The position numbers and the translations under genes were made by a program. A DNA stretch of 64,000 bases. It comes from Pseudoalteromonas sp. N1230-9 (GTDB taxonomy: Bacteria; Pseudomonadota; Gammaproteobacteria; Enterobacterales; Alteromonadaceae). Below, piece by piece: positions 1 to 64,000 of this stretch (its first letter is position 1; every line of letters starts with the position of its first letter). The DNA is taken from contig NZ_CP090419.1 in the NCBI RefSeq assembly GCF_032716425.1, positions 1,421,001 through 1,485,000 of the forward strand. The letters run 5' to 3'. A model generated the notes under the pieces. That model saw only the letters and a list, made by a program, of their open reading frames with translations, was not told the origin of the DNA and searched no databases.

Positions 1-2
1 TA

Positions 3-257
3 ATTGGTGCTATTTTATCAGGGCTTTCTAAGCAGCTTGATATGCGCTTTAGCCAAGGACACCCCGTTGTTCTTGGTCAACACTGTGATGTCTCTGACTT
101 AGTCAAAGCTAATAAATCTCGTTGGCAACGAACGTTGGCCATTGAGATCAGCTACGGCATTGAAAATCATAATATTAATTGTGATTTGATGTTGCTATTC
201 ACCGAGGACTCGTTGAAGACCTTAAAATATAAAGTAGCTTATTTACTAGAAGATTAA
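3..257 (+). CDS. C-terminal part of a CheX/CheC-like protein (5' partial)
   Basis: The reading frame is open to the left edge of the window, so only the last 84 or so residues are seen; the Met at position 42 is probably internal. The segment has the pattern of the CheX/CheC phosphatase fold: an amphipathic stretch (LSKQLDMRF), a proline-containing turn (GHPVVLGQ), then two beta strands (RTLAIEISYGI and INCDLMLLFTED). CheX/CheC proteins dephosphorylate CheY-like regulators. The stop lies 4 bases before the next gene, a diguanylate cyclase, so the two are probably cotranscribed. The family call is tentative because the N-terminal half is outside the window. Confidence 0.45.
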   Translation: MGAILSGLSKQLDMRFSQGHPVVLGQHCDVSDLVKANKSRWQRTLAIEISYGIENHNINCDLMLLFTEDSLKTLKYKVAYLLED

Positions 258-261
258 ACTT

Positions 262-1230
262 ATGCCAGCAGCCGACTTTAATATGAATGAACTCCATTGG
301 TTAATGGATATGTTTAATACAGTTGATGTAGGCCTTGTGGTGCTCGACAGGGACTATAAAGTGTGTATTTGGAATGGCTTTATGGAGAACCATTCTGGGC
401 TATTACCAAGTGCGGTGAAAGATAGAGATCTGTTCGATTTGTTTCCATCAATCGATGAAAAGTGGTTTCGAAGTAAATCTGAGTCGGTATTTATTCTTAA
501 TAATCGCTCATTCACTATATGGGAGCAGCAACCGTATATTTTCCGTTTTAAAAACTATCGACCTATTACCGGCAAAGCGGATCATATGTATCAAAACGCG
601 ACTTTTATACCACTAACCACGACGACAGGTGAAGTTTCTCACATTTGTATCATTATTTACGATGTTACTGACGAAGCAGTTAATAAAAAAGAGCTTGAAG
701 AAGCAAACTCAAAACTTGAATTAATGAGCCGTACAGATGCATTAACGCAACTTACAAACCGCGGGTTTTGGGAACAAAAGCTTCGCAAAGAATACATGCG
801 AATTGTTCGAAGTGGTGGTTGCAGTACATTATTGATGTTTGATATTGATCATTTTAAAAACGTCAACGATGAACACGGACACAGCGGCGGAGATGAAGCG
901 TTACGCCATGTTGCCGATTTACTACGCAAAACCCTTCGAGAAACCGATTTAGCAGGCCGTTATGGTGGGGAAGAGTTCGCCATTACGCTATTGGATACCG
1001 ATTATGATGGTGCTGTTATATTTGCTGAAAGGTTACGTGAGTTAATTGAGAACTCGTCAATCTATTACAAAGAACAGCAAATAAAACTAACTGTAAGCAT
1101 TGGTTTTGCTTGTTTTGACGAAAAGTTTGACCGCTATGAAAAATGGATTGAAGCGGCAGATAACGCGCTCTACCATTCAAAAGAAAATGGTCGAAACAAA
1201 GTAACAGCTTATTCAGATTTAAAAGACTAA
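262..1230 (+). CDS. PAS-GGDEF diguanylate cyclase
   Basis: A 322-aa soluble protein with an N-terminal PAS-like sensor (about residues 10-130, ending IIIYDVTDEA), a short coiled-coil linker (LEEANSKLELMS) and a complete GGDEF domain (about 155-322). The active-site signature is GGEEF at 235-239, and an RxxD inhibitory site (RETD, 226-229) lies exactly five residues upstream, so the enzyme should make c-di-GMP from two GTP and be product-inhibited. No membrane segment is visible, so it is cytoplasmic. It starts 4 bases after the CheX-like gene, suggesting a chemotaxis-type phosphorelay coupled to c-di-GMP output. The PAS ligand cannot be read from sequence. Confidence 0.9.
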   Translation: MPAADFNMNELHWLMDMFNTVDVGLVVLDRDYKVCIWNGFMENHSGLLPSAVKDRDLFDLFPSIDEKWFRSKSESVFILNNRSFTIWEQQPYIFRFKNYRPITGKADHMYQNATFIPLTTTTGEVSHICIIIYDVTDEAVNKKELEEANSKLELMSRTDALTQLTNRGFWEQKLRKEYMRIVRSGGCSTLLMFDIDHFKNVNDEHGHSGGDEALRHVADLLRKTLRETDLAGRYGGEEFAITLLDTDYDGAVIFAERLRELIENSSIYYKEQQIKLTVSIGFACFDEKFDRYEKWIEAADNALYHSKENGRNKVTAYSDLKD

Positions 1231-1257
1231 AGGTGTTTAGCGCTTTAGTCTTTTAAA
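1218..1257. terminator. Bidirectional intrinsic terminator
   Basis: Perfect 15-bp arms (1218-1232 and 1243-1257) around a 10-nt loop, with A-rich and T-rich ends on both sides. It overlaps the diguanylate cyclase stop codon and can also end the convergent yeaG-yeaH-spoVR transcript. Confidence 0.8.
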
Positions 1258-1349
1258 ATTCCAACTAATTTTAAGCTTAAAGGTTGCATACGTTAACCTT
1301 CATTTTTAACAAACCAGTCGCGAGAGTCTGCACTTATAAATAGCCCAAG

Positions 1350-2864
1350 CTACTCTGTAGCATGCCTTGTATCACTTGCGGGGCACTCACCTATTACAGA
1401 TACCTCACCAGTTGCTGACTCTTGCTCTAGTTTTACCTTAAAGCCCCATAATCTATAAAGATGTTTTAATACTTCATCTTTAGATTTAGCAAGGGGGATA
1501 CTGTTATGAGGCACATAGCGCAAAGTGAGTGAGCGATCGCCTCTTATATCAACATTATAAATTTGTATATTAGGCTCGTGATTGCTTAGGTTATATTGGG
1601 CTGAAAGCGTCTCTCTTACTTGGTGGTAACCTATTTCATCATGAATAGCACCGACATTAAGCGTTGGTTCTTTTTCGTGATCGATAATGGTAAAGAGCTT
1701 AAAATCACGGATAATTTTTGGCGATAAAAACTGACTTATAAAACTCTCGTCTTTAAAGTTTTGCATTGCAAAGTGGAGTGTTTCCAGCCAATCACTGCCC
1801 GCGTATTCTGGAAACCACTTTTTATCTTCCTCAGTCGGGTTCTCACAAATGCGGCGAATATCAACCATCATGTTAAAACCAAGCGCATAGGGGTTAATCC
1901 CTGAATAATAATTACTGTTGTAGGGCGGTTGATAAACCACATTGGTGTGACTTTGTAAAAACTCGAGCATAAAGGCGTCGGTGAGCTTATCCTCATCGTA
2001 CAGGTGATTCAAAATGGTGTAATGCCAAAACGTAGCCCAGCCTTCATTCATCACTTGTGTTTGTTTTTGTGGGTAAAAGTATTGCGAAATTTTACGCACA
2101 ATACGAATGATTTCTCGTTGCCATGACTCAAGTAGTGGCGCATTTTTTTCAATGAAATACAGGATATTTTCTTGCGGCTCTTCAGGGAAGCGACGCTCAC
2201 GTTTTTTAGATTCTTGCTGTGAAGTAGGTATAGTGCGCCACAGTTCATTGACCTGCGATTGTAAGTAATCTTCACGTTCTTGCTGACGCTTTTGCTCTTC
2301 GTATAGCGAAATACGTTGCGGGCGTTTATAGCGGTCAACACCATAATTCATTAAGGCATGACATGAGTCGATGAGATTCTCAACCTCATTGATGCCATAT
2401 TTTTCTTCGCACTTAGCAATATAATTTTTGGCAAATAATAAGTAGTCGATGATTGAACTGGCATCAGTCCAGGTTTTAAAAAGGTAATTGCCTTTAAAAA
2501 ATGAGTTGTGACCATAGCAAGCGTGTGCCATCACCAAAGCTTGCATTGGTAGGGTGTTTTCTTCCATTAAATAGGCAATACACGGGTCTGAGTTAATAAC
2601 AATCTCATAAGCAAGACCCATTTGCCCACGTTTATAGTTTTGTTCGGTTTGAATGAATTTTTTACCATACGACCAGTGGCTATAACCAATCGGCATACCC
2701 ACACTCGAATAGGCATCCATCATTTGCTCAGCGGTTATTACTTCGATTTGATTCGGGTAAGTATCGAGCTTATAAATGTTCGCTACCCGTTCAATCTCAG
2801 TTTGATATTCTGCTAATAAATCAAATGTCCAATCAGGACCGTCGCTAATACGTTTATCGGCCAT
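1350..2864 (-). CDS. ycgB: SpoVR family protein (YcgB-like)
   Basis: 504 aa, close to the 510 aa of E. coli YcgB. It begins with the family-typical DWTFDLLAEYQTEIERVA and carries conserved SpoVR patterns such as CYGHNSFFKGNYLF, NEGWATFWHY and PPYNSNYYSGINPYALGF. The His/Glu-rich core resembles a metal-binding alpha-helical fold, but no reaction is established for the family. It is the last gene of the yeaG-yeaH-ycgB operon, about 20 bases after yeaH, an order kept in many Proteobacteria and linked in E. coli and relatives to RpoS-dependent stress and nitrogen starvation. Its stop faces a shared terminator. Confidence 0.93.
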   Translation of the reverse strand: MADKRISDGPDWTFDLLAEYQTEIERVANIYKLDTYPNQIEVITAEQMMDAYSSVGMPIGYSHWSYGKKFIQTEQNYKRGQMGLAYEIVINSDPCIAYLMEENTLPMQALVMAHACYGHNSFFKGNYLFKTWTDASSIIDYLLFAKNYIAKCEEKYGINEVENLIDSCHALMNYGVDRYKRPQRISLYEEQKRQQEREDYLQSQVNELWRTIPTSQQESKKRERRFPEEPQENILYFIEKNAPLLESWQREIIRIVRKISQYFYPQKQTQVMNEGWATFWHYTILNHLYDEDKLTDAFMLEFLQSHTNVVYQPPYNSNYYSGINPYALGFNMMVDIRRICENPTEEDKKWFPEYAGSDWLETLHFAMQNFKDESFISQFLSPKIIRDFKLFTIIDHEKEPTLNVGAIHDEIGYHQVRETLSAQYNLSNHEPNIQIYNVDIRGDRSLTLRYVPHNSIPLAKSKDEVLKHLYRLWGFKVKLEQESATGEVSVIGECPASDTRHATE

Positions 2865-2884
2865 ACTTTACCTCACTCGCAAGG

Positions 2885-4171
2885 CTATGCGGCGCCTTGC
2901 TGCTGACGATTCTTTTTAAATAATTCACGGAAAATAGGGTAAATGTCCTCAACGCCACGGATATGTTGCATTGCAAAATTGTCGTGGGTTTGCGCTATAG
3001 ATTGATACTCACGCCATAAACTTTGATGAGCACGGGCGGTAATTTCGATATAGGCGTAATAGCGCACCGCCTTTAACAGTTTATTACGTAAAATTTCGCC
3101 ACAATTTGGCGAGTCGTCTGCCCAATTGTCACCATCAGAGGCTTGTGCTGCGTAAATGTTCCATTCCTCAGGGTTATAGCGTTCAGCAATGATTTCGTTC
3201 ATCAGTTTTAATGCACTCGATACTATGGTGCCACCGGTTTCTTGAGAATAGAAAAACTCCTGTTCATCCACCTCTTTAGCTTGGGTATGATGACGAATAT
3301 AGACAACCTCTATATTTTTGTAGCTACGGGTTAAAAATTGATACAGCAAAATATAAAAGCGTTTCGCCATGTCTTTAGTAGCTTGATCCATTGAGCCTGA
3401 CACATCCATTAAACAAAACATCACGGCTTTGCTTGTAGGGTGGGGTCGTTTTTCATAGTTACGAAAACGTAAGTCGTAATTATCAATAAAGGGCACTGCT
3501 TTAATGCGACTTTGTAGCTCCTCGATTTGCCGTTCAAGTAAAGCAATTGCGGCCTTATCTGGCTCTTCTTCAGCTTGTAACAAGGCTAACTGACCCTCAA
3601 GCTCAGCAAGATGACGTTTTTTGCCAGCGGTCATTGCTACTCTGCGAGCAAGTGAACCCTGCAGTGAACGAACAATATCAATATTGCTGGGCATGCCGTC
3701 GTTACAAAAACCAGCACGATGGGTTTTCATCTGCACCAGTTTATCGAGCTGATTTTGTTGCAGGTTAGGTAGTTCAAGATCTTCGAACAATAAATCTAAG
3801 TATTCATCTTTTGAAATAGAAAATACAAAGTCGTCTTGTCCTTCACCAGAGTCACTGGCTTCACCTTCGCCGCTACCACCCCCTTGACCGCCTCCTTGCG
3901 GGCGCTTGATTTTGTCGCCCGTAGAAAATTGGTCATTACCTGGGTGGATCTGCTCACGGTCGCCACCACGTCCTTGATGAAAAATAGGCTCACTGATATC
4001 ACGTTGCGGAATAGAGATACTCTCGCCGCTGGTGGTATCGGTTACGCTGCGCTTATTAATGGCATCAGATACCGCTTCTTTAATTTGTTTTTTATAACGC
4101 CTGATGAACCGTTGACGATTCAAGGTACTTTTGTTTTTTCCATTCAGGCGTCGGTCAATAAAATGCGCCAT
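2885..4171 (-). CDS. yeaH: YeaH/YhbH family VWA-like protein (DUF444)
   Basis: 428 aa, matching E. coli YeaH (about 427 aa). The N-terminus is basic ([19 protein letters not shown]) and is followed by a Gly/Gln-rich low-complexity stretch near residues 90-110. The C-terminal half holds a von Willebrand A-like domain with a MIDAS-type motif DVSGSM. The family is a partner of the PrkA-type kinase YeaG, encoded immediately upstream with a 26-base gap, and is probably a protein-interaction or substrate component of the same stress pathway. Biochemical function is not established. Confidence 0.93.
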
Positions 4172-4197
4172 AACAACCCCCTTAAAACAAACGTTTT

Positions 4198-6120
4198 TTA
4201 CTGCGATTTTCTAACGCGTAAATACCATTCAGAAAGTAAACGTACTTGTTTTTGGGTATAGCCTTTCTCAACCATACGATTGACAAAGTCTTCGTGTTTT
4301 TTCTGATCTTCAGCCGAAGTTTTCGCATTGAAGGAAATAACCGGTAGGAGATCTTCGGTATTTGAGAACATTTTCTTTTCAATAACCGTGCGAAGTTTTT
4401 CGTAACTGGTCCAAAGCGGATTCTTGCCTTGATTGTGTGCACGAGCACGCAGTACGAAATTGACTATTTCATTTCTAAAGTCTTTCGGATTTGAAATACC
4501 CGCAGGTTTTTCAATCTTCTCAAGCTCTGCGTTAAGTGCAGCGCGATCAAATAGCTGGCCGGTATCTGGGTCACGGTATTCTTGATCTTGGATCCAAAAA
4601 TCTGCATAAGTGACATAGCGGTCAAAGATGTTTTGCCCGTATTCAGAGTAAGACTCTAAATAGGCCGTTTGTAACTCTTTGCCAATAAACTCAACGTATT
4701 GTGGAATAAGGTAGCCTTTTAAGTGGCTTAAATAACGTTCTTCAACATCGGCAGTAAATTGCTCACGCTCAATTTGCTGTTCAAGTACATAAAATAGATG
4801 TACAGGGTTTGCAGCCACTTCTGTCGTATCAAAGTTAAATACCCGCGATAGAATCTTAAACGCAAAGCGGGTAGAAAGCCCTGTCATGCCCTCGTCAACA
4901 CCGGCATAGTCGCGGTACTCTTGATACGACTTAGCTTTCGGATCGGTGTCTTTTAAGCTTTCGCCATCATATACCCGCATTTTTGAATAAATACTTGAGT
5001 TTTCAGGCTCTTTCATTCGCGAAAGCGTGGTAAATTGCGCCAGTGTTTTTAATGTACCAGGTGCGCATGGTGCATCGTGTAATTCACTGTTTTCAAGCAG
5101 TTTATTATAAATTTTAACCTCTTCAGAAACACGTAAACAATAAGGTACTTTGACGATGTAAACACGGTCTAGGAATGCTTCATTGTTTTTATTGTTTTTG
5201 AATGTTTGCCACTCAGATTCATTTGAGTGAGCTAAAATCATGCCGTTAAACGGTAAGGCACTGATACCTTCAGTCCCATTATAGTTACCTTCTTGCGTTG
5301 CAGTAAGCAGTGGGTGTAGCACCTTGATGGGCGCTTTAAACATTTCCACAAACTCCATTAAGCCTTGGTTTGCTAAACAAAGCGCACCCGAGTAGGCATA
5401 TGCATCGGGGTCATTTTGTGCAAAGTGTTCAAGTTGGCGAATATCGACTTTACCAACGAGTGCTGAGATGTCTTGATTGTTTTCATCGCCGGGCTCTGTT
5501 TTAGCAATTGCGACTTGGTTTAAAATGGATGGGTAGCGCTTAACCACTCTAAATTGGCTAATGTCACCGTTAAATTCGCTTAAACGTTTTGCAGCCCATG
5601 GTGACATCACTGTTTTTAAATAACGCGGTTTAATACCGTATTCTTTTTCTAAAAGCTCAGCGTCTTCATTTGGGTCAAATAATGCCAGAGGGTGATCGTT
5701 AACAGGCGAGCCTTTAATTGAATAAATAGGCACCTGCTGCATCAAGTATTTAAGCTTTTCAGCGATTGATGATTTACCACCACCCACCGGACCAAGTAGA
5801 TAGAGAACTTGCTTGCACTCTTCTAAACCCTGAGCTGCGTGTTTTAAGTACGCAACGATTTGCTCTATTGCATCTTCCATCCCATAAAAATCGTGGAAGG
5901 CAGGGTAGCGTGCAACAACGCGATTTGAAAACAGCCTGCTTAAGCGCGCATCGGTTGATGTATCGATAATTTCAGGCTCACCGATGGCCATTAAAAGCCG
6001 CTCAGGCGCGCTGGCATAAGCTGATTTATCCTTTTTACAGATCTCGAGAAATTCCTCAATACTGTATTCTTCTTCTTGCGCTGCTTCGTATCGTGATTGG
6101 TAATGCTCAAAAATACTCAT
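4198..6120 (-). CDS. yeaG: PrkA-family serine protein kinase YeaG
   Basis: 640 aa (E. coli YeaG 644). An N-terminal AAA-like ATPase module contains the Walker A motif GPVGGGKS at residues 110-117, and the C-terminal part is the PrkA kinase domain. In E. coli YeaG is a serine/threonine kinase induced by nitrogen starvation and stress. It is the first gene of the operon with yeaH and spoVR. The start is supported by an AGGTCTCT-type Shine-Dalgarno just upstream. The conserved three-gene context makes the assignment secure. Confidence 0.95.
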
Positions 6121-6310
6121 AGAGACCTCCGAAAACCCGCTAAAATGACGTGTAATTAGATTAAGAGAAAAGCAAAGGTTATTTAAAGCTTAGTCACGAT
6201 TTTGACTTTTTGCGCAAGAAAATTAAGAATTTAATTGAAAAAAGCTCATCTTGATTAGGCTTTTTGAGTGAGGGCTTGGCTGCGGCTTAGAAGGGGCGTG
6301 CAATAGCAAT

Positions 6311-6337
6311 AAAAAAGACGCCGAAGCGCCTTTTTTT
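6311..6337 (-). terminator. Terminator downstream of sodB
   Basis: An A6 / hairpin with CGAA tetraloop / T7 element (stem with one mismatch) lies 23 bases past the sodB stop. It reads as an intrinsic terminator on the minus strand and may work in both directions. Confidence 0.65.
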
Positions 6338-6359
6338 GATTACTGTTAGTAACAGAAGA

Positions 6360-6941
6360 TTAAGCGAAGTTAGCGTTCGCGAAGTCCCAGTTAACTAATG
6401 CCCAGAAACCTTTTAAGTAATCTGGACGAACGTTACGGTAATCGATGTAATAAGCGTGTTCCCACAGATCCACAGTAAGGATTGGTGTTACACCTTCATC
6501 AGTTAACGGAGTTGCAGCATTTGATGTGTTTACGATATCAAGTGTGCCGTCAGCTAGTTTAACTAACCAAGTCCAGCTTGAACCAAAGTTGTTTACAGCT
6601 TTGTCGTTTAATGCATCTTTGAATGCTTCGAAAGAACCCCATTTAGCGTTGATAGCATCAGCGATAGCGCCAGTAGGCTCACCACCACCGTTTGGAGATA
6701 GGCTGTTCCAGTAGAAAGTGTGGTTCCAGATTTGTGCAGCATTGTTAAATACACCACCTTCTGAAGAACATACGATTTCTTCTAGAGATTTATTTTCGAA
6801 TTCTGTGCCTGGGATCAGGCCATTTAATTTTACAACATACGTGTTGTGGTGTTTACCGTGGTGAAACTCTAGAGTTTCCTTTGAAATATGTGGCTCTAAT
6901 GCATCGATTGCGTATGGTAGTGACGGTAGTTCAAATGCCAT
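6360..6941 (-). CDS. sodB: Iron superoxide dismutase SodB
   Basis: 193 aa, the same length as E. coli SodB. It dismutates superoxide in the cytoplasm. Metal ligands are visible at H27 (EFHHGKHH), H74 (IWNHTFYW), D158 and H162 ([13 protein letters not shown]). The iron-type signature region [14 protein letters not shown] and the length favour Fe over Mn. A GGAGAT Shine-Dalgarno lies before the start. It is monocistronic, with its own terminator downstream, and divergent from grxD. Both products deal with oxidative or iron stress, but a shared control site was not identified. Confidence 0.97.
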
Positions 6942-7201
6942 TTTTTATCTCCATCTTCTTGGTTGATAGTCCACCTAGTTATAGGTAATAGCAAGCTAAA
7001 CAGCGTACTTACCTATACCAAGTGGTATTATAGTGTTACTATAATTGTTGAGTATTTTACTCAAGTTTTAGCAAACAGCAATGCTCTTGCTACGACTATT
7101 TAAAATTGTGGCTGTGTTTGCCATTCTAAGTAATATATCTGAGGCCACAGTGAATCTTTTTCAAGGCCAATGTAGTAAGCCAATGTATTTTGAGGTTGTA
7201 A

Positions 7202-7540
7202 ATGGAAACCATCGATAAAATTAAACAGCAAATTTCTGAAAATCCAATCCTTTTGTATATGAAAGGATCACCAAAATTACCTAACTGTGGTTTTTCTTCT
7301 CAAGCATCACAAGCATTAATGTCGTGTGGTGAACCGTTTGCTTACGTCGACATCTTACTAAACCCTGATATCCGTGCAGAGTTACCTGCATACGCTAACT
7401 GGCCAACCTTCCCACAGCTTTGGGTTGAAGGTGAGCTTATCGGTGGTTGTGATATTATCATTGAGATGTTTCAGCGTGGTGAATTACAACCACTGATTGC
7501 AGAAACTGCTGCAAAGTACAAAGAAGAAGACGCTGAATAA
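7202..7540 (+). CDS. grxD: Monothiol glutaredoxin Grx4
   Basis: 112 aa with the monothiol active site CGFS at residues 29-32, preceded by the conserved MKGSP and followed by the WPTFPQLWVEGELIGGCDI glutathione-binding region. Grx4 proteins carry a glutathione-ligated [2Fe-2S] cluster and deliver it to other proteins, often with BolA partners. It is a single-gene unit between sodB (divergent) and the two-component genes (convergent), with a terminator just after the stop. Confidence 0.96.
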   Translation: METIDKIKQQISENPILLYMKGSPKLPNCGFSSQASQALMSCGEPFAYVDILLNPDIRAELPAYANWPTFPQLWVEGELIGGCDIIIEMFQRGELQPLIAETAAKYKEEDAE

Positions 7541-7559
7541 CCGTATTTAGTGTAGAAAG

Positions 7560-7582
7560 AAGCCGCAATTGCGGCTTTTTTT
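7560..7582. terminator. Terminator between grxD and the histidine kinase gene
   Basis: AAGCCGC / AATT / GCGGCTT followed by T5. It lies 20 bases after the grxD stop and immediately after the end of the convergent kinase gene, so it probably serves both. Confidence 0.8.
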
Positions 7583-7594
7583 ATAGCAATTTTA

Positions 7595-8881
7595 TTAAGC
7601 AGGCAGCAAAACATGCACACTCAAACCACCTTGCTCACGGTTGTGTAAGCTTATTTGCCCGTGGTGTGCCTCTACTATTTCTCTGCAAAGTGCCAAACCA
7701 AGGCCGCTGCCTGTTGCTTTGGTTGAGTAAAAGGGAATAAGTGCATTTGCCATTACGGCTTCACTCATGCCTTTGCCTTTATCGCTTACTGTGATGTGGG
7801 TGCCGCTTGTTTCTTGTTGTACCGTTAAACTGACATCTTCTGGGTTTGAGCCTGACTCATGGGCATTTTTTAACAGATTTATCAGCAGTTGTTCCAGTTG
7901 TGTATGATCGGCCTGAGTTGATACATCATCATTAAGAGTCACATTGACCTGCCACTGATTTTTTAATTGCTCAATTAAGTTAGTCCAATTTATTGTGATT
8001 AATTGCGGGGTGGGCAGTTTGGCAAATTTACCATAACCTTGTACAAATTCATTTAAGTGCTTGATACGATCTTCTATTGTTGTAAACACTCGTTTTAAAC
8101 GTGGCTCATCAACTTCTTTAGTGAGTAGTTGAGCACTATGTAGCATGGATGACATAGGACCAAGCGAGTTATTAAGTTCATGGCTAATAATGCGGATGAC
8201 CTTTTTCCACACTTCGACCTCTTGACGACTGAGCTCTCTCGTTAACTGCTTAAAGACAAGTAGTTGGTGAAATTGGTTGTTTAGTAATAATCGGCCGGTA
8301 GCCATATGCCAAGTTTGTGATTCTTGCTCAGCTCTATCTAAAGTGAATAACCCATCAATACCTTTGTTGACGGCGCGTGTAAGTTGCTCAGAGCTGTGCG
8401 TAAGCAAGCTTTTAAGTGTTAAACCTTCAAGTGCTGATTGTTTTTCAAATAGGCTGCGTGCGCTGTGGTTGCTGTATACAATAAAGTCTTGATCGTTTAC
8501 GAGCAGTACCGCTTGCGGCGAGCTTTGTAATACTTTATCGAGCATTAATTCGCGTTGGTAAATCCATTGCTTTTCTTGGCGAAGTTGTTTGGCGGTTTGA
8601 TTATAAAGGTGGCATAAATTGCCTAATTCGTCCTTGCCGTTATATGCAAGTAATGAAGCAAGTTCGCCATCTTTAAAATTCAGTAAGCCAGTTTCAAGGG
8701 CGGCCATGCCATTGACCAGTGGCGCACTCAACTTATAAGCAAGAAAGCCTGATATAAAAGCACAAAGTAAAGAAGCCAGTACTATATTTGCACAAGGTAT
8801 AGCCAAAAAGTAGCTAGTGGCCAGTAGCGGTAGAACCGCTGCCATAATGCATAAAGCAATAATTTTATAGCGGAGCATCAA
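7595..8881 (-). CDS. Membrane sensor histidine kinase (NtrB-like HisKA/HATPase)
   Basis: 428 aa. Two closely spaced hydrophobic helices (about residues 5-27 and 33-52) leave almost no periplasmic loop, followed by a HAMP-like region, a PAS-like domain (about 112-200), a HisKA box with HELNNSLGPM and a HATPase domain ending in DKGKGMSE and GSGLGLALCREIVEAHHG. The phosphoryl acceptor is the His of HELNN. Its start overlaps the stop of the upstream sigma-54 response regulator by 4 bases, so they form a cognate pair. The lack of a periplasmic domain suggests sensing in the membrane or cytoplasm. It is the last gene of the efflux operon. Confidence 0.9.
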   Translation of the reverse strand: MMLRYKIIALCIMAAVLPLLATSYFLAIPCANIVLASLLCAFISGFLAYKLSAPLVNGMAALETGLLNFKDGELASLLAYNGKDELGNLCHLYNQTAKQLRQEKQWIYQRELMLDKVLQSSPQAVLLVNDQDFIVYSNHSARSLFEKQSALEGLTLKSLLTHSSEQLTRAVNKGIDGLFTLDRAEQESQTWHMATGRLLLNNQFHQLLVFKQLTRELSRQEVEVWKKVIRIISHELNNSLGPMSSMLHSAQLLTKEVDEPRLKRVFTTIEDRIKHLNEFVQGYGKFAKLPTPQLITINWTNLIEQLKNQWQVNVTLNDDVSTQADHTQLEQLLINLLKNAHESGSNPEDVSLTVQQETSGTHITVSDKGKGMSEAVMANALIPFYSTKATGSGLGLALCREIVEAHHGQISLHNREQGGLSVHVLLPA

Positions 8882-10206
8882 TATTCAATCTTAAATTTAT
8901 CAAGTCTACGGTACAGAGCCTGTCTGCTAAGACCAAAATGGCGTGCTACCTTAGCAATTACGCCTTGGTAGTCTCGCATCGCTAGTTCAATGTCTTGTTT
9001 TGTTGGCTCCGCTTTGCTCTTTACGGTATTTTCTTTTTCAACTTGTAAGCCAAAATCGGCAAGTTCAATGATGCCCGTTGGTTTTAATACCGCAGCACGC
9101 TTACAAGCGTTTTCAAGTTCACGCACATTACCAGGCCAGCTATGGGCGAGAAGGGCTTTTTCAGTGCTAAGTGACAGCGTGCGCTCAGGTAAAAAGTGTG
9201 CAACCAAGGCTAAAATGTCATCTGGGCGATCAGCTAAACGTGGTAAATTTAACTCAATTACATTTAAGCGGTAGTAGAGGTCTTCACGAAATTGACCTGT
9301 TTTAATGGCGTGGCTTAAATCTTCATTGGTTGCTGAAATAACCCTAACATTCACTTTACGGGTTTGTGTTGAACCTAAACGTTCAAATTCGCCGGTTTGT
9401 AAAATGCGTAATAGTTTCATTTGCCCCGATAGCGGCAAGTTACCAATTTCGTCTAAAAATAAGGTGCCACCGTCGGCTGCTTCAAAACGACCAATACGTT
9501 GTTTAGTAATGCCGGTATAGGCGCCAGCTTCTGCACCAAATAGCTCAGCTTCAATAAGCTCGCTTGGTAGGGCTCCTGCATTTACAGTGATAAAAGGTGC
9601 ATCCGTTAATAATGAATTGGCTTGAATTATTTGTGCAATCCGCTCTTTACCACTGCCGTTAGGGCCTGTGATCAAAACTGAAATATCCGACTTAGCAACC
9701 TGAATAGCAAGATTGACAATATGCTCCATGGCCGTACTTTTATAAACTAAGCCAACTAAATTGGCATTATGCACAGATGCTTCACGTTCTTGCTGGTGGC
9801 GGGCAAAGGTTTCGTTTTGTTGTTTTGCCTTACCCAGTTCTATCAGATTATTTACACAGGTAAGCAGCTTTGTATCGTCCCATGGTTTTGGTAAATAATC
9901 TGCAGCACCTGCTTTGACGAGTTCAACGGCCGTTGAAAGCTCTGTCCAAGCGGTGATTAAAATGATCGGTAAATGAGGATTAATCTCTCGTAAGGCATAA
10001 AAGAGTTCTTTGCCTTCTTCGCCTGAGGTTGTGTCGGCGGTAAAGTTCATGTCTTGAATAACAAGTGCAATACGCTGGTACTGTACAGCCTGAGTTGCCT
10101 CAAAAGGGTTGCTTGCTGTAACAACCTCAAAATTATGAATTTCGAGCAATAATGACAACGCATCTAAGATAGCAGGGTTGTCATCAACGATAAGTATTTT
10201 TTCCAT
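8878..10206 (-). CDS. Sigma-54-dependent response regulator (NtrC-type)
   Basis: 442 aa with three domains: a receiver with phosphoacceptor D52 (VIQDMNF), an AAA+ domain with Walker A GPNGSGKE at 181-188 and Walker B GGTLFLDEIGN, and a C-terminal Fis-type helix-turn-helix (IAKVARHFGLSRQALYRRL). The sigma-54 contact loop reads GAYTGI (228-233) rather than the usual GAFTGA. It sits downstream of the ABC genes and overlaps the kinase gene. The likely target is the operon itself, because twin palindromes and a sigma-54-like promoter lie upstream of the first gene. The inducing signal is unknown; envelope stress or an antimicrobial peptide is a guess from the linked exporter. Confidence 0.92.
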   Translation of the reverse strand: MEKILIVDDNPAILDALSLLLEIHNFEVVTASNPFEATQAVQYQRIALVIQDMNFTADTTSGEEGKELFYALREINPHLPIILITAWTELSTAVELVKAGAADYLPKPWDDTKLLTCVNNLIELGKAKQQNETFARHQQEREASVHNANLVGLVYKSTAMEHIVNLAIQVAKSDISVLITGPNGSGKERIAQIIQANSLLTDAPFITVNAGALPSELIEAELFGAEAGAYTGITKQRIGRFEAADGGTLFLDEIGNLPLSGQMKLLRILQTGEFERLGSTQTRKVNVRVISATNEDLSHAIKTGQFREDLYYRLNVIELNLPRLADRPDDILALVAHFLPERTLSLSTEKALLAHSWPGNVRELENACKRAAVLKPTGIIELADFGLQVEKENTVKSKAEPTKQDIELAMRDYQGVIAKVARHFGLSRQALYRRLDKFKIEY

Positions 10207-10245
10207 ATTATTGTTTTAGTTTTTTCCTAATCAGGTGCAAGGTAA

Positions 10246-10273
10246 ATGCTACACTGTTAATCCAGTGTAGCAT
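10246..10273 (-). other. Intercistronic hairpin between permease and regulator genes
   Basis: Perfect 11-bp inverted repeat ATGCTACACTG / CAGTGTAGCAT with a 6-nt loop, in the 79-base gap between the distal ABC permease and the response regulator. On the minus strand no T-run follows, so it looks more like an mRNA processing or stability element than a terminator. Confidence 0.5.
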
Positions 10274-10285
10274 AGGTTGGGAGAA

Positions 10286-11491
10286 CTAAATTGTTCGGGT
10301 TGCAATGCTAGGTGAGATGTTCGCCGCACGTTTTGCTGGAGCAAGTACAGCCAATAAGCTCATAACAAACACACACAAAGCAGTACCAAGTACATAACTA
10401 ATCTCTAGTTGTGCAATAGAAAAATGCTGCATAAGTAGCTGCCCTAAATAAACAGCAGCAATGATGCCAATGACTAAACCAACACTACAAATCATGGCGT
10501 TTTCAACTAAGAAGTAGCTGATGATGGCAGATTTTCTTGCACCTAATGCACGGCGAGTACCGATTTGTTTTGTACGCTTGCTAATATTGAACAGCGTCAG
10601 GCCAAAAATACCCAGGGCAGTCACCAAGACTAAGATAGTAATAAGTACAATCAGCATACGCATCATTAATGTATCTTCTGCCATATATTGCTCTTTGTCT
10701 TCATCAAGGCCACGAATGCGAGAAATAACACGTTTGTTGTAGTTTTTTAACATAGCCTCTTCAACTCGGTTCATTACAGATTGACGTTGACCTGGTTCAG
10801 TTCTTACTACAAATCGTGCATTACTACCGGCTTTAATAAAAGGGAGCAATGCGACATTATCAGGGCGACTATCTTTAAGCCATGGGCCTTTCATTAAATC
10901 AATCACGCCGATGATTTTCATTGGGATATCACCGAAATAAATGGTTTGCCCTAGGCCGTTGCCATCAGGGAACAGCTCATCGAGTAGAGTTTTAGTGACA
11001 ACGGTTACTTTTGAAAGCTCATCGTAATTGTCAGTGACAATCACTTCGTCTTCGGTGTAGTTGCGCCCAGCAATGAGTTTCACACCATAAGTATTGATGC
11101 CATGTTCATCGATAAACATGTAAGAAGTACGGGCTGATTTACTCTCTTCAGGCGCTGGCTTCAAGCTAAAGTCAGACGATGAGCCACTGCCTGAAAGCGG
11201 TGTATTACTTGAATACGCAGCATCGACTACGCCAGGTATTTGGCGAAGCATGGCTTCATCAAGTTCATACTGTTGAGACAGTGATACGTCTTGACCAAAC
11301 ATCATTACATGAAATACCAAGATATCTTCTTCAGGGTAGCCGGTTTCTTGGCTTAAATAGCTAATTCTGTCTTGGATAATAAATGCAGCATTACTGACAA
11401 TTGCTGTGGTAATGGCAATTTGTATAAGTAATAAGACTGCGCCAACCTTTGAGCGGCATAAGGCGTTAAAAATAGGTTTAATTTCAAACAT
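10286..11491 (-). CDS. FtsX/MacB-type ABC transporter permease (second)
   Basis: 401 aa with one N-terminal membrane helix (residues about 18-40), a large periplasmic MacB_PCD-like domain, and three C-terminal helices (about 280-305, 330-355, 365-390) that carry the FtsX core (TKQIGTRRALGARKSAI). This is the MacB topology, used for mechanotransmission across the periplasm rather than classical inner-membrane transport. It follows the first permease by 10 bases. Two different permeases would pair as a heterodimer with the single ATPase. Substrate unknown. Confidence 0.87.
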   Translation of the reverse strand: MFEIKPIFNALCRSKVGAVLLLIQIAITTAIVSNAAFIIQDRISYLSQETGYPEEDILVFHVMMFGQDVSLSQQYELDEAMLRQIPGVVDAAYSSNTPLSGSGSSSDFSLKPAPEESKSARTSYMFIDEHGINTYGVKLIAGRNYTEDEVIVTDNYDELSKVTVVTKTLLDELFPDGNGLGQTIYFGDIPMKIIGVIDLMKGPWLKDSRPDNVALLPFIKAGSNARFVVRTEPGQRQSVMNRVEEAMLKNYNKRVISRIRGLDEDKEQYMAEDTLMMRMLIVLITILVLVTALGIFGLTLFNISKRTKQIGTRRALGARKSAIISYFLVENAMICSVGLVIGIIAAVYLGQLLMQHFSIAQLEISYVLGTALCVFVMSLLAVLAPAKRAANISPSIATRTI

Positions 11492-11501
11492 GTTACTTTC
11501 C

Positions 11502-12815
11502 TTATTGGCTCTTCAGGTAAATAGCAGGGTTGGTTTTGCACACCAGCCAAGCAGGGTAAAGTCCAGCAATAACACAAGTACTAATGGCTATAACAGGAGC
11601 ACTCAAGAGCATGCTTAAATCCATGGTTGCTAGGCTTTTATAATAGGTATAACTTTGGCGCACACCTAAAAGGCCAACTTGAGCAAGAATGATCCCAAAA
11701 ATGCCGCCTAAAAACCCTAGCATGGCTACTTCGACGATGTGCTGGTAAAAAATTTGTCGTTTACTCGCGCCAAGGGCTCTTCGTACACCCACCTCAGAAG
11801 CTCTTCGTAAAAATTTAGCAAGCAGTAAACCAAGAATGTTCGCAAGGCATACAGCCAAAAACATAAAGCTAAGACCAACAAGAATCTCATTATCTTCACT
11901 GACTACATTGTTGTACTGCATCCACTCATTCACGTCCCGTAGTTTGGCCTCTAGTTGCTCACGATTGAAGCGACCTAGCTTTTGTTGTTCTTGCATGTAA
12001 GCCATCAAGAAATCTTGGTAAGCCTGTTTTTCCTCAGGCGTTTTAAGTTCAACCCAAAATTGTAGCCACACTAACTCTGAATTTAACTTATCGTTGAATG
12101 TATTGGTTTTTTCGTGTTTCCATCCATTTGTGTTACCCCAGTTTTCTAGCTGACGCGCTTTCATAAGGCTAAAAGGGAGGAATAGTTGCTCTGTTTTATT
12201 GAATGAGCCGTTATTTAAATCGTAATACTTAGTTGTAATATCCCAATCATCAATAACACCCACCACCTCGTAACTGGCATCGTCAAGGTAGATAATTTTT
12301 CCAATCGAATTTTCGCCAGCAAATAATTTGTCATTCAGTTCTTTGCTGATCACGACAACGGGTGCAGCATTTGCCTCTTGTTGCTCGCTCCAAACACCTC
12401 CATATAGAAATGACAAATTAAACATATCGAAAAAGTCAGGTGTAGTGAGGCGAGCTTGGCCAATAAAAGGTTTTATTTTGTCTGAGTCTAAATAAACCGA
12501 AAAGCCAGTGCGTACCATAGTGACACGTTTGCCACCTGCATCCGCTTTATTCAAATTCACAGCGTCTTGGTAGGTCAATTGTAAGGGTAGGTTGTCCTTA
12601 GTCCACCAAGTGCTGCCATCATCCATAATTTGAAGCTGTACGCTGTAAAGTTGGCTGCTTTTTTCAGGGATCGGATCCGCCGACATCATGTGATAAACAG
12701 ATAGGCTTGTCATCGTGACACCAATACCAATAGCAATGGCTAGCACCATTAAAAAGCTCACTAATGGCGTGCGCTTAAAGCTACGCCAGCTTAAATCTAA
12801 ATAATGAAGGAACAT
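11502..12815 (-). CDS. FtsX/MacB-type ABC transporter permease (first)
   Basis: 437 aa with the same architecture as the next gene: an N-terminal helix (PLVSFLMVLAIAIGIGVTMT), a periplasmic domain of about 250 residues, and three C-terminal helices with the FtsX signature RRASEVGVRRALGASKRQIF. It starts 2 bases after the ATPase gene, so translation is probably coupled. It is likely one half of a heterodimeric MacB-like permease working with the adaptor protein encoded upstream. Confidence 0.87.
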   Translation of the reverse strand: MFLHYLDLSWRSFKRTPLVSFLMVLAIAIGIGVTMTSLSVYHMMSADPIPEKSSQLYSVQLQIMDDGSTWWTKDNLPLQLTYQDAVNLNKADAGGKRVTMVRTGFSVYLDSDKIKPFIGQARLTTPDFFDMFNLSFLYGGVWSEQQEANAAPVVVISKELNDKLFAGENSIGKIIYLDDASYEVVGVIDDWDITTKYYDLNNGSFNKTEQLFLPFSLMKARQLENWGNTNGWKHEKTNTFNDKLNSELVWLQFWVELKTPEEKQAYQDFLMAYMQEQQKLGRFNREQLEAKLRDVNEWMQYNNVVSEDNEILVGLSFMFLAVCLANILGLLLAKFLRRASEVGVRRALGASKRQIFYQHIVEVAMLGFLGGIFGIILAQVGLLGVRQSYTYYKSLATMDLSMLLSAPVIAISTCVIAGLYPAWLVCKTNPAIYLKSQ

Positions 12816-12817
12816 GA

Positions 12818-13525
12818 CTACACCCCTGCAGCTTTTAAGTTTTGAGTGCCTTGATACAAGGTTAGGTCTGCGAGTTGACCATCAACGACCTGAATGTTTC
12901 GAGGTGCTCTGCGAGCAAGTTCAGGATCGTGAGTAACCATCACAATAGTTGCGCCATCACGATTTATTTGTTCAAGCAATTCCATTACTTGGCGAGCCAT
13001 TAAGCTATCAAGGTTACCCGTTGGCTCATCGGCAAGTAAAAAACGAGGTTCACCAGCAAGGGCTCTAGCAATAGCTACACGTTGCTGTTGTCCGCCAGAT
13101 AGCTGTTGAGGGAGATGTTTAGCACGTGATGCTAGACCAACTTGCTCTAAACATTGCTCAATTCGACGTTTACGCTCGGCAGCTTTAATTCCACGGTAAC
13201 GAAGTGGTACTTCAATATTTTCGTATAGGTTCAAGTCAGGGATGAGGTTGAAACCTTGGAAAATAAAACCTATTTTTTGATTACGAAGGTCGGCACGCTG
13301 ATTGTCATTGAGTTTACCGACATCAATACCGTCTAATAGATATTGGCCCTCATTAAATGGCTCTAGCATTCCTGCAATGTTTAAAAAAGTGGTTTTACCT
13401 GAGCCGCTTGGGCCTGTCACTGCAATAAATTCACCCTCATCTACTTGTAGGTTAAAATCACGAAGTGCATGAGTTTGTACCATTTCAGTTTGATACACTT
13501 TATTGATGTTATTCATTTTAAGCAT
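12818..13525 (-). CDS. ABC transporter ATP-binding protein (MacB/LolD type)
   Basis: 235 aa single nucleotide-binding domain with Walker A GPSGSGKT, Q-loop region FIFQGFNLIPDLNLYENI, signature LSGGQQQRVAIARAL, Walker B FLLADEPTGNLD and H-loop VMVTHDPELA. The sequence type is that of the LolD/MacB subfamily that drives FtsX-like permeases. It lies 18 bases after the adaptor gene and just ahead of the two permease genes, so it should power that complex. Confidence 0.93.
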   Translation of the reverse strand: MLKMNNINKVYQTEMVQTHALRDFNLQVDEGEFIAVTGPSGSGKTTFLNIAGMLEPFNEGQYLLDGIDVGKLNDNQRADLRNQKIGFIFQGFNLIPDLNLYENIEVPLRYRGIKAAERKRRIEQCLEQVGLASRAKHLPQQLSGGQQQRVAIARALAGEPRFLLADEPTGNLDSLMARQVMELLEQINRDGATIVMVTHDPELARRAPRNIQVVDGQLADLTLYQGTQNLKAAGV

Positions 13526-13543
13526 AATTATAATTCCTTGTTG

Positions 13544-14800
13544 TTAACGTAAAACGAGTACCGGTGCTTGTTTATAACGGTCGTAGTTAGAGATGATTAA
13601 TTGATCGCCAGCTTGAACGCCTTCTAAGAGCTCCACAGCGTTAATGCTGCTAGCGCCTGTTTTAATATCGATTAAGTAAGCCATATCACCATCGATTCGA
13701 TAAGCACGCGTCCCACCTTGTTGTAAAAAGGCGCCGCGCTTTACTTGTAAAACATTGTCGCGATTTTCTAAGAGAATGCGGGCTGTGAGACGCTGATTTT
13801 GGCGAATTCCAACCAGTTCATCATCAAATCGCACTCGTGTTGTCACTTCACGGTTGTTTACTTCCGGTGATATTGCTGACAATGTTCCCGTCACATGACG
13901 AGCACCGAGCGTTAGTTCGACTTGCATCCCTAAACCTAATTCATTGGCATAACTTTCTGGCACTTGAAGCTCGGCTTCAAAGTTACTTAAGTCCACCAAA
14001 GTCATTAATGGCTGACTTTGAGTTACGGCCTCTTTTTGTTGAACAAGTAAATTCCCCACGATGCCGCTCACACTGGCTATGATAGTTAGGTCATTTACTT
14101 GGCGAAATAAATCATCAACGATAAGCTGCTGTCTTGCTAGATCTCGCTCTGCGGCTTTTAACTCAAAGGCAAGGGTATCTTTAGCAAGCGCAACCTCTTG
14201 CTCAGCATGTTTATAAGAAAGTTTTGCTCTTGCTAAATCATCGACTGCTTTTTCTAAATCAATTTGGCTTATTAAGTTTTTCTTTATAGATAATTGGGCA
14301 CGACGGTTTTCACGGTCAGCAGCATTAAGTTCGACCTGAGCAAGGTCGAGCGCTTTCGTTAAGCTTAGTTTTTGTCTACGTGCTTCAAGTTGCTTGCGTT
14401 GAAGCTCACCATCAAGCCTTGCAAGTACAGATTGTTGCTGTTTTAGCTCATTTGTTAGCTCAGGGCTTTTTACAATTGCGATGATGTCATCTTTTTTTAC
14501 GCTGTCACCTGCTTTTACTTTTAAATCCACAAAGCCGCGTTCAGGGCTGTATACTTTGGGCGCATTTGCAGCAACGATTTTGCCACTTGCGGCGACATCT
14601 CTAATGAGAGGTTGCTGAGTTACTTTGCTGATTTGTAGGCTTGCTTTTTCAACGGAAATACTGCCTTCGGTGTCCGCAAAAATACTGCCTATACCAACCG
14701 AGCCAATTAATAATACACCGATAATTAGTGCAACTGGTTTTGCAAAGTTATTCCTCTTTGTCACCGAGATATCCTGAGCACTGGTATCTTTTATCATCAT
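13544..14800 (-). CDS. Periplasmic adaptor (membrane fusion) protein of an ABC efflux complex
   Basis: 418 aa. A short cytoplasmic N-terminus and one membrane anchor (VALIIGVLLIGSVGIGSIF, about residues 23-42) precede a biotinyl-lipoyl-like half motif (GFVDLKVKAGDSVKKDDIIA), a long coiled-coil hairpin (about 115-215), the second lipoyl half (VSGIVGNLLVQQKEAVTQSQ) and beta-barrel domains. It should bridge the MacB-type permeases to a TolC-like outer-membrane channel, which is not encoded here. The ATG overlaps the stop of a 30-codon upstream ORF as ATGA, suggesting translational coupling. Confidence 0.9.
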   Translation of the reverse strand: MMIKDTSAQDISVTKRNNFAKPVALIIGVLLIGSVGIGSIFADTEGSISVEKASLQISKVTQQPLIRDVAASGKIVAANAPKVYSPERGFVDLKVKAGDSVKKDDIIAIVKSPELTNELKQQQSVLARLDGELQRKQLEARRQKLSLTKALDLAQVELNAADRENRRAQLSIKKNLISQIDLEKAVDDLARAKLSYKHAEQEVALAKDTLAFELKAAERDLARQQLIVDDLFRQVNDLTIIASVSGIVGNLLVQQKEAVTQSQPLMTLVDLSNFEAELQVPESYANELGLGMQVELTLGARHVTGTLSAISPEVNNREVTTRVRFDDELVGIRQNQRLTARILLENRDNVLQVKRGAFLQQGGTRAYRIDGDMAYLIDIKTGASSINAVELLEGVQAGDQLIISNYDRYKQAPVLVLR

Positions 14801-14889
14801 AGTTCCTTAATGTTTTCAACTAACATAATCATGAAACCCACTACTAGCATGGTGAGTGGCGATGCAATAAATAAACTAAAAGTGAACAT
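14797..14889 (-). CDS. Small single-span membrane peptide, first ORF of the efflux operon
   Basis: A 30-codon ORF. It begins with ATG preceded by an AAGGA Shine-Dalgarno at 6-nt spacing, and its TGA overlaps the adaptor start as ATGA. Residues 2-24 are almost entirely hydrophobic (MFTFSLFIASPLTMLVVGF, then MIMLV) and end in a short polar tail (ENIKEL), so a single membrane helix is predicted. Its position suggests a small regulatory or stabilising subunit of the exporter, comparable in principle to AcrZ or KdpF, but no homology is claimed. It may instead act only as a coupling ORF. Confidence 0.6.
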   Translation of the reverse strand: MFTFSLFIASPLTMLVVGFMIMLVENIKEL

Positions 14890-14922
14890 GTCCTGTCCTT
14901 AAATCTGCTGATGTGATCTTAT

Positions 14923-14940
14923 ATACCAACAACATGCCAA
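14923..14940 (-). promoter_or_regulatory. Candidate sigma-54 promoter of the efflux operon
   Basis: Read on the minus strand the site is TTGGCATGTTGTTGGTAT. It aligns with TGGCAC-N5-TTGC as TGGCAT-N5-TGGT: the -24 GG is intact, while the -12 element has GT instead of GC. Transcription would start near 14914, about 25 bases before the small ORF. The presence of a sigma-54 activator gene in the operon supports it. Confidence 0.5.
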
Positions 14941-14993
14941 CTTTTATTTTTTTGATTTATAAGGGGTTATTTGTTTTGTTGATGTTGTTTCAA

Positions 14994-15005
14994 TGTCCGC
15001 GGACA
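14994..15005. promoter_or_regulatory. Palindrome, candidate upstream activator site 1
   Basis: Perfect 12-bp palindrome TGTCCGCGGACA about 80-90 bp upstream of the candidate sigma-54 start point. It shares the TGTCCGC/GCGGACA core with the next site. Confidence 0.55.
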
Positions 15006-15009
15006 GAAA

Positions 15010-15030
15010 AAGTGTCCGCAGCGGACACTT
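15010..15030. promoter_or_regulatory. Palindrome, candidate upstream activator site 2
   Basis: Perfect 10-bp arms AAGTGTCCGC and GCGGACACTT around a single central base. It lies 4 bases from site 1, about 95-115 bp upstream of the candidate start, which is the usual enhancer distance for NtrC-type activators. Confidence 0.55.
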
Positions 15031-15043
15031 TTTAATAAGTGGG

Positions 15044-15059
15044 TTTACGTGCGCGTAAA
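15044..15059. promoter_or_regulatory. Imperfect palindrome TTTACGTGCGCGTAAA
   Basis: Inverted repeat with 6-bp arms. The flank GAG is also shared with the perfect copy at 15204, giving two related 19-bp elements 160 bp apart. It resembles sites I recall for the MerR-family regulator LiuR of Alteromonadales; that recollection was not verified. Confidence 0.4.
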
Positions 15060-15174
15060 GAGCAAGCTTTTAGGAGGGTAAGCGTAAATAGCTATCTAAA
15101 GAGTTACAGCAAGTGTCCAGCGAGTCTGGTTTATGTGAGTAGGTGGTATCTAAATTCTGCATTATCATTCAAAA

Positions 15175-15192
15175 AGTGAATATTTATTCATT
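15175..15192. promoter_or_regulatory. ArgR-like box 1 upstream of gltB
   Basis: AGTGAATATTTATTCATT matches the ARG box core TGAAT-N4-ATTCA exactly. ArgR is known to act on gltBD in E. coli and Pseudomonas, so arginine-responsive control is plausible. Confidence 0.5.
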
Positions 15193-15203
15193 TCAGGTGT
15201 CAG

Positions 15204-15219
15204 TTTACGTTAACGTAAA
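15204..15219. promoter_or_regulatory. Perfect palindrome TTTACGTTAACGTAAA
   Basis: A 16-bp perfect palindrome, the better of two related copies in this region, about 275 bp before gltB. LiuR-like by resemblance only. Confidence 0.45.
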
Positions 15220-15359
15220 GAGTGGTTTTTGAAATTTTTCTTTTACAAGTTGTTAAATATGACACCAGTGTCATAAAAAAATAACGGTGAAAATACGTCT
15301 AAATGTAAAAAATTAGCATAGAATTTACTAAGTGCATTTAAATGAGAAATATTCATGAA

Positions 15360-15377
15360 TATGAATATGTATTCAAA
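15360..15377. promoter_or_regulatory. ArgR-like box 2 upstream of gltB
   Basis: TATGAATATGTATTCAAA has the exact TGAAT-N4-ATTCA core. It lies just before a possible -35 element at 15384, a position suited to repression. It overlaps a 14-bp palindrome at 15349-15362. Confidence 0.45.
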
Positions 15378-15477
15378 ACTCTATTGACTCAGAGATTATT
15401 TGGCGATAGTTTTGTTCGTCTGCTAGCCCTGTCACAAGAGACTAAAGGGCTGGTCGTTGTAGCAAGGGGAGGGGTCT

Positions 15478-21359
<5,882 letters not shown>

Positions 21360-21378
21360 TTAGACTCTCTTGGTTAGT

Positions 21379-21407
21379 AAAAAAGCAAGCACTCAGCTTG
21401 CTTTTTT
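21379..21407. terminator. Terminator of gltBD
   Basis: AAAAAAGCAAGC / ACTCA / GCTTGCTTTTTT, a strong symmetrical intrinsic terminator that could also end the convergent gene at 21447. Confidence 0.9.
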
Positions 21408-21446
21408 ACTTTAGGCTAGTTGTTTTATTTATTACGCTATTGGTCA

Positions 21447-21860
21447 TTACCAACATCCAATCAAGGCATTCCTTACTTTCATTTTATGACGTTTTAGGAG
21501 TAAATAGGCTGTACCAACTACAATAAGGTGGCTACCTATAAACAACCAAATAATGGTCGATAAGGCTTGGCTAAAGTAGCCTAAAATACCACCCAATGCG
21601 ATCATCAAAAAAGCAGACACATTTAGAACAGATTGTAGCTGTAATTTAAATCTTAAGTGTTTCCAGCGACTAAATACCAGTAAAAGTAAAGCAACAATAG
21701 GCAAAGCAATCACTAATGCTTCGACTAAATACAGCCAAACAGATATAAAAGGGCTTGCTGTATCCACAGATTGTGATGCACTTACTGGGGTTGATGTCAT
21801 CGCTATTGAAGCTGTCACAAATAAAGCTAATTTGCGAAATATCATTATTTTAATGTCCAA
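21447..21860 (-). CDS. Hypothetical membrane protein
   Basis: 137 aa, family not recognised. A signal-like N-terminal helix (IFRKLALFVTASIAMTS) is followed by three predicted membrane segments (about residues 42-63, 77-97 and 99-121) and a basic C-terminus (LLLKRHKMKVRNAL). The start is preceded by only a weak Shine-Dalgarno, and the Met at residue 6 is an alternative. It lies between gltD (convergent) and recN (same strand, 39 bases upstream), so it could share recN's transcript, but nothing in the sequence suggests a repair role. Confidence 0.6.
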   Translation of the reverse strand: MDIKIMIFRKLALFVTASIAMTSTPVSASQSVDTASPFISVWLYLVEALVIALPIVALLLLVFSRWKHLRFKLQLQSVLNVSAFLMIALGGILGYFSQALSTIIWLFIGSHLIVVGTAYLLLKRHKMKVRNALIGCW

Positions 21861-21899
21861 TTTATGAGCGCTTAAGCGCCCATTACTTCTCTTAAAAAA

Positions 21900-23573
21900 T
21901 TATGCATGTGCGCTTATTAACTCTTTCGCATTTGCTCTTGCTGTTTTGCTAATATTATCGCCCCCAAGTAGACGTGCAATTTCGTCTATACGGCCATCTT
22001 TTGAGAGTGTATTCATTTGTGTAAAGGTTTCGCCATGAGCAATTTCTTTGGCAACAAAAAACTGTTGATGCCCAGAGCTGGCAACTTGAGGTAAATGTGT
22101 AACGCATATAACTTGAGTTGATTTCCCAAGTTGGCGCAGCAGCTTTCCTACGGCGGATGCTGTCGGGCCTGAAATACCCACATCCACTTCATCAAAAATT
22201 AAAGTTGGTGTGGTCACGCGCTCTGCAATAATAACTTGAATAGCTAAGCTAATACGCGATAACTCACCACCGGATGCAACTTTTGATAGAGCTTGTAAAG
22301 GTTGACCAGGGTTAGTCGATACCAAAAACGAGACTGTGTCAAAACCCATTGCGCTAGGTGCTTTGTCGGGTGTTTGTTGTATATCAATCGCAAACTTGCC
22401 ATTTTCCATTGATAGATTAACCATGCTATCGCTAATTAGCTGATTAAGCGTATCAGCGTAACGATGGCGACTTTCACTTAATAATTGAGCCGCTTGCCTG
22501 TATTGTTCAAGCGCGTCGCTAATTTCGCTTTCAAGTGCGCCAAGGCGGTCGCTGTTATAGCTAATTGATGCTAATTCTTCTGCGATTGATTGATGGAACT
22601 CAACAAGTTCTTCAGGTTTAATGTGATGCTTACGCGCCAAGTCCATGATGCCAGTTAAGCGAGTTTCTACATCGTCTAAACGGGCAGGGTCTAGATCTGT
22701 CATGTCAACATAACCACGGATCTCTCGGCTAGCTTCTTCGACTTGCACTGCAGCTTCATTTAAAAGCGTGGCGATACCCGAGAGGTTCTCATCATACCCT
22801 GCAAGTTCAGTAAATTGCTGGGCACTGTGTTGTAGCAGTGAGCATGCACTTTGCTCATCAGCTTCATATAAATGCTGCAATTCACGTTGGCATGATTCTA
22901 AAATAGTTTGGCTGTGGCTTAATTTGTGATGCTCGACTTCTATTTCTTCAAACTCACCAGGTAGTAAAGCAAACTCATCTAATTCGGCAACTTGATACTC
23001 GAGTAACTGCTTTTGCGCAGCTTGCTGCTGTTGTTGTTGCTCAAGATGATTAAACTCTTTTAATAATGCTTGGTAAGCTTTATAGCGCTCTTTAACATCA
23101 GCAAGCAATGTCGTGTGACCAGCATACGCATCGAGTAAATGCAGTTGATGATCAGATTTTAATAGATGCTGGTGGGCATGTTGGCCATGAATCGATATTA
23201 AGTACTGGCCAAGCTCTTTGAGTTGTGCAGCAGTCACTGTGCTGCCATTGATGTAGCTTTTACTACGACCATTTTTGCAAATCACACGACGTAACAGACA
23301 TTCGCCTTCAGCATTCGATAACAAATGATGCTCTAAGAATTGCTGCGCTAAAGGAAGCGTTGAAATATCAAACTGCGCACAAATTTCTGCACGGTCAGTG
23401 CCAGGGCGAACGGCTGTTGCATCGGCTCGTTCACCTAAACACAATGAGAGTGCATCTATTGCAATTGATTTACCGGCACCTGTTTCACCGGTAATGGCTG
23501 TCATACCATGATGCCATTCCGTACTTAAACTACTTACAATGGCAAAGTTTTTAATTTCTAACCCAATTAACAT
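21900..23573 (-). CDS. recN: DNA repair protein RecN
   Basis: 557 aa, the usual RecN length. This SMC-like ATPase has Walker A GETGAGKS at 29-36, a coiled coil rich in Gln/Leu (about 155-370, including a Q-tract near 185), signature LSKVASGGELSRISLA and Walker B TLIFDEVDVGISG near the C-terminus. It acts in recombinational repair of double-strand breaks. A perfect LexA-type box 26 bp upstream of the start and a weaker one next to the ATG indicate SOS control, as in E. coli. Confidence 0.97.
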   Translation of the reverse strand: MLIGLEIKNFAIVSSLSTEWHHGMTAITGETGAGKSIAIDALSLCLGERADATAVRPGTDRAEICAQFDISTLPLAQQFLEHHLLSNAEGECLLRRVICKNGRSKSYINGSTVTAAQLKELGQYLISIHGQHAHQHLLKSDHQLHLLDAYAGHTTLLADVKERYKAYQALLKEFNHLEQQQQQQAAQKQLLEYQVAELDEFALLPGEFEEIEVEHHKLSHSQTILESCQRELQHLYEADEQSACSLLQHSAQQFTELAGYDENLSGIATLLNEAAVQVEEASREIRGYVDMTDLDPARLDDVETRLTGIMDLARKHHIKPEELVEFHQSIAEELASISYNSDRLGALESEISDALEQYRQAAQLLSESRHRYADTLNQLISDSMVNLSMENGKFAIDIQQTPDKAPSAMGFDTVSFLVSTNPGQPLQALSKVASGGELSRISLAIQVIIAERVTTPTLIFDEVDVGISGPTASAVGKLLRQLGKSTQVICVTHLPQVASSGHQQFFVAKEIAHGETFTQMNTLSKDGRIDEIARLLGGDNISKTARANAKELISAHA

Positions 23574-23574
23574 A

Positions 23575-23590
23575 CTGTTTATCCATCCAG
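23575..23590. promoter_or_regulatory. Imperfect LexA box next to recN start
   Basis: CTGT-N8-CCAG, one mismatch from CTGT-N8-ACAG, ending 2 bases before the recN start codon (minus strand). E. coli recN also carries more than one SOS box. Confidence 0.5.
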
Positions 23591-23598
23591 CTAATTAA

Positions 23599-23614
23599 CT
23601 GTTAATTTATACAG
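23599..23614. promoter_or_regulatory. LexA (SOS) box of recN
   Basis: CTGTTAATTTATACAG fits CTGT-N8-ACAG exactly with an AT-rich centre, 26 bases upstream of recN. The gene's known SOS membership supports it. Confidence 0.85.
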
Positions 23615-23646
23615 TGTTTTTGGGTTTTGCAAACTAAATTTGTATT

Positions 23647-24204
23647 TTAGGTTAATTCTGTGAGCTGTTCTTGTTGGTTTAAATCTTCAATCTCTTGGGG
23701 GGCAATACTTTGCTGGTGATCATCAATTGATTCGATAGAAGGGTAGAACTTGATAGTCTCAACCAATGAAGGGAATGTTTCTTGATAAAAGGTTTTATTA
23801 AACTCGATACCATTACGAGGCAGTTGCGCCATAAAATATTGCAAACGGTCTGCAAGTTGGTCGTGTTCAGCTTCACTTTGTAAGCGACTTGCCTCTGCAA
23901 TGACCGTATTGATAAATAAATCACTGATATATTCGAGTTGATTTAAATTTTCTTCATTATGTGCTTGCACGACGAAATAGTTACTCGTTATTTGGTGTAA
24001 GCTGCCTATATTTTTAGGGCGAATGAGCTTGGCTTCACTAAATTCAATTAACTTGATTTTGAAGTCATTGTTGATTTCTTTTACGCGTTGATTGAAGCGC
24101 TTTTTTTCTGCTTCGATTGCTTTTTGACGATTACTTTCGATGATCCAGTAACAACCTAGCAAGGTGATCAGCAACAGTAGAGCAAGAAAAACGATATAGC
24201 CCAT
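23647..24204 (-). CDS. Hypothetical membrane-anchored coiled-coil protein
   Basis: 185 aa, not recognised. An N-terminal membrane helix (YIVFLALLLLITLLGCYWII, residues 3-22) is followed by a charged helical stretch (about 28-60) and a mainly alpha-helical, acidic C-terminal half. No catalytic motif is visible. It lies between nadK and recN on the same strand, and a LexA box separates it from recN, so it is probably an independent unit or reads through from nadK. Confidence 0.65.
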   Translation of the reverse strand: MGYIVFLALLLLITLLGCYWIIESNRQKAIEAEKKRFNQRVKEINNDFKIKLIEFSEAKLIRPKNIGSLHQITSNYFVVQAHNEENLNQLEYISDLFINTVIAEASRLQSEAEHDQLADRLQYFMAQLPRNGIEFNKTFYQETFPSLVETIKFYPSIESIDDHQQSIAPQEIEDLNQQEQLTELT

Positions 24205-24299
24205 TTCGGATTAGATTCCTTAAATAATTACAGCTTTAAGTCTGAATATTTTGCGCTAATCACTTTGACTTGGCAATTATTTAAAGCAAAAAATGTGTT

Positions 24300-25184
24300 T
24301 TAAAATAACCGACTTCCCCAATTCAGTTTTTTTCTCAGAACATTGTAGTAAGAATAGTCTTTAGGGTGGATTAGCCGTAAACGTTTATCAGCTTTTTTTA
24401 TCACCACTTCATCACCAGGTAATACTGCCAGCACCACATGACTGTCACAACTAACTTGTAAACTGTCGGTGTTTTCAAGGCTCAGTTTCAGGCGAACTTC
24501 GTTATCGGCATCAACAACTAAAGGGCGACTTGAAAGAGTATGAGGAAACATAGGCACAAGTGATATTGCGTTCAGCTCAGGGGTTAAAATTGGCCCACCG
24601 CCAGATAATGAATAAGCTGTTGAGCCTGTGGGTGTTGAGACTATTAAACCATCTGAACGCTGTGAAAAAACGAAATCGTTATTAATAAAGGCCTCAAACT
24701 CGATCATATGAGCGACTTTATCAGCATGAAGCACCGCTTCGTTTACGGCTGAATTTGCGCTTTTTAACTCAGCGTGGCGATACACCTCTACTTCTAGCAG
24801 AAAGCGTTTTTCTTCAATATATTGCCCACTAAGAACGTGTTCTAAGCTGGCTTCAAAGCCTTCTGGGTTGAGGTCTGTTAGAAAGCCTAAATTGCCACGG
24901 TTAACGCCAATAACAGCAACATCAAAGCGTGCTAAAACTCTTGCCGCACCCAGCATATTTCCATCACCACCTACTACAATGGCTAAATCCGCACGTTCGC
25001 CTAAATCGACTAGCTTTACTAATTGCTCACTGGGCACATCTTCAAGTTGCCTTCCAGTACGTTGTTCAACAAGGACTTCAAAACCTAATGCGAGCAAAAA
25101 AGTATGAAGACGTTGTAATGTGTTGGCCGCACCTGAGTGGTTGGGCTTGCCGATTAAGCCGATGGTTTTGAACGGTGAATCCAT
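24300..25184 (-). CDS. nadK: NAD kinase
   Basis: 294 aa from the chosen Met (E. coli NadK 292). The start [16 protein letters not shown] matches the family start; a frame-consistent upstream Met at 25223 would add 13 residues with no counterpart. The catalytic GGDGN motif is present ([14 protein letters not shown]), as are the NE motif (AVNEAVLH) and the glycine-rich [21 protein letters not shown]. It phosphorylates NAD to NADP. It is divergent from the hrcA-like gene; recN lies further downstream, an arrangement near the E. coli grpE-nadK-recN cluster. Confidence 0.95.
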
Positions 25185-25247
25185 ATTGTGTGCACTTAGC
25201 GATGTCATGCAGATAGAGTACATTAAAAATTAAAGCTTTGAAAATAC

Positions 25248-25276
25248 CTTGAAATAAACATGCTATGCCCAGATAT
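25248..25276 (+). promoter_or_regulatory. Candidate sigma-32 promoter of the hrcA-like gene
   Basis: CTTGAAA at 25248-25254 and CCCAGATAT at 25268-25276, separated by 13 bases. It resembles the heat-shock consensus CTTGAAA / CCCCATNT with the same spacing as the stronger grpE site. The predicted start is about 10 bases before the ATG. Confidence 0.5.
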
Positions 25277-25294
25277 TAACTTGCAAGAGATAAG

Positions 25295-26251
25295 ATGTAT
25301 GAATTTATGAAATTAAACCCTCGAGACCAACAAATTTTTTCAGCTGTGATGAGCCTCTACTGTAATGGTGAAGGCCAACCGGTAGCATCTACGCGCATTG
25401 CAAAACAAAAAGGCATGGCAGTGTGTTCTGCGACGATACGAAATGCAATGTCGAGACTTGAAAAAGAAGGGTTACTTTATTCTCCTCACACATCGGCAGG
25501 GCGGGTGCCAACGAATGCGGGCTTCGATTACTGGTTGTCGGAGTTTTTTGCATTGTCAGAAGTGGCAGCTTATTGGCAGCCTGAACAAGCTCAATTAGTT
25601 GAGCTTGCACATGGTTTAAGTCAGCGTTACAAGGTATGTTGTTGTGTTGGCTTACCTCAGGTAAGTTCGCAGTTAGTGTTTCGAGTTGAAGTGTTAGATT
25701 TTGACGGCTCTAATTGGCTTATTCTACTAATAGACCGTGCAGGACAAAGTAACAATATATGCATTTCTAAACCACAAGATGCCAGCGATACGGTTCGCTA
25801 TCAGTTTGCTACTTGGTTGAATACGGTGTTTAGTCAACAAACGCTTATGGAAGGTTTGTATCGTATGCAAGCGATGGCTAATACCGCTCCCCACAATTGC
25901 CATGATTCTTTAACGCAGTGGACACGAGAGTTGAGTCAGAAGCTCGGTTCTGATAACAGCATAGTGGTTGGGGAAAATTATTTATATCGTCAAGTTGATT
26001 GCCAAACGAGCTTAAATATCGGGGTCTCGTTTTTGAACTATGTTGAAGATAAGCTGGCGTTTAGAAATGGCTTATCGGTATTAAATACCGAGCAATTACC
26101 TTTCACTGATTGTGATGAGTTAATGGTATTGAGTGTGCCGTACTTTAACAACCAACAATATCAAAGTAGATTTTGTGTTATTTGTCCAAAATCAGCACAA
26201 ATTGAAGCAATCATCCAAGAATTTAAGTCAATCGGGTCACGTGCCTCTTGA
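25295..26251 (+). CDS. HrcA-like heat-shock transcriptional regulator
   Basis: 318 aa. The N-terminal winged helix (about residues 6-75) has the clear HrcA pattern, with PRDQQIFSAVMSLYCNGEGQ, SATIRNAMSRLEKEGLLYSP and HTSAGRVPTNAGFDYW. The following GAF-like region is weakly conserved and has three consecutive cysteines (C115-C117) in a predicted core strand. Classical HrcA represses chaperone genes through CIRCE elements, but no CIRCE inverted repeat was found nearby. It lies 58 bases upstream of grpE, and both appear to have sigma-32-type promoters. An alternative start is Met5. Regulator function is inferred. Confidence 0.8.
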   Translation: MYEFMKLNPRDQQIFSAVMSLYCNGEGQPVASTRIAKQKGMAVCSATIRNAMSRLEKEGLLYSPHTSAGRVPTNAGFDYWLSEFFALSEVAAYWQPEQAQLVELAHGLSQRYKVCCCVGLPQVSSQLVFRVEVLDFDGSNWLILLIDRAGQSNNICISKPQDASDTVRYQFATWLNTVFSQQTLMEGLYRMQAMANTAPHNCHDSLTQWTRELSQKLGSDNSIVVGENYLYRQVDCQTSLNIGVSFLNYVEDKLAFRNGLSVLNTEQLPFTDCDELMVLSVPYFNNQQYQSRFCVICPKSAQIEAIIQEFKSIGSRAS

Positions 26252-26275
26252 ATCTTTTGATTCTATCCCCATAAT
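26247..26275 (+). promoter_or_regulatory. Sigma-32 heat-shock promoter of grpE
   Basis: CTTGAA at 26247-26252, 14 bases, then CCCCATAAT at 26267-26275: a near-consensus heat-shock promoter overlapping the stop of the hrcA-like gene. The start point would be near 26282, leaving a short leader before grpE. Confidence 0.8.
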
Positions 26276-26309
26276 TACCGCAGTTGTAAAGAATTGGAGC
26301 ATTTAAGCT

Positions 26310-26918
26310 ATGTCAGAGCAGACAAAATCACCAGAGCAAGAAGTTGAATTAAACGAAGAATTTGAACAGATGCAAGCGGACGTTGATGCAGCTGTAGAAG
26401 CAGCAGAGCAAATGGAAGGCGAAGAAATGAGCCCTGAAGCAGAAATTGCATTACTGCATAGTGAACTTGAAGCTGCAAAACAGACTATTAATGATCAAAA
26501 AGACAGTGTTGTACGTGCTGCCGCAGACGTTGAGAACATGCGTCGTCGCGCTGCTCAAGATGTAGAAAAAGCGCATAAATTTGCACTAGAGAAGTTCGCT
26601 AATGAGTTACTACCTGTGATTGATAACTTAGAGCGTGCAATTGAATTTTCTGATAAAGAAAATGAAGAGCTTAAGCCTGTACTTGAAGGCATTGAGATGA
26701 CCGTTAAGAGCTTTAATGACGCAGTTGCTAAGTTTGGTGTTGAAATTGTAAACCCACAGGGCGAGCAGTTTAACCCAGAGTTCCACCAAGCAATGTCAAT
26801 TCAGCCAAGTAACGATGTAGCACCTAATACGGTATTAGCTGTGATGCAAAAAGGTTACACACTAAACGGTCGTTTACTTCGCCCTGCGATGGTAATGGTA
26901 TCCAAAGAAGCTGAATAA
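26310..26918 (+). CDS. grpE: Nucleotide exchange factor GrpE
   Basis: 202 aa (E. coli 197). An acidic N-terminus and long coiled coil (about 45-115, with [20 protein letters not shown]) precede the C-terminal beta domain ([38 protein letters not shown]). It releases ADP from DnaK. dnaK itself is not in the window. It is preceded by a good sigma-32 promoter and followed by a terminator. Confidence 0.98.
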
Positions 26919-26933
26919 GCTTTAAAAATATAT

Positions 26934-26963
26934 AAAAAATGCCTGTTAATCACAGGCATTTTT
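26934..26963. terminator. Terminator of grpE
   Basis: AAAAAATGCCTGT / TAATC / ACAGGCATTTTTTT; symmetrical, so it may also serve the convergent transporter gene. Confidence 0.88.
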
Positions 26964-27007
26964 TTTGGTAAGTTACCTACCATTTAGCTGCTAGGATGAT
27001 TAAATAT

Positions 27008-28216
27008 TTAAGTCGATTGGTATCGTTTTCTGTGCCACAGCTGTACGAGTAAGATAAGTATCAGTGCACTGAACATCATCGCAGAAAATGGAATGGCACT
27101 TTGTGGATGAACAAACGCAAGGATAGGGCCGACTAAAGCACCACTGCCAAATCGAAGTGTACCAATAACCGCCGTTGCCGTACCTGACTTTTCCTCAAAT
27201 TGCATCAATATTAACGAGTCTGCATTACTTGCTACAATACCTAAACTCATCATTAGTGGCGCTATTGCCGCAACGATAAAGTAAAGTGATAAATGCATCA
27301 CACTGAATAACAGCAATGCCCCACCAGAAACAAAACCAATACCAAGGCCGATAAATAACAGCTTTCTAGAACCTAAGCGTGGTACCAAACGAGTATTCAT
27401 AAAGTTACCAAACATTAATGCCAAGACATTAAACGCAAACAACACACCGAATAGCTGCTCATCAACTTTAAAAAAGTCGAGGTAGACATAAGGCACTGAT
27501 GTTAAAAAGCAGAAGAACGCAAACGAAGCAAACATTGAGCTGGCAATATCTGCTAATGCACTTTTACGTGAAAACACGGTTTTATAACTATTAAAAAATA
27601 GTGCAAAACCACGTTGTTGACTTTTAAAAATAGGGATATCTATTAAGTATATTTGTACTAAGGCTAAAATCGCAAAGCTGTATGATGCTAAAGCAATAAA
27701 TATCACTTGCCATGTTGAAATTCCCATGATCAAAGAACCCAAGGTTGGTGCAATGAGTGGTGCAACCATCATGATCATTGAAACATACGACATACCTTTG
27801 GCTGTATGCTCACGGTAGATATGGCGAATAATACCAGGAACAACCACTGTTGCAGCTGCACCTGTAAATGCTTGTATGGCTCTGAGCGTCCAAAATAACT
27901 CAATATCATCACAAAAAGCTAAGGCCAATGATGTTATTCCAAATAGCACTAACCCCACTTTTGCAAGTAGCCGCCTGCCTAACTCATCTGCAATAGGCCC
28001 AAAAAATAACATACCTAAAGCATAGCCTGCCAAATAGATACTTAGAGATATCTGCACGTTTGGCATCGTGGTCTGTAAATCGTTAGCAATTACAAGCATT
28101 GCAGGTAAATACAAATCAATCGCCAGTGGTGTAATAGCAACAATACTTGCGAGTAAAGGTAATAAAATGCGTTTATTTATCGAGTCAGGGGAAGGCATTG
28201 CATACTCATTAATCAT
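27008..28216 (-). CDS. Bcr/CflA-family MFS drug efflux transporter
   Basis: 402 aa with twelve predicted membrane helices. The family start pattern ITPLAIDLYLPAMLVIANDL and the motif A region GPIADELGRRLLAKVGL identify the Bcr/CflA (DHA1) group of proton-driven drug exporters. Met7 (MPSPDSIN) is an alternative start. It is monocistronic, convergent with grpE. The substrate cannot be deduced; the E. coli homologue Bcr exports bicyclomycin and dipeptides. Confidence 0.9.
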   Translation of the reverse strand: MINEYAMPSPDSINKRILLPLLASIVAITPLAIDLYLPAMLVIANDLQTTMPNVQISLSIYLAGYALGMLFFGPIADELGRRLLAKVGLVLFGITSLALAFCDDIELFWTLRAIQAFTGAAATVVVPGIIRHIYREHTAKGMSYVSMIMMVAPLIAPTLGSLIMGISTWQVIFIALASYSFAILALVQIYLIDIPIFKSQQRGFALFFNSYKTVFSRKSALADIASSMFASFAFFCFLTSVPYVYLDFFKVDEQLFGVLFAFNVLALMFGNFMNTRLVPRLGSRKLLFIGLGIGFVSGGALLLFSVMHLSLYFIVAAIAPLMMSLGIVASNADSLILMQFEEKSGTATAVIGTLRFGSGALVGPILAFVHPQSAIPFSAMMFSALILILLVQLWHRKRYQST

Positions 28217-28392
28217 TTAATAGGTCACTATTGTAGCAGCGTCGCACGCAGGGGTGAACTTAGTTTGCCTGCTAAGTAAAAGAATTAACTAAAAAATAAC
28301 AATTGCCTTGGTAGTTATTCATTTTCATATAAAATTAAGCAAGGTTTTGGTATATTTAGCTATCACCACTCTCAGTATTTTGAAGGATTAGT

Positions 28393-29190
28393 ATGAAAAA
28401 GTTAGTTATGGCAGTGCTCGTTACGACTATTTTAGCAGGCTGTAAAACATCTCCAACGGGACGTACGCAAATTGCACTTTATTCAGACCAGCAAATGAGT
28501 CAAATGGGTCAAGCAAGCTTTGCAGAAATGAAAAAAACACAGCCGATTAACTCCGATCCTCGTGTAAATAACTACGTGAAATGTATTGCCAATGATGTAA
28601 TTGCGGTGCTACCTCAAGAATATGCTAACCAGTCATGGGAGGTGGTTGTATTTGAAGAGGACTCTGCAAATGCATTTGCATTACCAGGGGGTTACATAGG
28701 TGTGCATACCGGTTTATTAAAAGTCGCAACTAATCAAGAACAATTAGCGACGGTACTTGGCCACGAAGTCGCGCATGTTATCGCTGAGCACTCAAATGAA
28801 CGTGTATCGCAAAACTCTCTTTTACAAACGGGCCTGCAAGTCGGTGGCGCAGCACTTGATATGGGTAATGTGCAGTATCGAGGTGAAATCATGCAAGCCT
28901 TAGGGTTAGGAGCGCAATACGGTGTGGTACTACCATTTAGTCGCTCACATGAATCAGAGGCGGATATTGTTGGTTTAGATTTAATGGCAGAAGCGGGCTT
29001 TAATCCTGAGCAGTCGGTATCTTTATGGCAAAACATGAGTGCAGCAGGTGGCAGTGGTACACCAGAGTTTATGTCGACTCACCCATCTCCTGGTAACCGT
29101 ATTAAAGAGTTGCAAAAACATATGCCAGATGCGTTAAAAGCCCAACAAACGGCTAGAGCAAAAGGCAAAACTCCTCAGTGTAAACTTTAA
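28393..29190 (+). CDS. M48-family metalloprotease lipoprotein
   Basis: 265 aa. A signal peptide ends in a lipobox (TTILAGC, Cys at about 17), so the protein is probably anchored in the outer membrane. The zinc site HEVAH is at residues 124-128 with the downstream glutamate region SRSHESEADIVGLDLMAEAGF, as in the LoiP/YcaL/BepA relatives that degrade or fold outer-membrane proteins. It has a full-length single domain without TPR repeats, hence closer to LoiP/YcaL than to BepA. It is a single-gene unit ending at a strong terminator. Confidence 0.92.
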   Translation: MKKLVMAVLVTTILAGCKTSPTGRTQIALYSDQQMSQMGQASFAEMKKTQPINSDPRVNNYVKCIANDVIAVLPQEYANQSWEVVVFEEDSANAFALPGGYIGVHTGLLKVATNQEQLATVLGHEVAHVIAEHSNERVSQNSLLQTGLQVGGAALDMGNVQYRGEIMQALGLGAQYGVVLPFSRSHESEADIVGLDLMAEAGFNPEQSVSLWQNMSAAGGSGTPEFMSTHPSPGNRIKELQKHMPDALKAQQTARAKGKTPQCKL

Positions 29191-29201
29191 TCGAAATAAT
29201 T

Positions 29202-29238
29202 AAAAAAGCCTGCTGTGAATGATAACAGCAGGCTTTTG
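29202..29238. terminator. Terminator between the M48 protease and tsx-like genes
   Basis: AAAAAAGCCTGCTGT / loop / ACAGCAGGCTTTT, bidirectional in appearance. Confidence 0.88.
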
Positions 29239-29260
29239 TTATTCTATAATTGCTAGTTAA

Positions 29261-30043
29261 TTAAAACGTCCACTCAACGTGAAGCTGCGGGACTGATTCA
29301 GTTGTATTTGTACCTAGCTTGTTGTGCCAGTATTGCCACTCAAGGCCCAGCAGTAGGGTGTTTTCTTTCATGCTCATTGCATGACCTAAATCCCACGTGA
29401 TGATTGGCTGTGCTAATATCCACGCTTTAACGTCTTCGCCAAATTCATTTTCACGCTCTGCAATGTATTCAACATGGCCCGTTACGTTGAATTTTTGTGA
29501 GCCGATAGTGAATGGGTAGCCCCAAGCAACATCAATCATCCAGCTGTTTGTTTCAGTCGGAGCACCACCACGTGCTACACCTTCGCTGTCATCAATATAC
29601 GCTGTGAATAAAGTCGATAAAAAACTAAACCCAGGTGCTTGCCAGCTAAGTTTTACACCGGGTAAATACTTAAGAACTTTCGAGTCGCCAGCAGCGTTAA
29701 AACCTGCCGTTAAACCCATATCACTGATTGCGCCATATGAGAAATCACTACCTGAGATTTTTGATAAACTGAAGGTTGAATACCACTCACCATAAAAATC
29801 TTTATCTTGATAGCCGTCTTGTAAGCCATCATCACTGTAGTCGATAAAAAAGAAGTTATCGCCATAGTCATAGCCTGATGCATGCTGTAGCGATACCACA
29901 GTGGTATTTGATTCGGCTAGTGTGAACGGGTTTTTTTGATCGCCGTTATTAATGTGTAATTGTGTAGAGCTCCAATTAGCGGCATAGCTCGAAGTACTCA
30001 CTGCACAAAGCGCAGCAACAGAAAGGATCTTTTTCAAGTTCAT
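29261..30043 (-). CDS. Tsx/OmpK-like nucleoside channel, outer membrane
   Basis: 260 aa with a Sec signal peptide (cleavage after SSYA, about residue 21) and alternating beta-strand patterns ending in the aromatic C-terminus HVEWTF typical of outer-membrane barrels. Family features include the N-terminal WSSTQLHINNG and YDYGDNFFFIDYSD and the WGYPFTIGSQKFNVTGHVEY repeat region of Tsx/OmpK proteins. It probably imports nucleosides. It is monocistronic and convergent with the M48 protease. Confidence 0.88.
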   Translation of the reverse strand: MNLKKILSVAALCAVSTSSYAANWSSTQLHINNGDQKNPFTLAESNTTVVSLQHASGYDYGDNFFFIDYSDDGLQDGYQDKDFYGEWYSTFSLSKISGSDFSYGAISDMGLTAGFNAAGDSKVLKYLPGVKLSWQAPGFSFLSTLFTAYIDDSEGVARGGAPTETNSWMIDVAWGYPFTIGSQKFNVTGHVEYIAERENEFGEDVKAWILAQPIITWDLGHAMSMKENTLLLGLEWQYWHNKLGTNTTESVPQLHVEWTF

Positions 30044-30135
30044 ATCTCAATATTGATGGTGTAAAGGGGGATATAAAGACATAATTATAGCAGATACGCC
30101 CATATTTGGGCGTATCGAGAGAAAAATTATTTAAC

Positions 30136-31449
30136 TTATGCTTTATTTCGGCGTAAGCAAATTACTGCTATCGCAGTGAAAGCAAGAATAAAGCAGTAGT
30201 AAGAAGAGGTAGAAACTTCCCACGGGCTAATTTTGAAAGTCGCGCCGAGTAAAAGCGCTTGTGCGCCATACGGTAATGAACCTTGCGTTACGCAAGCAAA
30301 AATATCAAGTAAGCTTGCTGAACGCTTTCCTGTAATTTCACCATCATCCGCTAATTTTTTAGCAATCGGGCCTGCAACTATAATAGACACGGTATTATTA
30401 GCGATACATAAGTTACTGGTCATAACCAGTGCTGCAATCCCTAATTGATCCGCAACTTTACGGTGCCATTTTGCAATGATTTTAGTGATTGCTTGAATTT
30501 TGTTAGCAATGTAATCAAGGCCACCATTAATGCGGATAAACTCAGAAAGACCACCGATAAACATCGACAGCAAGAAAATTTCCTGCATGTCAGTAAAGCC
30601 TTTATAGATATCTTTAACAAAGCTTGCACCTTCATAGCTGCCAGTAAAGCCCATGAGTGCAGCGAAAATAATACCGCTAAACAGCACCACAAAGACATTA
30701 AAGCCCATTACCGCGAGCACTAAGATAAAGGCATAAGGTAACACTAATAAAATATCGAAGTCTTGCGTCTCTACCGCTTCTGCAGCAGGGGTTAAGAAGA
30801 ATAACAAACCAATAGTTAATGCCGCAGCGGGTAAGGCGATTTTTAAGTTCTCACGGAATTTATCTTTCATCTCACAGCCTTGCGTGCGGGTTGCAGCAAT
30901 GGTTGTGTCAGAGATGATTGATAAGTTATCACCAAACATGGCACCCGATACAATCGTGCCTGCCATCAGTGATGGATCAATCCCCGTTTTTTGCGCAACT
31001 GCATAAGCAATCGGGCCAATGGCTCCAATAGTACCCATTGAAGTACCCATCGCAGTCGATACAACCGCAGCAATTAAAAATAACCCAGGGAGTAATAAAG
31101 CCGGTGGAATAAGTGATAAGCCTGCATTAACAACGGCATCAACACCACCGGTTGCACCGGCAACCGCAGAAAATGCACCGGCAAGTAGATAAATCAAACA
31201 CATAGTGATGATGTTGCTATGGCCAGCACCTTTAATAAAGGTTTCAACACTGTGGTTGATGGTATTTTTATTTAAGATAAATGCCAACATGATGGCTGGC
31301 AAAATTGCCACAGGCGCAGGCAATTGATAGAAGGCGTAATCGACACCTTGAGACTGTAAGTATAAGCCAGCGCCTAAAAATAAGCCGACAAACACCAAAA
31401 GCGGCAGCAAAGAAAGTTTTGCTTTTGTTTTATTAAATGATGGCTGCAT
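30136..31449 (-). CDS. NhaC-family Na+/H+ antiporter-like transporter
   Basis: About 437 aa from the Met that best fits the GAGGAA Shine-Dalgarno (31449; the overlapping ATG at 31452 and a start at 31488 are possible). Roughly eleven membrane helices. The conserved polar motifs STAMGTSMGTIGAIGP and GAMFGDNLSIISDTTIAATRTQGCEMKDKF place it in the NhaC superfamily, which contains Na+/H+ antiporters and lysine transporters. A structured 5' leader with a terminator-like hairpin lies upstream. The transported solute is uncertain. Confidence 0.88.
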   Translation of the reverse strand: MQPSFNKTKAKLSLLPLLVFVGLFLGAGLYLQSQGVDYAFYQLPAPVAILPAIMLAFILNKNTINHSVETFIKGAGHSNIITMCLIYLLAGAFSAVAGATGGVDAVVNAGLSLIPPALLLPGLFLIAAVVSTAMGTSMGTIGAIGPIAYAVAQKTGIDPSLMAGTIVSGAMFGDNLSIISDTTIAATRTQGCEMKDKFRENLKIALPAAALTIGLLFFLTPAAEAVETQDFDILLVLPYAFILVLAVMGFNVFVVLFSGIIFAALMGFTGSYEGASFVKDIYKGFTDMQEIFLLSMFIGGLSEFIRINGGLDYIANKIQAITKIIAKWHRKVADQLGIAALVMTSNLCIANNTVSIIVAGPIAKKLADDGEITGKRSASLLDIFACVTQGSLPYGAQALLLGATFKISPWEVSTSSYYCFILAFTAIAVICLRRNKA

Positions 31450-31738
31450 CATATTCCTCGTTAGATAACCAAAAACACAGCCAAACACTTCTTTTAGCTG
31501 TATTTAGTCGCTGTCTTAAACAATGAAAGACAACAACAGCGCCCGCAAGCCAAAGACCAAATCGGCGTAAAGGAAGAAGTTTAAATGTATAGATGGCTAA
31601 ATGCAAAGACTATCTGTTATTATTGTTGTTATTCAATAAAATCTAAAATTAGCTCTGTATTTTTTATAAGCTAACCTGACTATTACATGAGTTTTCGATA
31701 AAATCCAGCCAGTTAAGAAGAATAGATAAGGTAACTAC
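31450..31738. other. Divergent region nhaC-like / dapB with structured leader
   Basis: 289 bases without a gene. On the minus strand it holds a folded leader: paired CGCC/GGCG and CGCTG/CAGCG segments, then the hairpin ACAGCTAAA / TTTGGCTGT (31478-31502) followed by GTTTTTG, 24 bases before the start codon, which looks like an attenuator. On the plus strand no clear dapB promoter was identified. Confidence 0.4.
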
Positions 31739-32536
31739 ATGAACCGCATAGGTGTATTTGGCGCAAACGGCCGCATGGGACTTACACTTTTAGAAGCTGT
31801 CTCAAAAAAAGATGATGCAACATTAACCGGCGCGTACGTGCGTGATAACTCGCCACTTTTAGATAGTGCGGTTAATCAATTAAACAGCGCTGCGTCAGCG
31901 GATGTATTATTTAGTAAAGAAACCGACGTAAAAGATGCTGATGTATTGATTGATTTCACTTTGCCAGCAGGAATGCGCAACCACCTAAAAATAGCAGTCG
32001 AAAAAAATATCGCCATGGTCATTGGTACCACGGGCCTTAACCAAGATGACATTGATGCGCTTAATGATGCTGCGAAGCACATTCCGATTGTTTTTGCTCG
32101 CAACTATAGCGTAGGTGTAAATTTACTGCTTAACTTAGTGCAGACTGCGGCTGTGAAGTTTGGCGATGACATGGATATCGAAATATTTGAGGCTCATCAT
32201 CGTCACAAAATCGATGCGCCATCAGGGACTGCATTGGCAATTGGTGAAGCGATTGCCGAGGCAAAAGGCTGGCAGCATGATGAAGTCGCGCGTTTTGATA
32301 GAAGCAATAACGAACACGCAAAATCGCAAAATGAAATCGGTTATTCGGTCATGAGGGGCGGAGATATAGTAGGTGAACACACCGCATACTTCGCAACTTC
32401 TGGCGAAAGGCTAGAATTAACTCATAAAGCAAGTTCAAGAATGACCTTCGCGTTAGGTGCAGTAAGAGCTGCGGGCTGGTTGAAAAATAAACCAGCTGGA
32501 CTTTATGACATGCAAGATGTGCTTGACTTGAAGTAG
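31739..32536 (+). CDS. dapB: 4-hydroxy-tetrahydrodipicolinate reductase
   Basis: 265 aa (E. coli 273). The N-terminal dinucleotide-binding motif GVFGANGRMG and the catalytic region EAHHRHKIDAPSGTA are intact, as is FARNYSVGVNLLLNL. It reduces the product of DapA to tetrahydrodipicolinate for lysine and meso-diaminopimelate synthesis. It precedes carAB, the same order as in many gammaproteobacteria, but a 207-base gap with a leader structure separates them. Confidence 0.97.
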   Translation: MNRIGVFGANGRMGLTLLEAVSKKDDATLTGAYVRDNSPLLDSAVNQLNSAASADVLFSKETDVKDADVLIDFTLPAGMRNHLKIAVEKNIAMVIGTTGLNQDDIDALNDAAKHIPIVFARNYSVGVNLLLNLVQTAAVKFGDDMDIEIFEAHHRHKIDAPSGTALAIGEAIAEAKGWQHDEVARFDRSNNEHAKSQNEIGYSVMRGGDIVGEHTAYFATSGERLELTHKASSRMTFALGAVRAAGWLKNKPAGLYDMQDVLDLK

Positions 32537-32666
32537 TTTAGTTTCTTTTTTGGCAGTTTCAGTGAATTTTTAGTTAATAACGCTTATTTTCACTATTTTA
32601 TTAATTAAGGTTAGATCTAAAAGCTAATTTACTGTAGAATAGCGCCAATTTGCCAAAAATTCATAA

Positions 32667-32747
32667 ATGCGTGTTTCCAATCGCTTTAAACGGGCAGTAG
32701 AGCAAATGACTTTACTCCCGTTTTTTACTGTTAGGAGGTTAACTTGA
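32667..32747 (+). CDS. Putative carA leader peptide (26 aa)
   Basis: A 26-codon ORF starting ATG CGT GTT and ending in a TGA that overlaps the TTG start of carA (TTGA). The ORF spans the attenuator hairpin, and its T-tract encodes Phe-Phe in LLPFFTVRR, which recalls the PyrL leader of E. coli pyrBI. No good Shine-Dalgarno is visible before the ATG (AAAATTCATAA), which is the main weakness. It would also place a ribosome on the carA Shine-Dalgarno, so termination-reinitiation is possible. Confidence 0.5.
32688..32726 (+). terminator. Attenuator (intrinsic terminator) in the carAB leader
   Basis: Stem of 7 bp (AAACGGG/CCCGTTT), one bulged C, then 7 bp (AGTAGAG/CTTTACT, one G-U), loop of 7 nt, and a T6 tract. 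It ends 6 bases before the carA Shine-Dalgarno, so it can only act as a premature terminator of carAB. Confidence 0.7.
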
Positions 32748-33880
32748 CTAAATCCGCTCTGTTAGTCCTAGAAGACGGCACAGTGTTTCGCGGTACTGCA
32801 ATCGGCGCTGACGGCATGTCAGTCGGTGAAGTAGTATTCAATACGTCTATGACTGGTTATCAAGAAATTTTGACTGACCCTTCATACGCGGAACAAATCG
32901 TAACTTTGACGTACCCACATATCGGTAATACGGGTACTAACAGCGAAGACGAAGAAGCGGGTCAAATCTGGGCTAAAGGCCTAGTGATCCGTGATTTGCC
33001 ACTGCTAGCAAGTAATTTCCGTAACGAGCAATCGTTAAGTGATTACTTAAAAGAACGCAATATCTTAGGTATTGCTGACATCGACACTCGTAAATTAACA
33101 CGTATTTTACGTGATAAAGGCGCTCAAAATGGTTGTATCATTGCAGGCGACGAGTTAGATGAGAAAAAAGCGCTTGAAGCTGCGCAAGCCTTCCCAGGCT
33201 TAAAAGGCATGGATTTAGCAAAAGTTGTCTCAACCAAGGAAAATTTTGAGTGGCGCGAATCAAGCTGGACGTTAGGTTCAGGCTTTAAAACGCTAGAAGC
33301 AGCAGACGAGAAGTTCCACGTTGTTGCTTATGACTTCGGTGTTAAACGTAATATCTTACGTATGTTAGTTGACCGCGGCTGTAAATTAACCGTTGTTCCT
33401 GCACAAACATCTGCAGAAGACGTACTGGCATTAAACCCAGACGGTATCTTCTTATCAAATGGCCCTGGTGACCCTGAGCCGTGTACTTACGCGATTGAAG
33501 CAATTAAAACTTTCCTAGAAACAGACACGCCAATCTTTGGTATTTGTTTAGGTCACCAATTGCTTGCACTTGCTTCAGGTGCACAAACGGTGAAAATGAA
33601 GTTTGGTCACCACGGTGGTAACCACCCAGTTAAAGACCTTGACCGCAATGTTGTAATGATCACTGCACAAAACCACGGTTTCGCAGCTGATGAAGCAACA
33701 TTACCAGCGAACTTACGTGCAACTCACGTTTCATTATTCGATGGCACGCTACAAGGTATTCACCGCACAGATAAGCCTGCATTTAGCTTCCAAGGTCACC
33801 CTGAAGCAAGCCCAGGTCCACATGATGCGGCGCCATTATTTGACCACTTCATCGATTTGATGCAAGCACGTTCTAACTAA
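32744..33880 (+). CDS. carA: Carbamoyl-phosphate synthase small subunit
   Basis: 378 aa starting at TTG, supported by a strong AGGAGG (32733-32738) at 5-nt spacing and by homology of [16 protein letters not shown] to other CarA starts. The C-terminal class I glutamine amidotransferase domain has the nucleophile Cys in [12 protein letters not shown] and the catalytic His in [11 protein letters not shown]. It supplies ammonia to CarB for arginine and pyrimidine synthesis. carB follows after 16 bases. Expression is probably controlled by the leader attenuator. Confidence 0.98.
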
Positions 33881-33896
33881 TTTAACCGGAGTAACA

Positions 33897-36800
33897 ATGC
33901 CAAAACGTACCGACATAAAAAGCATTCTTATCTTAGGCGCAGGCCCGATCGTAATCGGTCAAGCTTGTGAATTTGACTACTCTGGTGCACAAGCGTGTAA
34001 AGCACTACGAGAAGAAGGCTTTCGAGTAATTCTTGTAAACTCGAACCCTGCAACTATCATGACTGACCCTGAAATGGCGGATGCGACGTACATCGAGCCA
34101 ATTCACTGGGAAGTTGTAGAGAAAATCATTGAAAAAGAAAAGCCTGATGCAGTACTGCCTACTATGGGTGGTCAAACAGCATTAAACTGTGCACTTGATT
34201 TAGATAAGCACGGCGTACTGGCTAAACATGGTGTTGAACTTATCGGTGCAACTGCTGATGCAATCGATAAAGCTGAAAACCGTGAGCGTTTTGACGTAGC
34301 AATGAAGAACATTGGCCTTGAGTGTCCGCGTGCAGAAATCGCTCACTCAATGGAAGAAGCACACGATGTTCTTAGCCGCATCGGTTTCCCATGTATCATT
34401 CGTCCATCATTCACTATGGGTGGTACCGGTGGTGGTGTTGCATACAACCAAGAAGAATTTGATGAAATTTGTGAGCGTGGTTTAGATTTATCACCAACAA
34501 ATGAACTTTTAATCGATGAATCATTAATCGGTTGGAAAGAATACGAAATGGAAGTTGTTCGTGACAAAAACGACAACTGTATCATCGTATGTTCTATCGA
34601 AAACTTTGACCCTATGGGTGTTCACACAGGTGACTCAATCACGGTTGCTCCAGCGCAAACATTGACAGATAAAGAATACCAAATCATGCGTAATGCATCG
34701 ATGGCGGTACTTCGTGAAATCGGTGTTGAAACAGGTGGTTCAAACGTACAGTTTGGTGTGAATCCAGTTGATGGCCGTATGGTTATCATCGAGATGAACC
34801 CTCGTGTATCGCGTTCATCTGCACTCGCATCAAAAGCAACGGGTTTCCCAATTGCGAAAATCGCAGCGAAACTAGCTGTAGGTTACACGCTTGATGAGCT
34901 ACAAAACGACATCACTGGCGGTAAAACACCAGCGTCTTTCGAGCCGTCAATTGACTACGTTGTTACTAAGATCCCACGTTTTAACTTCGAAAAATTCGCA
35001 GGTTCAAACGACCGTCTAACAACACAGATGAAGTCTGTGGGTGAGGTTATGGCGATTGGTCGTAACCAACAAGAGTCTCTGCATAAAGCATTACGTGGTC
35101 TTGAAGTAGGCGCAACGGGCTTTAACCCAATTGTTGCCCTTGATGATCCGAAAGCAAAAGAAAAAATCATCCGTGAATTACGTGAGCCAGGTGCTGAGCG
35201 TATTTGGTACGTTGCTGATGCAATGCGTCACGGTATGAGCGTAGAGGACGTTTTCGAACTCACTAAGATTGACCCTTGGTACCTAGTGCAAATCGAAGAC
35301 ATCTTAAAAGACGAAGCAACAATCAGCGAAGTAGGTATGGCTGGTTTAAATGCTGAGTTCTTACGCAAGCTTAAGCGTAAAGGTTTCGCTGATGCGCGTA
35401 TCGCTGAAATTGCCGGTGTTTCTGAAGCAGAAATTCGCAAGAAGCGTCACCAGTTAGATATCGTGCCTGTATACAAGCGCGTTGATACGTGTGCTGCAGA
35501 GTTTAGTTCAGATACAGCTTACATGTACTCATCTTATGATGAAGAGTGTGAAGCGAATCCATCTGACAAAGATAAAATCATGGTAATCGGTGGTGGCCCT
35601 AACCGTATCGGTCAAGGTATCGAATTCGATTACTGCTGTGTTCACGCAGCATTAGCTTTACGTGAAGACGGCTACGAAACAATCATGGTTAACTGTAACC
35701 CTGAAACTGTTTCGACTGACTACGACACATCAGATCGCTTATTCTTCGAGCCAATCACGCTAGAAGACGTATTAGAAATCGTACGTGTTGAAAAGCCTAA
35801 AGGTGTTATCGTTCAGTACGGTGGTCAAACGCCACTTAAACTTGCGCGTGCACTAGAAGCGAATGGCGTGCCAGTTATTGGTACTTCTCCAGATGCAATC
35901 GACCGTGCTGAAGACCGTGAGCGTTTCCAACAACTTGTTGAGCGTTTGAACCTTCTGCAACCAGAAAATGCAACAGTGACTTCTTTAGAAGAAGCGGTTG
36001 TTAAGTCTGCTGAAATTGGTTTCCCACTGGTTGTACGTCCTTCGTACGTACTAGGTGGTCGTGCGATGGAAATCGTATACGATGAAGACGACTTACGTCG
36101 TTACATGACTGAAGCGGTATCTGCATCAAATGAAGCGCCAGTACTACTTGACCACTTCTTAGATAACGCAATTGAAGTTGACGTTGACGCTATCTGTGAC
36201 GGTGAGCAAGTAATCATCGGTGGTATCATGGAGCACATTGAGCAAGCAGGTGTTCACTCAGGTGACTCAGCGTGTTCATTACCAGCTCACTCACTAACTG
36301 CTGAAGTACAAGACGTAATGCGTAAGCAAGTGACTGATATGGCACTAGAGCTTGGCGTAGTAGGTCTGATGAATACACAGTTTGCTGTGAAAGACGGTAA
36401 AGTTTACTTAATCGAAGTAAACCCACGTGCTGCACGTACAGTCCCGTTTGTTTCTAAAGCGACAGGTATTGCACTTGCAAAAGTTGCTGCGCGTTGTATG
36501 GCGGGTCAGTCGCTAGCAAGCCAAGGTATTACAAAAGAAGTAATCCCTCCTTACTACAGCGTAAAAGAAGTGGTACTGCCATTTGCTAAGTTCCAAGGTG
36601 TTGACCCAATCCGTGGCCCAGAAATGCGCTCAACGGGTGAGGTAATGGGGGTTGGTGAAACTTTCGCCGAAGCATTCGCTAAAGCACAATTAGGTGCAAG
36701 CAACACTTTACCACGCGGTGGTCGCGCGTTACTATCGGTACGCAACAGTGACAAACCACGTATTGTTGAATTAGCTAAAACCATGACAGCTTTAGGTTTT

Positions 36801-37115
36801 GAGCTAGATGCAACGGGTGGCACTGCAAAAGCGCTAGAAGAAGCGGGTATTGCAGTTCGTCGCGTGAACAAAGTATACGAAGGTCGTCCTCATATTCTTG
36901 ATAGAATTAAAAATGGTGAATACAGCTACATTGTAAACACTACTGAAGGTCGCCAAGCGATTGAAGATTCGAAGGTGTTACGTCGTGGTGCGTTACAGCA
37001 CAAAACTAACTACACAACGACACTGAACGCGGCATTTGCTAACTGTACTGCAAACCAAGCAGACGACCGTAGCAAGGTGACGTCAGTTCAGGAACTACAC
37101 CAGCGAATGAACTAA
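33897..37115 (+). CDS. carB: Carbamoyl-phosphate synthase large subunit
   Basis: 1072 aa, full length. Two homologous ATP-grasp halves are visible: the first begins [20 protein letters not shown], the second [20 protein letters not shown], each followed by PSF/PSY..GG ATP-binding loops. The C-terminal MGS-like allosteric domain ([20 protein letters not shown]) is present, so ornithine and UMP regulation is expected. It is cotranscribed with carA; greA lies 51 bases downstream with a strong hairpin between them. Confidence 0.98.
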
Positions 37116-37124
37116 GGAAATGTG

Positions 37125-37149
37125 CCAAGGGCGAGGCAATCGCCCTTGG
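37125..37149 (+). other. Intercistronic hairpin carB-greA
   Basis: Perfect 10-bp stem CCAAGGGCGA / TCGCCCTTGG with a 5-nt loop, 9 bases after the carB stop. No T-run follows, so it is not a standard intrinsic terminator; it may set mRNA processing or stability between carAB and greA. Confidence 0.55.
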
Positions 37150-37166
37150 GATTAAGTGAGAATAAT

Positions 37167-37643
37167 ATGCAATCAATTCCGATGACGGTTCGTGGTGCAG
37201 CATTACTGCGCGAAGAACTTAACGAATTAAAAACAGTTACCCGTCCAAAAATCGTTGCTGATATCGCTGAAGCACGTGAGCACGGTGATTTGAAAGAAAA
37301 CGCTGAATACCATGCTGCTCGTGAGCAACAAGGTTTTTGCGAAGGTCGTATTCAAGAAATTGAAGCAAAGCTTTCAAACGTACAAATCATCGATGTAACT
37401 AAGATGCCAAAAACTGGCAAAGTTATTTTTGGCACAACGGTCACTATCGTTAATGTTGACACTGACGCTGAGGTTAAATACCAAATTGTGGGTGATGATG
37501 AAGCAGATATCAAAAACAATCTGATCTCTGTAAATTCGCCAATCGCGCGTGGCTTAATTGGTAAAGAGGTAGATGATGCCGTTACCATTAAAACACCAAA
37601 CGGTGAAGTCGAGTACGAAATCATTGAAGTTGAGTATATTTAA
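37167..37643 (+). CDS. greA: Transcription elongation factor GreA
   Basis: 158 aa from [14 protein letters not shown], identical in length to E. coli GreA; a frame-consistent ATG at 37122 would run through the intercistronic hairpin and add 15 residues without counterpart. The N-terminal coiled coil with the acidic tip ([20 protein letters not shown]) inserts into the RNA polymerase secondary channel to stimulate cleavage of backtracked RNA. It lies downstream of carAB and ends at its own terminator. Confidence 0.97.
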
Positions 37644-37663
37644 TAGCTTAACCAAGCATTGAT

Positions 37664-37694
37664 AAAAACCGCAGTTACATACTGCGGTTTTTTT
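37664..37694 (+). terminator. Terminator of greA
   Basis: 12-bp arms AAAAACCGCAGT / ACTGCGGTTTTT with loop TACAT and further T residues. Confidence 0.9.
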
Positions 37695-37762
37695 ATGCCT
37701 GTTTACTTCTGGTATGTTATTCGGTACGTTGGCTGCTTGGTTATTCAAAAGAAGAGGTAATA

Positions 37763-38806
37763 GTGGTGAAAATTCAATATCCTAAAGCGCTATCTTTAGG
37801 CGATAGCATCGCCATATGTGCTTTTTCTTCTGGTGTCGATAAGGCATATCATAAAAGATTAGATGTTGTACTCGAAGGGCTAAGTGCGAAGGGGTTTAAT
37901 GTTGTTGAAGGAGACTGTTTACGTCAACAACACAATAGTGCAAAGGAACGTGCGGCCGAATTGATGCAGTTTTTAACAGATGACTCGATTGCCGCGATTA
38001 TGCCGCCTTGGGGAGGGGATCTCACCATGGAGATCTTACCTTTGTTAGATTTTAGTGCTATCAGTAATGCAAAACCTAAATGGTTAGTTGGTTTTTCTGA
38101 TATCAGTACATTTGCTTGCGCACTCACTACCCGATGTGGCTGGGCTACACTGCATGGTGCGAATTTAATGCAGATTCACCCCGATGATAAAGATCCACAC
38201 CTAGCGGCTTTATTTACCGCCATGGGCCTTGAAGAAAAAGCATCCTTTAAGCAACTTGCTGCGCCGTTTTATCAGCAAGATCAGATTGATTACGCCACTA
38301 AACCTGATGCAAAATTCAACTACACAGCCGAAAGCCAATGGCGTTGTATTAACTATAAAGATAAGCGACAAATAGAGGTATCAGGTCGTTTGATTGGCGG
38401 CTGTATTGACACACTAGGCTTATTACTGCCTTCAAATTACTATGCGTTGCATGAATTTAAAAAACAGTATGCACCGGAGGGATTAATTCTTTATTTAGAA
38501 AATGCAGAACTGAGTCCGATGGCGTTAGCAAGGTGTTTATTATCTTTAAAACTTAATGATGTGTTTACTGATGTCAATGCCGTTATATTTGGGCGTAGCT
38601 CAGCAATTAACAATGACTGTTACTTTGATGAATATCAGGCGATTGAGTTAGCATTTCAAGGCAACTTATTCCCTGTTTTGACCGATGCTGATATTGGTCA
38701 TGTTGCACCAAACCTTGCATTGATCAATGGTGCATTCGCCACCATAACCACGGATCTTTGTGAAGGTATGGCGACAAATGTTCAAATAGACACGGTGTTA
38801 AGTTAA
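37763..38806 (+). CDS. S66-family LD-carboxypeptidase (MccF-like)
   Basis: 347 aa. The catalytic triad of family S66 is readable: Ser112 in VGFSDIS, Glu in LYLENAELSP and His in DADIGHVAPN. The PPWGGDLTMEILPLLD region fits the longer MccF-like branch (about 340 aa) rather than the shorter LdcA of peptidoglycan recycling. The protein could cleave an amide bond in peptidoglycan peptides or in a toxic peptide-nucleotide such as microcin C. No signal peptide, so cytoplasmic. A better start may be the next codons after GTG-ATG (VVKIQYPK). Confidence 0.88.
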   Translation: MVKIQYPKALSLGDSIAICAFSSGVDKAYHKRLDVVLEGLSAKGFNVVEGDCLRQQHNSAKERAAELMQFLTDDSIAAIMPPWGGDLTMEILPLLDFSAISNAKPKWLVGFSDISTFACALTTRCGWATLHGANLMQIHPDDKDPHLAALFTAMGLEEKASFKQLAAPFYQQDQIDYATKPDAKFNYTAESQWRCINYKDKRQIEVSGRLIGGCIDTLGLLLPSNYYALHEFKKQYAPEGLILYLENAELSPMALARCLLSLKLNDVFTDVNAVIFGRSSAINNDCYFDEYQAIELAFQGNLFPVLTDADIGHVAPNLALINGAFATITTDLCEGMATNVQIDTVLS

Positions 38807-38809
38807 CAC

Positions 38810-39559
38810 TCAAAAGAGTTTAACTAAATAAACAGTACTCATACCAATGAGTAATGTCACAGAAACGCTTAATAAAGTGCCAAGCATGACATACTCTGTG
38901 AGTTGTTTTTCTTCGCTCGCTTTTAAATCTCCAAAGCGAAAGATTGATTTTGCAGCGAGTAGGAATCCTACTCCTGCATATTCACCCATAAGTATAAAGC
39001 TTAGCATCAGTCCTCGCTCTAAAAGCCCTATACTGTGGCCAGCTGCAGGAATGCTGCCAGATGTAGCAAAGCCTTGTGTGATTTTTTCAAGCATCATGCG
39101 AATAAATACTGAGCTTGGATTTAATACGAGTATATAAGCACAGATAACAAAAAGAGTATCTATAGCAATTAGTTTTTGCCAAATAAGCGCATAAAATTCA
39201 TCATAATCGGTTAACCATACAGCTAGCATCACCAGCACAATACTATGTGCAAGCTGATCAAGTAGAAATGGAACGACCCCTTTATTGGAATAGGATTTTG
39301 CTAAATCAATGAGGAAGTGACTAAGCATAATTAGCAGTGTTGCGCAGACAACACGTGCAAGCTCATTCCAGCCATAATTAAACTCCCAAAGAGCTAAAAT
39401 GATAAACGAAACAATGCCGTGTGTTAAAACATGCAAATACAACTTTGTTGCGCGAAAGTGTCGGCTGTTTCGGTCATTAACCCAGCTCATTGGCTGTAGA
39501 TAAAAGTCAGCAACCAAGTGTGCTAAAAATAGGGCGACAAGTAATAAGGTAAAGCTCAT
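38810..39559 (-). CDS. DUF3307 membrane protein
   Basis: 249 aa with about six or seven predicted membrane helices. The DUF3307 hallmark at the N-terminus is clear: LFLAHLVADFYLQPMSW, followed by LHVLTHGIVSFI and LSHFLIDLAKSYSN, all containing His/Asp residues inside the membrane that could bind a metal or ligand. Function is unknown. Its start overlaps the SatD-like gene stop by 4 bases, so the two are translationally coupled and probably act together. It ends 3 bases from the convergent LD-carboxypeptidase gene. Confidence 0.88.
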   Translation of the reverse strand: MSFTLLLVALFLAHLVADFYLQPMSWVNDRNSRHFRATKLYLHVLTHGIVSFIILALWEFNYGWNELARVVCATLLIMLSHFLIDLAKSYSNKGVVPFLLDQLAHSIVLVMLAVWLTDYDEFYALIWQKLIAIDTLFVICAYILVLNPSSVFIRMMLEKITQGFATSGSIPAAGHSIGLLERGLMLSFILMGEYAGVGFLLAAKSIFRFGDLKASEEKQLTEYVMLGTLLSVSVTLLIGMSTVYLVKLF

Positions 39560-40173
39560 GCTATCAATCCTTTGAGTGTTGTATGGCTGTACTTGATAAA
39601 ACGTTCGACTAATTGGTACTGAGCAAGGTTTAGTAATTTGGTCACATTTTCTCTGCTTGTATTGAGCTCTTTTGCTAGTTCTGCGTGGCTATTATTGCTT
39701 GCTGTAAGGTAATTAAATAAAGCATTCGCTTGTTTTTGGCTCATCTTCTCTAGCAATACCTCTATTAAGGCAATATTGAGTAAAAATCCTTCATCGAGAT
39801 GATTATTTTCCACTTTTATTGTTAACAGCTGATGAGTCATATTATCTAAGCCCTGACCGGATAACGTATACGCACTTCCTGTGGCTGTTTTTATATCGGC
39901 GCGAGGATTATCGACTGTGCCAATGGCCATACTTTGACGTAATTCATAGTTAGCGGCTTTCATTTGTAAATATAAGAGTATCGCTACATGACAGACAGAT
40001 TCTGGTGTTTGTAGCTGTAATTGCAAAGCATCACCACGATAAATGCTAAAACTACTTTCAAAGTGTTGAGTGATAAAACGTAAGCTTTGATCGAGTTGGT
40101 ATAGCATTGCATCGTATTCTTGTTGTGGGATTCTTTGTGATTTAATTAAATCTCCAGTGATCACCGCAATCAT
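39556..40173 (-). CDS. SatD-family protein with C-terminal helix-turn-helix
   Basis: 205 aa. The N-terminal SatD-like region (about 1-135) starts MIAVITGDLIKSQRI and has FSIYRGDALQLQLQ near residue 45; the order and spacing of these motifs recall the metal-binding strand and the GD turn of class III nucleotide cyclases and GGDEF palm domains, though this is only resemblance. The C-terminus (about 150-190) is a helix-turn-helix (HAELAKELNTSRENVTKLLN). It is the first gene of a two-gene unit with DUF3307. Three palindromic operators lie 17 bases upstream, so it may be an autoregulator. Confidence 0.75.
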   Translation of the reverse strand: MIAVITGDLIKSQRIPQQEYDAMLYQLDQSLRFITQHFESSFSIYRGDALQLQLQTPESVCHVAILLYLQMKAANYELRQSMAIGTVDNPRADIKTATGSAYTLSGQGLDNMTHQLLTIKVENNHLDEGFLLNIALIEVLLEKMSQKQANALFNYLTASNNSHAELAKELNTSRENVTKLLNLAQYQLVERFIKYSHTTLKGLIA

Positions 40174-40189
40174 AGCGCATCCTTTTACT

Positions 40190-40207
40190 GTAACTAAAAC
40201 TAGTTAC
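40190..40207. promoter_or_regulatory. Operator-like palindrome 1 of 3
   Basis: GTAACTAAAACTAGTTAC, 7-bp arms around 4 bases. It is the first of three 18-bp palindromes whose starts are exactly 28 bp apart, in the divergent promoter region of satD-like and NYN genes. Confidence 0.75.
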
Positions 40208-40217
40208 TTGTTCATAT

Positions 40218-40235
40218 GTAACCAAATTTGGTTAC
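40218..40235. promoter_or_regulatory. Operator-like palindrome 2 of 3
   Basis: GTAACCAAATTTGGTTAC, a perfect 18-bp palindrome. It is flanked on its right by TGTTGTTCAT, similar to the TTGTTCATAT that follows palindrome 1. Confidence 0.8.
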
Positions 40236-40245
40236 TGTTGTTCAT

Positions 40246-40263
40246 GTAACCAATTTAGGTTAC
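40246..40263. promoter_or_regulatory. Operator-like palindrome 3 of 3
   Basis: GTAACCAATTTAGGTTAC, 6-bp arms GTAACC/GGTTAC. It lies 63 bases before the NYN gene start. Confidence 0.75.
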
Positions 40264-40326
40264 TTTTGAGTGAATTACAAGTAAGTCGTGCTACAGTAGC
40301 AAGATATAAATTATACAAGGTGTATT

Positions 40327-40830
40327 ATGCAAACAATTGAAAAGCCGAGAGTTGCTATCTTTGTCGACGTACAGAATATTTACTACACCTGTAAAGAAAG
40401 TTATGGAAAAAACTTCGATTACAACGCCTTTTGGGCAAAAATGCAGGAGCTGTATACAATTGATGGTGCTATTGCCTATGCAATTTATCGTGGCGATGAA
40501 AAGCAATCACAATTTCAAAATATTTTGCGAGCAATAGGCTTTGAAGTAAAACTTAAGCCGTTTATTCAGCGACGCGATGGCAGTGCAAAAGGCGATTGGG
40601 ATGTGGGTATTACTATTGATATGCTTGAAAATGCACGCAAAGTAGACAAAATGGTGTTGCTGTCTGGCGATGGTGACTTTGCATTGTTATTAGGGCATCT
40701 AGCACACAACTATCAAATTCCTTGTGATGTGTATGGGGCAGAACAATTGACTGCTGATGTACTAAAAAATGCGGCTGAGAATTTTTACTGTATCGACGAC
40801 GGCTTGTTACTTAATAACCGCAGAGAATAG
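40327..40830 (+). CDS. NYN-domain (LabA/DUF88-like) putative ribonuclease
   Basis: 167 aa, a single NYN (PIN-like) domain. The conserved acidic positions are present: Asp in VAIFVDVQNIYY, Asp in GDWDVGITIDML and Asp in VLLSGDGDFALLL, which fits a metal-dependent RNase active site. It is soluble. It is divergent from satD-DUF3307 and shares the 153-base region containing the three 28-bp-spaced operators, so common control is likely. The RNA target is unknown. Confidence 0.88.
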   Translation: MQTIEKPRVAIFVDVQNIYYTCKESYGKNFDYNAFWAKMQELYTIDGAIAYAIYRGDEKQSQFQNILRAIGFEVKLKPFIQRRDGSAKGDWDVGITIDMLENARKVDKMVLLSGDGDFALLLGHLAHNYQIPCDVYGAEQLTADVLKNAAENFYCIDDGLLLNNRRE

Positions 40831-41203
40831 CAATAAATATTCCTATTTAAATAAATTGTTTAACTAAAGTATTATTTCAGCTAAGCTAATATGAGCTAGA
40901 CTCGTTCATAGTTATAGTAATATGCACTTGAAATGGCTCTTTTAATTCAAATAAACAATGAGAACAAGACATACCAAGTAATTGCTAGGTCTGTTTCAAA
41001 TTTCTTTTCTGTTAATAAAGCTTTTTAATTCAACAAATTAGAAATAATTATGAAAGTTATACGAATTTTTATGAAAAATGTAATGACAACGCTGTCATTT
41101 ATTGTGTAACATTAAATCAACATGGGTTGAGATGATTTCGCATTCTGATAAGAAAAAATAGTGCGATTTATACAAAAACTAAACGAAGGTTAGGGGTCGT
41201 TAA
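40831..41203. other. Intergenic region upstream of nagK
   Basis: 373 bases, AT-rich, with no gene seen. Apart from the NagR-type operator at 41082-41099 I see no clear structure; the nagK promoter should lie near the operator. Confidence 0.5.
41082..41099. promoter_or_regulatory. NagR-type operator upstream of nagK
   Basis: AATGACAACGCTGTCATT fits AATGACARCGYTGTCATT, the motif known for the LacI-family N-acetylglucosamine repressor NagR of Shewanella, at all 18 positions. A second copy lies before nagB. The repressor gene is not in the window. Confidence 0.8.
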
Positions 41204-42118
41204 ATGATGGCGAAGAGTGTGAGTGAGGACCAATTGTTTATTGGTATCGATGGTGGCGGAACAAAGTGCCGAGCAACCATTTACTCTGTAAAACATGGCG
41301 TATTAGGGACAGGCTTAGGCGGTCCGGCAAATCCACTACATGGTTTGGAGCGCACACTTGAATCTATAATGGTCTCAACTCAATTAGCGTTGCGTGATGC
41401 TGGGTTGCCGTTAGAGACGGTACATCAACTCTATGCAGGTTTAGGCCTTGCAGGTGTTAACTTGCCGAGCCTATACGATAAAATTATGGAGTGGGAACAC
41501 CCGTTCAAACAAATGTTTTTAACGACTGACCTACATACGGCTTGTATAGGCGCTCATGAAGGCAGTGACGGTGCAGTCATTATCACAGGCACGGGCTCAT
41601 GCGGCTTTTCTTGTGTGAATGGGCAAACCACCAATTTTGGTGGCCATGGTTTTGCGTTAGGTGACAAAGGCAGCGGTGCCTGGATGGGACTTGAAGCGAT
41701 AAAAGCCACGCTGCTGGATTTAGATGGGTTAGGCTCAAAGACCTGTTTAACCAAAGTCATTACCGAACATTTCTCGGCTGATAACGCAATGGCGATTGTT
41801 GAGCAAATGTCAGGTCAACCATCTAGTAGTTATGCAAAACTTGCTCGCTATGTGTTTAATGCTGCAAATGAGCAAGATGCAGTGGCACTTGCTATTGTTA
41901 AAGACGGTGCAGAGTATGTGAGTAAACTTGCACACCGTTTATTAGAGAACAAACCACCACGTTTGTCTATGATAGGTGGGTTAGCTGAGCCATTAAATAA
42001 ATGGCTAGACCCTGATATCGCTAAGCTTGTAGAAAACCCAATTCAACCACCTGAAATGGGAGCAGTATATTTCGCACAACAGTCTGTGTTAGAACAAAGC
42101 CAAGAGGTAGCAATTTAA
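41204..42118 (+). CDS. nagK: N-acetylglucosamine kinase (BadF/BcrA-type)
   Basis: 304 aa of the ASKHA superfamily: phosphate-1 motif FIGIDGGGTKCRA at the N-terminus, phosphate-2 region GAVIITGTGSCGFSC and LGDKGSGAWMGLEAIKA. It is the NagK type described in Shewanella, not the ROK kinase of E. coli. It makes GlcNAc-6-phosphate. Its stop overlaps the nagA start (TTTAATG), and a NagR operator lies 105 bases upstream, so it is the first gene of the nag operon. Confidence 0.92.
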   Translation: MMAKSVSEDQLFIGIDGGGTKCRATIYSVKHGVLGTGLGGPANPLHGLERTLESIMVSTQLALRDAGLPLETVHQLYAGLGLAGVNLPSLYDKIMEWEHPFKQMFLTTDLHTACIGAHEGSDGAVIITGTGSCGFSCVNGQTTNFGGHGFALGDKGSGAWMGLEAIKATLLDLDGLGSKTCLTKVITEHFSADNAMAIVEQMSGQPSSSYAKLARYVFNAANEQDAVALAIVKDGAEYVSKLAHRLLENKPPRLSMIGGLAEPLNKWLDPDIAKLVENPIQPPEMGAVYFAQQSVLEQSQEVAI

Positions 42119-43230
42119 TGACGATTTTTCATGCTCAGTCACTATTTACCGGCGAAGAATTTTTAAATGATCGTTATTTTAGTGTAGATAATGGGGTATT
42201 CACCCTAACTGAAGCAAGCACCGATGTGGTTAAGCTAGAGGGGCTCGTGGTGCCTGGTTTTATTGATGTGCAAGTAAATGGTGGTGGTGGTGCATTTTTT
42301 AATGCAGAGCAAACCCCACAATGTTTGCACAATATTGCGAAAGCGCATGGTCGATTTGGTTCAACTGCGATAATGCCAACCCTCATTACTGATAAAGTAG
42401 AGGTGATGGCACAAGCTGCTGATGCAACGGCAGAGGCAATTGCCCAAGCAGTGCCGGGTGTGTTAGGTATTCATTTTGAAGGCCCACATTTATCTTTACC
42501 TAAGAAAGGCACTCATAGTGAACAGTTTATAAGACCTATTTCAGAGCAAGAGTTTGCGATCTATGCACGTCAAGACTTAGGCATAAAAATGGTGACGCTG
42601 GCACCTGAAAATGTCAGAGCAGAAGACATAACGCGATTAGTTGAATGTGGCGTGAAAGTAAGTATTGGCCACACTAACGCTGATTTTGCAACGACTAATA
42701 AAGCATTGGCCGCAGGCGCTGATGGTTTTACACACTTATTTAATGCAATGTCGGCATTTACCTCGCGAGAGCCTGGTGTAGTTGGCTCTGCCCTTTGGGA
42801 TGATAACAGCTGGTGTGGCTTAATTGTTGATGGTCATCATGTTCACCCATCGTCAGCCAAATTAGCGATTCGTACTAAGCAACGCGGTAAGGTTATGTTA
42901 GTAACTGATGCAATGCCTCCTGTGGGCACTGACGATATGGAGTTTGATTTCTTTGACGGTCGAAAAGTTATTCGTACCGGTGACCGTTTAAATTCGACAA
43001 CAGGCGAACTTGCGGGCAGTGTGCTTGATATGGCAAGTGCTGTACGCAATACCGTTAATACATTGGATGTGAGTTTAGCCGAAAGCTTGAGAATGGCGTC
43101 TTTGTATCCTGCACAATATCTTGGTTTGAACAAAAAGGGCCGTCTGGTAAATGGCTTCGATGCTGATTTTGTTGTACTTGATGAGCATCAGTATGTAAAA
43201 GCAACTTATATTGCAGGTAACGCAGTTTAG
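42118..43230 (+). CDS. nagA: N-acetylglucosamine-6-phosphate deacetylase
   Basis: 370 aa amidohydrolase. Metal and catalytic motifs are visible: HFEGPHLSLPKKGTH, VSIGHTNADF, GFTHLFNAMSAFTSREPG, the HVHPSSAK loop and the catalytic Asp in LVTDAMPPVG. It deacetylates GlcNAc-6-P to glucosamine-6-P for NagB. It is translationally coupled to nagK. A terminator-like hairpin directly after the stop separates it from nagX. Confidence 0.96.
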   Translation: MTIFHAQSLFTGEEFLNDRYFSVDNGVFTLTEASTDVVKLEGLVVPGFIDVQVNGGGGAFFNAEQTPQCLHNIAKAHGRFGSTAIMPTLITDKVEVMAQAADATAEAIAQAVPGVLGIHFEGPHLSLPKKGTHSEQFIRPISEQEFAIYARQDLGIKMVTLAPENVRAEDITRLVECGVKVSIGHTNADFATTNKALAAGADGFTHLFNAMSAFTSREPGVVGSALWDDNSWCGLIVDGHHVHPSSAKLAIRTKQRGKVMLVTDAMPPVGTDDMEFDFFDGRKVIRTGDRLNSTTGELAGSVLDMASAVRNTVNTLDVSLAESLRMASLYPAQYLGLNKKGRLVNGFDADFVVLDEHQYVKATYIAGNAV

Positions 43231-43241
43231 AACTTCCCTGT

Positions 43242-43273
43242 AAAAACCCCGCCGTTGTATCGCGGGGCTTTTT
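43242..43273 (+). terminator. Terminator-like hairpin between nagA and nagX
   Basis: AAAAACCCCGC / 9-nt loop / GCGGGG, one extra C, then T5. Because nagX follows at once on the same strand, it probably causes partial termination and lowers nagX expression. Confidence 0.7.
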
Positions 43274-43290
43274 GTATTAAAGGTAATAAA

Positions 43291-44421
43291 ATGACAACAA
43301 CACAACCTACAAAAAAGCGTTTAGCTTCTTTAGATGCATTACGCGGCATGGATATGTTTTGGATCTTAGGTGGTCAGTCAATATTTGCAGCACTTTTTGT
43401 GCTAACAGGCTGGACAGGCTGGAAGCTATTTGAAGCACATACAGTGCACAGTGAATGGCACGGTTTTACTTTTTACGACTTAATATTCCCGCTATTTATT
43501 TTCCTATCTGGCGTTGCTATGGGGCTTGCCCCCAAACGCATTGATCACTTAAGTTGGGATGAGCGTAAAGTCTATTATCGCAAAGCTATTAAGCGCTTAT
43601 TACTGCTCTGTTTTTTAGGTATTTTATATAATCACGGCTGGGGTACAGGCATGCCGATGGCGTTTGATGAGATACGCTACGCCAGTGTATTAGCTCGAAT
43701 AGCCATTGCGTGGTTTTTCTGTGCCATGTTGGTTTGGCATACAAGCTTACGAACCCAAGTCATAACCGCGGTATCTATTTTACTTGGCTACTGGTTACTG
43801 CTTAGCTTTGTGCCTGTACCAGGAGGCAGTACCGGAGACTTATCTGCTGCTGGAAGTTGGAATGCATGGTTCGATAAGTATTTACTACCAGGGATTAGTT
43901 ATCAAAATCGCGTTGTAGATCCTGAAGGCGTGTTGTCTAATCTACCAGCGATTGTTAACGCACTTATGGGGGTGTTTGCAGGCCAGCTTATTGCACGAGC
44001 ACAACAAATTGGTGAATGGAAAATGTCTGGCGTGTTATTTATTTCAGGCCTTGTTAGCGTAAGCTTAGGGTGGCTCTGGGATTTACAGTTTCCGGTAAAT
44101 AAAGAGTTATGGACGAGCTCTTTTGTATTGGTGACGGTAGGGTGGAGCGCTATTTTATTAGCCGTGTTTTATGCCTTGGTTGATATATTACCAGGGCAGC
44201 GAGTTGCGTATCCATTTGTTATTATAGGTGCTAATTCGATCATTATTTACCTAGCCTCGAGCTTAGTGAACTGGGGTTATGTAAGCCAAAGTGTTTTTGG
44301 TGGTGTTATTCGCGCGGTTCCTGATTCATGGCAGCCATTAATAGCCGTGGTAGCATTACTTGCTGTACAAATGCTTGTGTTGCATTGGATGTACCGTAGA
44401 AAAATCTTTGTCAGTGTTTAG
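43291..44421 (+). CDS. nagX: NagX-like membrane protein (DUF5009/DUF1624, acyltransferase-like)
   Basis: 376 aa from Met ATG at 43291, which has an AAAGG Shine-Dalgarno; the frame is open to 43255 but that extension lies inside the terminator hairpin. Ten or so membrane helices and the N-terminal KKRLASLDALRGMDMFWILGG signature relate it to heparan-alpha-glucosaminide N-acetyltransferase and to NagX of marine bacteria, which sits in GlcNAc operons. It probably works on amino sugars at the inner membrane; the reaction is not established. Confidence 0.88.
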   Translation: MTTTQPTKKRLASLDALRGMDMFWILGGQSIFAALFVLTGWTGWKLFEAHTVHSEWHGFTFYDLIFPLFIFLSGVAMGLAPKRIDHLSWDERKVYYRKAIKRLLLLCFLGILYNHGWGTGMPMAFDEIRYASVLARIAIAWFFCAMLVWHTSLRTQVITAVSILLGYWLLLSFVPVPGGSTGDLSAAGSWNAWFDKYLLPGISYQNRVVDPEGVLSNLPAIVNALMGVFAGQLIARAQQIGEWKMSGVLFISGLVSVSLGWLWDLQFPVNKELWTSSFVLVTVGWSAILLAVFYALVDILPGQRVAYPFVIIGANSIIIYLASSLVNWGYVSQSVFGGVIRAVPDSWQPLIAVVALLAVQMLVLHWMYRRKIFVSV

Positions 44422-44486
44422 TTAACGCTGATAGAAACGTTATTTTTTATTCACTTTTACTTTACAAAGTTAAATCTAAAAGTGAT

Positions 44487-44504
44487 AATGACAGCGTTGT
44501 CATA
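44487..44504. promoter_or_regulatory. NagR-type operator upstream of nagB
   Basis: AATGACAGCGTTGTCATA matches AATGACARCGYTGTCATT at 17 of 18 positions, 120 bases before nagB. Confidence 0.8.
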
Positions 44505-44542
44505 ATGGTTATAGCTACTGTACCGTATCCTGGCAGTAGTTT

Positions 44543-44598
44543 GATCTAAAACCCGATTCGATTGCACGTGGGGTCGGGTTTTAGATCCCATTTTTTTT
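44543..44598 (+). promoter_or_regulatory. Long hairpin with T8 tract in the nagB leader
   Basis: Perfect 14-bp inverted repeat GATCTAAAACCCGA / TCGGGTTTTAGATC with a 17-nt loop, followed by CCCA-less CCA and T8. It lies between the NagR operator and the nagB start, so it could be a leader attenuator, the terminator of nagX, or both. Confidence 0.65.
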
Positions 44599-44623
44599 CA
44601 ATTTATAATTAGAGCTAATCAAT

Positions 44624-45418
44624 ATGCAAATAGTCATTCTTGATGATGCCGCGCAAGTGGCAGCCTACGGGGCTAACATCTTTGCTAAACAACTTATAAA
44701 AAAACCAGCATCAGTACTTGGCTTGGCAACTGGCTCAACACCTGTTGCGTTATACCAAGAGCTTATCGCAAAAAATAAAGCGGGTGATATTTCATTTAGC
44801 CAAGCGACAACATTTAATTTAGATGAATACTTAGGTCTTACAGGTGAGCATCCGCAAAGTTATCGATACTTTATGAATGAGCAATTATTTAATCACGTAG
44901 ATATTAACAAAGATAACACGCATGTTCCGCCTGGAGATGCAATCAACCCGTTAGTTGCGTGCAATGAATATGAGCAAAAAATTGCAGCATCAGGAGGGGT
45001 TGATGTGCAATTACTTGGTATTGGCCGTAACGGTCATATAGGTTTTAACGAGCCGTCTTCAGGTCTTACCTCGCGCACTCGGGTAAAAACACTTACCAAA
45101 GCAACCATTGATGATAACGCACGATTCTTTGGCGAAGGCGAATATCAACCGCATTTATCAATCACTATGGGGATTGGGACTATCTTAGAAGCCAAAAAAG
45201 TAGTGCTATTAGCGACGGGTGAAAGTAAAGCTGATGCAGTACAGGCAATGGTTGAAGGCCCGCTCATGGCAAAGTGTCCAGCCTCTGCATTACAAATGCA
45301 TAAGGATGCTGTCATCATCATTGATAAAGCGGCTGCAAGTAAATTAGAAGATTTAGCGTTCTATCAGCACATTGAAGCTGAGAACCAAAAACTACAAGCG
45401 CACCTAGCGACCTTGTAA
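44624..45418 (+). CDS. nagB: Glucosamine-6-phosphate deaminase
   Basis: 264 aa (E. coli 266). Classic hexameric NagB motifs: [56 protein letters not shown]. It converts glucosamine-6-P to fructose-6-P and ammonia. It has its own NagR operator and a hairpin leader, so it is a separate unit of the nag regulon. The presence of the classical type is worth noting because Shewanella mostly uses the sugar-isomerase-like NagB-II. Confidence 0.96.
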
Positions 45419-45434
45419 AATTGTGAGAGAGAGC

Positions 45435-45459
45435 AAAAAAGCCCATTTGGGCTTTTTTT
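45435..45459 (+). terminator. Terminator of nagB
   Basis: AAAAAAGCCCA / short loop / TGGGCTTTTTTT. Confidence 0.9.
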
Positions 45460-45531
45460 ATGCCTGTTATAAATTGGGTTTATCATCAGCTTGTGGTAGT
45501 TTTAGGGGGTAAATAATTTCAAAGGAACGCC

Positions 45532-46449
45532 ATGCTGAATTACTCTCAAATGCCACTGGACCGTGCCTCTAATCATCGAAAAGATCCTAAGTGGCTAAAG
45601 GCGAAAATTAATTCTCAGAGTCGCTGGTTACTTGTTAAAAATAATCAGAGTCTATTTGTTAAAGGGTGCCCTGAGGTGTGTTATTTGCGCCTATCTCAGG
45701 TTGATCATCTTGATTTATCGAAAGGTATTTTACTTGGCCTTGACGAGCAAGGAATTGCTCATTTTGCGTTAGATGTAAGCAATGTGCCTGATTCACTTAT
45801 TGACCCTGTTCTTGATGGTACTGAGTTTGTTGATATACGCAAGTTAGGCCCTCAAGTTGAACTAAAGCAAGGCTCAATTGCTGCACTTGCTCGTGGTCTT
45901 TGTTTTTGGCATGCAACCCATCGTTTTTGTGGCCGATGTGGACATGAAAATAATATGGTTGAAGCAGGACACTCTCGCTTATGTGAGAACCAAACGTGTC
46001 AGCATCAAACGTTTCCTCGCACTGATCCTGCCGTCATTATGATAGTGAAAAAAACCTTTGCTGATGGTGTTGAGCGCTGTTTACTCGGTCGTCAAGCAAG
46101 CTGGCCTGAGGGCGTGTTTTCAACATTGGCGGGGTTTGTTGATCCAGGTGAAACACTCGAGCAAGCTGTCGCCCGAGAAGTCATGGAAGAAGCTGGTATT
46201 GCTGTCACTGATATTCAGTATATAGCTTCACAACCTTGGCCTTTTCCATCTTCAATCATGTTTGGTTTTATGGCAACAGCAGTATCAGAAGATATTCATG
46301 TTGATAAAGATGAATTAGATGACGCTAGGTGGTTTAGTCGTGATGATCTGAATCAATTTGGCCAATGGCATGAACAGGGTAGTCACCTAAAATTAACCCG
46401 ACATGACTCTATTTCTCGATTTTTGGTTGAGCATTGGCGCAACCTGTAA
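45532..46449 (+). CDS. nudC: NAD(H) pyrophosphatase / RNA-decapping Nudix hydrolase NudC
   Basis: 305 aa. A four-cysteine-type zinc ribbon (FCGRCGHENN ... CENQTCQHQ) precedes the Nudix domain with the complete box GFVDPGETLEQAVAREVMEEAGI and the NudC-specific SQPWPFPSSIMFGF. It hydrolyses NADH to NMNH and AMP and removes NAD caps from RNA. metC follows after 17 bases, so the two may be cotranscribed, although the pathways are unrelated. Confidence 0.96.
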   Translation: MLNYSQMPLDRASNHRKDPKWLKAKINSQSRWLLVKNNQSLFVKGCPEVCYLRLSQVDHLDLSKGILLGLDEQGIAHFALDVSNVPDSLIDPVLDGTEFVDIRKLGPQVELKQGSIAALARGLCFWHATHRFCGRCGHENNMVEAGHSRLCENQTCQHQTFPRTDPAVIMIVKKTFADGVERCLLGRQASWPEGVFSTLAGFVDPGETLEQAVAREVMEEAGIAVTDIQYIASQPWPFPSSIMFGFMATAVSEDIHVDKDELDDARWFSRDDLNQFGQWHEQGSHLKLTRHDSISRFLVEHWRNL

Positions 46450-46466
46450 ACTAGATTGGAATAACG

Positions 46467-47645
46467 ATGACAAAGACAAATAAAAATACTCAAATAGTGA
46501 GTGCTGGGCGTAAAAAAGCGTATACGCAAGGCGTGGTAAATCCAGTCGTACAGCGAGCATCAACCGTGGTTTTCGACTCGGTTTCTGAGTTAAAAGAAGC
46601 AGCTAAAAAACGGGGCGATAAAACGCTTTTTTATGGTCGCCGTGGAACCACCACACACTTCGCACTACAAGAAGCTATTGCTGAACTTGAGGGGGGAGAA
46701 GGTTGTGCACTTTATCCATCAGGTGCGGCTGCAATAAGCAATGCGCTATTATCGTTTGTGAAAACGGGCGATCATATTTTGATGGTTGATACTGCTTACG
46801 AACCAACTCGTGATTTTTGTGACAAAATATTAGCCGGTCTTGGGATTGAAACAACCTATTATCCACCAGGTATCGGTGCAGGCATTGATGAGTTAATAAA
46901 AGAAAATACCCGTGTATTATTTTTAGAATCACCTGGCTCGATTACCATGGAAGTGCAAGATGTACCCGCTATGGTCGCAAAAGCGAACGAGCGTGGTGTC
47001 ATGACGATGTTAGATAATACTTGGGGTAATGGCCTGCATTTTAGACCGCTTGAGCATGGGGTGGACATTAGTATCCAAGCTGCGACTAAATATATTGTTG
47101 GCCATTCCGATGTAATGATGGGAGTGGCGGTTGCTAATAAAAAATACTGGTCAACACTGAGAGAAAACTCATATCTATTAGGCCAATGTACGTCTGCTGA
47201 TGATGCATATTTAGCATTACGTGGCTTACGCACTATGGCTGTGCGTTTAAAACAGCACGAGCAAGCCGCCATTGAAGTTGCTAAATGGCTTGAAACACAC
47301 CCATTGGTTGATCATATTCGCCATCCGGCTTTTGCAACATGCCCAGGTCATGAGTTCTTTAAACGCGACTTTGACGGGAGTAATGGCTTATTTTCGTTTG
47401 TAATGAAGCAAGGAAATCAACAAGCGATAGATGCGTTTTTAGATAGTTTGCAGCATTTTAAAATGGGCTTTTCTTGGGGTGGATACGAAAGTTTAGTTAC
47501 TGCAAATTTAACGATGAAAGGGCTACGCTCTGAAACAGGTTGGACGCAAGGCCCAGTGATCCGCTTACATATAGGCTTGGAAGATGTAACAGATTTGCTA
47601 GCCGATCTAGATCAAGCTCTTGGTGTTTACGAGAGCCATCTGTAG
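46467..47645 (+). CDS. metC: Cystathionine beta-lyase
   Basis: 392 aa PLP enzyme of the Cys/Met metabolism fold type I group. The PLP lysine is K208 (AATKYIVGHSDVMMG). The N-terminal QGVVNPVVQRASTVVFDS and FYGRRGTTTHFALQEAIAELEG and the C-terminal SWGGYESLV match MetC rather than MetB. It splits cystathionine to homocysteine, pyruvate and ammonia. It ends at a strong terminator. Confidence 0.94.
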   Translation: MTKTNKNTQIVSAGRKKAYTQGVVNPVVQRASTVVFDSVSELKEAAKKRGDKTLFYGRRGTTTHFALQEAIAELEGGEGCALYPSGAAAISNALLSFVKTGDHILMVDTAYEPTRDFCDKILAGLGIETTYYPPGIGAGIDELIKENTRVLFLESPGSITMEVQDVPAMVAKANERGVMTMLDNTWGNGLHFRPLEHGVDISIQAATKYIVGHSDVMMGVAVANKKYWSTLRENSYLLGQCTSADDAYLALRGLRTMAVRLKQHEQAAIEVAKWLETHPLVDHIRHPAFATCPGHEFFKRDFDGSNGLFSFVMKQGNQQAIDAFLDSLQHFKMGFSWGGYESLVTANLTMKGLRSETGWTQGPVIRLHIGLEDVTDLLADLDQALGVYESHL

Positions 47646-47671
47646 TTAAAAAGTTTATACTTTGTTACATA

Positions 47672-47698
47672 AGAGCCGCAATGCGGCTCTTTTTTTTC
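47672..47698 (+). terminator. Terminator of nudC-metC
   Basis: AGAGCCGC / AAT / GCGGCTCT followed by T8. Confidence 0.9.
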
Positions 47699-47760
47699 TG
47701 GTAATTCAAGCTGTTTCACCTTAGTGTAATTCCAATAATAATATTCATTAAGGATTGTGA

Positions 47761-48579
47761 GTGACGCAGTTACACCCTAAACGTCTTGCGCAAATTGCTC
47801 AATTTGAACTTGTACGACTATTTTTGACCAAACGTGGTTTGCTAGCGGTTGCTGCATTCGCCATTTGTTGGTTACTTATTTTACGCTATCCTATAGCTGA
47901 ATCTGTGAATTTGATTAGCTCTGCTGAGTTTGCTGACTTTGCTAGGCAGGCCTTTGGTGCTATCGGTATCAGTCGGTTGCTCGATTGGCCTGAATCAGAG
48001 CTAGCGATGTACTGGCTAATCGCTTTATATAGCTTCCCTTGCTTTTGCTTGTTTTTATGTAGCGACCAAACTGTGGGAGATCGTCAGCGTGGTACGCTAC
48101 GCTTTTTGTCACTACGGGCAACTCGTTCAGAGATTATAATTGGCCGCTTTTTAGGACAAGTATTAATCTTAGCAGCATTGTTATTTGTTACTCTGATGGC
48201 AACGCTTGCTATGTTGACGTATCGTGAGCCAAGTTTATTTCTTTCTGGTTTTTCAAGAAGCCTGACACTATTGGTGTTTCTGCTAATTACTGTAATGCCG
48301 TTTATTGCTTTAATGAGTTTTCTAAATACGTTTGCGCGCTCATCTCGTCTTGCATTTGTATTAGCTATTTTATTTTTTGCTGGCGGCAACATTATTATTG
48401 GTTTGCTTACTTGGCAGCTGCCTTTACTTGAAGTTCTATATTATTTATTTCCTGGCTACCAAATCGATGTAGTCGCGGGACAAAGAGCAGGCATGATGTT
48501 AGGGGTCGGTTTACCTGTTTTACAAACAGTTGTGCTGCTTGTGGTGGGTGAACGAATTTTTGCAAGGAGCTCACTATGA
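47761..48579 (+). CDS. ABC-2 type transporter permease
   Basis: 272 aa starting at GTG with an AAGGA Shine-Dalgarno six bases upstream. Six predicted membrane helices; the cytoplasmic motif DQTVGDRQRGTLRFLSLRATRSEIIIGRFLGQ between helices 2 and 3 is the ABC-2 exporter pattern seen in NosY-like permeases. Its stop overlaps the ATPase start by 4 bases (ATGA). Together they form a small exporter of unknown substrate, with a PH-domain protein as third gene. Confidence 0.88.
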   Translation: MTQLHPKRLAQIAQFELVRLFLTKRGLLAVAAFAICWLLILRYPIAESVNLISSAEFADFARQAFGAIGISRLLDWPESELAMYWLIALYSFPCFCLFLCSDQTVGDRQRGTLRFLSLRATRSEIIIGRFLGQVLILAALLFVTLMATLAMLTYREPSLFLSGFSRSLTLLVFLLITVMPFIALMSFLNTFARSSRLAFVLAILFFAGGNIIIGLLTWQLPLLEVLYYLFPGYQIDVVAGQRAGMMLGVGLPVLQTVVLLVVGERIFARSSL

Positions 48580-49484
48580 CAGTATTAATTCAGGCACAAG
48601 GTTTATCAAAAAACTATGGAGCTAAGCGAGCGCTTGATAATGTCAGCTTTGAAATAAATAAAGGAGCGCCAGTTGCACTCGTTGGCCCTAATGGTGCTGG
48701 TAAAACAACCTTATTTAGTTTGTTATGCGGTTATATTTTACCAAGTTCCGGGCAGTTATCAGTGTTGGACCACGCCCCAGGTAGTGCGGCTTTATTTGGT
48801 AAGCTTACGGCATTACCACAAGATGCACAGCTTGATCCGCGTTTTAGTATTGCGCATCAATTAAATTTTTATGGTCAACTGCAAGGTTTAAGTGGCGCGG
48901 TTCGTAAAAAAGAAACAGCACGTGTTCTGGAACTTGTTGGTTTATCTGAAGTGGCTAAACAGCGCCCAGACGATCTTTCTCACGGGATGCGTAAGCGAGT
49001 CACAATTGCGCAAGCACTAATAGGTGAACCTGAAATTGTAATGCTTGATGAGGCAACTGCAGGTCTTGACCCTATCCACGCGCGTGAGGTTCGTGAGCTT
49101 GTGAGCTCTTTAAGCAATGAAGCCACATTTATTTTAAGCTCCCATGATCTAACCGAACTTGAGCGTTTATGTTCGCAAGTATTACACCTAGATAAAGGGG
49201 TATTGAGTGAGCATCAAGCGCGTTCTAGCACACAAGATAATAAGCATTATATAACACTACAATTGAATCAACTTTATGATGATGTAGAAGCTAAGCTTGC
49301 AAGTCTTGCCCATGTACATCATGTTTATATGAGCCAAGCAAAAGAATATGTCATTGAATTTGAACAGACAGCCGAACCATTTGATATCAATCTATTACAG
49401 TTTTGTTATCAACAAGGTTGGCAGTATCGTCAACTAGTGAATGGTCACACACTCGAAAACCAAATTTTTCATAAGGAGAGTTAG
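48576..49484 (+). CDS. ABC transporter ATP-binding protein (ABC-2 exporter)
   Basis: 302 aa. Walker A GPNGAGKT, a variant signature LSHGMRKRVTIAQAL (as in NosF-type ATPases), Walker B EIVMLDEATAGLDP and H-loop ILSSHDLTELE. A C-terminal extension of about 85 residues follows the core domain and may regulate or bind the permease. It is translationally coupled to the permease gene upstream, and 2 bases separate it from the PH-domain gene. Confidence 0.92.
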   Translation: MTVLIQAQGLSKNYGAKRALDNVSFEINKGAPVALVGPNGAGKTTLFSLLCGYILPSSGQLSVLDHAPGSAALFGKLTALPQDAQLDPRFSIAHQLNFYGQLQGLSGAVRKKETARVLELVGLSEVAKQRPDDLSHGMRKRVTIAQALIGEPEIVMLDEATAGLDPIHAREVRELVSSLSNEATFILSSHDLTELERLCSQVLHLDKGVLSEHQARSSTQDNKHYITLQLNQLYDDVEAKLASLAHVHHVYMSQAKEYVIEFEQTAEPFDINLLQFCYQQGWQYRQLVNGHTLENQIFHKES

Positions 49485-49486
49485 TT

Positions 49487-49861
49487 ATGGGTTTACTAAG
49501 TGGATTAATGGGTAATGCCAGCGAAGTCGATAATGATGATCTAGAAGAATTACTTGCCAACACGCTTATAGCGGGTGAAACAGTGCAAAAGGCCTATAAG
49601 GTGATCCGTGATATGTTTATCTTTACCAATAAAAGATTGATTATTATTGATAAACAAGGTGTTACGGGGTCTAAAGTGGAAATGCTAAGTATTGCTTACT
49701 CAAAAATTACTAAATTTAGTAAAGAAAGCGCGGGGCATTTTGATTTAGATGCAGAGCTGAAAATTTGGGTAGGGTCAGATCCTACTCCGATCAGCAAAGA
49801 CTTCAAAGCAGGTGATAACATTAATGAGGTTTATAGAATAATTAGCGAATTTTCATTATAA
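49487..49861 (+). CDS. Bacterial PH-domain protein
   Basis: 124 aa, most of it a single bacterial pleckstrin-homology domain (bPH_1 type): VIRDMFIFTNKRLIIIDKQG, VEMLSIAYSKITKFSKES and a beta-rich LKIWVG segment, ending in a helix. Soluble. It is cotranscribed with the ABC-2 permease and ATPase (2-base gap), which suggests an accessory role at the membrane. Its ligand is unknown. Confidence 0.85.
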   Translation: MGLLSGLMGNASEVDNDDLEELLANTLIAGETVQKAYKVIRDMFIFTNKRLIIIDKQGVTGSKVEMLSIAYSKITKFSKESAGHFDLDAELKIWVGSDPTPISKDFKAGDNINEVYRIISEFSL

Positions 49862-49890
49862 CACCCTGAAAATAAAGTGATTTATAATAT

Positions 49891-49927
49891 AGTTGGTGTT
49901 GAATTGAAAATTCGGGCCAACTTTTTC
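49891..49927 (+). terminator. Probable terminator of the ABC-2/PH operon
   Basis: GTTGG ... CCAAC outer stem with inner GAATT/AATTC pairing, followed by T5. The stem is interrupted, so confidence is moderate. Confidence 0.5.
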
Positions 49928-50079
49928 TTTACATTTACCGACAATTTATTACAATTAGTTGATTAAAAACAAGGAGTTAGTTAAGTTCCCGTTCAGTTTT
50001 CTCACGTTAGCATGTGCCCAACTTAGCCATTTGGCTAGTTTTGTAGCAATTAAAACAATGTTTATAGGGAAATCTGTTT

Positions 50080-50874
50080 ATGAAAAAGTTAGCAGTTATT
50101 ATTTCGAGTATGCTTCTTTCAACTGCCGCGACTGCTGCGGACAGTTATCAATCAATCAGCCACTTAGGGTATACGGACACCGATGGCAATGACACAGTAA
50201 GTGTTGATTCAATTTATTACTTCGCACCAAAGAACACTATGGGTCCTTACGACCAGTTTGAGTACATCAACAAAACGACTAACGTTTATGGTGCTTATTC
50301 AGACGATGATTTTGGTGATGTATTAGGCTTAGGTGGTGAGTACTTCGTAGAAGATTTTGTATTCGGCGCTGGCTACAATAACTATGACTCTGATTTTGGT
50401 TCAAGCACAGATGTATTTAACGTTTCTGCTGGTTACTTCTTCAATCCAAACTTATTATTAAAAGCGACTTTCGTTGACGTTGAAGACGGTGACAACTCAG
50501 TGATGTTTGATCTTAAGTATAACCATCAGTTAAACAGCACTGATTACATTGGTTTTACTTTAACTGCTGATGATGAGTTTGATTACCGCGCAGTAAATGC
50601 TAAATACTTCGTAGATCTTCAACAAGGTAACTACCTTACAGTTGAAGGTACAATCTCTGATACAGATGATAATGGCAGCTCATGGGAGTTAGGTTCTAAC
50701 TACTACTTCTCTAAAGCAACGTCAGTATTTGTAACGTTTAACAAAGAAGATGATTACAGCTTTGGTGCTCAACACTTCTTCAATAAAAACGTTGGCTTAA
50801 AAGCGGGTTATGGTAACAACTGGGATGACTCAGATTACGATGCATACTTTGCTAACGTAAGCTTACAGTTCTAA
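50080..50874 (+). CDS. Putative outer-membrane porin
   Basis: 264 aa with a Sec signal peptide (cleavage after ATAA, about residue 20) and alternating, Asp/Tyr-rich beta strands ending in FANVSLQF, whose terminal Phe is the outer-membrane barrel signal. The pattern GYFFNPNLLLKATFVD and FSKATSVFVTFNKED suggests a 12-stranded putative porin of the type common in Alteromonadales. The mature protein is very acidic, as expected for a marine bacterium. Substrate unknown. A small hairpin with TTTT (about 50020-50042) lies in its leader. Confidence 0.75.
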   Translation: MKKLAVIISSMLLSTAATAADSYQSISHLGYTDTDGNDTVSVDSIYYFAPKNTMGPYDQFEYINKTTNVYGAYSDDDFGDVLGLGGEYFVEDFVFGAGYNNYDSDFGSSTDVFNVSAGYFFNPNLLLKATFVDVEDGDNSVMFDLKYNHQLNSTDYIGFTLTADDEFDYRAVNAKYFVDLQQGNYLTVEGTISDTDDNGSSWELGSNYYFSKATSVFVTFNKEDDYSFGAQHFFNKNVGLKAGYGNNWDDSDYDAYFANVSLQF

Positions 50875-50890
50875 TCATTAATTTGATTGT

Positions 50891-50917
50891 AAAAAAGCCC
50901 GCATCATGCGGGCTTTT
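50891..50917. terminator. Terminator between porin and M2 peptidase genes
   Basis: AAAAAAGCCCGCA / TCA / TGCGGGCTTTTT, symmetrical and suited to both convergent genes. Confidence 0.9.
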
Positions 50918-50931
50918 TAGTTTTTAGTATT

Positions 50932-52782
50932 TTACCATCCGCACTGACGGTCTTTATTTTGCTCATCAAGGTATTTTTGTAATGGCGCAAAGTAATCCAA
51001 GATTGCTGTTGCATCCATTTCTTCTTTCCCCGTTATTGTGGCAAGGGCTTCTTGCCATGGGCGACTTGAACCCATTTCTAACATCGCATTCAGCTTTTCA
51101 CCAGCCTCTTTTGAGTTATACACTGAACAGCGATGAATCGCTTCTTTGTTACCAGCAATTTCACATAAACTTCTGTGGAAGTCGAATTGTAAAATATGCG
51201 CTAGGAAATAACGCGTGTAAGGGGTGTTACCCGGTACGTGATACTTAGCACCTGGATCGAAGTCTGCTTCGCTACGAGCGATAGGCGCTTGAACACCTTG
51301 ATATTTTTCACGTAGTTCCCACCATGCTTTGTTGTAATTTTCGGGTGTTACTTCACCTGAGAACACTTTCCAGCGCCATTGGTCAACTAATAAGCCAAAT
51401 GGGATAAAAGCAACTTTATCTAGTGCCATTTTCATTAATAGACCGATATCTTTTGATTCATCAGGCACTTCGTCTAATAAACCAATCTCTTTTAAGTAGT
51501 CAGGTGTAACAGACAGCGCAATAGTGTCACCAATGGCTTCATGGAAACCATCGTTCGCACTTTCTTGATAATAAATAGGTTGCGTGTTGTAGGCGCGCTG
51601 GTAGAAGTTATGACCTAACTCGTGGTGAATAACAGAGAACTCCTCACCGGTACGCTGAATACACATCTTGATACGCAGGTCATCTTTGCTATCTATATTC
51701 CATGCTGAAGCGTGACACTGTACGTCACGATCTTGTGGTTTAGTGAATAGTGAGCGTTCATAGAAAGTGTCAGGTAATGGCGCAAAGCCCATTGAAGTAA
51801 AGAACTTCTCGGCGCCACGTACCATTTTCAGCTCGTCGTAATCATGCTTTGCTAATAACTCTGTTACGTCGTAGCCAGGATCTGCATTTTCCGGCGCAAC
51901 TACATCGTAAATATTCCCCCATGTCTGTGCCCACATATTACCTAAAAGGTGCGCAGGAATTGGTTGGTCTTGAGGGACTTTATCTTCGCCATACTTCTCA
52001 CCGAGCTTGGCACGAACATGACAATGTAATGAATCATAAAGCGGTTTAACTTGACCCCAGATACGGTCAAGTTCTTTTGCAAAATCATCCGCTGGCATAT
52101 CGTATTTACTACGCCACATCGCGCCAGTATCCGCATAGCCAAGCTCTTTAGCACCTTCGTTAGTAAGCGCAACTTGTTGCTCATAAAGTGGACGCATTGG
52201 TTTGGAAAATTGGCGCCAACCTTGCCATAAATCCAGTAGTTCATTGTAGTTGCGGCTTGTTGCCATTTTAGCGGTCATCTGGCCAAGGCTTAAGCAGCTA
52301 CCATCTTCTTTACAGTACTTACCTTTACCATAAATACCACCTAGTTCAGCAACTAACTGTGAAAGTTTTGCTGTTTTTTCAGCATCCTGTGGGGCAGGCA
52401 AAGTTAGTGCTAATTTTAGCTTATCTAGCTTACGGCGCGCATCGTAATCCAGTTCTAAACTATCGAATTTTGCAGCTTCATTAGCAAGACGAACAACAGC
52501 TTCGGTCATCTTACGATTAACCTCAGCAGATAACTCTGCAGTATCGTGCGTGATGAAGTTGGCATAAATCCACTCAGCGCGACTAGCCTCTAAATAAAGC
52601 GCACTTAACTCTTTTTCTGTATCGGCGATAAATTTAGCAGCATCTTGCGGCGTCACCTGACTTTTTTTGACTTCAGCCGCAGCTGTTTTGGTATTTGTAG
52701 CGTCATCATTACAGCCTGAAAGTGCAAGTGCACTAGCCACCATGAGAGCACTCATACTAAGTTTAAATGGAGTCTTTTTCAT
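50932..52782 (-). CDS. M2-family peptidyl-dipeptidase (ACE-like) lipoprotein
   Basis: 616 aa. A signal peptide with lipobox (ALALSGC) implies lipid anchoring. The zinc motif HELGH is at 387-391 (SVIHHELGHNFYQRAYN), with the distal Glu in NDGFHEAIGDTIALS, as in angiotensin-converting-enzyme-like M2 peptidases, which remove C-terminal dipeptides. The length matches single-domain bacterial M2 enzymes. It is monocistronic and divergent from fadE. A role in peptide scavenging in the periplasm is likely. Confidence 0.94.
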   Translation of the reverse strand: MKKTPFKLSMSALMVASALALSGCNDDATNTKTAAAEVKKSQVTPQDAAKFIADTEKELSALYLEASRAEWIYANFITHDTAELSAEVNRKMTEAVVRLANEAAKFDSLELDYDARRKLDKLKLALTLPAPQDAEKTAKLSQLVAELGGIYGKGKYCKEDGSCLSLGQMTAKMATSRNYNELLDLWQGWRQFSKPMRPLYEQQVALTNEGAKELGYADTGAMWRSKYDMPADDFAKELDRIWGQVKPLYDSLHCHVRAKLGEKYGEDKVPQDQPIPAHLLGNMWAQTWGNIYDVVAPENADPGYDVTELLAKHDYDELKMVRGAEKFFTSMGFAPLPDTFYERSLFTKPQDRDVQCHASAWNIDSKDDLRIKMCIQRTGEEFSVIHHELGHNFYQRAYNTQPIYYQESANDGFHEAIGDTIALSVTPDYLKEIGLLDEVPDESKDIGLLMKMALDKVAFIPFGLLVDQWRWKVFSGEVTPENYNKAWWELREKYQGVQAPIARSEADFDPGAKYHVPGNTPYTRYFLAHILQFDFHRSLCEIAGNKEAIHRCSVYNSKEAGEKLNAMLEMGSSRPWQEALATITGKEEMDATAILDYFAPLQKYLDEQNKDRQCGW

Positions 52783-52950
52783 AACGTTCCCTAGAAGTTT
52801 ATTGTTATTTATTGCCCCTGCATAATAGCAGCGTCTTGATAAACAACAAACTATGTAGATGAGAACAATTTACGAGACATGGCTTACGTTGTATTTATTA
52901 CACGATCAGTCATACTTGAAGACAGTTAATTTAAATAAAAGGATTGCATA

Positions 52951-55230
52951 ATGACGACCGTAATCATTCTGCTACTGGTTGCTGTGATTGTGATTTTTGC
53001 TGTAAAAGATATTCGCATTAATCTGATCACTCGACCTACGTTTAGTATGTTTAAAAAAGTATTACCCCCCTTATCACAGACAGAACGTGAAGCCATGGAA
53101 GCGGGTGACGTGTGGTGGGATGGTGAGCTATTTAGTGGCAACCCTGACTGGCAGAAACTACATAGTTTTCCTAAACCTGAACTCAGTGATAAAGAGCGCG
53201 CATTTATGAGTAAGCAGGTTGAGACGTTACTTGCTATGCTTGACGATTATCAAATTGTTCAAAAAGATAAAGACCTACCAAAAGAAGTCTGGGAATATTT
53301 AAAAAAAGAAGGTTTTTTTGCGTTAATCATTCCTGAAGAGTTTGGTGGCCGTGAATTTTCAGCCATTGCTAATTCGACCATCGTATCAAAAATTGCAACC
53401 AAAAGTTTAACGGCAGCTGTAACCGTGATGGTACCAAACAGTTTAGGCCCAGGTGAGCTACTGCTTCATTACGGAACTAAAGAGCAACAAGAGCGCTGGT
53501 TGCCAAGCTTAGCCAAAGGTGATGATGTGCCTTGTTTTGCGTTAACTGGCCCAGAGGCAGGGTCGGATGCCGGTAGTATTCCCGATACTGGCGTTGTTTG
53601 CATGGGCATGCATAATGGTGAAGAAGTAATCGGTTTAAAGCTTAATTGGTCAAAACGCTACATTACCCTTGCACCGATAGCCACAGTGCTTGGTCTTGCA
53701 TTTAAAATGTACGATCCTGATGGTCTGTTGGGCGATAAAAAAGAGTTAGGTATTACTTGTGCGCTTATTCCGACTGATCACGAAGGTGTGCAAACGGGTG
53801 AGCGTCATTATCCTCTCAATATGGCATTTATGAATGGCACAACCTATGGTAAAGATGTCTTTATTCCACTTGATTGGATCATTGGTGGCGAAAAGGGGGC
53901 TGGTCGAGGTTGGCGCATGTTGGTTGAGTGCTTAAGCGCAGGTCGTGGTATTTCGCTGCCGGCACTCAGCACTGCAACAGGCCACCTTGCATCACGTATG
54001 ACATCGGCGTATGCGACTGTAAGGCAACAATTCGGTGTATCGATTGGGCAATTCGAAGGCGTGCAAGAAGCGCTTGCGCGTATCGGTGGTTTAACATACA
54101 CCCTTGAATCTGCAAGGTTAATGACCGCTGGTGCCATAGATTTAAAACTGAGTCCATCGGTCGTGACTGCCATTGCTAAATACCATATGACAGAAATGGG
54201 TCGCACTGTAATGAACGATGCCATGGATATTCATTCAGGCAAGGGCATTCAAGTAGGTCCTAATAACTATCTTGCTCATGGTTATATGGGGATCCCTGTA
54301 TCGATCACCGTCGAAGGGGCAAATATTCTTACTCGTAATTTGATGATTTTTGGTCAAGGTGCGACTCGTTGCCACCCATTTGTTTTAAAAGAAATGGAAG
54401 CCGCTGCAATGGAAGATCATGACCTTGCACTGAAAGAGTTTGATTCATTACTGCTACAGCATATTTTGTTTGCAACAAGCAATGCGGGTATGGCTTTTGT
54501 ACATGGTTTAACACGCAGTTACTTTGCTAAATCTCCAGTGTGTGGAGTGACAAGTCATTATTACAAACAGTTGAGCCGAATGAGTCGAGGCTTAGCATTT
54601 TGTACTGATGTTGCTATGTTGGTATTGGGTGGCGAGTTAAAACGCAAAGAGATGATATCGGCGCGTTTAGGCGATGTATTGAGCCACTTATATCTCGCCT
54701 CATGTGTTCTGAAGCGTTACGAAGATGAAGGGCGTCAACAAGCCGATTTACCGTTTGTTCAATATGCTGTAGAACATTCGCTTTATAGCATTGGCCAAGC
54801 ATTTGATGGCTTTTTCAAAAACTTTTCGAACCCGATTGTTAACTTTTTACTGAAACGTATCGTTTTCCCATTAGGTAACCATTACCATCGCCCAAGTGAT
54901 GAGCTAGCACAAACTATGTGTGAGCACATGAGTAACCCCGGTGTATTTAGGGACAGATTAACCCATTTATGCTATATCGATGATAAAGCGGGAACTGGTG
55001 TAATGGAAAATGCGTTCTTAGCTATGATAGATACGCAGGAAGACTTTAAACAATTACGAAAATGGCAAAAAGAAGGCTCGATTTCCCGTAATCTAGAGCT
55101 TGAGGATGCTATCGTCGAAGCTGCTGAGAAAAACTTAATTAATGCAACAGTCGCTGAGCGTATGAGTGAAGCAAATGCGCTACGTAAGCAAGCAATCGCT
55201 GTGGATAATTTCGCGCCTGGCGAACTTTAA
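52951..55230 (+). CDS. fadE: Acyl-CoA dehydrogenase FadE
   Basis: 759 aa, the long FadE type found in gammaproteobacteria but somewhat shorter than E. coli FadE (814 aa), mainly because the N-terminus has one membrane helix (IILLLVAVIVIFAV) rather than a longer anchor. Motifs: CFALTGPEAGSDAGSIPDTG for FAD and substrate, GRGISLPALSTATGH, QFGVSIGQFEGVQEALARI, MDIHSGKGIQVGPNNYLA. It catalyses the first step of fatty acid beta-oxidation at the inner membrane. Single gene with its own terminator. Confidence 0.95.
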   Translation: MTTVIILLLVAVIVIFAVKDIRINLITRPTFSMFKKVLPPLSQTEREAMEAGDVWWDGELFSGNPDWQKLHSFPKPELSDKERAFMSKQVETLLAMLDDYQIVQKDKDLPKEVWEYLKKEGFFALIIPEEFGGREFSAIANSTIVSKIATKSLTAAVTVMVPNSLGPGELLLHYGTKEQQERWLPSLAKGDDVPCFALTGPEAGSDAGSIPDTGVVCMGMHNGEEVIGLKLNWSKRYITLAPIATVLGLAFKMYDPDGLLGDKKELGITCALIPTDHEGVQTGERHYPLNMAFMNGTTYGKDVFIPLDWIIGGEKGAGRGWRMLVECLSAGRGISLPALSTATGHLASRMTSAYATVRQQFGVSIGQFEGVQEALARIGGLTYTLESARLMTAGAIDLKLSPSVVTAIAKYHMTEMGRTVMNDAMDIHSGKGIQVGPNNYLAHGYMGIPVSITVEGANILTRNLMIFGQGATRCHPFVLKEMEAAAMEDHDLALKEFDSLLLQHILFATSNAGMAFVHGLTRSYFAKSPVCGVTSHYYKQLSRMSRGLAFCTDVAMLVLGGELKRKEMISARLGDVLSHLYLASCVLKRYEDEGRQQADLPFVQYAVEHSLYSIGQAFDGFFKNFSNPIVNFLLKRIVFPLGNHYHRPSDELAQTMCEHMSNPGVFRDRLTHLCYIDDKAGTGVMENAFLAMIDTQEDFKQLRKWQKEGSISRNLELEDAIVEAAEKNLINATVAERMSEANALRKQAIAVDNFAPGEL

Positions 55231-55240
55231 TGCGTTCATT

Positions 55241-55268
55241 AAAAAGCCTTGCTTAGCAAGGCTTTTTT
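55241..55268. terminator. Terminator between fadE and the small lipoprotein gene
   Basis: AAAAAGCCTTGC / TTA / GCAAGGCTTTTTT; serves both convergent genes. Confidence 0.9.
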
Positions 55269-55276
55269 GTCTTCAC

Positions 55277-55717
55277 TTATCTAGCAAAAGGGTCGGGGTT
55301 AATTTTTTCAATATACCAATCACCTTTCTTACGTATCATTTTAACGCTACGCATATCATCAATTTTTTTGCCATTGAAGTAGCCAGTGAAAATAAGGTTG
55401 ATATTGGCTTTATCACCGTACTGCTCTCGCAAACTCATATTCGTCATGTCGACTTCGATCACGACTTCATCGTACTGCATATTAACCAAATTACGGGCAA
55501 ACTGGTTAGCGGTACCATAAGATTTCATAATCCGCGCCATTTTTGGCGTTGCATATTGGGTCGCTAAGTTTAAATCTTGTTTATTATATAAAGCGTCAAA
55601 GAAGAGTGTCGCCGTTACTCCTGGAGTATTTTTTTCACCTTTCGGAGCATCTTCAGGCCCGCATCCGAGCAGTAGAACACTGCTTAGTAGGGCACAAATA
55701 AAAAGTATTTTTTTCAT
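55277..55717 (-). CDS. Small lipoprotein with NTF2-like fold (DUF4878-like)
   Basis: 146 aa. A lipobox (SVLLLGC) follows a short signal peptide. The mature part begins TPGVTATLFFDALYNKQDLNLATQYATPKMARIM and ends VKMIRKKGDWYIEKI, a helix-then-sheet pattern typical of the NTF2-like DUF4878 group. Function unknown. It is a single gene between fadE and cysK, both with their own terminators. Confidence 0.75.
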   Translation of the reverse strand: MKKILFICALLSSVLLLGCGPEDAPKGEKNTPGVTATLFFDALYNKQDLNLATQYATPKMARIMKSYGTANQFARNLVNMQYDEVVIEVDMTNMSLREQYGDKANINLIFTGYFNGKKIDDMRSVKMIRKKGDWYIEKINPDPFAR

Positions 55718-55820
55718 TGTTCATGGTTTAGAAAATATAATTTGCCTTTAGTGTGTGACTAAATAACTTTCTTGTAAAGGAGGTTAGGTGTTTTAGGTTG
55801 GTTTATTTTTATTTTGCAAT

Positions 55821-55849
55821 AAAAAAGGATGCAGTATGCATCCTTTTTT
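55821..55849 (-). terminator. Terminator of cysK
   Basis: AAAAAAGGATGCA / GTA / TGCATCCTTTTTT, 17 bases after the cysK stop on the minus strand. Confidence 0.88.
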
Positions 55850-55865
55850 ATCTTAATTAAGCTGT

Positions 55866-56834
55866 TTATTGAACAAGCTCTTTGTCACTGAATTCTTCAG
55901 CAAATAATGGGCTTGATAAATAACGCTCTGTCGCACTTGGTAAAATTACCACAATATTCTTACCTGCATTTTCAGGTTTTTCTGCAAGTCGTTTTGCCGC
56001 AACGACTGCTGCACCAGATGAAATACCTACCAAGATACCTTCATTTTTCATTAACTCATGCGCCATTGCAATCGCATCTTCATTTGATACTTGCTCAGCA
56101 GCATCAACAACTTCTAGGTCTAAGTTACCTGGGATAAAGCCTGCACCGATACCTTGAATTTTATGAGGACCAGGTTTGATTTCTTCACCTGCTAAAGTTT
56201 GGCTAATAACAGGTGAGTTTGTTGGCTCAACAGCAACAGATTGAACATTTAAACCTTTTTCTAGTTTAAGGTAGCGGCTTACACCTGTAATAGTACCGCC
56301 CGTGCCGACACCTGCTACGAAAATGTCGATTTTACCATCCATTGCTTCGTAGATTTCAGGACCGGTTGTTTCAAAGTGAATTTTCGGGTTAGCTGGGTTT
56401 TCGAATTGTTGTAAAAGAATGTATTTTTCAGGCTCACTCGCTTGAATTTCTTTTGCTTTTTCAATAGCACCATTCATGCCTTTAGCGCCATCTGTTAAGA
56501 CTAAGTTGGCGCCCAATGCTTTTAATAGTTTACGACGTTCTAAGCTCATCGTATTGGGCATGGTCAGTGTCAATTTATAACCACGCGAAGCAGCAACAAA
56601 GGCAAGAGCAATACCTGTATTACCAGATGTCGGTTCGATTAACTCTTTTTCTTTCGTTAAAACACCTGACTTTTCTGCTTCCCAGATCATTGAAGCGCCA
56701 ATGCGGCATTTAACACTGAAGCTTGGGTTACGTGATTCTACTTTAGCGAAAACATTACCTGAGGTAACGCGATTAAGCTTTACAATTGGCGTATTGCCAA
56801 TCGTTAATGAATTATCTTCAAAAATGTTAGACAT
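55866..56834 (-). CDS. cysK: Cysteine synthase A
   Basis: 322 aa from [20 protein letters not shown] (E. coli CysK 323 aa, same start); this ATG has an AAGGGA Shine-Dalgarno, whereas the frame-consistent Met at 56861 does not. The PLP lysine is K42 ([12 protein letters not shown]), with the phosphate loop [12 protein letters not shown] and the PLP ring region [16 protein letters not shown]. It makes cysteine from O-acetylserine and sulfide. Monocistronic. Confidence 0.97.
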
Positions 56835-57244
56835 AGTGTTCCCTTGGAAGCAATTTATCAATCGTGATCAAATAGCTTAGGCTACCGATCTGTAATAGTC
56901 ACACTTTACTTTGCCAAATAAAAAACGAAAGTAAAGTTTGGCTATAACATATAGCGAATAGGCTTATAGCTTTTAGGAATAAGCCAAAAATCATCAGAGC
57001 TGCCACATAGTCGGGGGAGTTTTTCCCCTTAAAGAATTAAGAGAGTGATTAGTTCGACTTCTTCAAATAGGCAATCACTTGGCATGTATTTAATTCAACA
57101 ATTATAACTGAGATCAATTTTCAAATTAGATTCTTGCCAGTTGTGATGGTAAATTGCGCAATCAAACGTAAATTTGGCTGTTTTATAACAAAAGTAAATC
57201 AAAACGTGGTAAAAGATTACCACCTAAAAATTGAAGTGATCGTT
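56835..57244. other. Divergent intergenic region cysK / symporter
   Basis: 410 bases. It should carry the cysK promoter on the minus strand and the symporter promoter on the plus strand; I see no confident operator, hairpin or short gene. The frame-open extension of the symporter ORF from 57134 lacks a Shine-Dalgarno and family similarity. Confidence 0.5.
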
Positions 57245-58396
57245 ATGAATTTAATTCTAAAGTTAATTGCTGGCATTGTTGCTGGTATCTTAGTGGGACT
57301 ATATGTGCCATTAACAAGTGTTGAACTCCTTTATACAGTAAAAGAAATAATAGGTCAGTTGATTACCTTTACGATACCGTTGATCATTTTATTCTTTATT
57401 GCATCAGGTATTGCAGGCTTACCAAAGGGCTCAGGTCACTTGCTTGGTAAAACAGTAGGGTTTGCTTATGGCTCGACTATTATTGCGGGCACACTTGCTT
57501 TCTTACTAGTTAGTACGATTATTCCGTTGTTTGACGGTGGCTTAACCTACGAAGCTGAAATTGCGACTGAAGTAGGAAGCTTTATCGATTTAGAAATTCC
57601 TCCTCTTATGGGGGTTATGACAGCCTTGGCTACAGCATTTGTGTTTGGTATTGGCATGAGTCAACTGCAACTTGATACATTAAAAAAAGTGTCGGACCAA
57701 GGACGCGATGTAATTGATGGCTTGTTAGCAAAAGTTATTATCCCCGCGCTCCCTTTTTATATTGCAGGTGTTTTTGCTGAAATGACCGTTGCAGGCACAG
57801 TCGTAGATACACTACAAACGTTTGGTATTGTCTTACTTGCTGCACTGATTATGCACTGGTTATGGTTAACAGTTTTATATGTTAGTACGGGTCTTTTATT
57901 AAAACGTAATCCAATAGAACTTGTAAAAAATATGCTTCCAGCTTATTTTACTGCTTTAGGGACAATGTCGAGTGCTGCAACGATCCCAGTTTCATTACGT
58001 GCGAGCAAAGCAAATAATGTAAAAGAAGATGTTGCAAACTTTACTGTACCATTATGTGCAACCATCCATTTATCAGGCTCAACTATTACGATAGTTACTT
58101 GCGCATTAGCCGTTATGTTTTTGTCACCGAATATGGATGTGCCATCATTATTCGGCATGTTGCCATTTATTATGATGTTAGGTGTCGTCATGATTGCAGC
58201 ACCAGGTGCACCTGGTGGCGCAGTGATGTCAGCATTGGGGCTTTTAACCAGTATGCTTGGCTTCAATGAAGGCGCTGTTGCATTAATGATTGCACTATAT
58301 TTAGCGCAAGATAGCTTTGGTACTGCTTGTAATGTTACAGGCGATGGTATTATTGCATTGTGGGTTGATCGCTTTAGCGAGAAAGCTTCGTCATAA
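57245..58396 (+). CDS. Dicarboxylate/amino acid:cation symporter (DAACS family)
   Basis: 383 aa from MNLILKLIAGIVAGILVGLY; the frame is open 37 codons further upstream, but that part is not membrane-like and lacks a start signal. Eight membrane helices plus the re-entrant loops: FTIPLIILFFIASGIA, the serine-rich LGTMSSAATIPVSL and GSTITIVTCALAVMF, and APGAPGGAVMSALGLL. DAACS transporters couple Na+ or H+ to uptake of C4-dicarboxylates, glutamate or serine/threonine. The substrate is not deducible. Confidence 0.87.
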   Translation: MNLILKLIAGIVAGILVGLYVPLTSVELLYTVKEIIGQLITFTIPLIILFFIASGIAGLPKGSGHLLGKTVGFAYGSTIIAGTLAFLLVSTIIPLFDGGLTYEAEIATEVGSFIDLEIPPLMGVMTALATAFVFGIGMSQLQLDTLKKVSDQGRDVIDGLLAKVIIPALPFYIAGVFAEMTVAGTVVDTLQTFGIVLLAALIMHWLWLTVLYVSTGLLLKRNPIELVKNMLPAYFTALGTMSSAATIPVSLRASKANNVKEDVANFTVPLCATIHLSGSTITIVTCALAVMFLSPNMDVPSLFGMLPFIMMLGVVMIAAPGAPGGAVMSALGLLTSMLGFNEGAVALMIALYLAQDSFGTACNVTGDGIIALWVDRFSEKASS

Positions 58397-58503
58397 AATT
58401 AATTTGCGAGGCGATATTTGATTTATCGTTTCGCTGTTTCTGTGCTAATGTGGCACATTAAATTGTGCGAAAGCATATATTTGGGTTATTCGAGGGTGTT
58501 CCA

Positions 58504-59154
58504 TTGATTAATGTACTTTTAGTTGATGACCATGAACTTGTACGGACAGGGATCAGACGTATACTTGATGATGTTCGTGGTTTTAAAGTGGTTGGTGAAG
58601 CTAAAACCGGTGAAGAAGCAGTACAATTTTGCCGTCAAAATTCACCTGATATAGTGTTAATGGACATGAATATGCCAGGTATAGGCGGGTTAGAAGCAAC
58701 GAAGAAAATCTGTCGTTATTGCCCAGACGTAAAAATAATCGTACTTACTGTGCATTGCGAAGACCCATTCCCTAGTAAAGTGATGCAGATTGGTGCTCAT
58801 GGTTACCTAACCAAAGGGGCAGGTTCAGATGAGATGGTTAATGCAATTCGTGCTGTAAATGCTGGCCAAAGGTATATCGCACCAGAAATAGCACAGCAAA
58901 TTGCACTTGCACAGGTTAGTGGTCGAACAGATGAAAATCCGTTTCAGAGTTTATCTGAGCGTGAGTTACAGATTATGTTAATGATTACTAAAGGTGAAAA
59001 AGCGCAAGATATCGCAGACCGTCTTAACCTCAGTTCAAAAACAGTGAATAGTTATCGCTACCGCATGTTTGAAAAGCTTAATGTGGGTGGTGATGTAGAG
59101 CTAACTCATTTAGCGATCCGCCATAAAATGATCGATATTGATAGTTCGCATTAA
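58504..59154 (+). CDS. uvrY: Response regulator UvrY/GacA
   Basis: 216 aa starting at TTG (INVLLVDDHELVRTGIRRIL aligns with the E. coli UvrY start); a GTG at 58465 in the same frame would add 13 unmatched residues. The receiver has phosphoacceptor D54 (LMDMNMPG), and the LuxR-type helix-turn-helix is at the C-terminus (LSERELQIMLMITKGEKAQD ... NLSSKTVNSYRYRMFEKL). With BarA/GacS it activates small RNAs of the Csr system. A GAGGGTG Shine-Dalgarno lies 6 bases upstream. uvrC follows after 8 bases, as in E. coli. Confidence 0.95.
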   Translation: MINVLLVDDHELVRTGIRRILDDVRGFKVVGEAKTGEEAVQFCRQNSPDIVLMDMNMPGIGGLEATKKICRYCPDVKIIVLTVHCEDPFPSKVMQIGAHGYLTKGAGSDEMVNAIRAVNAGQRYIAPEIAQQIALAQVSGRTDENPFQSLSERELQIMLMITKGEKAQDIADRLNLSSKTVNSYRYRMFEKLNVGGDVELTHLAIRHKMIDIDSSH

Positions 59155-59162
59155 TTTGCTCA

Positions 59163-60986
59163 ATGTCTGATTTCGATTCTGCCCGCTTTCTTAAAACATT
59201 ATCAAGCGAACCTGGTGTCTACAGGATGCTTGATAATGAAGGGCAAGTAATTTATGTGGGGAAGGCTAAAAGCCTAAAAAAGCGTGTTAGCAGTTATTTC
59301 CGCAGTAATGTTACTGATAGTAAAACCCGTGTCTTAGTAAGTAATATTTGTGGTATTGAAGTCACTCTAACTAATACCGAAACCGAAGCTCTATTACTTG
59401 AAAATAATCTAATAAAAAAATATCAGCCTCGCTACAATATTTTACTGCGAGATGATAAATCATATCCGTATATTTTACTGACTGATCATAAACATCCACG
59501 CTTAGCTTTTCACCGCGGTAGTCGCAAAATTAAAGGCGAGTATTTTGGGCCTTTTCCCAGTGCAGGTGCCGTATCCGAAAGCTTGCGGTTAATGCAAAAG
59601 ATCTTCCCTGTTCGACAATGTGAAGATGCTTATTATCGAGCTAGAAGTCGTCCTTGCCTTCAATACCAATTGAAGCGTTGTTCTGCACCCTGTGTTAATA
59701 AAGTTTCTGATGAAGAATACAAGCAAGAAGTTGATTTTGTTCGTAAATTTTTATTGGGTAAATCACATGAAGTCATTGCTGACTTGATTGCTAAGATGGA
59801 GCAAGCCAGTAAAGAGCTGAAATTTGAATTAGCTGCAAAAGTGCGCGATCAAATAATGCTACTTAGGAAAATGCAGGAACAACAATCTATTTCAGGTAAT
59901 CATGCTGAAATGGACGTTGTGGGCTTTGCTCATCTGAATGGTTTAAATGCCGTTCACTTATTAATGATCCGCGACCATAAAGTGCTGGGCAGTAAAACCT
60001 ACTTTCCAAAAGTGCCAAAGGATTCAGGGCAAGAAGAAATTTTGACTTCTTTCTTAGGCCAGTATTATTTAGCGCCTGGTGCAACAGGGCGTATCGCCAA
60101 AGAAATTATATTACCGTTTAGTATTGAAGAGGGTGAGCCTTTAAGTGAGGCACTTACCGCTATTTCAGAGCGTAAAGTGAGCTTAAAAGTTGCCAATCGA
60201 GGTGAGCGGGCACAGTATCTAAAGCTAGCTAACAAAAATGCATTAAATAGCATCAGTGTAAAACAAAGTACCCAAGACTCAATTAATAAACGCTATGCGC
60301 AATTAAAAGAAACGCTACGCCTTGACGATATTAATCGCATGGAATGTTTTGATATCAGTCATACAATGGGTGAGAACACGGTTGCAAGTTGTGTTGTGTT
60401 TGATTCGCAAGGACCCAATAATAAAGAGTATCGCCGTTTTAATGTAACGGGGATTACTGGTGGAGATGACTATGCCGCCATGGAGTTTGCATTAAATAAG
60501 CGCTACAACAAAGTAGTCGACGAAGAAAAAATACCCGATGTTATTTTCATCGATGGTGGTAAAGGTCAACTGTCTCGTGCTGAACAGTATTTTGAAACGT
60601 GGCCGCATAATAAAATGCCTCTGTTAGTGGGTGTTGCAAAAGGGACTAGCCGAAAACCAGGGTTAGAAACTTTACTCATAGATGGAGGACGCAAAACAAT
60701 TCCACTTGATTCAGATGCGCCGGCTCTTCATTTAATTCAACATATTCGTGATGAATCACACCGTTTTGCTATTGCAGGTCACCGTAATAAAAGACAAAAA
60801 CAGCGAACTCAATCACTACTCGAAGAGATTTCTGGGGTAGGGCAAAAGCGTCGTCAATCAATTTTAAAATATTTAGGGGGCATGCAAGGGGTAAAAGCTG
60901 CTAATATAGAACAATTAAAACAAGTTCCTGGGATCAGCCCTGAAATGGCTGAGAAGATATTTAATCATTTGCATGACAAGGCGTAG
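59163..60986 (+). CDS. uvrC: Excinuclease ABC subunit C
   Basis: 607 aa (E. coli 610). N-terminal GIY-YIG nuclease (EPGVYRMLDNEGQVIYVGKAKSLKKR), Cys-rich region (CLQYQLKRCSAPCVNKVS), UvrB-binding UVR motif (ELKFELAAKVRDQI), RNase H-like 5' nuclease domain (FDISHTMGENTVASCVVF, IFIDGGKGQLSRA) and C-terminal tandem helix-hairpin-helix. It makes both incisions in nucleotide excision repair. It is cotranscribed with uvrY and probably pgsA. Confidence 0.98.
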   Translation: MSDFDSARFLKTLSSEPGVYRMLDNEGQVIYVGKAKSLKKRVSSYFRSNVTDSKTRVLVSNICGIEVTLTNTETEALLLENNLIKKYQPRYNILLRDDKSYPYILLTDHKHPRLAFHRGSRKIKGEYFGPFPSAGAVSESLRLMQKIFPVRQCEDAYYRARSRPCLQYQLKRCSAPCVNKVSDEEYKQEVDFVRKFLLGKSHEVIADLIAKMEQASKELKFELAAKVRDQIMLLRKMQEQQSISGNHAEMDVVGFAHLNGLNAVHLLMIRDHKVLGSKTYFPKVPKDSGQEEILTSFLGQYYLAPGATGRIAKEIILPFSIEEGEPLSEALTAISERKVSLKVANRGERAQYLKLANKNALNSISVKQSTQDSINKRYAQLKETLRLDDINRMECFDISHTMGENTVASCVVFDSQGPNNKEYRRFNVTGITGGDDYAAMEFALNKRYNKVVDEEKIPDVIFIDGGKGQLSRAEQYFETWPHNKMPLLVGVAKGTSRKPGLETLLIDGGRKTIPLDSDAPALHLIQHIRDESHRFAIAGHRNKRQKQRTQSLLEEISGVGQKRRQSILKYLGGMQGVKAANIEQLKQVPGISPEMAEKIFNHLHDKA

Positions 60987-61027
60987 CCTTCATGCGAATA
61001 TAGAAAAAAAGACATCTCCAAGTAGTT

Positions 61028-61573
61028 ATGTGGAATATTCCAAACACACTCACAACCTTTAGACTTTTTCTAATCCCTATTTTTTTGGTGATTTTTTATT
61101 TGCCATTCTCATGGGCGTTTTTCGCAGCGGCATTTGTATTCTGGCTTGCGTCAATCACTGATATTCTTGATGGCTACTTAGCTCGTCGACTTGATCAGTC
61201 AACACCTTTTGGTGCTTTCTTAGATCCTGTCGCCGATAAAGTAATGGTTTGCGCAGCACTTGTAGCGCTTTCTAGTCACTATCAGAGCTTATATATGACA
61301 ATACCTGCACTGGTTATTATTAGTCGTGAAATTGTTATTTCTGCACTGCGTGAATGGATGGCCGAGCAGGGTAAACGCGACAATGTGGCCGTATCAAATA
61401 TGGGCAAATTCAAGACCGCTGCACAAATGCTAGCGATTATTGGCTTAATTTGGCAATTTGACACTTGGATGATCTACTTAAGTTATGGGCTTTTATATAT
61501 CGCGACACTGTTAACGCTTAGTTCTATGTTGCAATATTTGATGGCTGCGTGGTCTGAGTTGACCAAAAATTGA
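61028..61573 (+). CDS. pgsA: CDP-diacylglycerol-glycerol-3-phosphate 3-phosphatidyltransferase
   Basis: 181 aa (E. coli 182), four or so membrane helices. It carries the full CDP-alcohol phosphotransferase signature DG-x2-AR-x8-G-x3-D-x3-D (DGYLARRLDQ, then TPFGAFLDPVADK). It makes phosphatidylglycerol phosphate at the inner membrane. It lies between uvrC and the tRNA genes, as in E. coli. Confidence 0.97.
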   Translation: MWNIPNTLTTFRLFLIPIFLVIFYLPFSWAFFAAAFVFWLASITDILDGYLARRLDQSTPFGAFLDPVADKVMVCAALVALSSHYQSLYMTIPALVIISREIVISALREWMAEQGKRDNVAVSNMGKFKTAAQMLAIIGLIWQFDTWMIYLSYGLLYIATLLTLSSMLQYLMAAWSELTKN

Positions 61574-61644
61574 TCCTAAACGTCTAATTACACACCGTTT
61601 TAGATAAAAAATAAGCAAACAGTTCAAAACTAGCATTTTTTATA

Positions 61645-61672
61645 TTGACGCGTTTAATAATCTCTGTAGAAT
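61645..61672 (+). promoter_or_regulatory. Promoter of the tRNA array
   Basis: TTGACG at 61645-61650 and TAGAAT at 61667-61672, spacing 16, followed by the GC-rich discriminator GCGTCCG typical of stringently controlled stable-RNA promoters. The predicted start is about 35 bases before the first tRNA. Confidence 0.75.
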
Positions 61673-61712
61673 GCGTCCGTGTTGAGAGGGCATAGCCCCC
61701 AAGATAAAGAAA

Positions 61713-61788
61713 GCGGCACTAGCTCAGTTGGTAGAGCGCAACCTTGCCAAGGTTGAGGTCACGAGTTCGAGCCTCGTGTGCCGCTCCA
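61713..61788 (+). tRNA. glyW: tRNA-Gly(GCC), copy 1
   Basis: 76 nt including encoded CCA. Acceptor GCGGCAC/GTGCCGC pairs fully; anticodon GCC at 61746-61748; T-loop TTCGAGC. First gene of the array after pgsA, as glyW is in E. coli. Confidence 0.98.
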
Positions 61789-61800
61789 ATTATCTGGCTT

Positions 61801-61874
61801 GGCGGAATGGCAGAGTGGCCATGCAGCGGATTGCAAATCCGTCTACCTCGGTTCGACTCCGGGTTCCGCCTCCA
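61801..61874 (+). tRNA. cysT: tRNA-Cys(GCA), copy 1
   Basis: 74 nt with encoded CCA. Acceptor GGCGGAA/TTCCGCC; anticodon GCA at 61833-61835. Confidence 0.98.
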
Positions 61875-61908
61875 TTCAACACTCCACACGCTCTAAGAGC
61901 AACCCGAT

Positions 61909-61995
61909 GCCCGGGTGGTGGAATTGGTAGACACAAGGGATTTAAAATCCCTCGTTCGTAAGGACGTGCCGGTTCAAGTCCGGCCCCGGGCACCA
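61909..61995 (+). tRNA. leuZ: tRNA-Leu(TAA), copy 1
   Basis: 87 nt with encoded CCA and a long variable arm (class II). Acceptor GCCCGGG/CCCGGGC; anticodon TAA at 61943-61945. A small GCTC/GAGC hairpin ends 8 bases upstream. Confidence 0.98.
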
Positions 61996-62063
61996 TTTGT
62001 GGTTAACTGCAACACCAAGTGTAGTTTTAAAACTTTTAGATTTAACCTTAGAGTTAATATGAT

Positions 62064-62139
62064 GCGGCACTAGCTCAGTTGGTAGAGCGCAACCTTGCCA
62101 AGGTTGAGGTCACGAGTTCGAGCCTCGTGTGCCGCTCCA
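62064..62139 (+). tRNA. tRNA-Gly(GCC), copy 2
   Basis: Identical in sequence to copy 1; 76 nt with CCA. It is followed directly by tRNA-Leu, with no tRNA-Cys in this unit. Confidence 0.98.
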
Positions 62140-62178
62140 TATTAGCTTTATCCACTTGCTTTAAATAGCAAACCCGAT

Positions 62179-62265
62179 GCCCGGGTGGTGGAATTGGTAG
62201 ACACAAGGGATTTAAAATCCCTCGTTCGTAAGGACGTGCCGGTTCAAGTCCGGCCCCGGGCACCA
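62179..62265 (+). tRNA. tRNA-Leu(TAA), copy 2
   Basis: Identical to copy 1; 87 nt with CCA. A TTGCT/AGCAA hairpin ends 7 bases upstream. Confidence 0.98.
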
Positions 62266-62304
62266 TTTAAACTTAAATAGTTTATTGGATAAAGAAACAA
62301 ATTT

Positions 62305-62380
62305 GCGGCACTAGCTCAGTTGGTAGAGCGCAACCTTGCCAAGGTTGAGGTCACGAGTTCGAGCCTCGTGTGCCGCTCCA
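62305..62380 (+). tRNA. tRNA-Gly(GCC), copy 3
   Basis: Identical to copies 1 and 2; begins the third unit. Confidence 0.98.
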
Positions 62381-62398
62381 ATTATTTGGAAGCGATAA

Positions 62399-62472
62399 GG
62401 CGGAATGGCAGAGTGGCCATGCAGCGGATTGCAAATCCGTCTACCTCGGTTCGACTCCGGGTTCCGCCTCCA
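62399..62472 (+). tRNA. tRNA-Cys(GCA), copy 2
   Basis: Identical to Cys copy 1; 74 nt with CCA. Confidence 0.98.
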
Positions 62473-62507
62473 TATAATACTCCACACGCTCATATGAGCA
62501 ACCCGAT

Positions 62508-62594
62508 GCCCGGGTGGTGGAATTGGTAGACACAAGGGATTTAAAATCCCTCGTTCGTAAGGACGTGCCGGTTCAAGTCCGGCCCCGGGCACCA
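62508..62594 (+). tRNA. tRNA-Leu(TAA), copy 3
   Basis: Identical to the other Leu copies; last tRNA of the array. A GCTC/GAGC hairpin ends 8 bases upstream. No clear terminator follows. Confidence 0.98.
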
Positions 62595-62738
62595 TTTATA
62601 TAATACCTCTTTTCTATTTCATTTATATTTCTTTTAACAATCCCATCAACTTATTTTTTTATTGCCAAAATAGCTCTATAGTTTCCTAAGTCTTTTTTAA
62701 GTACAACTGAACTCAATAAATAGAATCAAGGAAAGATA

Positions 62739-63053
62739 ATGGAGCAATTTAAACGGGGCTTAAATCAGTTTTGGGTTGGTGCAGTGTTTGGGGTTTGCTT
62801 AGCAATTTCATTAGTGCTTATTCCTATCGCAATTATTATGTCGAACATTAATGACGTACTTAAAATTCATGAAGTTAATGTGTTAGCTGAAAAAGTATCG
62901 ACTGTTTTCGATAAATCAGAACAGGCTATTAGTAATGCTAAAGCGGCGCTAACCGATTTTGATAATGACGTAGTGATGGATATGCTGACTGCCGTACAAT
63001 CTTATCAGCAAAAAACACAGTCATTATTATCTTTTGAGCAAAACAAGTATTAA
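62739..63053 (+). CDS. Hypothetical membrane-anchored coiled-coil protein, possibly truncated by a frameshift
   Basis: 104 aa, not recognised. One membrane helix (VGAVFGVCLAISLVLIPIAIIM, about residues 12-33) is followed by a helical, probably coiled-coil domain. A coding-like continuation exists in the -1 frame from about 63038 to 63183 (QVLKEQIKEQLAQQLKAKLN and on to ANTKKGAQALPN), which would extend the helix by some 45 residues. The ORF may therefore be a frameshifted form of a protein of about 150 aa, or the region contains a sequencing error. A GGAAAG Shine-Dalgarno precedes the ATG. Confidence 0.6.
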   Translation: MEQFKRGLNQFWVGAVFGVCLAISLVLIPIAIIMSNINDVLKIHEVNVLAEKVSTVFDKSEQAISNAKAALTDFDNDVVMDMLTAVQSYQQKTQSLLSFEQNKY

Positions 63054-63152
63054 AAGAGCAAATAAAAGAACAGCTTGCACAGCAACTTAAAGCTAAACTC
63101 AACGAGCAGCAGACGACATTCATATTGTCTGTCTTTGAAAAGTTAGCAAATA

Positions 63153-63177
63153 CAAAAAAGGGAGCGCAAGCGCTCCC
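63153..63177 (-). terminator. Terminator of the alsT-like gene
   Basis: Perfect 8-bp stem GGGAGCGC / AA / GCGCTCCC. On the minus strand it is followed by T6, 25 bases past the alsT stop. It overlaps the coding-like -1 frame end of the preceding gene. Confidence 0.85.
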
Positions 63178-63201
63178 CAATTAAGTACTTATTAAACTAG
63201 A

Positions 63202-64000
63202 TTATTTGCGCCATGCGCCTTTAGGAATTGTTTGATCCAGTTTTTTGTTTTGCGAAGGATCAAAAGTAGGTAACTTACCCGCTTTGCGTTGAGTGTTGTA
63301 ATCCTTAGCTAACCAAATAACGACTCCAGATAACATGAATAGTGCTATTACATTTACAATAGCCATTAGTCCCATTGAAATATCCGCAAGAGTCCACACG
63401 ATTGGCAACTCGCCAAGTGCACCAAACATGACCATTCCAAGAACAAGTAATCTAAAAACTAACATACCAGCTGCATGATTATGTTCTAAGAACAATAAAT
63501 TAGTTTCAGCATAAGAATAATTTGCAACAATAGAGGTAAATGCAAAAAACAAAATTGCCACAGCAATAAAAGTTGCGCCCCAACTGCCAACATGCTCCTC
63601 TAGTGCTGCTTGTGTTAATGCAATACCAGTCACTCCTGAATCAGGTATCAGTTGTTGGGATAATAAAATCAGTGCCGCAGTAGCGCTACATATGATAATG
63701 GTATCAACAAATACACCTAGCATTTGTACGTAACCTTGAGAAGCAGGGTGAGGAGGGTTGGGTGTAGCAGTCGCTGCGGCGTTTGCCGCGCTACCCATAC
63801 CTGCCTCATTAGAAAACAGACCACGTTTAATACCTTGGATCATTGCCTGCATTACACCATAACCAATAGCACCAGCGCCTGCTTGCTCAATGCCAAATGC
63901 GCTATTTATTACATGCATAAATACATCAGGTAATAAATTGTAGTTACTTATACAAACATAAAGAGCGACGAGGAAGTAGGCTAGAGCCATAAAAGGCACG
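63202..64000 (-). CDS. Alanine/sodium symporter AlsT-like (AGCS family), 5' part outside window
   Basis: The frame is open to the right edge, so only the C-terminal 265 or so residues are present and the Met at 63999 is internal. The AGCS signature GIKRGLFSNEAGMGSAANAAA is clear, followed by about six membrane helices and a polar C-terminus (DPSQNKKLDQTIPKGAWRK). AGCS carriers import alanine or glycine with Na+. A complete protein would be roughly 450-500 aa. Its intrinsic terminator is at 63153-63177. Confidence 0.93.
   Translation of the reverse strand, partial: VPFMALAYFLVALYVCISNYNLLPDVFMHVINSAFGIEQAGAGAIGYGVMQAMIQGIKRGLFSNEAGMGSAANAAATATPNPPHPASQGYVQMLGVFVDTIIICSATAALILLSQQLIPDSGVTGIALTQAALEEHVGSWGATFIAVAILFFAFTSIVANYSYAETNLLFLEHNHAAGMLVFRLLVLGMVMFGALGELPIVWTLADISMGLMAIVNVIALFMLSGVVIWLAKDYNTQRKAGKLPTFDPSQNKKLDQTIPKGAWRK

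Follow-up and report, generated by a model that had tools for sequence, protein, structure and literature searches.

NrdR regulates the ribonucleotide reductase genes and is built from a Zn-ribbon and an ATP-cone. The part of its description that was available to us presents it as a repressor with a nucleotide-binding domain whose site consists of two 16-bp palindromes held to a constrained spacing, the boxes lying 15–16 bp apart, or 25–26 bp apart in S. pneumoniae (PMC12051234). SatD takes its name from secretion and acid tolerance, according to the available section of PMC10326533. In S. pyogenes satD is the single accessory gene in the top essentiality range, found in 178 of 249 genomes, as given in the accessible portion of PMC11323703. 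Among the matches listed for SatD and DUF3307 in the papers searched, none described SatD as a regulator. Here we describe an array of palindromes in front of a satD-like gene in a 64-kb window of a Pseudoalteromonas genome, the window being the whole stretch of DNA that was analysed.

Results

Three palindromes at an exact 28-bp period

The window sequence holds three palindromes of 18 bp each, separated by 10-bp linkers and repeated at a period of exactly 28 bp. A sequence-only reading had placed them at 40190, 40218 and 40246, and an exact search found all three there with the spacing claimed. O3 (40190..40207) is the satD-proximal palindrome, 16 bp before the satD start codon; O2 (40218..40235) lies within the predicted transcribed satD leader; O1 (40246..40263) is the promoter-distal palindrome seen from satD, and its core is the predicted satD -10 box. 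Each is an exact match, assigned to neither strand. The O2 copy is a perfect 18-bp palindrome, and the copies at 40190 and 40246 form 7 of 9 base pairs each. Within the 64-kb window the exact pattern GTAAC-N8-GTTAC matches these three places only, and relaxing the consensus to allow as many as 2 mismatches returns the same three sites alone (6 strand matches against 0.22 expected). The three palindromes are not due to chance. Searching the whole genome, 4.63 Mb in two contigs, with GTAAC-N8-GTTAC gave no sign of a wider regulon, with 5 other places against 4 for a reversed control pattern.

The linkers had also been read as repeating, a claim that did not hold up. The two copies of TTGTTCAT stand at 40208 and 40238, and this distance of 30 bp puts them 2 bp out of step with the period of the array. 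The 10-bp linker between O3 and O2 (40208..40217, no strand) is conserved in length and not in sequence, being altered already in the two closest relatives (G057 and G089). The 10-bp linker between O2 and O1 (40236..40245, no strand) is likewise conserved in length; its sequence is identical in G057 and G089 and different in the other genomes listed, and is thus not conserved beyond the closest relatives. Linker repeats were ruled out as a component of the array on both grounds, register and conservation.

The array accompanies satD in the genus

A pair of palindromes 5–14 bp apart was found in 58 of 99 Pseudoalteromonas genomes, and a SatD-like protein in 65. satD is present in every one of the 58 genomes with the pair, and the pair is missing from all 34 genomes that lack satD. 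In 58 of the 59 loci L035–L093 satD is closely preceded by the exact array, as two or three copies 28 bp apart, the lone exception (L084) having degenerate sites. The number of pairs in each genome is wholly explained by the arrays before satD, 27 triple and 31 double. The sequence-only reading had proposed looking for the repeats upstream of satD homologues in related genomes, and the array is conserved there. Seven satD genomes lack the GTAAC pair: five have other half-sites, one has degenerate sites and in one satD is split at a contig end. GCAAC-like sites at 28 bp were seen in L094, L095 and L098, and TTAGC sites at 28 bp in L096 and L097. The split gene, in G047, is divided between both ends of one contig (L099 and L100), probably a by-product of the point at which a circular record was opened.

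The divergent neighbour encodes an NYN-domain protein (40327..40830, + strand; Pfam NYN E 5.4e-38) that probably lies outside the system. The NYN gene is present in 98 of 99 Pseudoalteromonas genomes, whether or not they have an array, and because of this it was ruled out as a partner and the array assigned to the satD–DUF3307 operon, to which it belongs. Arrays stand before satD with no NYN gene in the fetched locus in 14 of 58 cases (L079–L083 and L085–L093), and no NYN promoter was recognised in a promoter scan or in an alignment of 19 upstream regions. The idea that the array also serves the NYN gene was dropped.

A predicted promoter overlaps the distal palindrome

When the 19 upstream regions are aligned, the block that stands out as clearly conserved in the stretch separating the NYN frame from the array is a hexamer containing TTG, which precedes the distal palindrome. 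This forms the predicted -35 box, TTGTAA (40275..40280, - strand), followed after a fixed 17-bp spacer by the predicted -10 box, TAAATT (40252..40257, - strand), inside O1. In every one of the 44 close relatives the pattern TTG-N17-TNNNNT, which was picked after viewing that alignment, makes the predicted -10 box coincide exactly with the core of the distal palindrome; an earlier, stricter pattern, in which the fifth base of the -35 box had to be A, fitted 33 of 44. The O1 core reads TAAATT in 42 of the 44 close relatives. The O2 core takes 16 forms in the 44 loci, and O3 is a third exact copy in 27 of 44, with 14 core forms. The simplest reading is that O1 may be under constraint in two roles, operator and promoter, and the position of the predicted -10 box within its core suggests autorepression. 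The proposed promoter comes from consensus, and a general promoter scan of the region did not list it. Across lineages the best-scoring -10 box fell within 6 bp of a dyad in 14 of 36, against 6.0 expected by coverage.

A cyclase-like domain joined to a helix-turn-helix

The SatD-like protein (205 aa; 39556..40173, - strand), our proposed autorepressor, combines a class III cyclase-like domain (~1–121) with a C-terminal helix-turn-helix (~146–183). The closest named record, from Pseudoalteromonas, carries a SatD with 100% identity to it. Both domains appear in a confident structure model (pLDDT 95.7), which bears out the helix-turn-helix first read from the sequence. Foldseek matched the model to a class III cyclase (E 3.3e-5, probability 1.00), giving the domain a cyclase (palm) fold. 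D8 and D48 are invariant in 132 of 132 sequences and align with both cyclase aspartates. In class III cyclases these two aspartates bind metal, and an asparagine and an arginine are catalytic. N134 and R138, invariant in cyclase alignment A5, fall in a region where the profile alignment is unreliable, and no residue of SatD could be assigned to them. Searching the PDB with alignment A1 ranked the helix-turn-helix of a zinc regulator first, with a cyclase scoring weakly (E 0.16); with the larger alignment A2 a cyclase became the top PDB match. Pfam helix-turn-helix matches to the protein are weak. The SatD family, PF16264, scores 21.8 bits (E 0.00016, residues 2–109), under the 29-bit gathering cut-off. 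By this score the window protein is a relative of the SatD family rather than a member, hence 'SatD-like', and three SatD members over the cut-off (L151–L153) are linked to it through profile A2.

The spacing outlasts the sequence

Regions upstream of satD were searched without any motif, scanning palindrome widths of 12–26 bp and periods of 14–45 bp. Of 111 loci from the genus and the order, 98 gave a best period of 28, 11 gave 29 and 2 gave another value. These loci were 64 from the genus (L035–L098) and 47 from the order (L102 and L104–L149); we left out L099 and L100 (the split gene), L101 and L103 (repeats of genus genomes) and L150 (a weak match with a long open frame). The 62 order genomes with a match comprised 2 genus genomes, the 47 used and 13 with weak matches only. 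From the class and phylum sets we used L151–L153, L156–L159 and L161, with L154 and L160 set aside as repeats and L162–L166 (E 4e-5 or worse) unused. Thirteen plasmid loci (L176–L188) were used, leaving aside further Agrobacterium records, H18, L189 (Pseudoalteromonas) and H33.

Because many of these loci are closely related, all 132 used were grouped at 60% protein identity, which left 42 clusters. Of these, 25 had a best period of 28 and 10 one of 29, giving 28–29 bp in 35 of 42, Bacteroidota and haloarchaea among them; neither period was best in seven (L117, L142, L156, L157, L161, L181 and L188). Twenty-six of the 42 clusters beat all 30 of their own shuffles, every one of them with a period of 28 or 29, and nine of the 35 did no better than at least one of their 30 shuffles (L085, L094, L121, L122, L124, L135, L148, L159 and L182). 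The best period in L159 depends on the stretch searched, 37 in one and 29 in another, and in L107 the array match is as far as 190 bp upstream of the start that was chosen. A period of 28 or 29 arose in 37 of 630 mononucleotide shuffles, in 71 of 1050 dinucleotide-preserving shuffles and in 13 of 143 upstream regions of other genes, so that all controls lie at 6–9%. At a chance level of 6% the binomial probability of 35 of 42 is ~3e-36; taking instead the 9% seen with other genes would raise this figure but leave it negligible, by estimate rather than by computation.

In the class, phylum and plasmid sets the period came with a score of at least 21 in 14 of 21 loci. These include Sphingomonas and Agrobacterium plasmids (L176 and L177), haloarchaeal plasmids (L178–L180), a Segatella copri plasmid (L186), Vibrio, Salinivibrio and Enterobacter plasmids and, with its start moved, the Pseudomonas fragi plasmid L187. 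With the annotated start L187 has no array; with the start shifted 99 nt downstream, as judged by protein alignment, it has a 29-bp array. The more distant homologues L156–L158, L161, L181 and L188, some of them from GC-rich genomes, showed no 28–29 bp array. The wider distribution of SatD is a lower bound because the Pfam SatD profile is too insensitive a probe, finding 4 of 299 in one set and 1 of 289 in another and missing the window's own genome; a search of the class with profile A2 found 12 of 274.

The exact GTAAC motif is confined to this clade and some relatives; more widely it is the geometry that is conserved. From Pseudoalteromonas to Bacteroidota and haloarchaea, the 28–29 bp spacing outlasts the sequence. 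The half-sites found include GTAAC, TTAGC, GCAAG, GTATA, TGAAC, TGACC, ACAACC, TTCGCC and AATCAA.

Half-site letters track the SatD helix-turn-helix

We compared operator similarity with helix-turn-helix similarity in 37 of the 42 clusters (without L156, L157, L159, L161 and L188), forcing the sites to a period of 28 or 29 in all 37, including L117, L142 and L181, whose free best period differs. The two were correlated (Mantel 0.36, p 0.0005), a result that is supportive and not proof because operator and helix-turn-helix share ancestry and the sites were forced to 28–29 bp. With the N domain held constant the operator–helix-turn-helix correlation was 0.27 (partial Mantel, p 0.0005), and with the helix-turn-helix held constant the operator–N domain correlation was 0.09 (p 0.14). 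This pattern is what would be expected if the SatD helix-turn-helix reads the half-sites, with the weight that shared ancestry allows.

A membrane protein is the recurrent partner

The DUF3307 membrane protein (249 aa; 38810..39559, - strand), the proposed regulated target, is encoded in a frame that overlaps satD by 4 nt. It matches PF11750 (DUF3307) at 103.4 bits (E 1.2e-29, residues 6–117), passing the 23-bit cut-off. satD and the DUF3307 gene are both present in 65 of 99 Pseudoalteromonas genomes and both absent from the other 34. The columns invariant in alignments A3 and A4 all lie outside the Pfam stretch 6–117 (those of A4 are G174, I177, G178, E181, R182, G198, F199, K204, R208, G210, E222 and G227), and six distant operons (L151–L153, L176, L177 and L180) have a short partner resembling the C-terminal part only. 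On account of these two findings, what is conserved as the partner of SatD may be the C-terminal membrane domain, and not the stretch that gave DUF3307 its name.

The DUF3307 gene directly follows satD in the haloarchaeal plasmid loci L178 and L179. Phage records searched gave no match to SatD or DUF3307. Viral contigs gave five DUF3307 loci, with 29-bp arrays in three (L191, L192 and L194) and satD cut off in L190. Very small plasmids also carry these genes, satD–DUF3307 in L187 (Pseudomonas fragi, 10 kb) and a DUF3307 gene in H33 (Klebsiella pneumoniae, 4.4 kb). The presence of satD–DUF3307 on very small plasmids suggests a mobile accessory module. In L188, a Sphingomonas insulae plasmid with no array found, a satD-like gene annotated as hypothetical and a DUF3307 gene adjoin an annotated Pycsar effector and an adenylate/guanylate cyclase.

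Discussion

We infer, with a probability of roughly 80%, that the array is the operator of the satD–DUF3307 operon, at which SatD dimers would bind the palindromes, cooperate, hide the -10 box and repress their own operon in response to a nucleotide and metal. Through the C-terminal helix-turn-helix a SatD dimer would sit on each 18-bp palindrome, and adjacent dimers would touch at the fixed 28-bp step. The complex would cover the -10 box in the O1 core and exclude RNA polymerase, leaving the operon repressed. The N-terminal cyclase-like domain probably holds a nucleotide and a metal via Asp8 and Asp48, which would make repression responsive. The SatD-like protein had been named as the natural candidate binder from its position and its helix-turn-helix, and it is still the best candidate: it co-occurs with the array, the operator co-varies with its helix-turn-helix, and the modelled structure has that helix-turn-helix at its C-terminus.

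The direction of control depends on the promoter. Arrays upstream of a promoter can serve activators, and in some lineages the best-scoring -10 box lies outside the palindromes, so SatD might bind the array and activate its own operon. However, all 44 close relatives have a -10 box that fits the O1 core, with the remaining palindromes downstream of it, which is a repressor arrangement, and we regard activation as improbable. That SatD is the reader at all is our own deduction from sequence, and a different DNA-binding protein could bind the array with SatD a mere neighbour. Such a protein would have to accompany satD all the way from Bacteroidota to haloarchaea, yet in annotated plasmid regions only a membrane protein recurs beside satD across phyla. 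Since, in addition, the genus array pair occurs only with satD, its counts are accounted for by the arrays upstream of satD and the array letters track the SatD helix-turn-helix, a separate binder seems quite improbable. The palindromes might instead work in RNA, as leader hairpins or attenuators, given that O2 and O3 would be transcribed and that two sites score as terminator-like on the + strand. O1 would contain the -10 box and hence go untranscribed, and a fixed 28–29 bp step over unrelated half-sites suits DNA geometry better than RNA folding, which makes an RNA role scarcely credible.

A further proposal extends autorepression by SatD rather than denying it. SatD and its partner could form a toxin-antitoxin-like pair in which SatD holds down a harmful membrane protein. 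The strict linkage of the two genes (65 genomes with both, 34 with neither), which are gained and lost together, and the occurrence of pairs on plasmids fit this picture, as does the report, in the part of PMC11323703 available, of satD as an essential accessory gene of S. pyogenes, present in 178 of 249 genomes. Against it, the DUF3307 proteins match no family in PADLOC, where SatD itself gives just two weak matches (E 0.021 and 0.026), and in viral contig L193 a DUF3307 gene is present with no recognised satD. We regard it as a possibility, though less likely than not. A repressor of a harmful neighbour could explain the essentiality of S. pyogenes satD.

More speculatively still, SatD-like proteins would be widespread nucleotide-responsive repressors of bacteria and haloarchaea, in which the cyclase-like domain chains dimers along the DNA at 28–29 bp, with half-sites alternating at ~14 bp, near 4/3 of a helical turn. 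The membrane effector would be harmful when released, which would account for satD as an 'essential accessory' gene in S. pyogenes. We think this general scheme rather doubtful as a whole.

Autorepression by SatD would supply a family hitherto known by name alone, from an acid-tolerance operon, with a fold, an operator rule and a function open to testing, that of a local autorepressor. It would add a type of operator whose spacing outlives its sequence across bacteria and archaea and, if the rule 'geometry fixed, letters free' is true, operators would become predictable from the protein. Why satD should be essential in strains that have it, yet missing from many strains of one species, could on this basis be tested directly.

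Among described systems the SatD family itself, PF16264, is related to the window protein by N-terminal homology, and its three members over the cut-off (L151–L153) share both the array geometry and the membrane-protein partner. With the class III nucleotidyl cyclases the modelled SatD domain shares the fold and two aligned aspartates; unlike them, it is fused to a DNA-binding domain. In design the nearest analogue is NrdR, which differs in domains, target and spacing. Like NrdR, SatD would be a repressor with a nucleotide-binding-type domain and spaced palindromes. The Pfam families listed for the SatD-like protein include no match to a Zn-ribbon or an ATP-cone; in their place it has a cyclase-like domain and a helix-turn-helix, and it would regulate its own operon. 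The sequence of the NrdR box is more constant than the half-sites of the SatD operator. A helical turn of DNA is 10.5 bp, and the SatD step of 28–29 bp is no whole number of turns.
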